Assembly (NCBI GenBank): GCA_030452125.1
Contig: JAKDMV010000006.1
Location: 1 to 51,377, forward strand
Direction: 5' to 3'
Source: Micrococcaceae bacterium
GTDB lineage: Bacteria > Actinomycetota > Actinomycetes > Actinomycetales > Micrococcaceae
Length of the DNA: 51,377 nt
Under the pieces are notes generated by a model. The model saw only the letters and a program-made list of their open reading frames with translations, was not told the origin of the DNA and did no database searches. Below, one piece after another: positions 1 through 51,377 of the stretch. Position numbers and translations under genes: made by a program. Position 1 is the stretch's first letter, and every line of letters starts with the position of its first letter.

Positions 1-1284
1 GGGGGGCGGCCGGGGGGGGGGGGGGGGTTTGGCCGGCGGTGTCTTCGGCGGCGTCTTGGCCGGTGCCTTGGTTGGTGGTTTGCCCGGTGTCGGCGAGGGG
101 GATTTCACCGGAGTCGTGGTCGGGGTGCTGGACGGTGCAGGAGCCGAGGGGGTGGGCTTCGTCGAGGACGAGCGCGGTTTCCGTTCCACGTCCGTGGAAT
201 GTGCGGGGGCCTGTTGCTTCGCGGATTCCTTGGTTTGCCCGGGCCGTGGGCGTGTACCCGGTGTGGGGTCCTTCGGGGCAGGGCCGGCAGCGGTGGGGCT
301 CTTCGACGCCGAGGGCTGCGGGGCCGCCGCGGCCCGGTGCGATGCGGCCGGAGCGCTGGAGGAGGCCGCCGTCGTCGTACGCGAGGGGGTGGGCGAGGGG
401 GACGGGGAAGTCCGGCTCTTGGCGATCTGGCGTAGCTCCTGTTCGGAGACCGGCCGCTTCTGGCCCGGGACCCGGGGCAGATACTTCGCCGGGTCGACCC
501 ATTTGCCGTGCAGGTAGACCTCGAAATGCACATGGCACCCGGTGGAGTTGCCCGTGGTGCCTGACAGTGCCAAGAGGTCGCCCCGGTGCACGCGGTCACC
601 CTGATGGGCCACGAGCAGCGAATTATGGCTGTACGCGGTTTCGACGCCGCTTCCATGATCCACGCGGACGCGTTGGCCTGAATGTCCGGCCCAGGCCGAT
701 TGGACGACGCGCCCATCGGCAGCCGCCCGGACCGGGGTCCCGCACGCGACCCCGTAGTCCTGACCGATATGGATGTAGGAGCCGGGGCCCGTCGGATTCA
801 ACCGCCAGCCGAAACCGCTGGTGATCCGGGTGGTTTCCACCGGTGGGGCGAGGGCCAGTCCGCCGGGCAACAAACCCGCCGGACCGGTGGTGACGTGCTC
901 GGCGCCGCGTCGGGAGGGCAGGCCCTCTCCATCGGCCGGGCTGCCGTCGGGGCTGACGATGGAGGTGATTTCCGGTTGGTAGCCCGGGGACCAGTCCCCG
1001 CCGCCGAGGCCGGAGCCGGCAGAAGGGTCACGGAGCGGGGAGGTGCCGGCGACCATGGCGAAGACGGGTTGGACCGTACGGCTCGGGCTGGATTCCGTGG
1101 AGGCGGTGCTGGTCGCAGCGGCCGCGGGGTCGGGTGCGGGAAGGCTGCCGGCGGCCGGGGCCGTGCCGATGAGCAGTGCGCCCGCCGTGGCCAGACCCAA
1201 CCATTTGAGCAGTGGGCCTTTGCTGGACGGGCGTGACGGAGCGTGGCGAGGCACTTGCTGGTGCTCTGGCACCCGTGCACCCAT
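1..1284 (-). CDS. M23 family metallopeptidase (LytM-like), C-terminus cut by window edge
   Basis: Open frame of 428 codons from an ATG at 1284 (GGGGGA ribosome site just upstream) to the window edge without a stop. Residues about 24-46 form a hydrophobic signal segment ending near APAAGS. The LytM/M23 domain starts near residue 153 (TSGFGWRLNP) and keeps the zinc and catalytic residues: H172 and D176 (HIGQD), H220 (YSHNS), H251 and H253 (HVHFE). From about residue 285 the protein is a Pro/Ser/Thr/Lys-rich low-complexity tail that runs into poly-proline at the edge. M23 enzymes cut peptidoglycan cross-bridges or act as degenerate amidase activators; the full ligand set suggests an active, exported endopeptidase. 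The tail could be a wall-spanning linker. Its true C-terminus is not visible. Confidence 0.9.
   Translation of the reverse strand, partial: MGARVPEHQQVPRHAPSRPSSKGPLLKWLGLATAGALLIGTAPAAGSLPAPDPAAAATSTASTESSPSRTVQPVFAMVAGTSPLRDPSAGSGLGGGDWSPGYQPEITSIVSPDGSPADGEGLPSRRGAEHVTTGPAGLLPGGLALAPPVETTRITSGFGWRLNPTGPGSYIHIGQDYGVACGTPVRAAADGRVVQSAWAGHSGQRVRVDHGSGVETAYSHNSLLVAHQGDRVHRGDLLALSGTTGNSTGCHVHFEVYLHGKWVDPAKYLPRVPGQKRPVSEQELRQIAKSRTSPSPSPTPSRTTTAASSSAPAASHRAAAAPQPSASKSPTAAGPAPKDPTPGTRPRPGQTKESAKQQAPAHSTDVERKPRSSSTKPTPSAPAPSSTPTTTPVKSPSPTPGKPPTKAPAKTPPKTPPAKPPPPPRPPP
12..27. repeat. 16-base G homopolymer in proline tail of the M23 gene
   Basis: A run of 16 G on the + strand, preceded by six more G with two interruptions, lies inside the poly-proline codons (CCC on the minus strand) at the extreme end of the window. 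Such tracts are prone to slippage in vivo and to assembly or sequencing failure, so the run length should not be trusted. Confidence 0.8.
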
Positions 1285-1448
1285 GTTTCCCCCGAGTGGT
1301 CGGCCCCTATGCCCGCATTGCGACACTCATTGTCGTCCGCGGAGTGGTGGAGATCACGCTACCCGTGCCCGGGAGTTTGGACCAGAGGTGCCGACCGGAA
1401 ATCGGAGGGAGGGGTGAGCGCCGCGGGGTGGGGCAGCGCCCGGGCATG

Positions 1449-1473
1449 AAAAAAGCCCCGGAGAACCGGGGCT
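1449..1473 (-). terminator. Rho-independent terminator after tRNA-Leu
   Basis: An 8-bp perfect stem (1454-1461 with 1466-1473, loop AGAA) is followed on the minus strand by six T (1449-1454). It sits 7 nt past the tRNA 3' end and in the same orientation. Confidence 0.9.
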
Positions 1474-1480
1474 CATTTCG

Positions 1481-1565
1481 TGCGCGGAGGGGGACTTGAA
1501 CCCCCACCCACTATACGTGGACTAGCACCTCAAGCTAGCGCGTCTGCCTATTCCGCCACCCGCGC
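1481..1565 (-). tRNA. tRNA-Leu (anticodon GAG)
   Basis: 85-nt class II tRNA. The acceptor stem pairs GCGCGGG at the 5' end with TCCGCGC at the 3' end (last pair G-U), discriminator A at 1481. The anticodon loop TTGAGGT gives GAG, reading CUC/CUU leucine codons. It has the long variable arm typical of Leu tRNAs and a T-loop GTTCAAGTC. CCA is not encoded. Confidence 0.95.
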
Positions 1566-1724
1566 AGGTGGTGCGATTCGGCCGGTCGGGAGTACTCGTG
1601 GGACTTCCTGCCCGGCGAAAGCAGCGAGTAAGACTCTAACATGTCGGTGAGGCAGTTCCCAATTCCACCCTCTTTCCACGGATGACTAGGCTGGAACCAC
1701 CCGAACAACCCGGAAGGCCAGGCC

Positions 1725-3053
1725 ATGACCGAGCTAGGAAACCACGGTGCCGCAGGCATCACGGCAGCCGACGAAGTCGAAGAAATCTGCCGTACCTTGA
1801 TCCGTTTCGACACCAGCAATTTCGGCGGCAACGACGCCCGCCCCGAACGTCCGGCAGCAGAGTACGTCGCCGAGCTGATGACCGGGGGAGGGCTCGCCCC
1901 GAAGATCTATGAATCCTCCCCGGGCCGTGCCAGCGTCGTGGCCCGGATGGAAGGCACGGATCCCTCGCTGCCGGCCCTGGTGGTCCACGGCCATCTGGAC
2001 GTGGTCCCGGCCCAGGCCGAGGACTGGAGCGTCGACCCGTTCGCCGCCGAGGTCAAGGACGGGCTGATCTGGGGGCGGGGCGCGGTGGACATGAAGGACA
2101 TGGACGCCATGATCCTGGCCGTGCAGCGGCAAATGCACCGTGAAGGGGTGAAACCCCAACGCGACCTCATCTTCGCCTACTTCGCCGATGAGGAGGCCGG
2201 CGGGACCTACGGGGCCGGGTGGATGGTCGAGAACCATCCCGAGGTCTTCGCCGGTGCGGGGGAGGCCATCAGCGAAGTCGGGGGGTTCTCCTCGACCGTC
2301 GGCGGGCGACGGGCCTACTTCCTGCAAACCGCGGAAAAGGGACTGCACTGGCTCACCATGCACGCCGGGGGCCGCGCCGGACACGGATCGCAGATCAACG
2401 ACGAGAACGCGGTGACCCGGCTGGCTGGGGCCATCAGCCGCATCGGCGCCCATGAATGGCCCATCGAATACACGAAGACCACCCGGGCACTGATGGAAGG
2501 TGTCTCCGAGCTCACGGGCATCGAGTTCGACGAACGGAATCCGGAACCGTTGCTCGATGCGTTGGGCAATGTGTCCCGGTTCGTCGGGGCCACCTTGCAG
2601 AACACCTCGAATCCCACGGCCCTGAAATCCGGCTATAAGCACAACGTCATCCCCGGCGCCGCCGAGGCCTTCCTGGATTGCCGGACCCTGCCCGGACGCG
2701 ACGAACTGCTGCACGAGACCCTGCGCGAACTGGCAGGAGCCGGAGTCGATTTCTCCACCGAGCACTCGGATACCTCACTGGAGGTCCCCTTCTCCGGATC
2801 GCTGGTGGACAACATGGTCGCGTCGATCTCCGCCGAGGATCCCGGGGCCGTCGTGCTGCCCTACATGCTCTCCGGCGGCACCGACAACAAATCGTTGTCC
2901 CGGCTGGGAATCACGGGATACGGCTTCGCCCCGCTGCAGTTACCCGACGAGCTGGACTTCACCAGCATGTTCCATGGTGTGGACGAACGGGTCCCGGTGG
3001 ACGCACTGAAATTCGGCACCCGGGTCCTGTCCCGGCTGCTGCGCACCTACTAG
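1725..3053 (+). CDS. M20 family metallohydrolase (ArgE/DapE/carboxypeptidase-like)
   Basis: 442 residues. The family signature blocks are visible in order: HGHLDVVP near residue 85 (first metal His and Asp), WGRGAVDMKD near 115 (bridging Asp), and FADEEAGG near 150 (catalytic and metal Glu), with a dimerisation domain in the middle and a C-terminal metal-His region (TSMFHGVDERV). These cytosolic zinc enzymes remove acyl groups or cleave di/tripeptides; the substrate cannot be read from sequence. It stands alone, divergent from the tRNA, with a -10-like TAGGCT about 40 nt upstream of the ATG. Actinobacterial homologs are usually called M20/M25/M40 hydrolases. Confidence 0.9.
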   Translation: MTELGNHGAAGITAADEVEEICRTLIRFDTSNFGGNDARPERPAAEYVAELMTGGGLAPKIYESSPGRASVVARMEGTDPSLPALVVHGHLDVVPAQAEDWSVDPFAAEVKDGLIWGRGAVDMKDMDAMILAVQRQMHREGVKPQRDLIFAYFADEEAGGTYGAGWMVENHPEVFAGAGEAISEVGGFSSTVGGRRAYFLQTAEKGLHWLTMHAGGRAGHGSQINDENAVTRLAGAISRIGAHEWPIEYTKTTRALMEGVSELTGIEFDERNPEPLLDALGNVSRFVGATLQNTSNPTALKSGYKHNVIPGAAEAFLDCRTLPGRDELLHETLRELAGAGVDFSTEHSDTSLEVPFSGSLVDNMVASISAEDPGAVVLPYMLSGGTDNKSLSRLGITGYGFAPLQLPDELDFTSMFHGVDERVPVDALKFGTRVLSRLLRTY

Positions 3054-3124
3054 GGTGCCTCGGGGCCCGAAGGGCGGCTGGGCAGGGTCCGGAAGGATGA
3101 AGCCCGGCCCCGCTTCGGCGTTGT

Positions 3125-3370
3125 TCAGGCGGGGAAGCTGTCCAGGGTGCTGGTCACCCGCATGACGCGGCGGCGCATCCAGTATCGGCGCATCCCGCCC
3201 ATGTAGATGCGGGTGGTGCGCAATTCCCATTTTCCGTATTCGGCGTGCTCGGCCAGTTCACGCCGGGCATCGGCGATCGACTGGCCGGGACGGACCGTGA
3301 GGACCAGATATTCGAAGCCCGCCGCGTGGTCGGTGGACTTCCGTGCTGCTGTGGGGGAGTTTTTCATCAT
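3125..3370 (-). CDS. DUF5703 family small protein
   Basis: 81 residues, Arg-rich, cytosolic. The C-terminal half (YGKWELRTTRIYMGG then RRYWMRRRVMRV) matches my memory of the DUF5703 family of actinobacteria, for which no function is known. The start is ATG at 3370 or the ATG right behind it at 3367; a GGAGG site lies 4-7 nt upstream. It is transcribed divergently from the Asp-rich gene at 3412 and convergently with the M20 gene. Confidence 0.75.
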   Translation of the reverse strand: MMKNSPTAARKSTDHAAGFEYLVLTVRPGQSIADARRELAEHAEYGKWELRTTRIYMGGMRRYWMRRRVMRVTSTLDSFPA

Positions 3371-3398
3371 CTTGCCTCCATTCTGCTCGCTCTACGGG

Positions 3399-3404
3399 TA
3401 ACGT
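3399..3404 (+). promoter_or_regulatory. -10 box of a probable leaderless promoter (Asp-rich protein gene)
   Basis: TAACGT lies 7 nt before the ATG at 3412, so transcription would start at or next to the start codon. There is no Shine-Dalgarno. Confidence 0.5.
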
Positions 3405-3411
3405 CTAGACC

Positions 3412-3711
3412 ATGAGCACTGATCCGCGTGTTGCACTGCAGGCACTGGTTGCCTCGTTCGAAGAACATCTCTCCGCCGTGTCCTCACGCCGGGGCGATGA
3501 CGACCCCGCGGTGGAGAGCGCCGCCTACAGGATGATGGACGCCTTCGAGGAGTACGAGGACTCCCTCTACGACACCTATGGTGAAGTCACCCCGCTGGAC
3601 GTCTACGACGACTCCGACGATGACGACCTCGACGACGATGACGACGATGGTCCCGACCTGGACGACTCCGACGACGAGGACGACGCCTCCGAGACGGACG
3701 ACCGCCGCTGA
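3412..3711 (+). CDS. Small Asp-rich hypothetical protein
   Basis: 99 residues. The first 60 look like a folded helical domain (MSTDPRVALQALVASF... with a PAVESA/MMDAFEEYEDSLYD segment). From about residue 62 to 97 the chain is almost entirely Asp/Glu (long D runs), giving a strongly acidic disordered tail. Similar genes near uppP in Arthrobacter-type genomes are, as I recall, annotated as hypothetical or, without good basis, primosomal protein. I do not know the function; an acidic tail could bind metal or basic proteins. It probably has a leaderless mRNA. Confidence 0.75.
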   Translation: MSTDPRVALQALVASFEEHLSAVSSRRGDDDPAVESAAYRMMDAFEEYEDSLYDTYGEVTPLDVYDDSDDDDLDDDDDDGPDLDDSDDEDDASETDDRR

Positions 3712-3770
3712 ACCGTCCCCTTCCATGCGGCACACCCCACATAAGTGGGCCCGGGCCCTGCCGGGTGAAG

Positions 3771-3776
3771 TAGTGT
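3771..3776 (+). promoter_or_regulatory. -10 box of a probable leaderless promoter (uppP)
   Basis: TAGTGT sits 7 nt before the GTG start at 3784 and no ribosome-binding site is seen between them. Confidence 0.5.
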
Positions 3777-3783
3777 TTCACGC

Positions 3784-4608
3784 GTGAATTGGTTTGAAGC
3801 GGCCTTTTTGGGCCTGATCCAGGGACTGACCGAGTTCCTCCCCATCTCCTCCAGCGCCCACCTGCGCATCGTGGGGGAGTTCCTGCCCAATGCAGCGGAT
3901 CCGGGGGCCGCGTTCACCGCGATCACCCAACTCGGCACGGAAACCGCCGTCGTCATGTTCTTCTGGCGTGACATCGTGCGGATCATCCGGGCCTGGTTCC
4001 GGGCCATCACCGGCAAGATCCCGCATAGCGACCCCGACGCACGGATGGGCTGGCTCATCATCGTCGGTTCACTGCCGATCGGCGTGCTGGGGCTGCTCTT
4101 CCAGGACGATATCGAGACGACCTTCAGATCCTTGTGGCTCGTGGCCACGATGCTCGTGGTCTTCGGCGTCTTCCTGGCCATCGCCGACTATTACGGCAAA
4201 CAGAAGCGCGAGCTGAAGGAATTGACCGTCAAGCACGGCATCCTCTTCGGCCTGGCCCAGGCGCTGGCCCTGATCCCGGGGGTCTCCCGCTCGGGAGGCA
4301 CCATCACCGGTGGTCTGCTCATGGGCTACTCCCGCGAGGCGGCCGCCCGCTACTCCTTCCTGCTGGCCATCCCGGCGGTCTTCGCCTCCGGGCTGTTCCA
4401 GGCGTTCAAGAGCTTCGGTGAGCCGAGCGTCTATTCCGGGGCGGAAACCATCCTCGCCACCGTCATTGCCTTCGCCGTCGGTTTCGTGATCATCGGGTGG
4501 TTCCTGAGATACGTTTCCACCCACAGCTACAGTGTCTTCGTGTGGTACCGGATCGCTTTGGGTCTGGTGCTGTTCCTCCTCCTGGGTTTCAACGTCATCA
4601 GCGCCTGA
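3784..4608 (+). CDS. uppP: Undecaprenyl-diphosphatase UppP (BacA)
   Basis: 274 residues with GTG start, about eight membrane segments. Both UppP/BacA active-site blocks are present: [18 protein letters not shown] near the N-terminus and PGVSRSGGT near residue 162. The enzyme removes a phosphate from undecaprenyl pyrophosphate, regenerating the lipid carrier for peptidoglycan and wall polymers, and high dose gives bacitracin resistance. Length matches the family (about 270). It is followed 40 nt later by mshC on the same strand. The start is supported by a -10 box only 7 nt upstream. Confidence 0.95.
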
Positions 4609-4648
4609 TTCCCCCTTCCATACCCCGCTTTCGAAAGGCCGATCCTTC

Positions 4649-5908
4649 GTGCACGCATGGCCCGCGCCCAGCATTCCCACCCTCCCTGGAACCCCTCCGC
4701 CGTTGCGGATCTTCGACTCCTCACGGGGAGAGGTCCTCACCCCGGCCACGGAGCAGCAGGCGGGCATGTACGTCTGCGGGATCACTCCGTACGACGCCAC
4801 CCACATGGGCCATGCCGCCACCTATGTCGCCTTCGACCTGCTCTACCGTTTCTGGCGCGACGCCGGACTGGACGTGACCTACGTGCAGAACGTCACCGAC
4901 GTCGATGACCCGCTGCTCGAACGGGCCACCGAAACCGGCGTCGATTGGAAGGACCTGGCCGAAGGACAGACCGATTTGTTCCGCGGGGACATGGAATCGC
5001 TGAACGTGATCCCGCCCGAGCACTACATCGGCGCCGTCGAGTCCGTGTCCTGGATCGTCCCGGTGGTGGAGAACCTCCTCGAGGCGGGATTGGCCTACCG
5101 GGTGCCCGGCCCCGGGGACGAGCCCGACGGCGACGTCTACTTCGACTCCGACGCGGCCGCCTCCGAGGTCTGGCGCCTGGGGTCGGTGAGCGGTTACGAC
5201 CAGGAGACCATGGCCACGTTCTTCGCCGAACGCGGCGGGGACCCCGAGCGGGCGGGAAAGAAGAACACGCTGGACCCGCTGCTATGGAGGCTGCGCCGAC
5301 CCGGCGAACCCTTCTGGGACGGAGCGGGCCTGGGTGAAGGCCGCCCGGGGTGGCATATCGAATGCTCGGTGATCGCCCGGCGTTTCCTGCCCGCCCCCTT
5401 CACCGTCCAGGGGGGAGGAAGCGACCTGATCTTCCCGCACCACGAATTCTCCGCGGGCCACGCCACGGCGGGCGACGGGAAGCCGCTGGCCGAGCATTAC
5501 GTCCACACCGGGATGGTGGGCCTGGACGGCGAAAAGATGAGCAAGTCACTGGGCAACCTCGTGTTGGTGTCGAAGCTGCGGGCCGCGGGGGAGGACCCCA
5601 TGGCCGTTCGCGCCGTCCTGGTGGGCCAGCACTACCGCACCGATTGGGAATGGACCGATGAACTGCTGAGCCAGGCCAAGGACCGCTTGGCCGCCTGGCG
5701 CTCCCGGGCTGCCGGGACGACGCCGGAACGGGCCGAAGCACTCGTGGCACAACTGCGCACGCATCTGGCCGACGACCTGGATTCCCCCTCGGCACTGGCG
5801 GCCCTCGACGAATGGGCCGCCGAAGCACCCGGCAATGATCCCACCGCCCAGGGAGCCACCACGGTCCTGGCCGCACTGGATGCCCTGCTGGGGCTGAAAC
5901 TGGCGTAG
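4649..5908 (+). CDS. mshC: Cysteine:GlcN-Ins ligase MshC (mycothiol synthesis)
   Basis: 419 residues from GTG 4649 (GAAAGG 10 nt upstream); the frame stays open further upstream but that part is not protein-like. It is a class I CysRS paralog: HIGH-type motif HMGH at 52-55, KMSKS at 296-300, and zinc ligands C43 (VCGITPYD) and C239 (WHIECS) plus the HHEFSAGH block. MshC joins ATP-activated cysteine to the amine of GlcN-inositol, the third step of mycothiol synthesis. It is shorter than a true CysRS (about 470) and lacks the tRNA-binding tail, which separates the two. The uppP-mshC order is common in actinobacteria. It converges on the FAD monooxygenase gene. Confidence 0.95.
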
Positions 5909-5930
5909 CGGCGCCCCCGCGCCCCGGGGC

Positions 5931-7160
5931 TCACCTCCGGGGACGGAGGGACGAAGTCAGCGGGGCGCTCCGGTGCAAGGAAATGATCGGGCCCAGCGCC
6001 GTGGAGACCGTCATGAAACGTGCCGCCAGGTCCCGCAGACTACAGAACGCCCGCCCGGTGGCGAACATCAGTTTCGCGAGCCGGCGGGAATTCTCGTGGG
6101 CGGCCAGTACCCGCGGGCGTTGGGCCTGCTCATAGTCCAGCAAGGCGCGGGCCACGCCGGTGGCCGGGACCCCGGCCAGATGGGTATCGAGCACCGCCGC
6201 CGATTCGATGGCCATCGCGGCGCCGACCCCTGCGGTCGGCAGGAAGCCGGCGGCCGCATCCCCCAAGAGGATGACCCGCCCCAGCGCCCAGCGGGGGCTG
6301 CGCGCATCAGCGAGCTTCCAGAGAAAAGGCGAATCGGCCGATTCGATGGCGACCAGGGCGTCCGCCGTCGGACGGTCCAGCTCGGCGATCCGGGTCCGGA
6401 GATGGTCGACGAAGGCGGCCGGACCGGCGTCGGTCCGACCGCGGGGCCCGCCGACGAAGACACCCACCCGGTGACGGACCGGATAACGTCCGATGAAAAA
6501 CCCGCGGCCCCAGGTTTCGGCATAGAGGTCGTTGCTGGTGGTGTCCGTCCCGGCGTCGGACCAGGCGACCCAACCACCCCACCCCGTATCGAACCTCTCG
6601 ACGTCGGCGGGATCCACCACCAGCGCCCGGGTGGTCGAGTTCATCCCGTCCGCGGCAATGACGAGATCGAAGCGGGCCACCACCGGGCCGTCGGGGGTCT
6701 GGATCCTCGCGGTGGCCCCGGCGGCATCCTGGACCAACGCAGCCACCGACGCCCCCAGGGTGGCCGGCAGTCCGGGGCCGGCCATCGCCTCGATCAGCTC
6801 CCCGCGCCCGATGCCGCCGTACCTGCCGTAGCGGGCGAACACCCCGTCGAAGGAGTAGGTGCGGATCACCCGGCCCCGGCTGGAGCGCAATTGGTAGCGA
6901 TGCATCGCCACGCTCTGCCGGAGGTAACGGTCCCTGGCCCCCAGCCGGCGCAACGGTTCTTCGACCAGCGGCATCAGCCCCAGCATGTAGCCCTCGTCCG
7001 CACCGCGGGGGGATCGTTCCAGTACTACGGGATGCAGCCCGCGACGCCGCAGCAGTCCTGCCACGCAGACGCCGGCGACCCCGGCCCCCACCACGAGTAC
7101 GCGCAACCGGTCCCGGGCCGCGGCCTCGAGCTGCCCGGTGAGCGGGGTGTCCTCCACCAT
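5931..7160 (-). CDS. FAD-dependent monooxygenase (PHBH-like)
   Basis: 409 residues. It has an N-terminal dinucleotide fold GAGVAGVCVAGLL near residue 26 with an acidic strand end (VVLERS), the middle DG motif (VIAADGMNSTTR) and the GD motif with flavin contacts (LLGDAAAGFLPTAGVGAAMA). This order is diagnostic of class A flavoprotein hydroxylases. The substrate is unknown. It lies 44 nt downstream of the PAC2 gene on the same strand and may be co-transcribed. GGGGAAAGG precedes the ATG. Confidence 0.88.
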   Translation of the reverse strand: MVEDTPLTGQLEAAARDRLRVLVVGAGVAGVCVAGLLRRRGLHPVVLERSPRGADEGYMLGLMPLVEEPLRRLGARDRYLRQSVAMHRYQLRSSRGRVIRTYSFDGVFARYGRYGGIGRGELIEAMAGPGLPATLGASVAALVQDAAGATARIQTPDGPVVARFDLVIAADGMNSTTRALVVDPADVERFDTGWGGWVAWSDAGTDTTSNDLYAETWGRGFFIGRYPVRHRVGVFVGGPRGRTDAGPAAFVDHLRTRIAELDRPTADALVAIESADSPFLWKLADARSPRWALGRVILLGDAAAGFLPTAGVGAAMAIESAAVLDTHLAGVPATGVARALLDYEQAQRPRVLAAHENSRRLAKLMFATGRAFCSLRDLAARFMTVSTALGPIISLHRSAPLTSSLRPRR

Positions 7161-7204
7161 GGTTCCGTGCCTTTCCCCGGCCTGTTCCGGACGCTGCGGT
7201 GGGG

Positions 7205-8104
7205 CTAGCCTTCGGTTCCGCCGTCGCGCCGTTTCAGATAGCGCTCGAATTCGCGGGCGATCGACTCTCCGCTGGCCTCGGGCAGCTTGGTGGCGTCCTG
7301 GGTCTCCTCCAGCTGCTGGACATAGGCGGCGACCTCGGGATCCTCCTCGGAGAGTTCGTTGACCCCGCGTTGCCAGGCCTCGGCCTCCTCGGTGAGCAGC
7401 GTCAGATCGAAGGGCGTGTGCAGGACCGCCTCCAGCTGGGTCAACAACGCCAGGGTCGCCTTCGGGGAGGGTGAATGGCCCACATAGTGGGGGACCGCGG
7501 CCCAGATCGACAGGGTCGGCAGGCCCGCCGAGTCGGCGGTCTCCGCCAGGACGCCCAGGATCCCGGTGGGTCCCTCATAGGTGGTGCGGTCCGCGCCGAG
7601 AAGCGCCCGCAGATGCCCGTCCTCACTGGTGATGCTGGCCGGCAGCGGGCGGGTGTGCGGGACATCGGCCAACAAGGCCCCCACCAGGACCACGGCCTTC
7701 ACGTTCTGCAGTTCGGCCTGGGTGAGCAGTTCCGCAGTGAAGGCCTGCCAGCGGTAGGTCGGCTCCGCCCCGCGCACCAGCAACAGGTCCACGCCGGTAT
7801 CGGGGATCTCGGCCCGGAACATCCGGGTGCTGGGCCAGCGGATCGTGCGCTTGCCTGCGGCATTGCGCCGGACCGACGGACGCGAATACTGGTAATCGTA
7901 ATAATCGTCTTCCGAGAGTTCGGCGACCTTCTTGGCCTCGAAGTGCCGGGCGAGGAATCGCAGGGAATCACTGGCGGCCTCGCCGGCGTCGTTCCAGCCA
8001 CCGAAGGCGACCACCATGATGGTGGGCCGTCGGCCGCTTCCCGGAGGCGCCTCGGCCGCAATCAGCTCGGTGAGCGAGCCCTGCGAATCATTATTCTCAG
8101 CCAC
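7205..8104 (-). CDS. PAC2 family protein
   Basis: 299 residues from a GTG start, cytosolic. Family features: MVVAFGGWNDAGEAAS near the N-terminus, a central glycine-rich block (VVLVGALLADVPHTRP), and GPTGILGVLAE followed by SIWAAVPHYVG. The C-terminal 60 residues are charged and helical. PAC2 domains are named after the eukaryotic proteasome assembly chaperone 2. Bacterial members are widespread in proteasome-bearing actinobacteria, but their role is not settled. It is only about 3 kb from the Pup-proteasome genes here. It is divergent from the HAD gene, and both appear leaderless. Confidence 0.88.
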   Translation of the reverse strand: MAENNDSQGSLTELIAAEAPPGSGRRPTIMVVAFGGWNDAGEAASDSLRFLARHFEAKKVAELSEDDYYDYQYSRPSVRRNAAGKRTIRWPSTRMFRAEIPDTGVDLLLVRGAEPTYRWQAFTAELLTQAELQNVKAVVLVGALLADVPHTRPLPASITSEDGHLRALLGADRTTYEGPTGILGVLAETADSAGLPTLSIWAAVPHYVGHSPSPKATLALLTQLEAVLHTPFDLTLLTEEAEAWQRGVNELSEEDPEVAAYVQQLEETQDATKLPEASGESIAREFERYLKRRDGGTEG

Positions 8105-8110
8105 GCTCTC

Positions 8111-8116
8111 ACCCTA
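8111..8116 (-). promoter_or_regulatory. -10 box of a probable leaderless promoter (PAC2 gene)
   Basis: TAGGGT on the minus strand is 6 nt before the GTG start at 8104. This supports the GTG start over any internal one. Confidence 0.5.
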
Positions 8117-8152
8117 ACGCGAACGGTGGCCGTGGCAACGTGCCCGCCCACG

Positions 8153-8158
8153 TAGAAT
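8153..8158 (+). promoter_or_regulatory. -10 box of a probable leaderless promoter (HAD gene)
   Basis: TAGAAT sits 6 nt before the ATG at 8165. It and the opposite-strand box at 8111-8116 share a 60-nt divergent intergenic region. Confidence 0.55.
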
Positions 8159-8164
8159 CGAGGC

Positions 8165-8896
8165 ATGAGTGCCTTCCCCACCCACGCCCCACGGACCACG
8201 AACGTTTTTGATGCCCATGACGGGTTGCAAGCCGTACTCTGGGACATGGACGGGACCATCGTGGACACCGAGCCGTATTGGATCGCCGCCGAGAAGGAAC
8301 TGGTCCACCGCCATGGCGGGACCTGGAGCGATGAAGAAGCCCAGGAACTGATCGGCCAGGCGCTGCCCACCAGCGCAGCGGTCCTGCGTGAGGCCGGCGT
8401 CGACCTCGAGATCCGCGAGATCATCGACGAGATGACCGCCAGTGTGGTCCGTGGTTTGCGCGAGCACATGGTCTTCCGTCCCGGCGCCCGCGAGCTGCTG
8501 GCCGATCTGCGCGCCCACGGGGTGCCGTGTGCCCTGGTCACCATGTCCGAGGGCCCGATGGCCCAGCTGGTCGCCGATTCCCTCCCGTCCGGGACCTTCG
8601 AATTCCTGATCACCGGGGACCAGGTCCCCGCCGGCAAACCGGATCCGGCGCCGTACCACCTGGCGATGGACCGGATGTCGGGGCAGGTCCCCTCGCTGCA
8701 GCGCCACCGGGTGGTGGCCATCGAGGACTCCGATCCCGGGGTCCGCTCGGCGGCGGCCAGTGGAACCCCCACCATCGCCGTTCCGCATTATTCGACCCTG
8801 CCCGCGACAGGCAACTGGACGGTCTGGCCGACACTCGCCGGTGTCACCGCCGGCGACCTGGACTCCTTCGTCGCCCCCGAAGGCGCCGCCGGATGA
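8165..8896 (+). CDS. HAD superfamily hydrolase (phosphatase/phosphoglucomutase-like)
   Basis: 243 residues. Motif I is WDMDGTIVDTE near residue 24 (nucleophile and acid Asp), motif II is VTMSEG near residue 126, motif III Lys is in PAGKPDP, and motif IV is VAIEDSDPGVRSA. An alpha-helical cap lies between motifs I and II. This is a subfamily IA sugar-phosphate phosphatase or mutase type; the substrate is not determinable. It is the first gene of a coupled operon: its TGA overlaps the ATG of the M50 protease (ATGA at 8893-8896). Confidence 0.9.
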   Translation: MSAFPTHAPRTTNVFDAHDGLQAVLWDMDGTIVDTEPYWIAAEKELVHRHGGTWSDEEAQELIGQALPTSAAVLREAGVDLEIREIIDEMTASVVRGLREHMVFRPGARELLADLRAHGVPCALVTMSEGPMAQLVADSLPSGTFEFLITGDQVPAGKPDPAPYHLAMDRMSGQVPSLQRHRVVAIEDSDPGVRSAAASGTPTIAVPHYSTLPATGNWTVWPTLAGVTAGDLDSFVAPEGAAG

Positions 8897-10071
8897 GCGG
8901 TTCCGCGCAGCAGTCGGGCCACCACGACACCCCGGTCCCCGGCCAGGAGAAGTCCCGCCGCCCCGGCATCCCGTTGGGACGCATCGGCGGCATCCCCGTT
9001 TATCTGGCCTGGTCCTGGTTCCTGATCGCCGGCTTCATCCTGTTGGTCTTCACCCCCGATGTGATGCGGATCCTGCCGGGAATCGGTCTGGGCGCCTACG
9101 CGGTGTCCTTCGGCTATGCGGTCCTGCTGGCCCTGTCGATCCTGATCCACGAGCTGGCCCATGCCCTCTGTGCCACTGCCTTCGGCTGGCCCAACGCCCA
9201 TATCGTGCTCACCCTGTGGGGTGGACACACCCAGTTCGGTTCCTTCCATGCCACCCCCGGGAAGTCCCTGCTCGTGGCATTGGCCGGGCCGGCAGCGAAC
9301 TTCCTGCTGGCGGGGTTGGGGTATCTGGCCATCGTGAACCTGGATCCGATCGGGGTCACCGGGCTGCTGCTGACCATCCTGGTGTGGGCGAACCTCCTGG
9401 TCGCGATCTTCAACATCCTGCCCGGGTTGCCGCTCGACGGCGGCCGACTGGTCGAATCCGCCGTCTGGGCGGGAACCGGTTCGCAGGAAAAGGGGACCGT
9501 GGCCGCCGGCTGGGCGGGACGGATCATCGTCATCGCCCTGGGCCTGTACTTCGTGGTGCTCCCGCTGTTCAACCGGGAACCGATCAACCTGCAAGTGACC
9601 ATCATCGCGGTGCTGCTCTGCGGGTTCCTCTGGGTGGGGGCCAGCGGGGCCATCAACGATGCCCGCATGCGGTTGCGGCTGCCACGGATCGGGGCCGGGG
9701 AACTCATGGAGCCGGCCACCGCCCTGCCCGGCACCGCCGTCGTCACGGACATCGACCACCGGCTGGCCCGCTCCCCGGGGCATGTCCTGCTGTGTTCGGC
9801 CACCGGCCGGCCCGAAGCCGTCGTGGACCGCACCTCGCTGGCTGCCGTGCCCGGGACCTTGCGCTCCACCACTGCGGCGGGGACCGTGGCCCGGGCCCTG
9901 GCCCCCGGGGCCGTCGTGGCCGCCAGCCGGTCCGGGCGGGACCTGGTGACCTACCTGGCCAGCCTGGACGGCAGCGAATATGCCGTCGTCGACGGCAACG
10001 GCAGGATCGTGGGCCTGCTGCTCCAGCGGACCGTCGTCTCCGCCATCACCGGCAAGAAGTCCGGTTCATGA
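8893..10071 (+). CDS. M50 (site-2) zinc metalloprotease with C-terminal CBS-like region
   Basis: 392 residues. The N-terminal half is membrane-embedded with HELAH at 86-90 and the second metal motif PLDGGR (D182), the hallmarks of the rhomboid-unrelated S2P family. The C-terminal third (from about 260) resembles a CBS pair, as in SpoIVFB/Rv2625-type enzymes. S2P proteases cut transmembrane segments of anti-sigma factors or other regulators; the CBS region may sense nucleotides. Start ATG overlaps the HAD stop; its stop overlaps the trmI ATG, so the three genes are probably translationally coupled. Confidence 0.9.
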   Translation: MSGSAQQSGHHDTPVPGQEKSRRPGIPLGRIGGIPVYLAWSWFLIAGFILLVFTPDVMRILPGIGLGAYAVSFGYAVLLALSILIHELAHALCATAFGWPNAHIVLTLWGGHTQFGSFHATPGKSLLVALAGPAANFLLAGLGYLAIVNLDPIGVTGLLLTILVWANLLVAIFNILPGLPLDGGRLVESAVWAGTGSQEKGTVAAGWAGRIIVIALGLYFVVLPLFNREPINLQVTIIAVLLCGFLWVGASGAINDARMRLRLPRIGAGELMEPATALPGTAVVTDIDHRLARSPGHVLLCSATGRPEAVVDRTSLAAVPGTLRSTTAAGTVARALAPGAVVAASRSGRDLVTYLASLDGSEYAVVDGNGRIVGLLLQRTVVSAITGKKSGS

Positions 10072-11195
10072 ACCATCCAGCCAACGGAACGAGCCCCAGC
10101 ATGAACGAAACCCCCCACCAGCCCGCCACCGCGCATGGCGCCGCCCACCGCCGCGGGCCCTTCGCCCCGGGGGACCGGGTCCAGCTCACCGATGAGAAAC
10201 GGCGGATGAACACCCTGACGTTGACTCCCGGGGGCCAGTTCCACACCCACCGCGGGGTGTTGGACCACGATGCGTTGATCGGCCAGCCCGAAGGCATCGT
10301 GCTGGAGAATTCGGAGGGACGGCGCTACCAGGCGCTGCGCCCGCTGCTGAAGGACTTCGTGCTCTCCATGCCGCGGGGGGCCGCCGTCGTCTACCCCAAG
10401 GACGCCGCGCAGATCGTCACGATGGGCGACATCTACCCGGGCGCCCGCGTCCTGGAAGCCGGCGTCGGTTCCGGGGCCCTGTCGATCTCCCTGCTGCGGG
10501 CGGTGGGAGATGGCGGATACTTGCACAGCATCGAACGTCGTGCCGAATTCGCCGAGATCGCCCGCGGCAACGTGGAAACGATCTTCGGCGGTGAACATCC
10601 GGCCTGGAGGATCAGCCTCGGCGACTTCCAGGACCAGGCCACCGCCACCGAGGAACCCGGTTCCATCGACCGCGTCGTATTGGACATGCTGGCTCCCTGG
10701 GAATGCGTGGATTCCGTGGCCACCGTGCTGGCCCCCGGCGGGGTCTGGGTGAACTACGTCGCCACCGTCACCCAGCTTTCACGCACCGCCGAGGCCATCC
10801 GGGCCGATGGCCGGTTCACCGAACCCGAATCCTGGGAATCGATGGTCCGCGGCTGGCATCTGGACGGTTTGGCCGTGCGCCCCGACCACCGCATGGTCGC
10901 CCATACCGGGTTCCTGCTCACCGCCCGCCGGCTCGCCGACGGGGCCGCGGGGATCCCGGGGCAGAAACGCATGAAGAACACCGAATTCGCCGCCGAGGAC
11001 GTCCAGGCCTGGACCAAGGAGCACGACGACGGGGCCTGGGATGCCACGGGACTGGGCGAACGCGGGGTCTCGGACAAGAAACTGCGTCGGGCCGCCAAGG
11101 ACGCGAAATCGATGAAGCAGCGCGGGGCCTTCCGTGATGCCGACGGCAACGGCCTGGATCCCGCCGACTTCCCGAAGCCGACCCCCGGGGAGTGA
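10068..11195 (+). CDS. trmI: tRNA (adenine-58-N1)-methyltransferase TrmI
   Basis: 375 residues from ATG 10068, which overlaps the protease stop; an ATG at 10101 is an alternative. A small N-terminal beta domain (FAPGDRVQLTD, MNTLTLTPGGQFHTHRG) precedes the SAM-binding Rossmann fold, with motif I VLEAGVGSGALSISLL near residue 130 and VVLDMLAPWE near residue 205. TrmI methylates A58 of the T-loop. The last 75 residues form a charged tail, longer than in the archetype (about 280 residues). In mycobacteria and other actinobacteria trmI is also found just before the ARC/Mpa ATPase gene, as here. Confidence 0.93.
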   Translation: MNHPANGTSPSMNETPHQPATAHGAAHRRGPFAPGDRVQLTDEKRRMNTLTLTPGGQFHTHRGVLDHDALIGQPEGIVLENSEGRRYQALRPLLKDFVLSMPRGAAVVYPKDAAQIVTMGDIYPGARVLEAGVGSGALSISLLRAVGDGGYLHSIERRAEFAEIARGNVETIFGGEHPAWRISLGDFQDQATATEEPGSIDRVVLDMLAPWECVDSVATVLAPGGVWVNYVATVTQLSRTAEAIRADGRFTEPESWESMVRGWHLDGLAVRPDHRMVAHTGFLLTARRLADGAAGIPGQKRMKNTEFAAEDVQAWTKEHDDGAWDATGLGERGVSDKKLRRAAKDAKSMKQRGAFRDADGNGLDPADFPKPTPGE

Positions 11196-11309
11196 ACCCC
11201 GGCCTGGACGGCGACACTTGCGGTTAACATCGATGCCCTGACGGGCCGCGGGTGGCTACGATGAAGGGGACGGACCCCATCGGGGCAAGGCGCGACGAAG
11301 GGTGCTCAT

Positions 11310-13082
11310 ATGCCGGACAACACATCGACCCCAGCCTCCGGGGCGGCCGAGGGGGACGGGCGGCTGCAACGCCAACTCGAGATCGCCGAACGCCAGCTCA
11401 ACGTCCTGCGCGACAAGTCACGGACCCTGGATCGCCAACTGGGGACGACGACGGCCAACAACGCCCGGCTGACCGCCATGCTCGAACGCACCCGGGAACA
11501 GATCGTCACGCTCAAATCGGCGTTGGATCGGGACGGGGACACCCCGTTCAGTTTCGGCACCATCGTGGGGATCAACGCCCGCAGCCATCCCGCAGCCGGA
11601 ACCGCCATCTCCTCCACCGGGGTCCCGGGGGCGGACATCGTCCAGGGCGGCCGGAAGCTCCGGGTGGCGATCAGCCCGCTGCTGGACCTGGAGAGCCTGC
11701 AGCTGGGGCAGGAAGTGCTGCTGAACGAATCCTTGACCATCGTCGCCGGACTCGGCTTCGAAGCCTCCGGGGAACTGGTCTCCGTCAAGGAGGTCATGGA
11801 GGACGGGCGGGTCCTGGCCGTGGGCCGGGCCGACGACCAGAAGGTCATCCGGCTGGCCGGGCCGCTGCTGCGCGAAAAGGTCAGGGTGGGCGATTCACTG
11901 GCCATCGACCCGCGGACCGGGCTGGCCACCGAACGGGTGCAGCTCTCGGAGATGCAGTCGCTGGTCCTGGAAGAGGTCCCGAACATCTCCTACGCCGATA
12001 TCGGCGGTCTGGGCCCGCAGATCGAACAGATCCGCGACGCCGTCGAACTGCCGTTCCTGCACCAGGACCTCTACCGCGAACACGGGCTGAAGGCCCCCAA
12101 GGGCATCCTGCTCTACGGCCCCCCGGGCTGCGGCAAGACGCTCATTGCCAAGGCGGTGGCCCATTCACTGGCCGAACGGACCGCCGAACTGCGCGGCGGG
12201 GAAAGCGCCCGCAGCTACTTCCTGAACATCAAGGGCCCCGAACTGCTCGATAAATATGTCGGCGAAACCGAACGCCATATCCGGCTGATCTTCTCCCGTG
12301 CCCGGGAAAAGGCCGCCGGGGGCAACCCGGTGGTCGTGTTCTTCGACGAAATGGATTCGCTGTTCCGCACCCGCGGCACCGGGGTCTCCTCCGATGTCGA
12401 AACGACGATCGTTCCCCAGCTGCTCAGCGAGATCGATGGCGTGGAGAAGCTCGACAACGTCATCATCATCGGCGCCTCCAACCGCGAGGACATGATCGAC
12501 CCGGCCATCCTGCGCCCCGGACGGTTGGACGTGAAGATCAAGGTGCTGCGCCCCGACGCCGAGGGCTCCGCCGAGATCTTCGCCAAATACCTCACCACCG
12601 ACCTGCCCCTGCACGCCGACGACCTGGCCGAACACGGGGGCAACGCCGAGGCCACCGTGCAGGGGATGATCCGCCAGACCGTGGAGGCCATGTACTCCAC
12701 GGGCACGGAGAACGAGTTCCTGGAGGTCACCTACGCCAACGGCGAGACCGAGACGCTCTACTTCAAGGACTTCAACTCCGGGGCGGTGATCCGCAACGTG
12801 GTCGATCGGGCCAAGAAATCGGCCATCAAGGAACTGCTGACCTCCGGGGAGCGTGGATTGCGGATCGACCACCTGCTGCGCGGTGTCGCCGACGAATTCC
12901 ACGAACACGAGGACATGCCCAACACCACCAACCCCGACGACTGGGCGCGGATCTCGGGCAAGAAGGGCGAACGGATCACCTACATCCGCACCATCGTCGC
13001 CGATAAGAGCGGCTCCGGCGTCGGACGCAGCCTCGAGACGGAACCGGGGCAGGGATACTCCAATACGGGGCAGTACCTGTGA
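11310..13082 (+). CDS. arc: Proteasome-associated AAA ATPase ARC/Mpa
   Basis: 590 residues. Residues about 12-70 form the Pup-binding coiled coil, followed by tandem OB folds to about residue 220. The AAA domain has Walker A GPPGCGKT (270-277), Walker B VVVFFDE (341-347) and GRLDVKI near 407. The chain ends in GQYL, the gate-opening C-terminus that docks into the 20S alpha ring. The hexamer unfolds pupylated proteins and feeds them to PrcBA. The next gene (dop) overlaps by 4 nt (GTGA). It is called mpa in mycobacteria. A TACGAT box about 50 nt upstream may be its promoter. Confidence 0.97.
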
Positions 13083-14686
13083 GTGTCCGGCGGGTCATCG
13101 GTCTGGAAACCGAATTCGGGGTGCTGGCCCCCAGCCAGCCCGGAGCGAACTCCACGATCCTGTCCGCGCAGGTCATCAACGCCTATGCCGCCACCGTGCG
13201 CCAGGGCTACGGGCAGCTGGCGGGGACGCGCTGGGACTATGCCGATGAGGCGCCGTTGGCCGACGCCCGGGGTTGGAACATGCCCCGGGCCGTGGCCGAC
13301 GCCTCCCAGCTGACCGACACCCCGCGCGAACTCACGGCCGAGGAGATCGCCTTGGCCGGCGGGGACGTCAGGGCGGGGGAGACCCTGTATGCCGAGCAGG
13401 ACACGGACGGTCATGTGCTGATGAACATGGTGCTGGGCAACGGGGCCCGGCTCTACGTGGATCATGCCCACCCCGAATACTCCTCACCCGAGACCACCGG
13501 ACCCCATGACGCGGTCCTCCACGACCAGGCGGGGGACCGGGTCGCCCTGGCCGCCCAACGGCGGATCGCCGAGTCCCCTGGCTTCGCCGAGGTCCTGCTG
13601 TACAAGAACAACACGGATAACAAGGGCGTGAGCTACGGGGCCCACGAGAACTACCTGATGCCGCGGTCCACCCCCTTCGACGACATCGCCGCAGGACTGA
13701 TCCCGTTCTTCGCCACCCGGCAGGTCCTGTGCGGTTCCGGACGCGTGGGCCGGGGGATGACCGGGGCGGAACCCGGCTACCAGATCAGTCAACGCGCCGA
13801 CTTCTTCGAAGCCGAGGTCGGACTGGAAACCACCATCAGGCGTCCCATCGTGAACACCCGCGACGAGCCTCATGCCACCTGGGAGAAGTACCGGCGGCTG
13901 CACGTGATCGCCGGGGACGCGAACCTGGGCCAGGTCTCCACGCTGCTGCGGGTCGGGACCACCTCCCTGGTCCTCTCGCTCATCGAAGCCGGTACCGCGC
14001 CGCGGATCCAACTCCGTGAACCGGTGGCCGCCCTGCAGCAGATCAGCCACGACCCCACCCTGCAGACCGTCGTCGAACTCTCCGACGGCCGACGGGTCAC
14101 CGCCCTGGAGATCCAACGGATCTACCTCGACGCGGCACGCGCCCACTGCCGGACCACCGGGGCCGAGGATGCCGCGACCACCGATGTGCTGACCCGCTGG
14201 CAGGACACCCTCGACACCCTGGGCCGGGACGTCTTCGCCGCGAAACGCACCGTGGACTGGGTTGCCAAACTGGATCTGATGAACCGCTACCGTGACCGGG
14301 ATGGCCTGTCCTGGCAGGACCACCGGCTGGCGATGATGGACCTTCAATGGGCGGATCTGCGCCCCGAACGCGGTCTCTACCACCGGTTGGCCGGACGCGG
14401 GATGGTCGAGACGCTCTTCAGCGAGGAACAGATCGCCCGGGCCGTCGTCGAACCCCCGGAGGACACCCGCGCCTACTTCCGCGGCCGCTGCCTGAGCCAG
14501 TACCCGCAGGATGTGTTGGGGGCCAGCTGGGATGCGGTGATCTTCAGCATCCCCGGCCGCCCCGGCAGCCACCGGGTGGCGACCCCCGAACCGCTGCGCG
14601 GAACCAAGGAGCGGGTCGGGCGGCTCTTCGACGCGGGACTCGACGTGGGCCGGTTCGTCGACGAGCTGGCCCGCGGGCGGACCTGA
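13079..14686 (+). CDS. dop: Pup deamidase/depupylase Dop
   Basis: 535 residues from a GTG that overlaps the ARC stop. It belongs to the carboxylate-amine ligase (GS-like) fold: N-terminal [11 protein letters not shown] carries the metal-binding Glu, and [20 protein letters not shown] near residue 180 is shared with PafA but with Dop-specific spacing. A Dop-type insertion follows the first strands (region about 40-85). Dop converts the Pup C-terminal Gln to Glu and also removes Pup from substrates. The partner Pup downstream does end in Gln, so the deamidase step is needed. Confidence 0.96.
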
Positions 14687-14690
14687 ACCG

Positions 14691-14710
14691 GGCAGGACCG
14701 CGGTCCCGCC
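14691..14710. promoter_or_regulatory. Near-perfect 20-bp palindrome between dop and pup
   Basis: GGCAGGACCG at 14691-14700 faces CGGTCCCGCC at 14701-14710, with one mismatch; the inner 12 bp (GGACCGCGGTCC) are perfect. It lies 5 nt after the dop stop and about 80 nt before pup. There is no T-run, so a protein-binding site is more likely than a terminator. No known regulator is assigned. Confidence 0.4.
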
Positions 14711-14745
14711 GATCCACCAGCAGCCGGAACCACCAAGTGAGACGA

Positions 14746-14751
14746 TAGACA
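14746..14751 (+). promoter_or_regulatory. Possible -10 box for pup-prcB-prcA-pafA
   Basis: TAGACA about 37 nt before the pup ATG. The 102-nt gap after dop is the only sizeable break between ARC and PafA, so a promoter here is reasonable. The -35 is not clear. Confidence 0.35.
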
Positions 14752-14788
14752 GACCGGCGATTCGTCGCCCCGAGGAGAGGAGCAGACC

Positions 14789-14986
14789 ATGGCACAGGAA
14801 CAGCAGCGGCCGCAGCCGTCCACGCAGGAGCAGGAAGTCGAGGAGACCCCGGCCCCGGCCGCGGCGGCACCGGCCACGCAGGAGCAGACCCAAGGTGTGG
14901 ACGACCTGCTGGAGGACATCGACGGCGTACTGGAACAAAATGCTGAGGAGTTCGTGCGTGGTTTCGTGCAAAAGGGCGGACAGTAG
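14789..14986 (+). CDS. pup: Prokaryotic ubiquitin-like protein Pup
   Basis: 65 residues, disordered, Glu/Gln-rich and ending GGQ. The conserved C-terminal block ([21 protein letters not shown] then FVQKGGQ) binds the ARC coiled coil and PafA. The terminal Gln must be deamidated by Dop before PafA can link it to substrate lysines. A strong GAGGAGAGGAG site lies upstream. prcB starts only 2 nt after its stop. Confidence 0.98.
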
Positions 14987-14988
14987 CC

Positions 14989-15768
14989 ATGCAGATTCCC
15001 GAGGGGCCTTCCTTCGTCGAGCATCTGCGGCGCGAACGCCCTGACCTGCTGCCGGCGGCCGATACGGCCGGGGCCACTGAAGGGCTCCGGCATGCCACCA
15101 CGATCGTCGCGCTGACCTATGACCAGGGGGTGGTCATGGCCGGTGACCGGAGGGCGACCATCGGCAACGTCATTGCCAGCAGGCATATGCAGAAGGTCTT
15201 CGCCACCGACCACTTCTCAACGGTCGGGATCGCCGGTTCGGCCGGCATAGGACTGGATCTGGTGAGGCTCTTCCAGGTCGAACTCGAGCATTACGAAAAG
15301 ATCGAAGGGGCCCTGCTCAGCCTCGACGGCAAGGCCAACCGGTTGGCCGCCATGATCCGTTCGAACCTGGGCCGGGCCATGCAGGGCATGTCGGTGGTCC
15401 CGTTGTTCGCCGGCTACGACCCCCGCCAGCAACTGGGCAGGATCTTCTCCTACGACATCACCGGCGGACGTTTCGAGGAGATCGAACACCACAGCATCGG
15501 TTCGGGCTCGGTCTACGCCCGCGGGGCCCTGAAGAAGCTCTGGCGCCCCTCACTGGGCGCCACGGGCGCCATCCGGGTGGCCATGGAGGCCCTGTACGAT
15601 GCGGCCGACGATGATTCGGCCACCGGGGGCCCGGATCTGGTCCGCCAACTCATGCCGATCCTCTACCGGGTCGACGCCGACGGCTCGGCACGGATCCCCG
15701 ACGACGAGCTGGTCCGTCTCGCCCGGGAAATCGTCGCCGAACGCTCGGCCACAGCCAGGGAGGCCTGA
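14989..15768 (+). CDS. prcB: 20S proteasome subunit beta PrcB
   Basis: 259 residues. A propeptide of about 36 residues precedes TTIVAL; the likely catalytic Thr after self-cleavage is T37. Downstream are GDRRAT (active-site Asp region), the MQKVF Lys and the SGSVYARG and [13 protein letters not shown] blocks typical of bacterial beta subunits. It forms the proteolytic rings of the core particle. The residue before T37 is Ala, whereas the mycobacterial and rhodococcal propeptides I recall end in Gly. It is 1 nt overlapped with prcA. Confidence 0.97.
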
Positions 15769-16487
15769 TGAGCGCGCAGTTCTACGTTTCACCCGAACAA
15801 CTCATGAAGGACCGGGCGGATTTCGCCCGCAAGGGCATCGCCCGGGGCCGTTCGGTCATCGTGGCCAGCTGCCGGGACGGCATCGCCCTGATCGCCGAGA
15901 ACCCCTCCAGGACGTTGCGCAAGATCGGGGAGATCTACGACAGGATCGGTTTTGCCGCCGTCGGCAAATACAACGAATTCGAATCCCTGCGCCAGGCAGG
16001 GGTCAGGTACGCGGACACCCGGGGCTACTCCTACGACCGGGAGGATGTCACCGGCCGCGGTTTGGCCAGCGTGTACGCCCAAAGCCTCGGCGCGGTCTTC
16101 ACCGCCGAATCCAAACCCTTCGAAGTCGAACTGGCGATCGCCGAAGTAGGGGAGGAGCCCGCCTCGGATGAGTTGTACCGGGTGAATTTCGACGGTTCGA
16201 TCTCCGACGAACCCGGACTGGTCGTCATGGGCGGTGACGCCCGGTCGTTGGCCGAGGCCATGGACGCCGCCTGGGCCGGCCGCGAACTGGCCACCGCCGG
16301 ATTCGACGAGGTCATCCGGACCGCGGCCGCCGCCTTGCCCGAGGTCTCCGGGCCCGACGCCGTGGACCTGTTGGAGGTCGCCGTCCTCGAGCGCAGCCCG
16401 GTCGACCGGCCGCTGACCGGCAGGACCTTCAAACGACGGGGCAAGGACGAGATCCTGCGCGCCCTGGCTGGAAAGGACGGTGCCTGA
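15768..16487 (+). CDS. prcA: 20S proteasome subunit alpha PrcA
   Basis: 239 residues. N-terminal [20 protein letters not shown] and [14 protein letters not shown] form the gate and helix H0 region of alpha subunits; there is no catalytic Thr, as expected. The C-terminal tail is charged ([13 protein letters not shown]). It forms the outer rings that dock the GQYL tail of ARC. The ATG shares one base with the prcB TGA. Confidence 0.96.
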
Positions 16488-16488
16488 G

Positions 16489-17862
16489 ATGGACCGCCGC
16501 ATCTTTGGAATCGAAACCGAATACGGGATCGCCTACTCCGATCCCGGAGGACGACCGCTGACCCCCGAGGAAGTCGCCCGCTACCTCTTCAAGCCGGTGG
16601 TGGCCTGGGGGCGCAGTTCCAACGTCTTCCTGACCAACGGTTCCCGGCTCTATCTCGACGTCGGATCCCACCCCGAATACGCCACCGCCGAATGCGACGA
16701 CGTCGCCCAACTGATCGCCCACGACCGGGCCGGGGAGTCGGTCCTCAACGATCTGGTGGCCAGCGCCGAGGAACTCATGAAGGCCGACGGGCTCCGGGGA
16801 TCCATCTACCTGTTCAAGAACAACACCGACTCGGCCGGGAACTCCTACGGCTGCCACGAGAACTACCTGATCCCGCGCAAACTGGAATTCGCCCGACTGG
16901 CCGAGATCCTCATCCCGTTCCTGGTCACCCGCCAGCTCTTCGCCGGGGCCGGGAAGGTGCTGCCGGTGGACGGCGAACACCGTTTTGCCTTCTCCCAACG
17001 TGCGGACCACGTCTGGGAAGGCGTCTCCTCGGCGACCACCCGGTCCCGCCCGATCATCAACACCCGAGACGAACCGCATGCCGATGCCGAATATTATCGG
17101 CGCCTGCACGTGATCGTGGGGGATTCGAACATGTCCGAAACGACCCAGCTCGTGAAGATCGGCGCCACCGATCTGGTCCTGCGCATGATCGAGGCCGGCA
17201 CGATCATGGAGGACCTGCGATTGGAGAACCCGATCCGCAGCATCCGCGATATCTCCCACGACCCCACCGGGCGGCACCGGGTGCGGTTGGCCAGCGGCCG
17301 CGAGCTGAGTGCCCTGGAACTCCAGGAGATCTTCCACGCCAAGGTGACCACGTTCATCGAACGCCACGGGGCCCATAACGAGCACGTGCCCCGGGTGATG
17401 GACCTGTGGCGCCGCGCCCTGGATGCGGTGGCCAGCGGGGACGCCTCGGGGATCGACACCGAAATCGACTGGGCCATCAAACAGCGGCTGATCCGGCAAT
17501 ACCAGGAAAAGCACTCCCTGGAACTCTCCTCCCCGCGGATCGCCCAACTGGATCTGACGTATCACGACATCGATCCGCACCGCGGGCTGTTTTCGCTGCT
17601 GCGCCGGAATGGGCGGGCGCAGGCGGTGGTCTCCGAAGCCGAGATCGCCGCCGCGACGACGACCCCACCCCAGACCACCCGAGCCAAACTACGCGGGGAC
17701 TTCGTCCGGGCCGCCCAGGAAGCCGGCCGCGACTTCACCGTCGATTGGGTCCATCTCAAGCTCAACGACCATGCGGGCCAGACGGTCCTGTGCAAGGACC
17801 CCTTCGCCCAGGTCGACCCGCGGGTGGAGGAACTGACGGCCCTGATCCGGCCCCAAGACTGA
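16489..17862 (+). CDS. pafA: Pup ligase PafA
   Basis: 457 residues from ATG 16489 ([14 protein letters not shown], the canonical PafA start); a GTG at 16480 is possible but too close to the GGAAAGGA site. GS-like fold with the metal Glu in GIETEYG, a [20 protein letters not shown] block near residue 110, and the C-terminal Pup/ATP domain. It attaches deamidated Pup to lysines through gamma-glutamyl phosphate. It is 2 nt after prcA. Dop at 13079 is its paralog in this locus. Confidence 0.96.
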
Positions 17863-17985
17863 TTTTCCGGCGCGGCCTCAGGACATTCACAGGCGGGAAC
17901 CTTAAGCTGGACGGGGCCCGGGCGGCGCTGTGGTGCCCCCGGGTCGATTGTTGACCATTGATGTACGACGACGAAAGTGGATTTT

Positions 17986-18939
17986 GTGCGCAAGCTGCTG
18001 GCACTGGTTCTCGGGGTCGCGCTGCTAGCGCTGACCGCCTGTGGAGCCGGAACCCCGAGGACCGTGGGCGCGGCCGAGCCGCTCTCCTCCATCAAACTCA
18101 CGCCCGGGGAGGATGAGGACTCGGCGCCGAAGGTCGAGTTCGATACCCCCTTGGAAGCCACCGAGCCCGGGGCGAAGGTCCTCGAGGAGGGTGACGGGGC
18201 CAAGGTGGAGGAAGGCCAGGACGTCTCCTATAAGTTGGCCGGATACAACATGAAGGACGGCAGCGAGGTCGGCAACACGTTCAAGGAACCGGCCATGACC
18301 CTCAGCGTCAATGACGACTTGAAGGAACAGGACGAGCAGATCCACGAGATCCTCGTCGGGACCAAGATCGGTTCCTGGGTTGCCTACGTCCATCCCAAGA
18401 ACGCCGACGAATCCGATGACGACGGCGCCTCCGCCAACCCGAAGGATCCGTCCCAGATCGATCAGCTGCTGATCCTGAAGGTCGTGGACGCCAAGGACAA
18501 GATCAAGGTCGACTTCACGAAGGAAGACGGCGACGCGAAGAAGGACGCCGAACCCACCGCCGACATCGCCGAAGACGGCAGCGGCACCGTGAAGATCCCC
18601 GCCGGCAACGAACCGCCCGCCGACCTGAAGGTCACCACCTTGAAGGAAGGCGACGGCGACAAGGTCAAGAAGTCCGACACCATCACGGTGGACTATGCCG
18701 GGGCCCGCTGGGAAGACGGCGAACAGTTCGATTCCAGCTACGAGAAGGGCTCCCCGGCGACCTTCGGCCTGGATCAGGTCATCAAGGGGTGGACCGAAGG
18801 CCTCGAAGGGGTCAAGGAAGGCTCCACCGTCCTGCTGACGATCCCCAGCAAGCTCGCCTACGACGGCCAGGACGGCATGCCGCAAGGTACCCTCGTCTTC
18901 GTCGTCGACGTGAAGTCGATCGACAAGCCCGCGAAGTAG
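17986..18939 (+). CDS. FKBP-type peptidyl-prolyl isomerase lipoprotein
   Basis: 317 residues from GTG 17986 (GTG 17977 is the in-frame alternative). It has a signal peptide with lipobox LTAC19 and is therefore an exported lipoprotein. Residues about 55-170 resemble a degenerate first FKBP domain; the C-terminal domain (about 205-315) carries the FKBP core (ITVDYAGARWEDGEQFDSSY, GLDQVIKGWTEGLEGVKEGS). It isomerises Xaa-Pro bonds of secreted proteins. The gene lies about 120 nt after pafA and is followed by a second FKBP, as is common in Arthrobacter-type genomes. Confidence 0.92.
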   Translation: MRKLLALVLGVALLALTACGAGTPRTVGAAEPLSSIKLTPGEDEDSAPKVEFDTPLEATEPGAKVLEEGDGAKVEEGQDVSYKLAGYNMKDGSEVGNTFKEPAMTLSVNDDLKEQDEQIHEILVGTKIGSWVAYVHPKNADESDDDGASANPKDPSQIDQLLILKVVDAKDKIKVDFTKEDGDAKKDAEPTADIAEDGSGTVKIPAGNEPPADLKVTTLKEGDGDKVKKSDTITVDYAGARWEDGEQFDSSYEKGSPATFGLDQVIKGWTEGLEGVKEGSTVLLTIPSKLAYDGQDGMPQGTLVFVVDVKSIDKPAK

Positions 18940-18972
18940 AAATCCCGGAACGGAAACAGGAGAAGGACGAAT

Positions 18973-19368
18973 ATGTCTTTTGGCAAACGCGAGTACGACC
19001 GCACCAAACCCGAAGTCGACTTCCCCACGGAAGGCGCACCCACCGAATTGCGTTCGGAGGACCTCATCGTCGGTGACGGCGCCGAGGCGACCGCCGGCGC
19101 CACGGTTTCGGCACACTACGTCGGGGTCGCCTGGTCCACGGGCGAGGAATTCGACGCCTCCTGGAACCGCGGCGAACCGCTGCAGTTCCGGGCCGGTACC
19201 GGACAGGTCATCCAGGGCTGGGACGAAGGCATCCTGGGCATGAAGGTCGGCGGACGCCGGCGCCTGGAAATCCCCTCGCATCTGGCCTATGGCGAACGCG
19301 GGGCAGGGGCCGCCATCGCCGGCGGCGAATCGTTGATCTTCGTGGTCGACCTGGTGGACGTGCGCTAG
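18973..19368 (+). CDS. Single-domain cytosolic FKBP-type PPIase
   Basis: 131 residues without a signal peptide. A complete FKBP12-like fold: VSAHYVGVAWSTGEEFDASW, GTGQVIQGWDEGILGMKVGG and HLAYGERGAG, with the aromatic pocket residues (Y, F, D, V, I, W) in place. GGAGAAGGA precedes the ATG. It is 33 nt downstream of the lipoprotein FKBP and ends at a strong terminator. Confidence 0.95.
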   Translation: MSFGKREYDRTKPEVDFPTEGAPTELRSEDLIVGDGAEATAGATVSAHYVGVAWSTGEEFDASWNRGEPLQFRAGTGQVIQGWDEGILGMKVGGRRRLEIPSHLAYGERGAGAAIAGGESLIFVVDLVDVR

Positions 19369-19380
19369 CAGTCCTCCCGC

Positions 19381-19430
19381 CACGACGGCGCCGTCCCCCC
19401 CCACCGGGGGGCGGCGCCGTCGTGCTTTCT
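19381..19430 (+). terminator. Strong rho-independent terminator after the FKBP genes
   Basis: A 13-bp perfect stem (19381-19393 with 19412-19424) has extra C7/G6 pairing inside and is followed by CTTTCT. It separates the proteasome/FKBP unit from pafBC. Confidence 0.9.
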
Positions 19431-19432
19431 AG

Positions 19433-19438
19433 TAACGT
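19433..19438 (+). promoter_or_regulatory. -10 box of a probable leaderless promoter (pafBC)
   Basis: TAACGT lies 7 nt before the GTG at 19446, directly after the terminator, so pafBC has its own promoter. Confidence 0.5.
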
Positions 19439-19445
19439 GGGTCCG

Positions 19446-21503
19446 GTGTCTGCCAAACGTAATGCGGGTGCGCCTTCGCGCACGGAAAAGCTCGTCAGCC
19501 TCACCTATGCCCTGATGTCCCGACGCCGGGGCTACACCCGGGCCGAGCTGCGGGGCATCGTGGATGACTACCAGGATTTGTCCGACGAGGCCTTCGAGCG
19601 CAAATTCGAACGTGATAAGAGCGATCTGCGCTCCCTCGGGGTCCCGCTGGAATCCCTGGTCGGGGACACCTACTACGGCAACGACCGCCAAGAGACCCAC
19701 TACCGCGTCCGCCCCGAGGAATACCGGCTTCCCGCGGTGTCCTTCACCCCCGAGGAAGCCATGGCCCTGGGACTGGCGGCCCGGGTCTGGAAGGATCCGA
19801 CGATCGCCTCCGCCGCGGACCGGGCCTTCAACCGGCTCTCCCCGGGCGCCGCCGGAAGCCCCGACTCCGCGGGCGCCTCCTTCGAGACCTTCGAACCGAG
19901 GCTCCATGCCGCGGACGCCGCCTTCCGCGATGTGCTCGGCGCCGTATGGGATCGAACCCCGATCCGTTTCAGCTACCGTGCGGCCTCCGGGCAGAGCGCC
20001 GTGCGCACCATCGAACCCTGGGGCATCGGCAACCGCTTCGGCCACTGGTACCTCGTGGGCCGCGACCGCGACCGGGACGGCCAACGCATCTTCCGGCTCT
20101 CGCGGATCTGTTCCGAGATCGCCCGTCGCCCGGGCACCGTCGAGCGACCCGAAGGATTCCGCATCGCAGAGGTCCTGGACGGGCTGGACCCCGACACGGC
20201 CCGCCAACGGGCGAGGGTGCGTCTGGCCCCGGGGCGGGGACTGGCCCTGCGGAGCCGGGCGGTCGACCCCGTCGACGGCACGGACCCGGGGCAGCCACCT
20301 GCCGGGCAGGACCCCGAGGACACCGCCGATACCGTGTGCCTGGACTACCAGGACGACGAGGCGCTCAGCGCCGAAATCGCCGAACTCGGTCCGGCAGCGG
20401 CGGTCCTGGGCCCCGAGGGCCTGCGCGACGCCGTCGGACGCCGCTTGCAGGGGGCCTGCGAAGCACAAAACGCCCCGGTGCCGGCCTACTCCTTCGGACA
20501 GGCACGCCCCGGGGGCCGGCCGTCCTCCTCCGACGTCGTGGCCCGGGCCCTGGACATCATCGCCTACGTGGTGCGCGAAGGCGCCCCGCTGCTCGAGGAC
20601 ACCGCCGCGCGGTTCGGATTGTCCCGGCGTCGGCTGATCGAGGACCTGACCATGATCCAGCTCTGCGGGGTCCCCAACGGCCTGCCCGATGAACTGATCG
20701 ACGTCGACCTGGAGGGGGACCGGGTCTCCATCGTCAACGCGGAGGGCCTCGCGGCCCCGATCCGGCTGAACCTCCTGGAGGCCTTCTCGCTGCTGGTCGG
20801 ATTGCAGACCCTCCTGGACCTGCCCGGGACCACGGACCGCAGCGCCGCGCGGTCGGCGCTGGAGAAGCTGCGCGGGGCCGCGGGGGAATTCGCGGACATC
20901 GACCGGATCGCCTCCGCGCGGTTGGCAGCCACCGAGTCCTCCGCCGTCCGCGAGACGGTGAGCGCCGCCGTGGCCTCCGACGAGGTGCTCCAGCTGCGCT
21001 ACCACCAACCCAGCCGCGACGAGATCAGCGACCGGGAGATCGAGCCGATCCGCCTCCTGGAGGACGGTGGCCGGACCTATGTCCAGGCGTGGTGCCGCAG
21101 CTCCCGGGCCAGACGGAACTTCCGGCTGGATCGGATCCTCTCCGCACGGGCCACCGGTGAGAGGTTCGTCCGCGAGGCCGAACGACACACCGTGGCGGAG
21201 GGCACGCTCTACACTCCGGCCCCGGAGGACATCGCCGTCGAACTCGGATTCGCCCCCCGGCTGCACCGGCTCGTCGAGGAATTCGCCCCGTACCAGAGCG
21301 CGAAGGCCAAGGACGGGACCCTGATCGCCGAGGTCGGTGTCCCGGCGCCGGAATTGCTGCCCGGGCTGGTGGCCCGGCACGGCGGAGGCCTGCGGGTCAT
21401 CGCCCCCGACACCGCCGCCGACACCACGCGCCGCTGGTTGGACGCGGCCCTGGCCGCCCACGAAAACCGTCGCCCCCACCCCCTGACCAAGGAGAACGCA
21501 TGA
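19446..21503 (+). CDS. pafBC: Fused PafB-PafC WYL-domain DNA-damage activator
   Basis: 685 residues from GTG 19446, twice the size of a single PafB or PafC. The first half has a winged-helix (TRAELRGIVDDY...), a WYL domain (IRFSYRAASGQS, HWYLVGRDRDRDGQR); the second half repeats this with HTH (DTAARFGLSRRRLIED) and a second WYL (LRYHQPSRDEI, YVQAWCRSSRARRNF). In mycobacteria PafB and PafC are separate genes that turn on the LexA-independent DNA damage response. Natural fusions are known from Arthrobacter, where the structure was solved. The proteasome is known to help clear products of this response. Confidence 0.94.
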   Translation: MSAKRNAGAPSRTEKLVSLTYALMSRRRGYTRAELRGIVDDYQDLSDEAFERKFERDKSDLRSLGVPLESLVGDTYYGNDRQETHYRVRPEEYRLPAVSFTPEEAMALGLAARVWKDPTIASAADRAFNRLSPGAAGSPDSAGASFETFEPRLHAADAAFRDVLGAVWDRTPIRFSYRAASGQSAVRTIEPWGIGNRFGHWYLVGRDRDRDGQRIFRLSRICSEIARRPGTVERPEGFRIAEVLDGLDPDTARQRARVRLAPGRGLALRSRAVDPVDGTDPGQPPAGQDPEDTADTVCLDYQDDEALSAEIAELGPAAAVLGPEGLRDAVGRRLQGACEAQNAPVPAYSFGQARPGGRPSSSDVVARALDIIAYVVREGAPLLEDTAARFGLSRRRLIEDLTMIQLCGVPNGLPDELIDVDLEGDRVSIVNAEGLAAPIRLNLLEAFSLLVGLQTLLDLPGTTDRSAARSALEKLRGAAGEFADIDRIASARLAATESSAVRETVSAAVASDEVLQLRYHQPSRDEISDREIEPIRLLEDGGRTYVQAWCRSSRARRNFRLDRILSARATGERFVREAERHTVAEGTLYTPAPEDIAVELGFAPRLHRLVEEFAPYQSAKAKDGTLIAEVGVPAPELLPGLVARHGGGLRVIAPDTAADTTRRWLDAALAAHENRRPHPLTKENA

Positions 21504-21862
21504 TGCCCTGGTGGTTCTGGATCCTGCTCTGGGCCGTGCTGGCCCTGGCCACCCTCGTGTTCCTGGGCCTGTGCGCCCTGCACCTGTACCGCAAGTTCAT
21601 GGTCATGTTCGATGAAGTGACCACGGCCGGGGACGCCCTGTCCCTGCCGCCGGGGGAAGCATTGGAAGAGGACCTCGGGGGCCGGCCGCGGCCGCCGGCG
21701 GGTACCGCGGTGTTGTTCAGGTCCCGCGACGCGGCCCGGCGGGAATATGACGCCGGGAAACAGGCCCGCCGCACCGCCCGCCGCGAGCGCAGGATCGCCG
21801 GAAAACATCGGCGGGGACAGGCCCAACGCGTAGGCGACCTGTACCGGCGTGACGTAGACTGA
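21500..21862 (+). CDS. Small single-pass membrane protein downstream of pafBC
   Basis: 120 residues with ATGA overlap to pafBC. One N-terminal membrane helix (about 4-28, WWFWILLWAVLALATLVFLG), then a basic cytosolic tail rich in Arg/Lys (RRTARRERRIAGKHRRGQ). No known family recognised. Its place between pafBC and tatA is typical of Micrococcaceae. Translational coupling to pafBC suggests a linked role, but nothing shows which. Confidence 0.75.
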   Translation: MMPWWFWILLWAVLALATLVFLGLCALHLYRKFMVMFDEVTTAGDALSLPPGEALEEDLGGRPRPPAGTAVLFRSRDAARREYDAGKQARRTARRERRIAGKHRRGQAQRVGDLYRRDVD

Positions 21863-21888
21863 GAGCCAGACGAAAGGAAGTTCCACCC

Positions 21889-22134
21889 ATGGCTGGTCTA
21901 CAGGGATGGCATATTGTCATCATCGTTGTGTTGGCGCTGATTCTCTTCGGTGCCCCCAAACTCCCGGGGCTGGCACGTTCCCTCGGGCAGTCCATGCGCA
22001 TCTTCAAGTCCGAGGTCCGCCAGATGAAGGACGACGATCCACAGGCTCCGCAGGACCCCCAGGATCCGACGGCCACCGACGAGCCCTACGAGGGCAAGGT
22101 CGTGGACCCGGAACACCGCGGCCCCAAGCGCTAG
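21889..22134 (+). CDS. tatA: Twin-arginine translocase subunit TatA
   Basis: 81 residues. One membrane helix (about 8-22, IVIIVVLALILFG) with the FG hinge, an amphipathic helix (KLPGLARSLGQSMRIFKSEV) and an acidic Pro-rich tail. TatA multimerises to form the pore for folded Tat substrates. AAAGGAAG site precedes the ATG. tatC follows 6 nt after its stop. Confidence 0.95.
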   Translation: MAGLQGWHIVIIVVLALILFGAPKLPGLARSLGQSMRIFKSEVRQMKDDDPQAPQDPQDPTATDEPYEGKVVDPEHRGPKR

Positions 22135-22140
22135 TTCCCG

Positions 22141-22944
22141 GTGGCGGAAAAGACAGGGCGTAAATCCAACCCCGAAGGGAGGATGGCGCTCAAGGCACAC
22201 CTGATCGAGCTGCGGAACCGGCTCTTCATTTCCCTCGGTGCCCTTTTCGTCGCGGCGGTCGGGGGATTCTTCCTCTACCAACCGGTGCTCGGTCTGCTCT
22301 TCCAACCGTTGAAGGACGCCGGCGGGACGGCGAACTTCAATACGGCGGTCTCGCCTTTCGACATCATGATCAAGGTGTCGCTGTTCCTGGCCCTGATCAT
22401 GGCCTCCCCGGTCTGGCTCTACCAGCTCTGGGCGTTCATCGTCCCGGGGCTGAAGAAGAAGGAAAAGCGCACCGCGCTGTCCTTCATCAGCGTCGCGGTA
22501 CCACTGTTCCTCGGCGGCATCTACCTGGGCTACTGGGTGCTTCCCCACGCCCTGCTGTTCTTCCTGGGGCTGACCCCCGATATCGCGGTGAACCTCATCA
22601 CCGTCCAGGACTATCTCACCTTCGTGCTGCGCCTGCTGATCGCCTTCGGCATCTCGATGATCATCCCCGTGCTGTTGGTGGGGTTGAACATGGTCGGGAT
22701 CCTGCCCGGCAAACTGATCGTGAAGAACTGGCGGATCACCGTCTTCCTGATCTGCCTGGTGGCGGCGATGGCCGCCCCGGGCGGCGACGCACTGACCATG
22801 TTCGTCCTGGCCGGACCACTGCTGGTGCTCTTCGCCGCCGCCACCGTTTTCTGCCTGCTCAACGACCGGCGTCGGGCCAAACGCCGCCTCGAACAGCAAG
22901 AGGAGAACGAGAGGTTGATCGCCAACGGCGAATCCATCGACTGA
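22141..22944 (+). CDS. tatC: Twin-arginine translocase subunit TatC
   Basis: 267 residues from a GTG. Six membrane segments; the N-terminal block HLIELRNRLF is the conserved Tat signal-binding region, and the periplasmic loop region (SPFDIMIKVSLFLALIMASP) with a Glu/Pro-containing core is typical. TatC recognises the twin-arginine signal peptide. It forms an operon with tatA. No tatB is seen in this window. Confidence 0.96.
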   Translation: MAEKTGRKSNPEGRMALKAHLIELRNRLFISLGALFVAAVGGFFLYQPVLGLLFQPLKDAGGTANFNTAVSPFDIMIKVSLFLALIMASPVWLYQLWAFIVPGLKKKEKRTALSFISVAVPLFLGGIYLGYWVLPHALLFFLGLTPDIAVNLITVQDYLTFVLRLLIAFGISMIIPVLLVGLNMVGILPGKLIVKNWRITVFLICLVAAMAAPGGDALTMFVLAGPLLVLFAAATVFCLLNDRRRAKRRLEQQEENERLIANGESID

Positions 22945-22962
22945 GCCGTGGTGACGCCCGGG

Positions 22963-22968
22963 TAGGCT
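22963..22968 (+). promoter_or_regulatory. Possible -10 box for the Ski2-like helicase gene
   Basis: TAGGCT located in the 50-70-nt gap after tatC. A start near 22975 would leave a short leader before the ATG at 23014. Confidence 0.4.
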
Positions 22969-23013
22969 GGTTTTGTCCCCTGAGACGAGACACCAATGAA
23001 GGGGTGGTCAGGC

Positions 23014-25842
23014 ATGGGCTCTCCAGCAGAGCAGTACGCCGCGTGGCGTGAACGCGCGGCCGAGGAAAAAACCCATTTCGGCGCGTTCCGCCGGAGCCTG
23101 GAATTCGAACTCGACGACTTCCAGATCCAGTCCTGCACCGCCGTCGAAGAAGGCCGGGGCGTCCTGGTGGCCGCGCCGACCGGCGCCGGGAAGACCGTGG
23201 TGGGCGAATTCGCGATCCACTGTGCACTGCAGCGGGGCATGAAGGCGTTCTACACCACGCCGATCAAGGCGCTGAGCAACCAGAAATACAACGAGCTGGC
23301 CGCCTATTACGGCCACGATCGGGTGGGGCTGCTCACCGGGGACACCTCGATCAACAGCGAAGCCGACGTGGTCGTGATGACCACCGAGGTCCTGCGGAAC
23401 ATGCTCTACGCGGATTCCGATACCTTGACCGGTCTGGCCTACGTCGTCATGGACGAGGTCCACTACCTTGCCGATAAGTTCCGTGGCGCGGTCTGGGAGG
23501 AAGTCATCATCCACCTGCCGCAGAGCGTCCAGGTCATTTCCCTCAGCGCCACCGTCTCCAATGCCGAGGAATTCGGCGGCTGGTTGGATACGGTCCGCGG
23601 GGATACCGCCATCGTCGTCACCGAACACCGTCCCGTCCCGCTCTGGCAGCATGTCATGGTCGGTGGCCGGCTTCTGGACCTCTTCGCCGGAAACCTCGCC
23701 TTCGACCAGGCGGCGGCCCTGGAGGACCAGGGCGCCGAACACAGCATTGCCGTGAACCCGGAACTCACCCGGCTGGCCCAACGCGATGAACGGCATCAAT
23801 TCCGTGGCGGTGCCGGTCGGGCCCAGCGCCGGGGACGAGGCCATGCCGGGCCCCGCAACACCTCCGGACCACCCCAGAAACATCGGGTCTCCCGCCCCGA
23901 AATGGTGCTTTCGCTGGACCAGTCGGGACTGCTGCCGGCCATCTTCTTCATCTTCTCCCGCAAGGGCTGCGATGCCGCCGTCGCCCAATGCGTGCGCACC
24001 GGTTTCTTCCTCACCACCGAGGCCGAATCACGGATCATCGAAGAAGAGATCGACGCCGTGGCCCGGGAGATCCCGGCAGGGGACCTGGAAGTCATCGGTT
24101 TCTGGTCCTGGCGTGAAGGCCTCCTGCGGGGATTCGCGGCCCACCATGCCGGATTGCTGCCGATTTTCAAGGAAGTCGTCGAGAAGCTCTTTGCCCGGGG
24201 CGTGGTCAAGGCGGTCTTCGCCACCGAGACCCTGGCCCTGGGGGTGAACATGCCGGCACGGTCGGTCGTGTTGGAGAAGCTCGAGAAATTCAACGGGGAA
24301 TCGCATGTCTCGATCACCGCCGGCGAATACACCCAGCTCACGGGGCGTGCGGGCCGGCGGGGGATCGACATCGAGGGCCACGCGGTGGTCCTCTGGCAGC
24401 CGGGCACCGATCCGGCGGCGGTGGCAGGTCTCGCCTCCAAACGCACGTACCCGCTGAACTCCAGCTTCCGCCCCACCTACAACATGTCGTTGAACCTTTC
24501 GGCGCAGTTCGGGATGGGGCGGGCACGCACCATCCTGGAATCCTCCTTCGCCCAGTTCCAGGCCGACCGTTCCGTCGTCGGGCTGGCCCGGCAGGTCCGC
24601 AGCCGCCAGGAATCAATGGCCGGCTACGAGGAATCGATGGCCTGCCACCTGGGCGACTTCAAGGAATACGCCCGGATCCGCCAGGAACTCGGGCAGGCCG
24701 AAAAGGATGCGTCGCGCACCGCCCACCGGATGCGTCGGTCGGCGGCCGAGGAATCCCTGGAACAGGTCGTCCCGGGCGACGTCATCGACGTGGCCGGTCC
24801 GCGCCGGCTGGGACGCTGCGTGATCATCGCCGTCTCCGATTCGCTGCGTGATCCCCGTCCGACGGTGCTGACCGAGGACCGCCAGGTCCGCCGGGTCGGG
24901 GTCCAGGACCTGGACGGCCCGATCGAGGTCATTTCACGGATCCGCATCCCGAAGTCCTTCACCGGCCGCACGCCGAAGGAACGCAAGGACCTGGCCGCCT
25001 CGCTGCGCAATGCGCTGCAGGAACAGCGGCCACCTCGTCGGGGGGCCAGCGGCTTCGACTTCCCGGGCACCGACCGGCAGGAAGCCCGCATCACCGAGTT
25101 GCGTCGGCAAATGCGTCGGCATCCCTGCCACGGCTGTTCCGAACGGGAGGACCACGCCCGTTGGGCCGAACGCTGGTGGAAGCTCAAGGCGGAAACCGAC
25201 AGGCTCTCGGGCCAGATCTCCGGGCGGACCAACACCATTGCCAAGACCTTCGACCGCGTGTGCACGATCCTGGAACACTACGGCTACCTGGCCCTTCCCG
25301 AGGGAGGTTCCCCGGACGGGGAACTGGTGACGACGGCCTCGGGGAACCGGTTGCGACGCATCTACGGCGAACGCGACCTGTTGACGTCCCTGGTGCTCGA
25401 ATCGGGTTGCATGGATCAGCTGGGGGCCGCCGAGCTGGCGGGGTTCGTCACCACGCTGGTCTACCAGGCCAAACGCGAGTCCACCGCCGGGCATCCCAAG
25501 ATGCCCAGCCGGCAGGTCGAGGAAGCCTGGACGGTTGCGGTACGCAACTGGTCCGAACTGACCGACCTGGAGGAAGCCAACCGGCTCCCGGAGACGGGCG
25601 AGCCGGATTCCGGCCTCGTCTGGCCCATGTACCTGTGGGCGCGAGGGAAGGACCTGAAGGACTGCCTGCGCGGCACCGACCTGGCGGCCGGGGACTTCGT
25701 GCGCTGGGCCAAACAGGTCATCGACACCCTGGACCAGTTGGCCAAGGTCCCGGACCTGTCCCCGGTGCTGGCCGGGAGGTGCCGGGCAGCGGTGGACGCC
25801 GTGCGTCGCGGTGTGGTGGCCTACTCCAGCGTCGCCGACTAG
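23014..25842 (+). CDS. Ski2/Mtr4-like DEVH-box RNA helicase (HelY type)
   Basis: 942 residues from ATG 23014, chosen because AAGGGG lies 9 nt upstream; ATG 22996 is the longer option. Walker A APTGAGKT at 54-61, DEVH at 147-150, SATVSNAEE, then the helicase C block with HHAGLLP, ATETLALGVNMPARSV and QLTGRAGRRGID. The C-terminal half contains an arch-like and DSHCT domain region (HPCHGCSE, about residue 708). Such helicases work on RNA with degradation partners; the name helY is used in mycobacteria. No operon partner is certain. Confidence 0.93.
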   Translation: MGSPAEQYAAWRERAAEEKTHFGAFRRSLEFELDDFQIQSCTAVEEGRGVLVAAPTGAGKTVVGEFAIHCALQRGMKAFYTTPIKALSNQKYNELAAYYGHDRVGLLTGDTSINSEADVVVMTTEVLRNMLYADSDTLTGLAYVVMDEVHYLADKFRGAVWEEVIIHLPQSVQVISLSATVSNAEEFGGWLDTVRGDTAIVVTEHRPVPLWQHVMVGGRLLDLFAGNLAFDQAAALEDQGAEHSIAVNPELTRLAQRDERHQFRGGAGRAQRRGRGHAGPRNTSGPPQKHRVSRPEMVLSLDQSGLLPAIFFIFSRKGCDAAVAQCVRTGFFLTTEAESRIIEEEIDAVAREIPAGDLEVIGFWSWREGLLRGFAAHHAGLLPIFKEVVEKLFARGVVKAVFATETLALGVNMPARSVVLEKLEKFNGESHVSITAGEYTQLTGRAGRRGIDIEGHAVVLWQPGTDPAAVAGLASKRTYPLNSSFRPTYNMSLNLSAQFGMGRARTILESSFAQFQADRSVVGLARQVRSRQESMAGYEESMACHLGDFKEYARIRQELGQAEKDASRTAHRMRRSAAEESLEQVVPGDVIDVAGPRRLGRCVIIAVSDSLRDPRPTVLTEDRQVRRVGVQDLDGPIEVISRIRIPKSFTGRTPKERKDLAASLRNALQEQRPPRRGASGFDFPGTDRQEARITELRRQMRRHPCHGCSEREDHARWAERWWKLKAETDRLSGQISGRTNTIAKTFDRVCTILEHYGYLALPEGGSPDGELVTTASGNRLRRIYGERDLLTSLVLESGCMDQLGAAELAGFVTTLVYQAKRESTAGHPKMPSRQVEEAWTVAVRNWSELTDLEEANRLPETGEPDSGLVWPMYLWARGKDLKDCLRGTDLAAGDFVRWAKQVIDTLDQLAKVPDLSPVLAGRCRAAVDAVRRGVVAYSSVAD

Positions 25843-25934
25843 GCACGCTTCCGGCAGGCCAACCACCACCGGGCATCAAGAACCACTTTGGGGGCGAGCC
25901 GTCGGGCCGCCCTCCTGCAGGGAAGGAAGTACAC

Positions 25935-27551
25935 ATGCCCGCACTGGTCATGTACCGCAACGGAGCCATCTACAGCGCCGCGGATCCATTCGCCACGGCA
26001 ATGCTCATCGATGGAGGCTCCGTGGCCTGGGTCGGCCAGGAGGCGGCCGCGGACGCGCTGATCGACGAGAGGATGGAGATCGTCGACCTGGACGGGGCAC
26101 TGGTGGCTCCGGCCTTCGTCGACTCCCACGCCCACCTGACCGAGACCGGCGTCGCTCTGGCCTCGCTGGACCTGTCGGGCTGTACCTCGGTGGACGGATT
26201 CCTCGCCGCGGTCTCCGAACGGGCCGCCACCCGGCCCGGCCCGGTCATCGGGGCCGGGTGGGATGAGAGCACCTGGCCCGAGGCCCGGACCCCCACGGTG
26301 GAGGAGCTGGACACGGCGGCTCCGGGCCGGGAGGTGTATCTGACCCGTGTCGACGTTCATTCGGGCCTGGTCAGCAGTGCATTGGCTGCTGCTGCCGGAA
26401 TCCACGGTCTCGACGGTTGGGACGGCGGCCCCGTGGCCGTGCGTGAAGCCCATACCCGGGTGAGGGAGCACATTCTCTCCTTTGACGCCGGATCCCGCGC
26501 CGACCACCAGCGCCGGGCCCTGCAGCATCTGGCCTCCCACGGCTACGCGGCCGTCGCCGAAATGGCGGCCCCGCATATCGGGACCCGCGCGGATGTCTCG
26601 GCATTGAACGACCTGCTCGACGCCGAGGGCGAGGACCTGCCGGCGGTGCGGATCTATTGGGCCGAAACCGTCGACACGGCACAGCAGGCCCGCAGCCTGT
26701 TCGATGACTTCGATAGTCCACGGATGGCCGGGCTCGGCGGGGACCTGAACATCGACGGCTCGCTGGGCTCCCGGACCGCCTCCCTGCGCGAACCCTATGC
26801 CGACGCCCCCTCCACCAGCGGCTGTCTCTATCTGGACGCGGAAACGATCGCCACCCATGTCCAGGCCTGCACCGAAGCCGGTATCCAGGCCGCGTTCCAC
26901 GTCATTGGCGATGCCGGCATGGATGAGGCGGTGGCCGGGTTCCGGCTGGCCGCCGACCGGCTGGGGATCGCGGCCATCCAGCGGGGTCGCCACCGGATCG
27001 AACATGCCGAGATGCTGGACGAGACCGCGATCGACACCTGGCTAGAACTCGGGGTCACGGTCTCCATGCAACCGCTTTTCGATGCCCTCTGGGGCGGCCC
27101 CCATGGCCAATACGAACAACGCCTGGGGGGTGAACGTTCGGCGCGGATGAATGAAGTCGGCCGTCTGCTGACCAGAGGGGTGCCGGTCTGCCTGGGCTCC
27201 GACAGCCCGGTCACGGAGATGAGCCCCTGGGCCACCGTCAAGGCGTGTCTTGAACACCACACCGAATCGTCCCGGATCTCGGCACGGGCCGCCTTCGTCG
27301 CCCATACGCGGGCCGGCTACCGGGGCTTCGGGGATCCGGACCCGTTGGCCGGTCAGCTCGTCCCGGGCTCGGAGGCGACCTTCGCAATCTGGGCGGCTTC
27401 CGAACTGGCGGTCCAGACCCCCGACGCCCGGGTGTCCTCCTGGAGCACCGACGCCCGGGCCGGGACCCCGATGCTTCCCGTGCTCGAGGACTCCCTGCCG
27501 ACCTGCCTGGGCACGGTACGTCGGGGACGGAGCATCTTCCGTCGTGCGTGA
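25935..27551 (+). CDS. Amidohydrolase 3 family protein (YtcJ-like)
   Basis: 538 residues from ATG 25935 (GGAAGGAAG site); the open frame upstream is the helicase gene in another frame. The N-terminal beta domain is followed by the TIM barrel: SHAHL (first metal His pair) near residue 65, ISWAE-type strands, the H in FHVIGDAGMD near residue 323, RHRIEHAEML (metal His), and GSDSPVTE (catalytic Asp). Members act as exo-imidase or N-acyl amidohydrolases; the substrate is unknown. Confidence 0.88.
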   Translation: MPALVMYRNGAIYSAADPFATAMLIDGGSVAWVGQEAAADALIDERMEIVDLDGALVAPAFVDSHAHLTETGVALASLDLSGCTSVDGFLAAVSERAATRPGPVIGAGWDESTWPEARTPTVEELDTAAPGREVYLTRVDVHSGLVSSALAAAAGIHGLDGWDGGPVAVREAHTRVREHILSFDAGSRADHQRRALQHLASHGYAAVAEMAAPHIGTRADVSALNDLLDAEGEDLPAVRIYWAETVDTAQQARSLFDDFDSPRMAGLGGDLNIDGSLGSRTASLREPYADAPSTSGCLYLDAETIATHVQACTEAGIQAAFHVIGDAGMDEAVAGFRLAADRLGIAAIQRGRHRIEHAEMLDETAIDTWLELGVTVSMQPLFDALWGGPHGQYEQRLGGERSARMNEVGRLLTRGVPVCLGSDSPVTEMSPWATVKACLEHHTESSRISARAAFVAHTRAGYRGFGDPDPLAGQLVPGSEATFAIWAASELAVQTPDARVSSWSTDARAGTPMLPVLEDSLPTCLGTVRRGRSIFRRA

Positions 27552-27602
27552 GCGCCGCCCCGGCGATTTCCGATGCGCGGAAAGGGTGTCGCGACGCGCC
27601 GG

Positions 27603-27640
27603 GCCTGACTAGGTGGTACGCCTGAAAATGCTAGTCAGGC
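27603..27640. repeat. 10-bp inverted repeat upstream of ppm1
   Basis: GCCTGACTAG at 27603-27612 is perfectly inverted by CTAGTCAGGC at 27631-27640, with an 18-nt spacer. There is no T-run after it, and it ends 15 nt before the promoter at 27656. It could be an operator or, less likely, a weak terminator for the amidohydrolase gene. Confidence 0.55.
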
Positions 27641-27655
27641 TTCAGTTGACAGGGC

Positions 27656-27683
27656 GATCTGAGCCGATAGGGTGGATTCTCAA
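27656..27683 (+). promoter_or_regulatory. Sigma-70 type promoter for ppm1
   Basis: TTGACA at 27656-27661 and TAGGGT at 27678-27683, spacer 16 nt. It would leave a leader of about 290 nt before the ppm1 GTG. A second -10-like TATACT is at 27843-27848 without a clear -35. Confidence 0.55.
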
Positions 27684-27983
27684 CGGCGATGGTAGGGAGT
27701 CCTACAACGTCGAGTCGGCATCACGGCAAATAAACAAAGGTCTGGCCCCGGGAGCAGTAGAAAACAAATTGCTTGTGCTTGAATGCACTCTTTTTGGTCC
27801 GAAGTTCCCGGGGTCTTTCCGTGCCCTCAGGTCGGTGAACGGTATACTTGGTCATTGGCTTTTCCCCACCCGGTCCTCCGGCGGGGGAGTGGACCGTTGG
27901 TCCGCAGTCGTGTCCGAAGGTCCCGAGGGATCGCATCGAGGCCCCTGGGGGGCCGCCGAGACAGTTCAGAAGGGTAAAACCGC
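27684..27983 (+). other. About 300-nt untranslated leader before ppm1
   Basis: The open frames here show no ribosome site or protein-like sequence, and base composition is clearly more AT-rich than the flanks, including an A/T-rich patch about 27728-27780. I recognise no riboswitch. It contains the second possible promoter box at 27843. Confidence 0.4.
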
Positions 27984-28715
27984 GTGCGGGTAATCACCAT
28001 CATTCCGACCTATAACGAGATCGAGTCCCTCCCCATCACGATCAAGCGTCTGCGCGAATCCGTCCCGGAGTCGGATGTCCTGGTGGTCGATGACAACAGC
28101 CCCGATGGCACCGGTGAGTTCGCCCGGAACCTGGGAACCACGGACCCGCAGGTCCATGTGCTGCACCGCAAGGGCAAGGAAGGCCTCGGGGCCGCCTATC
28201 TGGCAGGATTCACCTGGGGCCTGGAACAGGGCTATGACGTGCTCGTCGAACTCGATGCGGACGGATCTCACCAGCCCGAACAGCTTCCTCGCCTCCTCGA
28301 GGCGCTGAACACCCAGGGGGCCGACCTGGTCATCGGGTCCCGGTGGGTCCGTGGGGGCAGCGTCGTGAACTGGCCGCCCTACCGCAAGCTCATTTCCCTG
28401 GCCGGCAGCACCTACTCCCGACTGATGTTGGGGCTGGGCATCCGGGATATCACCGCGGGCTTTCGTGCCTTCCGCCGGGAGACCCTCGAAGCGCTGGACT
28501 TCAACGACATAGAATCCGTGGGCTATGGTTTCCAGGTGGACATGACCTTCCGGGTGGCACTGATGGGCAAGAAGATCGTCGAAGTCCCGATCACCTTCGT
28601 GGAACGCGAACTCGGGGTATCGAAGATGAGTGGGAACATCGTGGTCGAGGCCATGCTCAATGTCACCCGCTGGGGGCTGGGTGCCCGCTGGAGGAAGCTG
28701 ACCGGAAAGCTGTGA
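27984..28715 (+). CDS. ppm1: Polyprenol monophosphomannose synthase (Ppm1-type GT2)
   Basis: 243 residues from GTG 27984 (GAAGGG upstream). GT-A fold with IPTYNE near residue 8, [10 protein letters not shown] (nucleotide-binding DDN), [13 protein letters not shown] (the DXD motif) and the terminal acceptor block. No membrane segments, so it is the stand-alone catalytic subunit. It transfers mannose from GDP-mannose to polyprenyl phosphate for mannolipid and protein mannosylation. Followed by a strong terminator. Confidence 0.92.
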
Positions 28716-28742
28716 GATCGTCCCACCGTGCCGTGGAATGAG

Positions 28743-28788
28743 AAGAGGCCGGTTCCCGCACCCCACAGGTGCGGAAACCGGCCTCTTT
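28743..28788. terminator. Bidirectional terminator between ppm1 and rbpA
   Basis: A 20-bp stem with one mismatch (28743-28762 with 28768-28787, 5-nt loop) carries AAGA/TCTT ends, with T-rich sequence after it on the + strand (TTTATTCTTT). It serves converging ppm1 (+) and rbpA (-). Confidence 0.9.
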
Positions 28789-28822
28789 ATTCTTTGTGCG
28801 TCCGGTCGAGCTCGACGAGCGG

Positions 28823-29170
28823 TTAGGCTTCGATCTTCTCGCCGCGGCCGGCGCGGAGCTTATTCAACCGATCCTTGAGGGTCTGTTCGAGCTCGTCGAT
28901 GGAACGGCGCTCCAGCAGCATGTCCCAGTGGGTACGGACCGGCTTGTCCTTGGAGGTGTCCGGCAGTTCGCCGTCGACCAGGAGTGCTTCCTTGCCGGTC
29001 TTGGAGACCCAGGAGAGGGGAATCTCGGCCTCGGTGGAGAACATCACGAAAACCTGCTCCCCATCGGCGCAACGGTACTCCACGCGCTGACGCGGTGCCG
29101 GCTCCACCCCGGCTTCGGTCTCCATGCTCTGTGCGCCCAAACGCATTCCACGCAGACTGCGATCGCTCAT
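28823..29170 (-). CDS. rbpA: RNA polymerase-binding protein RbpA
   Basis: 115 residues. MSDRSLRGMRLGAQS at the N-terminus is the conserved tail that reaches the promoter near the -10 element; the middle is the RbpA core, followed by a basic linker and the C-terminal sigma-interaction helix (DELEQTLKDRLNKLRAG). RbpA stabilises open complexes with housekeeping sigma. GGGAGAAA precedes the ATG. A SigR-like promoter upstream matches the known regulation of rbpA in Streptomyces. Confidence 0.96.
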   Translation of the reverse strand: MSDRSLRGMRLGAQSMETEAGVEPAPRQRVEYRCADGEQVFVMFSTEAEIPLSWVSKTGKEALLVDGELPDTSKDKPVRTHWDMLLERRSIDELEQTLKDRLNKLRAGRGEKIEA

Positions 29171-29220
29171 GTTTTCTCCCTACTACGTTCTGCTGCTCTT
29201 CGGCATCATCCACTGTTTAC

Positions 29221-29248
29221 AACGCCTGGGGTGGGGTAATCATTCCCC
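29221..29248 (-). promoter_or_regulatory. SigR-type promoter of rbpA
   Basis: On the minus strand GGGGAAT (29242-29248) is followed after exactly 18 nt by GTT (29221-29223), matching the SigR/SigH thiol-stress consensus GGAAT-N18-GTT. The predicted start lies about 40-45 nt before the rbpA ATG. rbpA is a SigR target in Streptomyces. Confidence 0.7.
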
Positions 29249-29278
29249 TGAGCCCTTGGCGGAAGCCACAAAGACACC

Positions 29279-29284
29279 AGTATA
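29279..29284 (-). promoter_or_regulatory. Second possible promoter (-10 TATACT) for rbpA
   Basis: TATACT with an approximate -35 (CGACAA, 17-nt spacer) upstream of the SigR-type site. A housekeeping plus a stress promoter in series would be normal for rbpA. Confidence 0.4.
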
Positions 29285-29315
29285 CGCGTTGCCAGCCCAC
29301 GTTGTCGTTTAACGA

Positions 29316-29351
29316 GGTGGGGCACGAAGGGTGTTCCCTCCGTGCCCCACC
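29316..29351 (-). terminator. Hairpin after the SPFH gene
   Basis: An 11-bp perfect stem (29316-29326 with 29341-29351) sits about 25 nt past the SPFH stop on the minus strand. The following T-run is poor, so termination may be weak. Confidence 0.55.
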
Positions 29352-29376
29352 ATCTGGTGTTATCAGCCGTGGAAAC

Positions 29377-30303
29377 CTAGGGCTGCTTCGGGGCGCCCGG
29401 TGCCGTGGCGGCGCCGGCCGAATCGTCACCGTCCGTGAAGTTGCCCAAGGCCCCACCGATGCCCTTGAGGGCTTCGCCGACCTCGCTGGGGATGATCCAC
29501 AGTTTGTTCGAGGAGCCCTCGGCCAGCTTCGGAAGGGTCTGCAGGTACTGGTAGGCCAGCAACTTCTGGTCCGGGTTTCCGGCGTGGATGGCGTCGAAGA
29601 CCTTCTCGATCGCCTGGGCTTCACCATCGGCGCGCAGGATGGCGGCCTTGGCGTCACCTTCGGCAGCGAGGATGGCAGCCTGACGCTGGCCCTCGGCGGT
29701 GAGGATCTGGGACTGCTTGGTGCCTTCGGCGGTCAGAATGGCGGCACGGCGGTCACGCTCGGCGCGCATCTGCTTCTCCATCGAGTCCTGGATGGACAGC
29801 GGCGGGTCGATGGCCTTGAGCTCCACCCGGGAAACGCGGATGCCCCACTTGCCGGTCGCCTCGTCCAGGACGCCGCGCAACTGGCCGTTGATCTGGTCAC
29901 GGCTGGTCAGCGCCTCTTCGAGGTTCAGGCCGCCGACGACGTTACGCAGCGTGGTGGTGGTCAGCTGTTCGACCGCCTGGATGTAGTTGGCGATCTCGTA
30001 GGTGGCCGCCCGCGGTTCGGTGATCTGGAAGTACACGACGGTGTCGATGGAGACCACGAGGTTGTCCTCGGTGATCACCGGCTGCGGCGGGAAGCTGACG
30101 ACGTTTTCACGCAGATCCAACAGCGGCAGCAGGCGGTCCACGAATGGGATCAGCAGCGTCAGGCCCGGTCCGAGCGTGCGCTGGTATTTACCCAGCCGCT
30201 CCACGATGCCTGCCCGCGCCTGCGGGACGATGCGTACCGATCGCAGGAGCACGATGATCACGAAGACCGCGAGTACTGCCAGGACTATGCCTAGGCCTGT
30301 CAT
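29377..30303 (-). CDS. SPFH/Band 7 protein (stomatin/QmcA-like)
   Basis: 308 residues. One N-terminal membrane helix (about 4-22), the Band 7 domain to about residue 190 (VPQARAGIVERLGKYQRTLGPG, ITEDNLVVSIDTVVYFQI) and a coiled-coil with repeated ILTAEG/ILAAEG-type units (about 188-235), then Gly/Ala-rich tail. SPFH proteins form ring assemblies at membranes and are often paired with NfeD. Here the NfeD gene lies 86 nt upstream on the same strand, supporting a pair. Confidence 0.93.
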   Translation of the reverse strand: MTGLGIVLAVLAVFVIIVLLRSVRIVPQARAGIVERLGKYQRTLGPGLTLLIPFVDRLLPLLDLRENVVSFPPQPVITEDNLVVSIDTVVYFQITEPRAATYEIANYIQAVEQLTTTTLRNVVGGLNLEEALTSRDQINGQLRGVLDEATGKWGIRVSRVELKAIDPPLSIQDSMEKQMRAERDRRAAILTAEGTKQSQILTAEGQRQAAILAAEGDAKAAILRADGEAQAIEKVFDAIHAGNPDQKLLAYQYLQTLPKLAEGSSNKLWIIPSEVGEALKGIGGALGNFTDGDDSAGAATAPGAPKQP

Positions 30304-30389
30304 TGATGGTTCCTCTTTTCCTTATGGCCCTTCGCAGGGCATTGGACTGACCAGATCCGGATGTTTCCTTCTCCGGCCGTGTCGAAGTA

Positions 30390-30857
30390 CTAGTTCTCGT
30401 GTGGTTCCGCGGCGCGCATCGTGATGTACGCCGTGGCTCCATCGATGCTCACGACGGTTCCGTACATCCCGGGAGCCAACGCGGCGTCGTCCTGGCTTCT
30501 GACGCTCCAGGTCTCTCCGCCGATCTTGGCGCGGCCACCGAGTTTCGTGGTGGGTTCGAGCACGAGGGCGTCCTGGCCGACCAGGCGATCGACATTGGTC
30601 AGCCGGTCGGCGGGGCCCTTATGCAATTGCCGGAGGGCGATCGGTCTGATGAAGAGGATCATGGCCAGGGAAACGAGGCAGAAGGCCAGGGCCTGAAGCC
30701 AGAATTCTCCGCCGGCGAGGGCCACGACGACCCCACCGAGTGCGCCGGCACTGAGCATGATGAAGTACAGGTCCAGCGACATCATTTCGATGATCGCCAG
30801 GATCAGGAACAGTGCGAGCCAGAAGACCCAACTGTTCTCGAGGACCCATTCGAACAT
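30390..30857 (-). CDS. NfeD family protein
   Basis: 155 residues from ATG 30857. N-terminal helices (about 8-65: FWLALFLILAIIEMMSLDLY, two or three segments), then a C-terminal OB-fold (VGQDALVLEPTTKLGGRAKI, DDAALAPGMYGTVVSIDG) typical of the short NfeD class. NfeD partners stomatin-like proteins; the downstream SPFH gene fits. A longer open frame exists upstream, but this start has GGGTGACG 4 nt before it. Confidence 0.9.
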   Translation of the reverse strand: MFEWVLENSWVFWLALFLILAIIEMMSLDLYFIMLSAGALGGVVVALAGGEFWLQALAFCLVSLAMILFIRPIALRQLHKGPADRLTNVDRLVGQDALVLEPTTKLGGRAKIGGETWSVRSQDDAALAPGMYGTVVSIDGATAYITMRAAEPHEN

Positions 30858-30979
30858 TTCGTCACCCGCATGCGTTGGGAGGGCGCTTGCCACCCTCGGT
30901 CCTACCATCTTGCATGATGAGTGCCGGTGGGATCGTCACCCTTGGGAGGTATGTTCGAGTCCTTCCGCTGGTCCGCGCG

Positions 30980-31837
30980 CTATCGACGGCGAAACACCTG
31001 CAGGCGGAAGGCGGCGGTGACCCGGGCCGGCATCGGGTGGGTCTGCAACCGGGAGCGGGTCGACGCGTCATCGTGGTGGTGGCCCGCCGGGCCCATCGTG
31101 GCCAACCGGACGGCGTCGTCCGTGGAAAGCTCCAGCGAGGAACGGATTTCCCGGGTGTGGACGGCCTCGAATTCCGGGCCCACCGCCGCGGCCACGGACT
31201 CGTCCTTCCCTGCCGCGATGCCGAGCAGCCCCAGGGGCACCGTGGCTTCTGCCAGATGTCCGGGCAGGGGAGTGGCCACCAGGGCCAGCCCGCCCGGGGC
31301 GATGACGCGGGCAAATTCCTTGCCGTTGCGAGGGGCAAAGACGTTCAACAGGAGATCGACGCCGGCGTCGGCAACCGGAAGCGGACGCCAGAGATCCCAG
31401 ACCAGCGCCCGGGTCCGGGGAAGCCTGGCGGCACGCCGCATGGCGTACCGGGAGATGTCCAGCGCAAGGGCGGGCGGCCTCTGGCCGCGGGATCCGGCCA
31501 GGGCCGAGGCCACCGCGTCGAGGTAGTACCCCGTTCCGGCGCCGGCATCGAGAAGTCGCGGGACCCGGTCCGGAAATCCCGTCAGGGCCTCCTGGGCGAG
31601 GGCGTCGGCCAAAGGTTCGTAGTGTCCGGCAGCCAGGAAGGAGGCCCTGGCCTGGACCATGGCGGCCGTATCTTCCCGAAAGGAGGTGCCCCGGCCGGTC
31701 AGGAGATTGAAGTAGCCCTGCTTGGCGGCATCGTAGCGATGCCCTGTGGGGCAGGTGAGCGTGCGCTCCCCGGAGGAAGCCGCTGCCAGGGTCCCGGCGC
31801 AGAGCGGGCAGCGCAGGGGGACCAGATCATCGCTCAT
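30980..31837 (-). CDS. RlmA-type 23S rRNA (guanine-N1) methyltransferase
   Basis: 285 residues from ATG 31837 (GAAGGAA upstream). The N-terminal zinc finger reads CPLCAG then CPTGHRYD, the RlmA hallmark, followed by KQGYFNLL. The SAM-binding motif I is LLDAGAGTGYYLDAV. RlmA(II)/TlrB methylate G748 of 23S rRNA in Gram-positives and can confer macrolide protection; RlmA(I) modify G745. It is divergent from the S9 peptidase gene. Confidence 0.9.
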   Translation of the reverse strand: MSDDLVPLRCPLCAGTLAAASSGERTLTCPTGHRYDAAKQGYFNLLTGRGTSFREDTAAMVQARASFLAAGHYEPLADALAQEALTGFPDRVPRLLDAGAGTGYYLDAVASALAGSRGQRPPALALDISRYAMRRAARLPRTRALVWDLWRPLPVADAGVDLLLNVFAPRNGKEFARVIAPGGLALVATPLPGHLAEATVPLGLLGIAAGKDESVAAAVGPEFEAVHTREIRSSLELSTDDAVRLATMGPAGHHHDDASTRSRLQTHPMPARVTAAFRLQVFRRR

Positions 31838-31865
31838 GGCTATTTCCTTCAATAAGTCTTTCAGA

Positions 31866-31871
31866 TACGCT
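31866..31871 (+). promoter_or_regulatory. -10 box of a probable leaderless promoter (S9 peptidase)
   Basis: TACGCT lies 6 nt before the GTG at 31878, which argues for that GTG rather than the ATG at 31836. Confidence 0.45.
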
Positions 31872-31877
31872 CACGGG

Positions 31878-33983
31878 GTGAAACCAGATCAGTTAGAGCT
31901 CCTGACCACTGTATCCGCCCCCGCTTTGGACCCGGCCGGTCGCCGGGTGGTGTTCGCGGCGACCAGGCCCAGCTTCGACGCCGATTCCGGGGTGGGGCAG
32001 CTCTGGCTGATCGAGCTTGATGAATACGGCAGCGCCGCGGGCCCCGCGCGGAGGATCACCCGCGGGACCTCGGATGCCCAGCCCAGGTTCTCGCCCGACG
32101 GGCGGTTGATCGCCTTCCTGCGCCCCAATGGCGAGGGCGTCCCGCAGTTGGCCATCGTCGACGCCCGCGGCGGTGAACCCCGGGTGATCACCAACCGCCA
32201 TCTGGGGGTGTCGGAGTTCGTCTTCTCCCCTGATGGCCGCCGGGTGGCCTTCGGCAGCCGTACCCCCGAGGAAGGACGCTACGGCACCGTGGAGGGGGTG
32301 GGCGCCGGGGCCGAGGCCCCACGCCGGATCACCGGATATAAGTACCGGTTCAACGGGCTCGGATTCGGCAACGACCGCCGGAACGGGATCCACCTCATTG
32401 AGGTCCCGGCCCCCGACGCCGAACCCTTCATCAAGCCCGTGGGCCGGGCAGCTAAGACCGTCCAGAAAGCCGCCGCGGCCCGCGAAAACGTAGAGGGGGA
32501 CAGCCACACCTGCCAGGCACCGGCCGAGGGCTTCCCGGTGACGCGCCTGCTCACCCCCGCCGATGCCGATTGCAACAGTCCGGAGTTCGGGCCCGATGGC
32601 AAGCACCTGTATTTCACCGCGGCATTGCATCACGGAGCCGATGCGGATCTGCGCTCGATGATCCACCGGGTCCCGGTGGAGGACGTGGACACCTCGGCAG
32701 CGGGAGAACCCGACGTCGAATTGGTGGCCGGCTCACCGTCGGGCGATACTGTTTACGACGCAGCGACCTTCAGCCGCGACGGGGAGAAGCTGTTTCTGCT
32801 GGGTAGCAAGGTGGGGGAGTCGGGCACCGACTTCGTGGCTCATAGTGCCGCCGTCCATGTCCTGCCCACCGAAAAGATCGGGGCGGCGGAACCCACCCTC
32901 CTGACCGATCCGCAGATACTCGACTACAGCGAAAGCGGAGGCCTCTTCCCCGTGGGCTCCGGTGAGGTCGCCGCCTTGGCCCGGGTGCGGGGCAGTAGCG
33001 AACTCCATGTCATCGACGCTTCCGGTGCGACCCGGATCCTGGTTTCGGGCCCGCTGGAGGTGACCGGGGTTTCGGAGGCCGCGGACATCGTCGTCGTGTC
33101 CTATACCGACCCGGCCACCCCCGGGGAGATCGCCCTGGTGCAGGACGGCGGAGTGGTTGCCTTGACGGATTTCGCCGCTCCGTTGCGCGAGCAGACCCGC
33201 ATCAGCGCACCACATGAACTGACCGTGCCTTCGGCCGACGGCTATCCGGTCCATGGCTGGCTCTATCTGCCCGAAGGCGAGGGCCCCCACCCGGTGCTGC
33301 TGAACATCCATGGTGGCCCCTACGCCCAATATGGTTGGGGTTATTTCGACGAGGCTCAGGTCTATGCACGGGCCGGATACGCGGTACTGCAGTGCAACCC
33401 ACGGGGCAGCGCCAGCTACGGCCGTGCCCACGGCCTGGCCATCAAGGAGGCCATGGGCACCGTCGATCTGCAGGACGTATTGGCCTTCCTGGATGGTGCG
33501 GTCGCCGCCGAGCCGTCGCTGGATGGGAACCGGGTCGGGGTGTTGGGCGGTTCCTACGGCGGATACCTCACCGCCTGGACCATCGCCCACGACCACCGTT
33601 TCGCCGCAGCGATCGTGGAGCGTGGATTCCTGGATCCGATCTCCTTCGTCGGTTCGAGCGACATCGGCTGGTTCTTCGGTGACGAGTACACCGGGCGGGA
33701 TGTGGCCGCAACCCTGGAACAAAGTCCGATGGCGAAGGTCGGGCAGGTGCGGACCCCCACCCTGGTGATGCATTCGGAAGAGGATTACCGGTGCCCCTTG
33801 GAACAGGCCCAGCGCTACTACGTGGAGTTGCTGCGGCAGGGGGTCGAGACCGAATTCCTGCTCTTCCCCGGGGAGAACCACGAACTCTCCCGCGCCGGGA
33901 CGCCGTGGCACCGTCGCCAACGCTTCGAGGCGATCCTGGACTGGTGGGATCGGTACCTTCCGGTGAACCCGGCCCGCGACTGA
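31878..33983 (+). CDS. S9 family prolyl oligopeptidase/dipeptidyl aminopeptidase
   Basis: 701 residues from GTG 31878 (leaderless). The N-terminal beta-propeller repeats (RRVVFAATRPSF, PDGRLIAFLR, PDGRRVAFGS) end near residue 440, then the alpha/beta hydrolase domain with LNIHGGPYAQYGWG. The catalytic triad is S559 (GGSYGGY), D636 (EEDYRCP) and H668 (GENHELS). It has no signal peptide and probably cleaves short peptides in the cytosol. It converges on the def gene. Confidence 0.93.
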   Translation: MKPDQLELLTTVSAPALDPAGRRVVFAATRPSFDADSGVGQLWLIELDEYGSAAGPARRITRGTSDAQPRFSPDGRLIAFLRPNGEGVPQLAIVDARGGEPRVITNRHLGVSEFVFSPDGRRVAFGSRTPEEGRYGTVEGVGAGAEAPRRITGYKYRFNGLGFGNDRRNGIHLIEVPAPDAEPFIKPVGRAAKTVQKAAAARENVEGDSHTCQAPAEGFPVTRLLTPADADCNSPEFGPDGKHLYFTAALHHGADADLRSMIHRVPVEDVDTSAAGEPDVELVAGSPSGDTVYDAATFSRDGEKLFLLGSKVGESGTDFVAHSAAVHVLPTEKIGAAEPTLLTDPQILDYSESGGLFPVGSGEVAALARVRGSSELHVIDASGATRILVSGPLEVTGVSEAADIVVVSYTDPATPGEIALVQDGGVVALTDFAAPLREQTRISAPHELTVPSADGYPVHGWLYLPEGEGPHPVLLNIHGGPYAQYGWGYFDEAQVYARAGYAVLQCNPRGSASYGRAHGLAIKEAMGTVDLQDVLAFLDGAVAAEPSLDGNRVGVLGGSYGGYLTAWTIAHDHRFAAAIVERGFLDPISFVGSSDIGWFFGDEYTGRDVAATLEQSPMAKVGQVRTPTLVMHSEEDYRCPLEQAQRYYVELLRQGVETEFLLFPGENHELSRAGTPWHRRQRFEAILDWWDRYLPVNPARD

Positions 33984-34003
33984 TCGTTGGTGGGCCCGGG
34001 GAG

Positions 34004-34690
34004 CTAGAAGCCCAGCCCCGCCCGGGCGGCAGCAATATCGGCGCCGGCCCAGCGGCTGGCGTATTCCTCGGCGCCCACCAGGCTGCGGGTCATCGCCCGA
34101 TCGATGTAGACCGTTCCGTCCAGATGGTCGGTCTCATGGGCGAGGATCCGTGCCTGCCATCCATGGAATTTGCGCTGGATGGTTTCCCCGGTGGGAGTCG
34201 TATAGGTGGCTGCCAGATCGGCTGGACGCTCGACGACCGCCTGGAAGCCGCTGAAGGACAGGCACCCCTCGTAGAAGGAAGCCGTCCGCGTGCCCACGGC
34301 CTGATAGTGGGGATTAATGATCGCGAAGTACTCAAGCGATTCCCGTTCACGCACCCTGGCGATCTCGGCATCGGTGGCGAAGGTGTCCTCCAACACGGCC
34401 AGTCGCAGGGGAAGTCCGATCTGCGGGGCGGCCAAACCAACCCCGGGGGCGGCATGCATGGTGGCCCGCATGATCTCCAGCAAGGCCTCCAACACTTCCG
34501 GTTCCAGCTGACCGGTGTACTCCTGTGCTTCCATCCGCAGCACGGGATGGCCGAGTTGGACGATGGACGGCAGTGTTTCGGGCAGCAAGGTGCCGTGGTT
34601 TCCCCGGGTGGCGCGTTCGAGCATGGTCCCCACCAGATCCGCCAGCCGGCCGGGGGAGTAGGCGGCAGTTACAGATCGGTCCAGGGTCAT
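34004..34690 (-). CDS. def: Peptide deformylase
   Basis: 228 residues, longer than the core (about 170-190) by an N-terminal extension. The three family motifs are present: GVGLAAPQIG, EGCLS (metal Cys) and HETDHLDG (HEXXH variant with metal His). It removes the formyl group from nascent proteins. Its start overlaps the zapE stop (ATGA). Arthrobacter-type genomes carry another def elsewhere, so redundancy is likely. Confidence 0.93.
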   Translation of the reverse strand: MTLDRSVTAAYSPGRLADLVGTMLERATRGNHGTLLPETLPSIVQLGHPVLRMEAQEYTGQLEPEVLEALLEIMRATMHAAPGVGLAAPQIGLPLRLAVLEDTFATDAEIARVRERESLEYFAIINPHYQAVGTRTASFYEGCLSFSGFQAVVERPADLAATYTTPTGETIQRKFHGWQARILAHETDHLDGTVYIDRAMTRSLVGAEEYASRWAGADIAAARAGLGF

Positions 34691-35835
34691 CGAAGCGGGC
34701 TTTCCTGTTGGGAGGGGGCGGGATCGTGGAGGGAATCTTCATCGGAGGTCCCGGGAACCAGCGGTCGCAACGCCATGAGCCGGCTGCCCAGCCGGGCGGC
34801 ATCGACGGGATGACCTTCCACCGCATCGGGGTCGGGCGGATCCACGCAAATCAGATCGGTGCGCACATCGCGGTCGTACAGGACGTCGATGAGGTTGGCC
34901 AGGCGCTTCCAGGCGCTGGTCGTGGCCCGGTCCGGTGCGGGGATGCCATCGATGATGACATGGTGGAAATTCCGGGCCAGGTGCAGGTAATCGGAGGCTG
35001 CCGAGGGGCGGTCGCACAGGTCGCGGAAATCGAACCAGGCCTGCCCATGGGCGGCACGTTGGGCCGTGAAGCTGTGCGTCGTGGGCTTGAGGTCGGTGAT
35101 TTCGTTGTGGTGGGGGACCGCGAGTCCTGCCTGGGCCAGTTGTTCCGCCGTGCCGGGGACGATGATGTGCCCTGCCGCATAGCCGGAGAGGCGGTCTGCT
35201 TCGGTGATCCGGGCCCGGTAGTCGGTTCCGCCGTCGAGCATGACCACTTTCATACGTGACTTGATCAGTTCGATGGTCGGTTCGAAGAGGTGGTGGAAGT
35301 AGTCATTGGGCAGCAGATCGTCCGGGGCATAGTTCGAGGTCGCGATCAGCAGGATTCCCCGGGCAAAAACTGCCTTGAGTGCGCGGGCAAAGAACATCGC
35401 ATCGCCGGGGTCGTGCACGTGGAGTTCGTCGAAGCACAGCACCCGTACGTCCCCTAGCAACTCGTCCAGTGCCACCTCGACGGCGGTATCACCGGCGGAC
35501 TCAGCCAGTTCGGAACTATGCGCCGAGGCATGGAGATCGCGGAAGAAATCGTGGAAGTGCAGCCGGCGGGTGGCCTCGCTCTGTAGTGCCTCATGCACCA
35601 GCCCCATGAGCCATGACTTGCCGCGCCCGGGAGGGCCGTAGATGTAGAAGTTCTCCACCGACGCCGTTTTGGAGCGTCGTGAAAGCGCCCGGGCAGCGGC
35701 CGTGGAGAGGTCTCTGACCAGGGACTGCTGCTGGGGATCGAGTTCCACACCTGCTGCGTCAACGGAGGCCTGGACCCGGGCGATGATCTTCCGCACTGAA
35801 TTACGCGGGCCGAACGGCAGGGGAGAGGGCCTCAT
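34687..35835 (-). CDS. zapE: AFG1-like ATPase (ZapE)
   Basis: 382 residues. Walker A GPPGRGKSWLMG near residue 72 and Walker B VRVLCFDELHVHD near 133, with the sensor region LLIATSNYAPDDL and the RHxF-type block (HHLFEPTIELIKSRMKV). AFG1 members are AAA+ proteins; in E. coli ZapE destabilises FtsZ rings, in eukaryotes they regulate mitochondrial protein turnover. The role in actinobacteria is not established. It is coupled to def. Confidence 0.88.
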   Translation of the reverse strand: MRPSPLPFGPRNSVRKIIARVQASVDAAGVELDPQQQSLVRDLSTAAARALSRRSKTASVENFYIYGPPGRGKSWLMGLVHEALQSEATRRLHFHDFFRDLHASAHSSELAESAGDTAVEVALDELLGDVRVLCFDELHVHDPGDAMFFARALKAVFARGILLIATSNYAPDDLLPNDYFHHLFEPTIELIKSRMKVVMLDGGTDYRARITEADRLSGYAAGHIIVPGTAEQLAQAGLAVPHHNEITDLKPTTHSFTAQRAAHGQAWFDFRDLCDRPSAASDYLHLARNFHHVIIDGIPAPDRATTSAWKRLANLIDVLYDRDVRTDLICVDPPDPDAVEGHPVDAARLGSRLMALRPLVPGTSDEDSLHDPAPSQQESPLR

Positions 35836-35901
35836 CGGGCCGACTCCCGTGCTTGCGAAGTCTTCATGGGTGCATTCTACAAAGGTTGCTGCACCATTGG
35901 G

Positions 35902-36087
35902 TCATACGTCCTGGGCCACGCCGCCTGCGACCCCTTCCGCATTGACACGAGCCTGCTGATCCTTGTCCTGCTGGGCATCGCGGATGCCCCTTCTGACCGC
36001 TGAACGGATAGTGGTGTGAAGGAGATAGAAAAACACCCCGAGGCCGAGCGCGCAAAGGACGATGGAGTTGAGTATCGAGGCATCCAT
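35902..36087 (-). CDS. Small membrane protein
   Basis: 61 residues from ATG 36087. One membrane helix (about 5-25, ILNSIVLCALGLGVFFYLLH) and a charged tail (RRGIRDAQQDKDQQ). No family recognised. It stands in the short gap upstream of zapE, and its start region overlaps the tentative start of the GNAT gene on the other strand, so one of these starts may be wrong. Confidence 0.5.
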   Translation of the reverse strand: MDASILNSIVLCALGLGVFFYLLHTTIRSAVRRGIRDAQQDKDQQARVNAEGVAGGVAQDV

Positions 36088-36628
36088 ATACTGGAGTGTA
36101 CTTCGTGATGACGTCCTATTGGAAACGGTTGGAAGATTGTCAAAACATACGCTCATCAGGGCCGCGACGCTGACTGACTCACCATCGATAGCCGATAAAA
36201 GCCACGACGGTGGCGCGAGCAGCAGTGCCGTGCCTGGCTATGTGGGTGCCATGAAGGACCCGGATCGTCTGGTGTTGGTGGCAGAAGCCGGCGGACAGGT
36301 GGTCGGCTGGGCAAAAACCCATGTCTGGGACCATGCCGACGGCCCTGCGTTGGCCGGACATTATCTAGGTGGCGTCACCGTCGACCCCAGGTGGAGGCGG
36401 CAGGGGATTGCAGCTCGCCTCACGCAAGAGCGGCTGGCCTGGATCTGGACCCGTAACCACGAGGCATGGTGCGTGGTGAACGCTGAAAATATTGCCTCGA
36501 TCGAGCTACACCGCGCGTGGGGATTCGTTCAGGTTGCCGCGGCGGCACGGTTTCACACGACCATATTTGCTGGGGGACGAGGGCTGCTCCTTCGAGCCGA
36601 ACGCCCCATTGAGAGCCCCAATCACTAG
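36062..36628 (+). CDS. GNAT family N-acetyltransferase
   Basis: 188 residues from ATG 36062, but GNAT similarity begins only near residue 31 (LIRAATLTDSPSI), so translation may start later at a TTG such as 36137. Motif A is visible: LGGVTVDPRWRRQGIAARL (acetyl-CoA loop RRQGIA), and motif B is VVNAENIASIELHRAWGF, both typical of the family. Substrate unknown. Codon choice and GC are slightly lower than in the core genes. It marks the left edge of the gene-poor island. Confidence 0.75.
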   Translation: MELSIEASIYWSVLRDDVLLETVGRLSKHTLIRAATLTDSPSIADKSHDGGASSSAVPGYVGAMKDPDRLVLVAEAGGQVVGWAKTHVWDHADGPALAGHYLGGVTVDPRWRRQGIAARLTQERLAWIWTRNHEAWCVVNAENIASIELHRAWGFVQVAAAARFHTTIFAGGRGLLLRAERPIESPNH

Positions 36629-37759
36629 AGTTATGCAGGGGAGAGGTGGTGAGGCCAAGCAGGAATGGTCGTGGGTGTCTCGGAGCTGTGGGCCCACGGA
36701 AGGGCTTGGATTCTCCTCCGGCGTCAACCAGGAAGAACGCATCAGCCGAACGGGATGGGCATGGCGGGGTGCGGGTGGAGTCAATGGCCGTGTCGATATC
36801 TCGGGGCTCCAGATCGACCGGCGGAGTCGGAACGCGAACGATGGCGTGTGAACGCAATCTGTGACGGTGCCGGAGAACACTCCGTGAGTGAGGCCGATGC
36901 ACTTGATCTCTTATCAGACCGCGGGCCGGACGCTTTATGGCGGGCGGGATGGCGCTGGCATCAAGAGGCGTCGTCCAGCAGCACATAACCCAGTGGGCAC
37001 GAATGCATTTCGCCGAAGTACCTGATCAGGGCAGTCCGACCTTCACGATTTGATAAAGCGCCGATAATCTACATTATGTCAAGTAATGCTTTGCTCGGGG
37101 TTCTTCCTGTCCTTTGCCTACCCGAGTGAAACAGGCAGTCCTGCTGTCCTGTCTCACTACAGTTAGGGCAACTGTCCGCCTGTCTTGCCCAAGGTGGGCC
37201 TGCAATAGGTTTCGTCGGCCTAGAGTCGAAGCGTGGGACGTGCACTCACGGCGTCCGATGTTCGCACCGAACGAGAACCGATTCCGGGCACCCTGACGTT
37301 CAGGGAACAACACTCCCCTGCGCCCATCAATGGCCACCTCTCTGCATGCTGGTCGACGCCCTGAGAAGACGTCGTTCCCGTTGAACTTGGATGTCGCACC
37401 AAGAACCGTGGAAATCTCTTCGTAGCCATTCCGCGTCAGGTACCTTGCAGCACTTCCCTAGCATTCGCGCGTGCCCGAGCATTTGGCCCGACTACCGCGA
37501 CGGCACGGGTCTCGTGATTTCTGTAGGACTCCGGCGCCATCATGAAATCAGACGACTCGCGGCACAAACCTGCGACGACAGATGTGCACACACAGCTTCG
37601 TCATCCGAGGGTCCAACCCTGCCCATCGGGGCATCGAGATCTGTGCTGAGTTCATTCCTTGTCCGACAGTCGGCTGCATAAGTCACAGCAGGGTCCTGTT
37701 GCCTGCTTGCGGGACACCAACTATTCACGGGTGAAAAGTGGCAGAAGGCCCCTGAACTT

Positions 37760-37972
37760 TTACCTGCGCGCGGCCACGAGGAGAGGCAGTGTGATAGCTG
37801 TTGCGATCATCCCGATGGCTACAGTCCATCCGAATGCTGAGCGAAAGTCTTCGGCAAACAGCCCGACGACCAGACCGAGCGCCAGACTCGCCAGGAACGA
37901 GATCCCTATTAGAGTGAAGGCGCTCGCCACGGGACGGTCTGCGGGGAAGATTCGGGCGAATGAACTAAACAC
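37760..37972 (-). CDS. Possible 70-residue two-helix membrane peptide
   Basis: From GTG 37972: two hydrophobic segments (FTLIGISFLASLALGLVVGL and VAIGMIATAITLPLLVAA) joined by a short acidic loop. The composition is protein-like, unlike the rest of the island, but the start is uncertain (the frame stays open to 38098) and no family is recognised. It could be an intact small gene or the last two helices of a decayed transporter. Confidence 0.3.
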   Translation of the reverse strand: MFSSFARIFPADRPVASAFTLIGISFLASLALGLVVGLFAEDFRSAFGWTVAIGMIATAITLPLLVAARR

Positions 37973-39020
37973 AAGTCGATGGTAATTGCCGTATGACCTA
38001 CTCGTGCTCCCCCGTCGTTGCCCAAAAGGGCTACCCGTGGACTTCAACGTCGCCCGCACAACGATTTCTTCCCCTTTTGTGTGGCGTTCTACGGGCATCC
38101 TGTCATTATTTGGCAGGGATGTGGTCTAGTCGGTCAATTCACGAGGCCACGTCACCCGTAAGCGTTCGAACACTATCCTGTCTTGCTCGGATCCAAACAT
38201 CGTCGCGGGCGACGCAGTCACGTTCCCTATACCTGCGGTGCCCGCTATTCCAGCTCTCAAGGGATCCAACCCCTGGCAAGTCATCGCCGTGTTCCCTGAT
38301 CTCGGAAACGAGCTCCGATGTTGCCGGTTTTGCCCCGTGCAGGACCTTGCCTAGGGGTTCGTCGGCGAGGCGAGAGGAATCACCGAAGTGCTCAACGGTG
38401 GATTCCGGGCAGGTACTTACGGCCGCCGGATGAGCGAGAGCGGATTCGGCCCAGCGGGTTTACACAGCGGTGACGTTAGGGGCATTGGCGCCGAGCGAGT
38501 GTTCCTCCATGCGCTCATTCTCCCGGCACGAGACGCATCTCTCTGGCATTACTCTGTGTTGGTGACTTGTTCGGACCTTCTGATTTCTCGGCTGCAGTCC
38601 TTGCCCTAGCCCTGACGTCAACGGGTATGCATATCCGTGAAAGCGCTCGAGGAGACGACGTGGCGAGATCCCCGTAGGCCGCCCTGACCGAGGATGAACG
38701 TGGGCCGTCCGTGACCTGATCGCATGTTGGATTTGATGGTTTGGTTCGACTGCCGAGAGATACCTGGAGCAAGCCCGTTTGAAGTCAGTTGAGTCACGCG
38801 AATAGTTTCCTGGCTATTCGTGGTCCACCCCAAGTGAGACGGGAAGACTCCACCGCCAGCACCGACTCTGGATGAAGACCGCGTTCCCTACGGGTGTCGG
38901 GCGCCGGCGCGGGGAGATCCATTCGACCTTCCAACTGCCGGTCTCCAGGCTGATTCGTGGTTTTGCCGCAACTCGGATATTCCACACCGAAACCATCAGA
39001 GTGATTGACGGTTGGAGAAA

Positions 39021-39037
39021 CCCGCTTCGGCGGGCTG
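39021..39037 (-). terminator. Possible terminator hairpin in the island
   Basis: CCCGC-TTCG-GCGGG at 39021-39034; on the minus strand the second arm is followed by TTTCT. It has no certain gene to terminate. Confidence 0.35.
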
Positions 39038-39146
39038 CAATGGTATGAAGGTATTCCCACGAACGGTCGTCGCGCCGCGGCCCGGTTGCGCTTCCCCGCG
39101 CCTGGAAGTGTTGGCTGTTCGGTCAATTGAGCAGGTGGAGGCTGAA

Positions 39147-39548
39147 ATGAGCAATGCTGAAGAGCGAGGGTTGGTGGTTCGCCCCAGCCGATTTGGCCAC
39201 GGGGAAACCCTCAGGTTGTTGACCGCTGCGATTGCCCATCACGGGGCCACGTTGTTTGCGGTCATTGATCACGCTGCCAACGCAGCCGAAGTTGATTTGG
39301 AGCTCCCCCCGACCGCCGTGGTGATCTTCGGCAATCCCGCGGTCGGCACACCGCTGATGCGCGGAGAGCCGGACCTGGCCCTGGACCTGCCCAGCCGAGT
39401 ACTCGTCCGGGAGGACGCGACCGGCATGGTGGAGGTTGTCTACCTCGATCCAGCCCGTCTCGCTGAACGGCATGGGTTGGAGAGCAATCAGGTCAAGGGG
39501 CTCGTCGGGCTGACTGCGATCGTCGATGAAGCCCTGGGGTCCCGCTAA
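39147..39548 (+). CDS. DUF302 family protein
   Basis: 133 residues from ATG 39147 (GGTGGAGG 5 nt upstream). The DUF302 core is seen: LVVRPSRFGHGETLRLLTAA, ATLFAVIDHAANA, VVIFGNPAVGTPLM and LPSRVLVREDATG. Members are small cytosolic proteins of unknown function often placed next to redox genes. Here a flavoprotein reductase follows 185 nt later on the same strand. Confidence 0.88.
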   Translation: MSNAEERGLVVRPSRFGHGETLRLLTAAIAHHGATLFAVIDHAANAAEVDLELPPTAVVIFGNPAVGTPLMRGEPDLALDLPSRVLVREDATGMVEVVYLDPARLAERHGLESNQVKGLVGLTAIVDEALGSR

Positions 39549-39662
39549 CGCCGTTGCTTAAACCGTCTGGAGGGGCGGAGGGGCCGTGATGACGGAGCGT
39601 CCGTGCAGGGTCCTGGTCCGCGGACCCCCGGATTCTGGGGCGTGGTAACCTCCAGATTCGTC

Positions 39663-39668
39663 TACTAT
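39663..39668 (+). promoter_or_regulatory. Possible -10 box for the flavoprotein gene
   Basis: TACTAT about 66 nt before the ATG at 39734, with no clear -35. It is a weak candidate. Confidence 0.3.
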
Positions 39669-39733
39669 GACGGGCGTTTCTCCGGTCAGCTCATACGAAT
39701 GGTGGCCCAAAACGCCCCTCGAAGGAGCAGGAA

Positions 39734-40978
39734 ATGCCTACTGGACAAACTTTCGTCGTTGTCGGTGCCGGGCAAGCCGGCGGGACTGCTATTCAGAAGT
39801 TGCGTGCAGAAGGCTTTGACGGGCGGATCGTGCTCGTCGGCGCCGAATCCCACCTTCCCTATGAGCGGCCACCGCTGTCGAAGTCCTATCTGAAAAATGA
39901 AGGATGGCTCTCGCATAAGTCATTGCTGGGCCAACAGTGGTACGACAAACAAGAGGTCGAGGTCCGTCTCGGGACTCGAGCTGTAGCGCTGCGGAGCGAC
40001 GATCACCAAGTGGTTCTCGACGACGATACGACGCTGGACTACGACAAGATCCTGATCGCAACCGGATCAAGTGCCCGACGATTGAAAGCGCCCGGTGCCG
40101 AACTTGCCGGTGTGCACTACCTGAGAACCCTTGAAGACTCCGAAGCGTTGGGTGCCGCCTTGGACAACGCGCCGAACGTCGTGATCGTCGGTGCGAGCTG
40201 GATCGGACTGGAAACTGCCGATGCCGCTCTGCAGAAGGGATGCCGGGTCACCGTGATCGGTCCGGGCGAAGCCCCGCTCGAGGCATCCATGGGAACGCTC
40301 CTGGGCGGGTATTTTGCTGACGTGCATCGAAGCCATGGCGTCGAATTCGAACTGGGGCGTCGTGTGGTCGGGCTGGAAGGCGCTGAAAGCGTCGAATCCG
40401 TCGTCGTCGACGACGGCACAAAATTTCCTGCCGACGTGGTGATCGTGGGGGTCGGGGCCGTTCCTGAGTCTGGATTTCTCGAGGAGCGGTTGCTTGCCGA
40501 AGACGGCGGCATCCGTGTCGACTCACGGATGCAGGCCGAGGCGCCCGATGTCTTCGCCGCTGGCGACATCGCTAGCGTGGCCAACCCCCTCTATGGCCGG
40601 CAAATGCGGGTCGAGCACTGGAATAATGCACTAATGGAGGGAAAAATTGCCGCACATTCAATGCTCGGACAGTCCTCCGATTTCGACCCGGCACCCTTCT
40701 TCTTCACCGACCAGTACGACCTTGCCTTGGAGTACGCCGGACGAGTGGATGCCAGGAGGGCCGATGATCCGGTGATCCGCGGGGATCTTGCTGCCGATCG
40801 GTTCCACGCTTTCTGGCTTGTTGACGACGTGGTTGTCGCTGGTCTGCATGTCAACGCGTGGGATGAGGGCATCGAACCGGTCCAGGAGTTGATTCGTTCC
40901 CAAGCCCGGGTGGATCCAGCTGAACTAGCCAATCCAGCAGTGCCTCTGACGCAATTGGTGCAGGCGTCCCGACCCTAG
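39734..40978 (+). CDS. Ferredoxin-NAD(P) reductase-like FAD oxidoreductase
   Basis: 414 residues. FAD-binding GAGQAGG near residue 11 and acidic-strand LVGAESHLPYERPPLSK, then a NAD-binding GASWIGLETADAAL near residue 154, the second FAD motif VFAAGDIA near residue 276 with HWNNALMEG, and a C-terminal reductase dimerisation domain. It matches rubredoxin/ferredoxin reductases of P450 and Rieske oxygenase systems (rhodocoxin-reductase-like). Electron partner not in this window. GGAGCAGGAA precedes the ATG. Confidence 0.9.
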   Translation: MPTGQTFVVVGAGQAGGTAIQKLRAEGFDGRIVLVGAESHLPYERPPLSKSYLKNEGWLSHKSLLGQQWYDKQEVEVRLGTRAVALRSDDHQVVLDDDTTLDYDKILIATGSSARRLKAPGAELAGVHYLRTLEDSEALGAALDNAPNVVIVGASWIGLETADAALQKGCRVTVIGPGEAPLEASMGTLLGGYFADVHRSHGVEFELGRRVVGLEGAESVESVVVDDGTKFPADVVIVGVGAVPESGFLEERLLAEDGGIRVDSRMQAEAPDVFAAGDIASVANPLYGRQMRVEHWNNALMEGKIAAHSMLGQSSDFDPAPFFFTDQYDLALEYAGRVDARRADDPVIRGDLAADRFHAFWLVDDVVVAGLHVNAWDEGIEPVQELIRSQARVDPAELANPAVPLTQLVQASRP

Positions 40979-41147
40979 GTATTTTCCGCCCATGACCCGG
41001 GGCCGGCGCGCCGCCCGGTTCCGGGGGAACAAGTCAGTGGGGTTCAGCGGCTCAGGCCGGTTCCACGCGGAGCCCGGTCGAAGACGGGGGGATGATTCTT
41101 CGGCGGGGGCACTGCTGGCGACGGCGCCATCAGGTTGTCGCAGAGCG

Positions 41148-41501
41148 TCAGGGGCGGTGTTGCACGATGTTGACGACGGTGCCGTCGGGCGCACGGACCA
41201 GGAATCTGCGGACTCCCCAGGACTCGGTGTTCAAGGGATGCACGATGTCGTACCCCAGTTCCAGGGCCTCCGAGTAGGCCGCGTCGACGTCGTCCGTGTG
41301 GATCGACATCTTTGAATCGACCGGGGAGGTCTCGTCCCGGGTGACGAGTTGAACATTGGCTCCACTCAGCGGTGAGGTGAACCGGGCCACCCAACCCAGA
41401 TTGAATTCCTCATCGGCCAGACCCAGGAATCCGGTGTAGAACGCCTTCGCGGCCTCTATGTCCTCCACCGGCACATTGGGGGTGATCTTGAGCGAATGCA
41501 T
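41148..41501 (-). CDS. VOC (glyoxalase/bleomycin-resistance) family protein
   Basis: 117 residues from ATG 41501 with GGAGG 5 nt upstream. Paired beta-alpha-beta-beta-beta units with ITPNVPVEDIEAAKAFY at the start and RFLVRAPDGTVVNIVQH at the end (metal-ligand Glu replaced by N or absent in this copy as far as I can see). Function unknown; the family includes lyases, dioxygenases and drug-binding proteins. Confidence 0.88.
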   Translation of the reverse strand: MHSLKITPNVPVEDIEAAKAFYTGFLGLADEEFNLGWVARFTSPLSGANVQLVTRDETSPVDSKMSIHTDDVDAAYSEALELGYDIVHPLNTESWGVRRFLVRAPDGTVVNIVQHRP

Positions 41502-41665
41502 GGGAACCTCCACGTGGATCGTTACCGTCGATCCTCCACCGAAGGCCGGCCCCTGTCGAGGGGCGTCGGCCTACCTCTTCTTCCTCAGCCGGTTCTCCGC
41601 TGGGTGTACGCTTTCACGGTCCTCGGCCCCACGGCCGGGACCACACCGACCCTCGGGGGGAAATA

Positions 41666-42016
41666 ATGGAAGATGCCATCGCGACCGGAATCATCATGGC
41701 GGTGATCGGCATGCTCATCGCCGTGCTGGGTGGGCTCGGGCGCGCCCGCCGGCTACCGGCCAGCGCGATGATCGGGATCCGGTTGCCGGCCACGAGGGCC
41801 TCCGACGACGCCTGGGAAGAAACCCATGTTGTCGCCGGCCCATGGCTGATGCTGGCCGGGCTGGTCCCCTTCCTTACCGGAATCCTCATCCTGATCCCGG
41901 GCGCAAGCATGCCGGAGTGGACCGTCCTGGGCGCTTATGCGGCGATGGTCGTCTTCGTCATCGTTGGTGCGGTGCTCGGTGTTCGGGCTGCCAATGCGGT
42001 GAACAGCCCTAGCTAG
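41666..42016 (+). CDS. SdpI family membrane protein
   Basis: 116 residues. Three hydrophobic helices around the conserved IGIRLPATRASDDAWEETH motif, which matches the SdpI/YhfL immunity family. In Bacillus SdpI protects against the SdpC killing factor and titrates its regulator; many actinobacterial relatives have unknown roles. GGGGGGAA upstream. Its 3' end overlaps by 8 nt the convergent membrane gene that belongs to the SatD unit. Confidence 0.85.
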   Translation: MEDAIATGIIMAVIGMLIAVLGGLGRARRLPASAMIGIRLPATRASDDAWEETHVVAGPWLMLAGLVPFLTGILILIPGASMPEWTVLGAYAAMVVFVIVGAVLGVRAANAVNSPS

Positions 42017-42605
42017 TGGCGAGCACGGCGATGCCCGTGCAGGCGCAGGCCCACAGAACACTGGCAAAGGTGCCCAGGATGAACCGTTCGGCGGCGCCGT
42101 CCTTGCCGAGTTCGGCATAGCGTCCAAGCCCCTTGACCGCGAGCACGATCGCCAGACCCTCCGGCCATCCGCACCAGAGCGTCACGGAGATCGCCGTCCG
42201 CTCGAGCACGCCGATCCACGCGCCTCCCTGCAGCACGACTTCGCCGTGGAAATCTGCCGGACCGGTGGCGGAGGCCTCAGGCGGAGGTGGCAAATACGAG
42301 CGGTCCCCCGAAGCCCGGGTTCCTTCAGCGCGCAGATCGGCAGCGACGGAGCGTTCCGACAGGCGCAGGATGCTCATGGTCACCGGTCCCCCGCCGACGG
42401 CTGCCGCGACGACGGCGAACGAGGCGGCCGCTCCCCACGCGATGCCACCCGTGCCTGCCGCGGCCAGGAGGGCCGCCGCGGCCAACAGGGCCAGCTGGAC
42501 CGACGCCGTGAGGTAGAGCCAGCGGTTCGTGCTTCCGCGAAGACGACGGAAATACTGCGGGAGCCCACACGCTCCGGCCAGGATCAACAAGACCAAAACA
42601 GGCAT
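42009..42605 (-). CDS. Multi-pass membrane protein in the SatD operon
   Basis: 198 residues, about five helices (MPVLVLLILAGACGLPQYF..., LALLAAAALLAAAGTGGIAW..., WPEGLAIVLAVKGLGRYAEL, ILGTFASVLWACACTGIAVL), with a soluble Pro/Glu loop near 95-120. I recognise no specific family, but genes of this kind recur directly after satD-like genes in actinobacteria. Its start lies 3 nt after the SatD-like stop, so they are almost certainly co-transcribed. Confidence 0.8.
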   Translation of the reverse strand: MPVLVLLILAGACGLPQYFRRLRGSTNRWLYLTASVQLALLAAAALLAAAGTGGIAWGAAASFAVVAAAVGGGPVTMSILRLSERSVAADLRAEGTRASGDRSYLPPPPEASATGPADFHGEVVLQGGAWIGVLERTAISVTLWCGWPEGLAIVLAVKGLGRYAELGKDGAAERFILGTFASVLWACACTGIAVLATS

Positions 42606-42608
42606 CCG

Positions 42609-43208
42609 CTACTCCCCTTCCCCGAATTGTGTGTTGTACCGGGCCAGGGCCACCCCGGCCTGCTCGGCCAGTTGGCGGCACGGGAGCCATAGTCCGGTGG
42701 CGAGACGGCTGGAAACCGCTTGCTGGGTGATCCCCAGGCGCAGGGCGGCTTCATGCTGCGAGAGGCCCTGGTCGATGAGCAGGCCCGCAGCCCAGGAGGC
42801 TTCGGTGCGTCGGCCATTGACCTCGGCGACCAGCTGGAGTTCGGCTTCGAGGCGTTCCGCCTCTCCCCCGCGCCCCGAGACCGCAACGGAGGCCGGGGCG
42901 TGCTTGGCGCGTTCGACGGCGTCGCGGGCTGCTTCAAAGGCCTCGCCGGAGCCGGCGCGCGTCTGTTGGGGTAGCGGGGATTTCACGCTCCCCACCCCCA
43001 GGCCCACGCTCCACCGAGCGCTCCGGGCCACCTCCAGGAGTAGGCGCACGGCTGCTACGCCGTCATCCATGACGCCCTGCAGCTCGTCCCCCGCGGTACG
43101 CTCGAAGGCTCGGAGCACCGGGAAGTCGGCATTCAACCGGGCCACCAGAACTTCGACCCGGTCGGGGTTGTGTCGTGAATCCCGTTGGTCGATGGTCAAG
43201 ACGATCAT
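42609..43208 (-). CDS. SatD-like family regulator with C-terminal HTH
   Basis: 199 residues. The N-terminal block (MIVLTIDQRDSR, PVLRAFERTAGDELQGV) resembles the SatD family; the last 70 residues are a helix-turn-helix: LSQHEAALRLGITQQAVSSRL. The combination suggests a DNA-binding regulator for the operon of the membrane protein at 42009. The inverted repeat 19 nt upstream could be its own operator. The SatD role is not well defined biochemically. Confidence 0.8.
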   Translation of the reverse strand: MIVLTIDQRDSRHNPDRVEVLVARLNADFPVLRAFERTAGDELQGVMDDGVAAVRLLLEVARSARWSVGLGVGSVKSPLPQQTRAGSGEAFEAARDAVERAKHAPASVAVSGRGGEAERLEAELQLVAEVNGRRTEASWAAGLLIDQGLSQHEAALRLGITQQAVSSRLATGLWLPCRQLAEQAGVALARYNTQFGEGE

Positions 43209-43226
43209 GCCAACAAGGATAAAGCT

Positions 43227-43244
43227 TTGTAGTTACATATACAA
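43227..43244. promoter_or_regulatory. Inverted repeat in the satD-DUF3054 intergenic region
   Basis: TTGTA at 43227-43231 and TACAA at 43240-43244 flank 8 nt in a short AT-rich patch 19 nt before the SatD-like start. It is well placed to be the operator of that HTH protein. Arms are only 5 bp, so chance is not excluded. Confidence 0.35.
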
Positions 43245-43287
43245 GACTGATGGCTTGTCTGAAGAAGTCGGCGGCTTTTGATCTCGA

Positions 43288-43293
43288 TAGACT
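43288..43293 (+). promoter_or_regulatory. -10 box of a probable leaderless promoter (DUF3054 gene)
   Basis: TAGACT lies 7 nt before the ATG at 43301, with no ribosome site. This favours ATG 43301 over the upstream in-frame ATG at 43250. Confidence 0.5.
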
Positions 43294-43300
43294 GTCAGCC

Positions 43301-43690
43301 ATGCGCAATGTTCGACAATGGATTCCACTACTCGTCATCGATCTGCTGCTGGTGATCATCTTCGCCGTGCTGGGCCGTCGCTCGCATGCCGAGGGGTTGG
43401 ACCTCGCCGGAATCCTCGGGACGGCCGGCCCGTTCCTGATTTCCTTGCTGGTCTTTTCAGGCATCACCGCTCTCTGGCGGGAGCCTCATCGGATCTGGCC
43501 GCATGGGGTGATCACCTGGGTGGGAACCGTCGCATTGGGGCTGATACTCCGGATACTCTTCGGGGCAACCGCCGCGGTGCCGTTCATCATCGTGGCAACC
43601 GTCGTGCTCGGGGCGTTCCTCCTCGGCCGCAGACTGGTTTCGGGTCTTTTGGTCCGTCGCAAGGTGCACTCCGCTGGTGCTGTGAACTAG
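43301..43690 (+). CDS. DUF3054 family membrane protein
   Basis: 129 residues from ATG 43301. Four hydrophobic helices: LLVIDLLLVIIFAVLG, LGTAGPFLISLLVFSGITAL, VGTVALGLILRILFG and AAVPFIIVATVVLGAFLLG, with RSHAEGLDLAG and REPHRIWPHGVI loops. These features match DUF3054. Unknown function. The downstream Lrp-type gene begins 59 nt later. Confidence 0.85.
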   Translation: MRNVRQWIPLLVIDLLLVIIFAVLGRRSHAEGLDLAGILGTAGPFLISLLVFSGITALWREPHRIWPHGVITWVGTVALGLILRILFGATAAVPFIIVATVVLGAFLLGRRLVSGLLVRRKVHSAGAVN

Positions 43691-43749
43691 GGTCGAAGCA
43701 CGAAACAAGTACCGGACGCCGCCGGTACCGGAAGGTGGAGGGACACGAG

Positions 43750-44028
43750 ATGATCACCGCGTTTGTCATGATCCAGACCGCAGCGGACCGCATCCCGGAA
43801 TGCGCGCAGGAAATCTCCGAACTGGAGGGGATCAGTGAAGTCTATTCCGTGGCCGGTGACTCGGATTTGATTGCCATTGCCCGGGTCCGCAACCACGAGG
43901 ATCTGGCTGAGGTCATCGCCAACAGGCTCTCCAAGGTCGACGGCGTCGTCGAAACCACCACGCATATTGCCTTCAGGTCATATTCCCAACACGACCTCGA
44001 CGCGGCGTTCTCGCTCGGGCTCGAATAG
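43750..44028 (+). CDS. Stand-alone Lrp/AsnC ligand-binding (RAM) domain protein
   Basis: 92 residues from ATG 43750 (GGTGGAGGG upstream). It is the RAM domain alone: MITAFVMIQTAADRIPECA, AGDSDLIAIARVRNHEDLAE, and VDGVVETTTHIAF. No DNA-binding HTH exists, so it must act as a small-molecule sensor or as a partner for full-length Lrp/AsnC proteins. It shows the same size as known stand-alone RAM proteins of actinobacteria. Confidence 0.9.
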   Translation: MITAFVMIQTAADRIPECAQEISELEGISEVYSVAGDSDLIAIARVRNHEDLAEVIANRLSKVDGVVETTTHIAFRSYSQHDLDAAFSLGLE

Positions 44029-44055
44029 ACCACGGGGGTCGATCCCCCAAGCGGG

Positions 44056-44087
44056 ACCCGGTGCGGCGTCGGTCGCACCGGGTTCTT
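44056..44087. terminator. Terminator between the RAM gene and trpD
   Basis: A 10-bp perfect stem (44056-44065 with 44074-44083) is followed by TCTT. It separates two convergent genes. Confidence 0.75.
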
Positions 44088-44093
44088 CCGCGA

Positions 44094-45155
44094 CTACCCC
44101 CCGACGGCCGTGGAGGCGATCCAGCGGCTGAGAACCTGATGAGCGGCACCGGAGTCGATGGCCTCCTCCGCGCGCCTGGCAGCGGCCTCCAGACGCTCTG
44201 TCAGACTGCCTGTGGCCAAAAGGTCGAAGGCGACCAGGCCGGCCGCCGCATTCAGGACCACCGCGTCGCGGACCGGCCCCCTGGCACCGTCGAGGACTTC
44301 GTGGACGACGGCGGCGTTGTGTCGGGCATCCCCGCCGCGCAGATCGTGCAGCGTGGCCCGTTCCAGGCCGAGATCCCTGGCATCCAGGACCGAGGCAGCC
44401 ACCGAGCCGTCACGGACCTCCCAGACGTGGTTCGCCGTGGTCGTGGTCATCTCATCCAGACCGTCATCGCCCCTGAAGACCAGGGCCCGGGAGCCCCGGG
44501 AAGCCAGGACGCCCGCCATCAGCGGGGCCATGCGTTCATCGGCGCAGCCGATCGCAGACGCGGTAGGACGTGAAGGATTCGTCAACGGGCCCATGAAGTT
44601 GAACGCCGTCGCGACCCCCAACCCCGAGCGGGCCGCTGCGGCAAAGCGCATCGAGGGATGGAACATCTGGGCGAAGCAGAAGGTGATGCCGGCTTCATCG
44701 AGGATCGTGCCCAACCGTTCGGCCGGGGCGTTCAACCGAACCCCGAGGGCCTCGAGGACATCGGCGGAACCGGAGGAAGAGGAAGCGGCTCGGTTTCCGT
44801 GCTTGACCAACCGCGCCCCGGCCCCCGCGCACACCAACGCGGCCATCGTGGAGATGTTCACGGTGTTGTGACGATCGCCACCGGTGCCGACGATATCGAG
44901 CTTCTCGCCCGGAATTTCCAGCGGCCGGGCATTGGCGATCATGCCTTCGACGAGTCCTGCCAGCTCCTCCACCGATTCACCCTTGGCTCGAAGAGCAACC
45001 AGAAAACCAGCGATATGGATGTCGGAGGCATTTCCGCCCATGATCTCACCCATCGCCCACGTCGCATCCGCGGTCGAAAGATCGTCTCCGCGGATGAGGG
45101 AGGTGAGCATAGTTGGCCAATTCGGGAACTCTGATGGCGTAGAAATCGTTGACAC
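44094..45155 (-). CDS. trpD: Anthranilate phosphoribosyltransferase TrpD
   Basis: 353 residues from GTG 45155. Phosphoribosyl-pyrophosphate loop [14 protein letters not shown] near residue 92, [21 protein letters not shown], and the D-D/E metal motif [11 protein letters not shown] near residue 227. It makes phosphoribosyl anthranilate in tryptophan synthesis. It stands apart from other trp genes. The GTG is supported by a -10 box 6 nt before it; a later ATG at 45110 is possible but less likely. Confidence 0.93.
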
Positions 45156-45161
45156 GCACCT

Positions 45162-45167
45162 AGGTTA
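45162..45167 (-). promoter_or_regulatory. -10 box of a probable leaderless promoter (trpD)
   Basis: TAACCT on the minus strand is 6 nt before the GTG at 45155. Confidence 0.45.
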
Positions 45168-45290
45168 TCTACGTTTTGTAGAAAGTGCGGAATTGTTTCT
45201 CCCTTGATATTCCGCGGAACTTAGGCCTGACCCGGCCAAAAAGAAGCGACTCGGCCTCGAATGCATTGGTGTCAGGAGCACTTTTGTAGC

Positions 45291-45296
45291 CATAAT
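45291..45296 (+). promoter_or_regulatory. -10 box of a probable leaderless promoter (ctaE)
   Basis: CATAAT is 6 nt before the GTG at 45303, with no ribosome site. The frame is open further upstream to 45261, but that part is not protein-like. Confidence 0.55.
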
Positions 45297-45302
45297 GGCT
45301 CT

Positions 45303-45941
45303 GTGACAACTGCGACTCATAACCTCAATGCCCAGGCGCACCCTGCGCCTAACCGTCCCAACATGGTGTCGGTCGGAACCGTCGTCTGGCTTTCCAGCGA
45401 GCTGATGTTCTTCGCCGCGCTATTCGCCATGTACTTCACACTCCGTGCTGCCTCGCCGGAGTTGTGGGCGAACGAGACCTCCAAGCTGAACGTCCCGTTC
45501 GCACTTATCAACACGCTCATCCTGGTTTCCAGTTCCTTCTCTTGCCAGCTCGGTGTCTTCCGCGCCGAGGATCTCCAGCCGCGTCGCCTCGGCGGCCTGC
45601 TGAACTTCCGCAAGTGGGGAATGGTCGAGTGGTTCATCCTCACCTTCATCCTCGGGGCGATCTTCGTCTCGGTGCAGGCGTTTGAATACACCGAGCTGGT
45701 CCACCATGGCGTGTCACTGAGCTCCAACGCCTATGGCTCCGCCTTCTACATCACGACAGGCTTCCACGGCCTGCACGTGGCCGGCGGACTGATCGCCTTC
45801 GTCCTGATCATCGGGCGAGCGTACGTGGCCAAGAAGTTTGGTCACTTCGAGGCAACTTCCGCCATCGTCGTGTCGTACTACTGGCACTTCGTCGACGTTG
45901 TGTGGATTGCTCTGTTCGCGATCATCTACTTCCTGAAGTAG
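45303..45941 (+). CDS. ctaE: Cytochrome c oxidase subunit III (CtaE)
   Basis: 212 residues from GTG 45303. Five helices; [22 protein letters not shown] is the first, [20 protein letters not shown] and [16 protein letters not shown] carry the conserved His and Glu of subunit III, and [20 protein letters not shown] is the last. It stabilises the aa3 oxidase. First gene of the ctaE-qcrC-qcrA-qcrB cluster, the usual actinobacterial order; qcrC begins 56 nt later. Confidence 0.96.
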
Positions 45942-45997
45942 CACCGGCCTCCCAGGCACCCAAGCATCACCAACCAAATCAAGTGAGGAACCAGCAA

Positions 45998-46786
45998 GTG
46001 AAGGCTCTTTCGCAAAGGCGCCGCCATCCGCTCGCCGCCGTAGCGCTGCTTTTGATGGGCCTGCTCATCACCGGCGGCCTGTACGCCGCGGCGGGCAGCG
46101 TCAATGAGGCCAAGGCCGCTACGACCTATAGCGCCAGTGACGTCGATGAAGGCAATAAGCTCTTCGTCGCCAACTGCGCCACCTGCCACGGCATGAATGC
46201 CGAAGGCACGACCGATGGCCCCTCGCTTGTAGGTGTCGGCGCCGCAGCCGTCGACTTCCAGGTTGGCACCGGACGCATGCCAATGCAGATGCAGGGGCCC
46301 CAGGCCCAGGCCAAGCCGAAGCAGTTCGGCGACGAGGAAACACAGAAGCTCGCAGCGTACGTCGCATCCCTCGGCGCCGGTCCCGCAGTGCCGGACGACG
46401 AGGCAGTCGACACGACCGAGGGCAACTCGGCCGCTGGTGGCACGGTCTTCCGCGTCAACTGTGCCATGTGCCACAACGCCGGTGCCGCCGGCGGCGCACT
46501 GACCCGTGGCAAGTTCGCTCCCGGGATCTCCGATGTCAGCAGCAAGCACATCTACGAGGCCATGGCGACCGGCCCGCAGAACATGCCTGTCTTCAACGAC
46601 TCGAACATCACCCCCGAGGAAAAGCGTGACGTCATCACGTTCCTCCAGGAAATCGATGCACAGGGCTCCGCCGGCGGTGCCAGCCTCGGCTCCCTCGGCC
46701 CGGTCTCCGAAGGCCTCCTCATCTGGACCGGCGGCCTGGCCATCGTCATCGCCTTCACGATCTGGCTGACCTCCCGGCCGTCCTGA
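45998..46786 (+). CDS. qcrC: Cytochrome bc1 diheme cytochrome c subunit QcrC
   Basis: 262 residues from GTG 45998. An N-terminal signal anchor (about 12-33), two heme c domains: CATCH at 60-64 and CAMCH at 155-159, with axial Met candidates (GRMPMQ, NMPVF), and a C-terminal membrane helix (about 237-257). The diheme cytochrome c replaces a separate carrier in the bcc-aa3 supercomplex. GAGG 10 nt before the GTG. Confidence 0.96.
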   Translation: MKALSQRRRHPLAAVALLLMGLLITGGLYAAAGSVNEAKAATTYSASDVDEGNKLFVANCATCHGMNAEGTTDGPSLVGVGAAAVDFQVGTGRMPMQMQGPQAQAKPKQFGDEETQKLAAYVASLGAGPAVPDDEAVDTTEGNSAAGGTVFRVNCAMCHNAGAAGGALTRGKFAPGISDVSSKHIYEAMATGPQNMPVFNDSNITPEEKRDVITFLQEIDAQGSAGGASLGSLGPVSEGLLIWTGGLAIVIAFTIWLTSRPS

Positions 46787-46859
46787 TCCGGCGCTGCGGG
46801 CCACGGCCCGCACACCACACTTCGTACCAAGGAATTTTGAGAAAAGGATGAGAGAGAAC

Positions 46860-47903
46860 ATGGGCGACCATAGTCACGGCAGTCCGAACGATCCGGGCAC
46901 CGTTGCTAAGGCCGGTCAGGGCTCCGTGGAAAGTTTCCAGGACCCGGGCCTGCCCCCGCATCGGCCGCGTCTCGCCGACGTTGACCCGCGCGCCGCTAAA
47001 CGGGCTGAACGCCAGGTAACCCTGCTGTTCGTGGTGTCCATCCTGGGCACCGCACTGTTTTTCGTCGCCTACTTCGTCGTGGGACGCACGAGTACATTCA
47101 GCGGCATCCGGCTGCAGAACACCCTGCTGGGTCTGGGCACCGCATTCGCGATGATGGGCATCGGCGTGGGGATCGTGCACTGGGCCAAGACCCTGATGCC
47201 GGACCACGAAATCACCGAAATGCGCCATGAGATCCGCCCCGAGGCTGAACGCCAGGAAGCGGAAGCCATGATCGGCGACATCCTCGACGAGACGGGCATC
47301 AAGCGCCGTCCGCTGATCCGCAACTCGCTGATCGCCGCCGTGGCATTGGCTCCGATTCCGGCCATCTTCATGTTCCGCGACCTGGACCGCACCGGCGCCA
47401 CCGCCAATGAGATCGTCGACCGGTTGCGTTACACGATGTGGGACAAGGACACCAAGCTCGTCCGGGACCCCTCGGGCACCCCGATCAAGGCCTCGGATGT
47501 CCAGATCGGTTCGGCATTCCACGTGATCCCCGAAGGTCTAGACGACACCGAGGATCCGCTGAACGAGAAGGCCAAGGCAGTTGTCCTGCTCATGCGTCTT
47601 GATCCGCGGGAGATGGAAATCTCCCCGGAGCGCGAGACCTGGCACCACGACGGCATCGTGGCCTACTCCAAGATCTGCACCCACGTGGGTTGCCCCGTTG
47701 CCCTGTATGAGCAGCAGACGCACCACCTGCTGTGCCCGTGCCACCAGTCCACCTTCGACCTCACGCAGGAATGCAAGGTCATTTTCGGTCCGGCCGGTCA
47801 CGCACTTCCGCAACTTCCGATTACTGTCGATTCGGAGGGCTACCTGGTCGCCCAGAGCGACTTCCATGAGCCCGTCGGTCCGAGCTACTGGGAGCGTGGC
47901 TAA
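46860..47903 (+). CDS. qcrA: Rieske iron-sulfur subunit QcrA
   Basis: 347 residues from ATG 46860; ATG 46848 is too close to the AAAAGG site. Three N-terminal helices typical of actinobacterial QcrA (about 52-70, 85-105, 155-170), then the Rieske domain: CTHVGC at 273-278 and CPCH at 292-295. Ligands are C273, H275, C292 and H295; C278 and C294 form the structural disulfide. The [2Fe-2S] cluster accepts electrons from menaquinol. The qcrB start is 2 nt after its stop. Confidence 0.96.
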   Translation: MGDHSHGSPNDPGTVAKAGQGSVESFQDPGLPPHRPRLADVDPRAAKRAERQVTLLFVVSILGTALFFVAYFVVGRTSTFSGIRLQNTLLGLGTAFAMMGIGVGIVHWAKTLMPDHEITEMRHEIRPEAERQEAEAMIGDILDETGIKRRPLIRNSLIAAVALAPIPAIFMFRDLDRTGATANEIVDRLRYTMWDKDTKLVRDPSGTPIKASDVQIGSAFHVIPEGLDDTEDPLNEKAKAVVLLMRLDPREMEISPERETWHHDGIVAYSKICTHVGCPVALYEQQTHHLLCPCHQSTFDLTQECKVIFGPAGHALPQLPITVDSEGYLVAQSDFHEPVGPSYWERG

Positions 47904-47905
47904 TC

Positions 47906-49573
47906 ATGTCCTCAACTACTGAGTACCGTCCCAAGACCTCGACCGGCAAGATTGCGAACTTCGTTGACACCCGTGTCGGCGGTTCGGCCATGGTCAAGGA
48001 ATTCGGTCGCAAGATCTTCCCCGACCACTGGTCGTTCATGTTCGGCGAGGTGGCGTTGTACACCTTCGTCATCCTGCTGATCTCCGGAACGTTCCTGACG
48101 TTCTTCTTCGATCCCTCGATGGCCCACACCGTCTACGAAGGCAGCTACAACCCGCTCAAGGGCGTCCACATGTCGGTGGCCATGGCCTCGACGATGGATA
48201 TCTCCTTCGACGTTCGTGGCGGGCTCTTCATGCGCCAGGTCCACCACTGGTCCGCGCTGCTGTTCGTGGCAGCCGTATCGGTGCACATGCTCCGGGTGTT
48301 CTTCACCGGGGCCTTCCGCAAGCCGCGCGAGCTGAACTGGGTCGTCGGAGGCACCTTGCTGATCCTCGCGATGGCAGCCGGTTTCACCGGCTACTCGCTG
48401 CCGGACGACCTGCTCTCGGGCAACGGCCTGCGCATCATCGACGGTGTCATCAAGGCACTGCCGGTCGTTGGTACCTTCATCTCGGCCTTCCTGTTCGGCG
48501 GGGAATTCCCCGGAACAGCGATCATCGGGCGCCTGTACATGATGCACATCATGTTGGTTCCCGCGTTGATCCTGTTGATGATCGGCATCCACCTGTTCAT
48601 GGTCGTCGTGCACAAGCACACGCAGTACCGCGGCCCCGGCCGGACCAACGACAACGTCGTCGGCTTCCCGGTTGGCCCGGTCTACGCCGCGAAGGCCGGT
48701 GGGTTCTTCTTCATCGTCTTCGGCATCGTTGCGCTGATCTCGGGCTTCTTCCAGATCAACCCGATCTGGAACTACGGACCCTACGACCCCTCCCCCGTCT
48801 CGGCCGGTACCCAGCCCGACTGGTACATCGGTTGGGTTGATGGCGCCCTGCGTTTGATGCCTGGTTATCTGGGCAACTTCAGCTTGGAATGGATCATCCC
48901 GTTCCCGTGGGGCGGAAACAACCTCATCCTGAACGTGCTGATCCCGATGATTCCTGCAGCAATCCTCATCGGCGCCATGTTCGCGTGGCCGTGGATCGAA
49001 CGATGGGTCACCAAGGACGACCGCGAACACCACCTGCTGGACCGTCCGCGCAACGCCCCGTTCCGCACCGGTGTCGGCGTGGCCGGCGTCATCTGGTACT
49101 GCGTGATGTGGTGCGCGGCCTCCTCGGACCTCATCGCCACGCACTTCCACGTGTCACTGAACGACGTGACGTACTGGTTGCGGGTGCTGTTCTTCCTGGG
49201 ACCGATCCTCGGGTTCATCGTGGCCCGCCGCATCGCCCTGGCGTTGCAGCGCAAGGACCGCGAGATCGTGCTGCACGGCCGTGAGGCCGGCGTCATCCAG
49301 ATGTCGCCCGAGGGCGGCTTCTCGGAGCAGCACGCCGAGCTGGACGTCTACAAGCGCTATAAACTGGTTGCCTTCGAATCCCACGAGGTCATGCCGGCGG
49401 AAGCCGACAGCACGGGTCATGTCAGCCGCGGTGAGAAGGCGCGTGGTGCGGTCTCGAAGTTCTTCTTCGAAGATCGTGTCGCACCGGTGACCCCGTCCGA
49501 GCTGGAGGCCGCCCATGGCCACCACGCCCCGGCCATCGAGGAGTCGTCGGAAGACGCATCGATCGATCGCTAG
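47906..49573 (+). CDS. qcrB: Cytochrome b subunit QcrB
   Basis: 555 residues. Helices of cytochrome b with heme-ligand His in MRQVHHWSALLFVAAVSVHMLRV and the b-type pair in LILLMIGIHLFMVVVHKH, the GYSLPDDLLSG quinone loop, and the WNYGPYD-type loop. The C-terminal 130 residues form the extended tail of actinobacterial QcrB. It is the menaquinol-oxidising core of the complex. Followed by a strong terminator. Confidence 0.96.
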   Translation: MSSTTEYRPKTSTGKIANFVDTRVGGSAMVKEFGRKIFPDHWSFMFGEVALYTFVILLISGTFLTFFFDPSMAHTVYEGSYNPLKGVHMSVAMASTMDISFDVRGGLFMRQVHHWSALLFVAAVSVHMLRVFFTGAFRKPRELNWVVGGTLLILAMAAGFTGYSLPDDLLSGNGLRIIDGVIKALPVVGTFISAFLFGGEFPGTAIIGRLYMMHIMLVPALILLMIGIHLFMVVVHKHTQYRGPGRTNDNVVGFPVGPVYAAKAGGFFFIVFGIVALISGFFQINPIWNYGPYDPSPVSAGTQPDWYIGWVDGALRLMPGYLGNFSLEWIIPFPWGGNNLILNVLIPMIPAAILIGAMFAWPWIERWVTKDDREHHLLDRPRNAPFRTGVGVAGVIWYCVMWCAASSDLIATHFHVSLNDVTYWLRVLFFLGPILGFIVARRIALALQRKDREIVLHGREAGVIQMSPEGGFSEQHAELDVYKRYKLVAFESHEVMPAEADSTGHVSRGEKARGAVSKFFFEDRVAPVTPSELEAAHGHHAPAIEESSEDASIDR

Positions 49574-49596
49574 ACACTAGCGGCTTCGGCACCACG

Positions 49597-49627
49597 AGGG
49601 ACCCCGACCTTTGAGGTCGGGGTCCCT
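49597..49627. terminator. Terminator after qcrB
   Basis: A 14-bp perfect stem (49597-49610 with 49614-49627, 3-nt loop) followed by TTGTGTT. Confidence 0.9.
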
Positions 49628-49981
49628 TGTGTTGCATCCACCTCCCGTGCCGAACGCCTCGTCCCCGTGGATCCCTGGCACTGAATCGAAGAACGGGGTT
49701 CCGCTCTGTACCGGGTGCATAGCCGGTCGGGGTCGAGGTCAGCCCCGATGGCGGTGGGGATGTTGGGGTGCCGCGCGATCGCTTCCGGACGCCTCGGGGA
49801 GGGATGAAGGCGGCACTCCCCCGCTAGCAGTCCTCAGATTAAGCCGGCCGGGCGGGAGCCCGTGCGGTCGTGACGTTGGCCCGGTGCATCGGATGCCGCC
49901 GGTTCCGAAGGGGCGCCGTCACCGTACCGTATCCCCGCACGGTCCCAGGGGGCTCCTGTGGGCCCGGGGCCGGTCAGTGCG
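49628..49981. other. Intergenic stretch without a recognised feature
   Basis: About 350 nt of high GC between the qcrB terminator and the GntR stop. Open frames here have no protein-like content or ribosome site. I looked for structured RNA motifs and tRNA and found none that I trust. Confidence 0.5.
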
Positions 49982-50755
49982 TCAGAGGGAGCGGGGCTGG
50001 CGTGTCCCGGGCCTCTGGAGCGGCACGAAGAGCTTATAGCGGTCCGCGCGGTAGAGCGAGACGGAATAGTCCACGAGCTCGCGTTTGACGTAGGCATGGC
50101 GTTGGATCTTCAACAGCGGGGTACCCGCATCGACCCCCAGATGCTTTGCGTCGTGATGGGTCGCCGCCGTCGCCTCGACCTGGTCCTCGCCCCACTGCAT
50201 GACCAGCCCGTACCTCTCGTTCAATGAGGCGTATAGCTGTCTGGGTGCCGGATCATCAAGGAACCCCGGAACCCGGTGGGAGGGCAGGTAGTTCTCGTCC
50301 AAGTTCATGGGCAGGCCGTCGGCCAACAGCAGGCGACGCAGACGGACCACGGGGGTACCGTCATCCAATTCCATTTCGCGGGCCAGTTGACCGGTGGCGG
50401 GGACCTCGTCGAAACGGAGGACCCTCCCCGTGGGGACCATCCCGCGGCGGACCATCTCCTCGCTGTAGGAGGTCAGCTTGACTTGGAGATCGACCTTCGG
50501 GAAGGCGGCGAACGTCCCGACACCGACGATGCGTTCGAGCACGCCGTCGTCGACCAGTGCGTCGATGGCATTCCTGATGGTCATCCTGGCGACCCCGAAC
50601 TGTTCGGTCAGCTCGCGCTCGGAAGGAATGGCCCGGCCCGGGTCGCAGACCGCCGTGGCATGGTGGCGCAGGATTTGTTTCACCTGCTCATGCTTCTTCA
50701 GCGGCGATGAGGCATCCAGGGTTCCGGCAACCGGAACGGGCGGTCTATGCGACAT
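49982..50755 (-). CDS. GntR/HutC family transcriptional regulator (UTRA)
   Basis: 257 residues from ATG 50755 with GGTGGG 6 nt upstream; ATG 50776 is the longer choice. N-terminal GntR winged helix (AIPSERELTEQFGVARMTIRN, DDGVLERIVGVGTFAA), then the UTRA ligand domain (from about 85 on: ELDDGTPVVRLRRLLLADG, GVDAGTPLLKIQRHAY). UTRA regulators respond to sugars, amino sugars or histidine breakdown products. The neighbours do not show its target; it stands alone. Confidence 0.9.
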   Translation of the reverse strand: MSHRPPVPVAGTLDASSPLKKHEQVKQILRHHATAVCDPGRAIPSERELTEQFGVARMTIRNAIDALVDDGVLERIVGVGTFAAFPKVDLQVKLTSYSEEMVRRGMVPTGRVLRFDEVPATGQLAREMELDDGTPVVRLRRLLLADGLPMNLDENYLPSHRVPGFLDDPAPRQLYASLNERYGLVMQWGEDQVEATAATHHDAKHLGVDAGTPLLKIQRHAYVKRELVDYSVSLYRADRYKLFVPLQRPGTRQPRSL

Positions 50756-50838
50756 GCGGTACCCACCATTCATCAATGTGCTTCTTGGTGACCATCCTAC
50801 CGTTGCCGCCGCAGGACCCTGCGGGGCCGTGGGCGCAC

Positions 50839-50875
50839 AAAAAGGGCGGTTCCCTCCTGGAGGAAGGAACCGCCC
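50839..50875 (-). terminator. Terminator of the ctaF transcript
   Basis: A 10-bp perfect stem (50844-50853 with 50866-50875) is followed on the minus strand by five T (50839-50843), 22 nt past the ctaF stop. Confidence 0.85.
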
Positions 50876-50896
50876 CTGATGACGTTGGACCGTTGC

Positions 50897-51298
50897 CTAG
50901 TGGGCGTGGTCTCCGCGGCTGAATTCGTAGACCCAGCCGACCAGCGCGATCACACACAGGCCTGCGCCGATGTAGGTGACCCAGAACCCAACGGCGATGC
51001 CGAGGAATCCGGTGGCGGCGGCGGTGCCCAGGACGAGCGGCCACCAGCTCCACGGAGCAAAGGTTCCGATGACACCGGCGTTCTCGTGGATTTCGCCGTC
51101 GACGCGATCCTCGGGCCGGTCTCCGACGCGCTTGGCGGTCGAGTACAGGTAGAAGCCGACCATCAGGCCGAGTCCTGCGCACAGTCCCAGGGCCAGGATG
51201 CCGACCCATTCATTCCAATCGGTCATGATGCCGTAGAAGACCATCACCGGGACGAAGAACAGGAACAGGACGAGGAAGAGTCCGGTTTCAACTTTCAT
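50897..51298 (-). CDS. ctaF: Cytochrome c oxidase subunit IV (CtaF)
   Basis: 133 residues. Four helices in two pairs (GLFLVLFLFFVPVMVFYGI, VGILALGLCAGLGLMVGFYL; later APWSWWPLVLGTAAATGFLG, GFWVTYIGAGLCVIALVGWV) separated by a short charged loop, the actinobacterial aa3 subunit IV. It starts 2 nt after the stop of the preceding gene. Completes the respiratory set with ctaE-qcrCAB on the other side of the GntR gene. Confidence 0.95.
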   Translation of the reverse strand: MKVETGLFLVLFLFFVPVMVFYGIMTDWNEWVGILALGLCAGLGLMVGFYLYSTAKRVGDRPEDRVDGEIHENAGVIGTFAPWSWWPLVLGTAAATGFLGIAVGFWVTYIGAGLCVIALVGWVYEFSRGDHAH

Positions 51299-51300
51299 GG

Positions 51301-51377
51301 CTACACGTCCTTCTGGTCTGCGGGGCCGAACACCGAGGCTGCCATGGCCGTGGGCGTCACCCGGGCCGAAAGCTCCG
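51301..51377 (-). CDS. C-terminal end of the gene upstream of ctaF, probably ctaD
   Basis: The last 24 codons of a minus-strand frame (ELSARVTPTAMAASVFG, then PADQKDV and TAG at 51301) end 2 nt before ctaF. ctaC-ctaD-ctaF is the standard actinobacterial order, so this is very likely the tail of cytochrome c oxidase subunit I. The visible part alone does not prove it. Confidence 0.6.
   Translation of the reverse strand, partial: ELSARVTPTAMAASVFGPADQKDV

Follow-up and report, generated by a model that had tools for sequence, protein, structure and literature searches.

A gene-poor island in a Micrococcaceae genome, formed by the terminus site dif and the relic of a Tn7-like transposon that probably homes to dif

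The DNA analysed here, referred to as the window, is a stretch of 51,377 bp from a Micrococcaceae bacterium (contig JAKDMV010000006.1). Its one large gene-poor island very probably consists of dif, the site of the replication terminus, together with the remains of a Tn7-like transposon for which homing to dif is proposed. Other genomes are designated by G numbers.

The gene-poor island and the dif site

According to the original prediction, positions 36629-39146 form a gene-poor island of low GC content. This was borne out, as the segment falls within the largest non-coding gap of the window. A purpose-written gene caller based on codon usage made no call in 36004-39215, where it missed a GNAT gene at 36062-36628 that has a Pfam match. 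The second-largest gap measures 488 bp and contains a tRNA. The G + C content of positions 36629-39111 is 58.8%, compared to 65.7% for the whole window and 63.1% for other intergenic DNA (12 other spans picked from the gene calls, 2,644 bp in total), indicating that the island is low even for non-coding DNA. A six-frame Pfam scan of the island yielded sub-threshold matches only, the best being QueT (E 0.01) over a membrane peptide described below, and comparison of the island with plasmid and phage collections gave no useful match.

The island contains the following site:

37057-37084, plus strand: dif, the 28-bp XerC/XerD recombination site, AGCGCCGATAA-TCTACA-TTATGTCAAGT; full sequence AGCGCCGATAATCTACATTATGTCAAGT

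Judged by its sequence, this segment is the chromosome-dimer-resolution site dif, which is needed for chromosome separation. Its layout of two 11-bp arms and a 6-bp spacer fits the actinobacterial dif sequence, and 24 of 28 positions are identical to the dif of Frankia alni as quoted in PMC3025954. The counterpart of the right arm TTATGTCAAGT in the consensus of PMC10132070 is the XerD arm. An exact match was found once in the window and in none of 100 shuffles. Within the family, the dif core (at most two mismatches) is present in 281 of 295 genomes, mostly once per genome, with a reversed control of 0 in every row. The site lies opposite dnaA in all 30 single-contig relatives, 0.43-0.49 chromosome lengths away; these are 30 of 42 genomes, the own genome and 11 multi-contig genomes being excluded, and 13 of the 30 lengths are rounded. 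The own genome (198 contigs) has a single dif match, whose terminus position is taken from these 30 relatives. It encodes one FtsK-gamma domain and two tyrosine recombinases, one of XerD type over the cut-off and one of XerC type, which scores 318 against a cut-off of 335 with XerC still the best family. From the genes present, recombination at dif by XerC/XerD under FtsK is predicted. The presence of dif accounts for the special character of this spot. Additional dif-like sites, which differ in their spacers, were seen in G078, G144, G121, G175, G150, G062, G135 and G104, mostly on other contigs (on the same contig in G062), and are perhaps Xer sites of plasmids or elements.

Flanking genes and comparison with the sister species

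The island is bordered by these features:

34687-35835, minus strand: zapE (AFG1-like ATPase), NCBIfam ZapE 276.7 bits (cut-off 140); the A. rhombi protein is 88% identical
36062-36628, plus strand: GNAT acetyltransferase, Pfam 3e-13; in the same place in G001 and G002
36629-37056, no strand: non-coding left arm from the GNAT gene to dif, defined by gene calls and A. rhombi alignment
39147-39548, plus strand: DUF302 gene, start chosen by the analyst, Pfam 7e-20; appears truncated in A. rhombi
39734-40978, plus strand: ferredoxin reductase-like flavoprotein, Pfam 1e-59; 85% identical in A. rhombi

The order zapE, GNAT, dif, DUF302 (shortened) and flavoprotein is the same in G001, which was taken as Arthrobacter rhombi, and the neighbouring genes align at 70-82% between it and the window. 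The distance from the GNAT gene to dif in A. rhombi (about 0.43 kb) is close to the length of the left arm, of which the first ~18 bp and the last few bp align. From the end of the GNAT gene to DUF302, no alignment of the window with the A. rhombi locus was found beyond 46 bp at dif, and the interval between dif and DUF302 is about 1.4 kb longer in the window. A whole-genome DNA search revealed matches of 46 and 31 bp to the island in the genus's two other genomes, both at dif. The original prediction had held that the same sequence in many relatives would speak against a decayed insertion; such sharing applies to a few dozen bp around dif, while the rest is absent from the sister species at the locus.

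These comparisons also bear on a large regulatory or structured RNA region, the other reading proposed at the outset, which would suit the low coding content. We regard it as extremely improbable: an Rfam scan of the island returned no family at gathering score, the sister species shows no conservation at the locus beyond the 46 bp at dif, and the blocks that are conserved are a transposon end and protein-coding relics, with no conservation found outside dif and these parts.

The transposon relic in the window

The suggestion that the island is a decayed mobile or acquired segment proved apt for its right-hand two thirds (37145 to ~38846), which very probably represent a decayed Tn7-like transposon beside dif, but it overlooked dif itself, the island's sole strongly conserved piece. 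The following parts were recognised:

37145-37170, plus strand: left end of the transposon, TGTCCTGTCTCACTACAGTTAGGGCA, with terminal TGT and the first repeat of TnsB type, 60 bp past the end of dif
37142-37379, plus strand: block also present next to dif in two other genera, covering the left end and the start of tnsA, from DNA matches
37233-37460, plus strand: tnsA 5' relic, VGRALTASDVRTEREPIPGTLTFREQHSPAPINGHLSACWSTP followed by a stop, with weak similarity past the stop
37760-37972, minus strand: 70-codon ORF for a small membrane protein, GTG start (analyst's choice), possible cargo; relatives in G001, G112 and, weakly, G160
38129-38453, minus strand: ASCH-domain pseudogene, split by an internal deletion into 38453-38262 and 38191-38129
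38817-38846, minus strand: possible decayed transposon right end, 20/30 matches to the right end of G163

The left end lies on the XerD-type side of dif and features one clear repeat and a second, worn one. Positions 37142-37379 are 74% identical to G112 (E 1e-36) and positions 37152-37350 are 78% identical to G114 (E 1.5e-38), in both cases directly beside the dif of that genome. The tnsA relic was matched by tblastn to the TnsA proteins of G125 (E 7e-6) and G140 (E 8e-6). Remnants of tnsB, tnsC and tniQ were sought in the window and none was found, nor was a target duplication at the relic. A left end and a tnsA fragment with neither these genes nor a duplication indicate a heavily deleted copy; the window copy thus reads as a relic of a Tn7-like transposon and not as a working member. 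At the possible right end, the 20/30 matches to G163 were equalled by 0 of 100 shuffles, and the 16/28 matches of the same segment to the right end of G150 by 41 of 100.

Relatives of the membrane peptide were found in 3 of 294 other genomes, two as small ORFs (E 1e-24 and 8e-23) and the third with E 6e-4. The DNA of this block is 77% identical to G001, where it lies about 79 kb from dif, and the peptide is away from dif in both G001 and G112. A codon comparison points to weak constraint at most. The idea that a large transporter ends in this peptide was abandoned, as both close relatives of the peptide are themselves small ORFs (76 and 73 aa); against abandoning it stands the weak match in G160, which falls inside a 455-codon frame. 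The two ASCH pieces match one G116 protein by tblastn (E 3e-20 and 8e-6); this protein is ASCH by Pfam, while the relic itself has no Pfam match. The membrane ORF and the ASCH pieces may be cargo of the transposon, to which they are linked by position only, or could have arrived separately.

At position 37108, 47 bp right of the start of the dif core, the window also contains TGTCCTTTG, which resembles the left end of the G125 element and may be a second, older relic.

Related transposons beside dif in other genomes

Among 42 dif loci, the exact 12-mer TGTCCTGTCTCA was found to the right of dif in those of the window, G002, G112 and G114 and at no other place, and the 12-bp left-end motif also occurs 37-66 bp right of dif in G163, G230, G140 and G150. 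In a scan of 395 genomes with a search pattern that set this range, the motif followed dif at 37-66 bp in 15 genomes from 6 genera, compared to 0 for a reversed control. Tns protein similarity was also present in the neighbouring DNA examined for 12 of the 15; G216, G218 and G050 have the motif without such similarity, the loci of G218 and G050 ending early. When the distance limit was lifted (51 dif loci, 1.016 Mb), 8 of 11 exact motif copies were located 37-66 bp right of dif and the remaining 3 at 5-6 kb right of dif, in two element-bearing loci. These 51 loci are a non-random set, with 9 chosen for their transposase and 2 for an island match; among the 39 other relatives, G002 alone has the motif.

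Behind the 12-bp motif, G112 carries a transposase fragment. A family search with this piece gave 29 TnsB matches in 26 of 295 genomes. For 10 of the matches (G112 included), the distance from dif is 1.2-1.5 kb, to the right and on the same strand. Excluding G112 as the source of the query, 9 of 28 are at dif, for which the chance would be 3e-26 if the matches were independent, which relatives are not. Inspection covered 21 loci, representing part of the 29 matches. Among the 19 other matches, 12 were inspected and had no dif-like site on the stretch viewed (3 of these are in G050, where contigs break), and 7 belong to the part outside the inspected set.

Genes of tnsA, tnsB and tnsC type are carried by 9 of the 10 dif-adjacent loci, based on gene calls and, for G140, on profiles for all three, and a gene was called in the tniQ position at these loci except in G242. 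In G125, tnsB and tnsC appear interrupted. TnsA of G140 matches NCBIfam TnsA_like_Actin (8e-74), with the Pfam TnsA model below its cut-off; the same genome yielded Pfam Mu-transpos_C (4e-10) and TniB (3.5e-18), both over the cut-off, and its TnsB matches solved TnsB chains. For the Pfam TniQ model, G163 exceeds the cut-off, G140, G150 and G230 fall short of it, and G088 has no match. Where uncut by a contig end, the TniQ-type proteins are short (263-299 aa). A structure model of TniQ was poor (mean pLDDT 64.6), with no PDB match at E 0.001, and a profile search of the PDB and a fold search were uninformative. Pfam analysis of the fragments from G112 and G002 by themselves yielded no informative family, so that full-length relatives were needed.

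In total, at least 19 genomes of the family, from 10 genera, have transposon protein-coding DNA at dif, or 22 when those with the motif only are counted. The 19 comprise the 12 genomes with motif and Tns similarity, G125, G242, G266, G088 and G017 (from the TnsB search), G041 and G025. The 12-bp motif was sought in G266, G088 and G017 and was absent, so their left ends were not placed. In another family of the order, TnsA relatives of G519 and G407 are 236-264 bp from a dif-like site; across the order, a nearby dif-like site is missing for 26 of the 30 TnsA loci obtained from 32 matching genomes. Transposons with predicted TnsA-, TnsB-, TnsC- and TniQ-type genes recur next to dif with a single side and orientation, and the left ends that could be placed are 37-66 bp away from it. 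The elements at dif in G242, G266 and G088 precede large genes that by eye resemble defence cargo (TIR-, helicase- and methylase-like).

An ordinary decay of the terminus, in which a tolerant, gene-poor zone around dif collects random scraps and transposon pieces are incidental, is an alternative. It is in line with 27 of 36 loci having a lower G + C content near dif than at greater distance, with the 12 of 36 loci in which the dif gap is the largest gap, and with A. rhombi likewise having unalignable DNA at dif. The decay reading does not fit the recurrence of the left-end motif in 15 of 395 genomes, where side, orientation and approximate distance relative to dif are alike, nor elements with core genes at the same spot in 9 loci, and we consider it unlikely. 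The median gap at dif is 489 bp across 36 complete neighbourhoods (from 39 relatives; 3 loci cut by contig ends were omitted), making the window island an outlier. Based on this median, and on the gap being the largest in just those 12 loci, the notion that all dif regions are gene-poor islands was rejected.

Transposon ends and target duplications

The elements of this family show TGT...ACA ends, and several have left-end arrays of repeats such as TGTCTCACTACACCCGAAGCA, which are in tandem in G140. Exact 5-bp duplications flank the elements of G150 (ACGGC) and G242 (ATCAG), giving a clear duplication in 2 of 6 elements examined. A 5-bp duplication was sought and not found in G163, G125 and G230, and a fitting one in G140 was left out of the count, as a second element's left end overlaps with it.

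The element adjoins dif, which is a known integration site, and could in principle have been integrated by Xer recombination with dif as its attachment site, as an IMEX-like element in the manner of CTX phage. Xer integration would leave two dif-type sites. In the window, however, a single dif was found at up to 3 mismatches where two flanking sites would be expected, and related elements encode DDE transposases and have 5-bp duplications in the two clear cases, which leaves Xer integration with hardly any plausibility compared to transposition by a Tn7-like element.

Second transposon ends were observed behind the first element in G140 (dif+5155) and G150 (dif+5872), and in G023 a tniQ piece directly follows the left end. 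These arrangements may represent tandem, serial or rearranged insertions at dif. Contig C58 of G050 (4,952 bp) starts and stops at transposon ends, as if the assembly had broken at a multi-copy element.

Phylogeny of TnsB

In a TnsB tree of 20 rows, a branch with 100/100 support separates the 9 dif-adjacent rows, G050b and two plasmid copies from the 8 rows of other locations; the tree is unrooted. The dif label needs 3 changes on this tree, and 4 of 500 shuffles do as well. For three plasmid-borne relatives, no dif-like site was found within the stretches examined.

Comparison with known systems

The dif elements share with Tn7-like transposons the core genes, the repeat arrays at the ends and insertion at a fixed distance from the target (PMC8649781; NCBIfam NF033179), and their distance of 37-66 bp is comparable with the ~50 bp described for CRISPR-associated Tn7-like elements (PMC8649781). 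An Actinobacteria-dominated clade of Tn7-like elements is described as having no experimentally characterised member in the same source, whose main text does not contain the word "dif" (PMC8649781). A search of the open-licence PMC literature yielded the dif hunters of the IS1202 family and no Tn7-like element at dif.

Members of the IS1202 family (ISAjo2 and relatives) are known as "dif site hunters" in Acinetobacter (PMC10132070). They are similar to the present elements in their DDE transposase modelled on TnsB, their TGT...ACA ends, their 5-bp duplications and their same orientation beside dif (PMC10132070). However, IS1202 is a 1.5-kb IS with one transposase that inserts 5 bp from the XerC side (PMC10132070), whereas the elements described here belong to Actinomycetota, have TnsA, TnsB, TnsC and TniQ-type genes and are found 37-66 bp from the XerD-type side. 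Membership in IS1202 was rejected on the grounds of several genes, the opposite side and the distance from dif.

Tn5053 elements use TniQ to target the resolution sites of resolvases (PMC11406308), and these "res site hunters" are alike in having one TniQ aimed at resolution sites of a site-specific recombinase (PMC11406308). Their targets differ, being resolvase sites of Tn3-family elements and not chromosomal dif. Tn5053 is also not known to carry tnsA. In Tn6022, a short TniQ works with the tyrosine-recombinase-like TnsF (PMC10293859), which provides a parallel for a short TniQ paired with a target selector of tyrosine-recombinase fold; TnsF is, however, encoded by the element and targets comM (PMC10293859). 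No TnsF-like gene was recognised among the gene calls beside tniQ at the dif loci.

Proposed mechanism and significance

We propose that the element recognises dif, with the short TniQ probably contacting XerC/D on dif, by analogy with the targeting of resolvase sites by Tn5053. Insertion would occur at footprint distance from dif on the XerD side, sparing dif, and later deletion and AT-biased mutation would convert the copy into a gene-poor scar of low GC content. Serial insertions may have accumulated beside dif. The favoured model is that TniQ reads XerC/D on dif; the alternative that TniQ or TnsC reads the dif DNA directly is just as plausible. It is possible, and we advance this tentatively, that a Tn7-like lineage of Actinomycetota uses the host XerCD-dif complex as its target selector, such that the terminus serves as a renewable safe harbour where decayed copies pile up.

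With dif being highly conserved and single-copy in most genomes analysed here, it represents a near-universal landing pad. If homing is true, dif would be a new attachment site for Tn7-like elements, perhaps with a new target choice via a host recombinase and a possible use for site-specific insertion in Actinomycetota. It would also offer a reason why intergenic DNA beside dif is at times long, poorly conserved and filled with scraps.

Elements at other chromosomal sites

Other Tn7-like elements of the same bacterial family were observed upstream of a presumed clpB-like gene, called in G137 and G268 and indicated by DNA resemblance in G043 and G205. They adjoin an inverted repeat, CTTGAGT-N7-ACTCAA, which we take to be HAIR-like, both names having been assigned by eye. 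Further elements (G128, G006 and G191) are situated by clusters of the DnaA-box-like TTATCCACA, near genes that by eye are gyrA/rhomboid-like or crgA/pknB-like. That such sister elements lie next to clusters of DnaA boxes and a HAIR-like operator may point to a broader tendency to read complexes of host DNA and protein.
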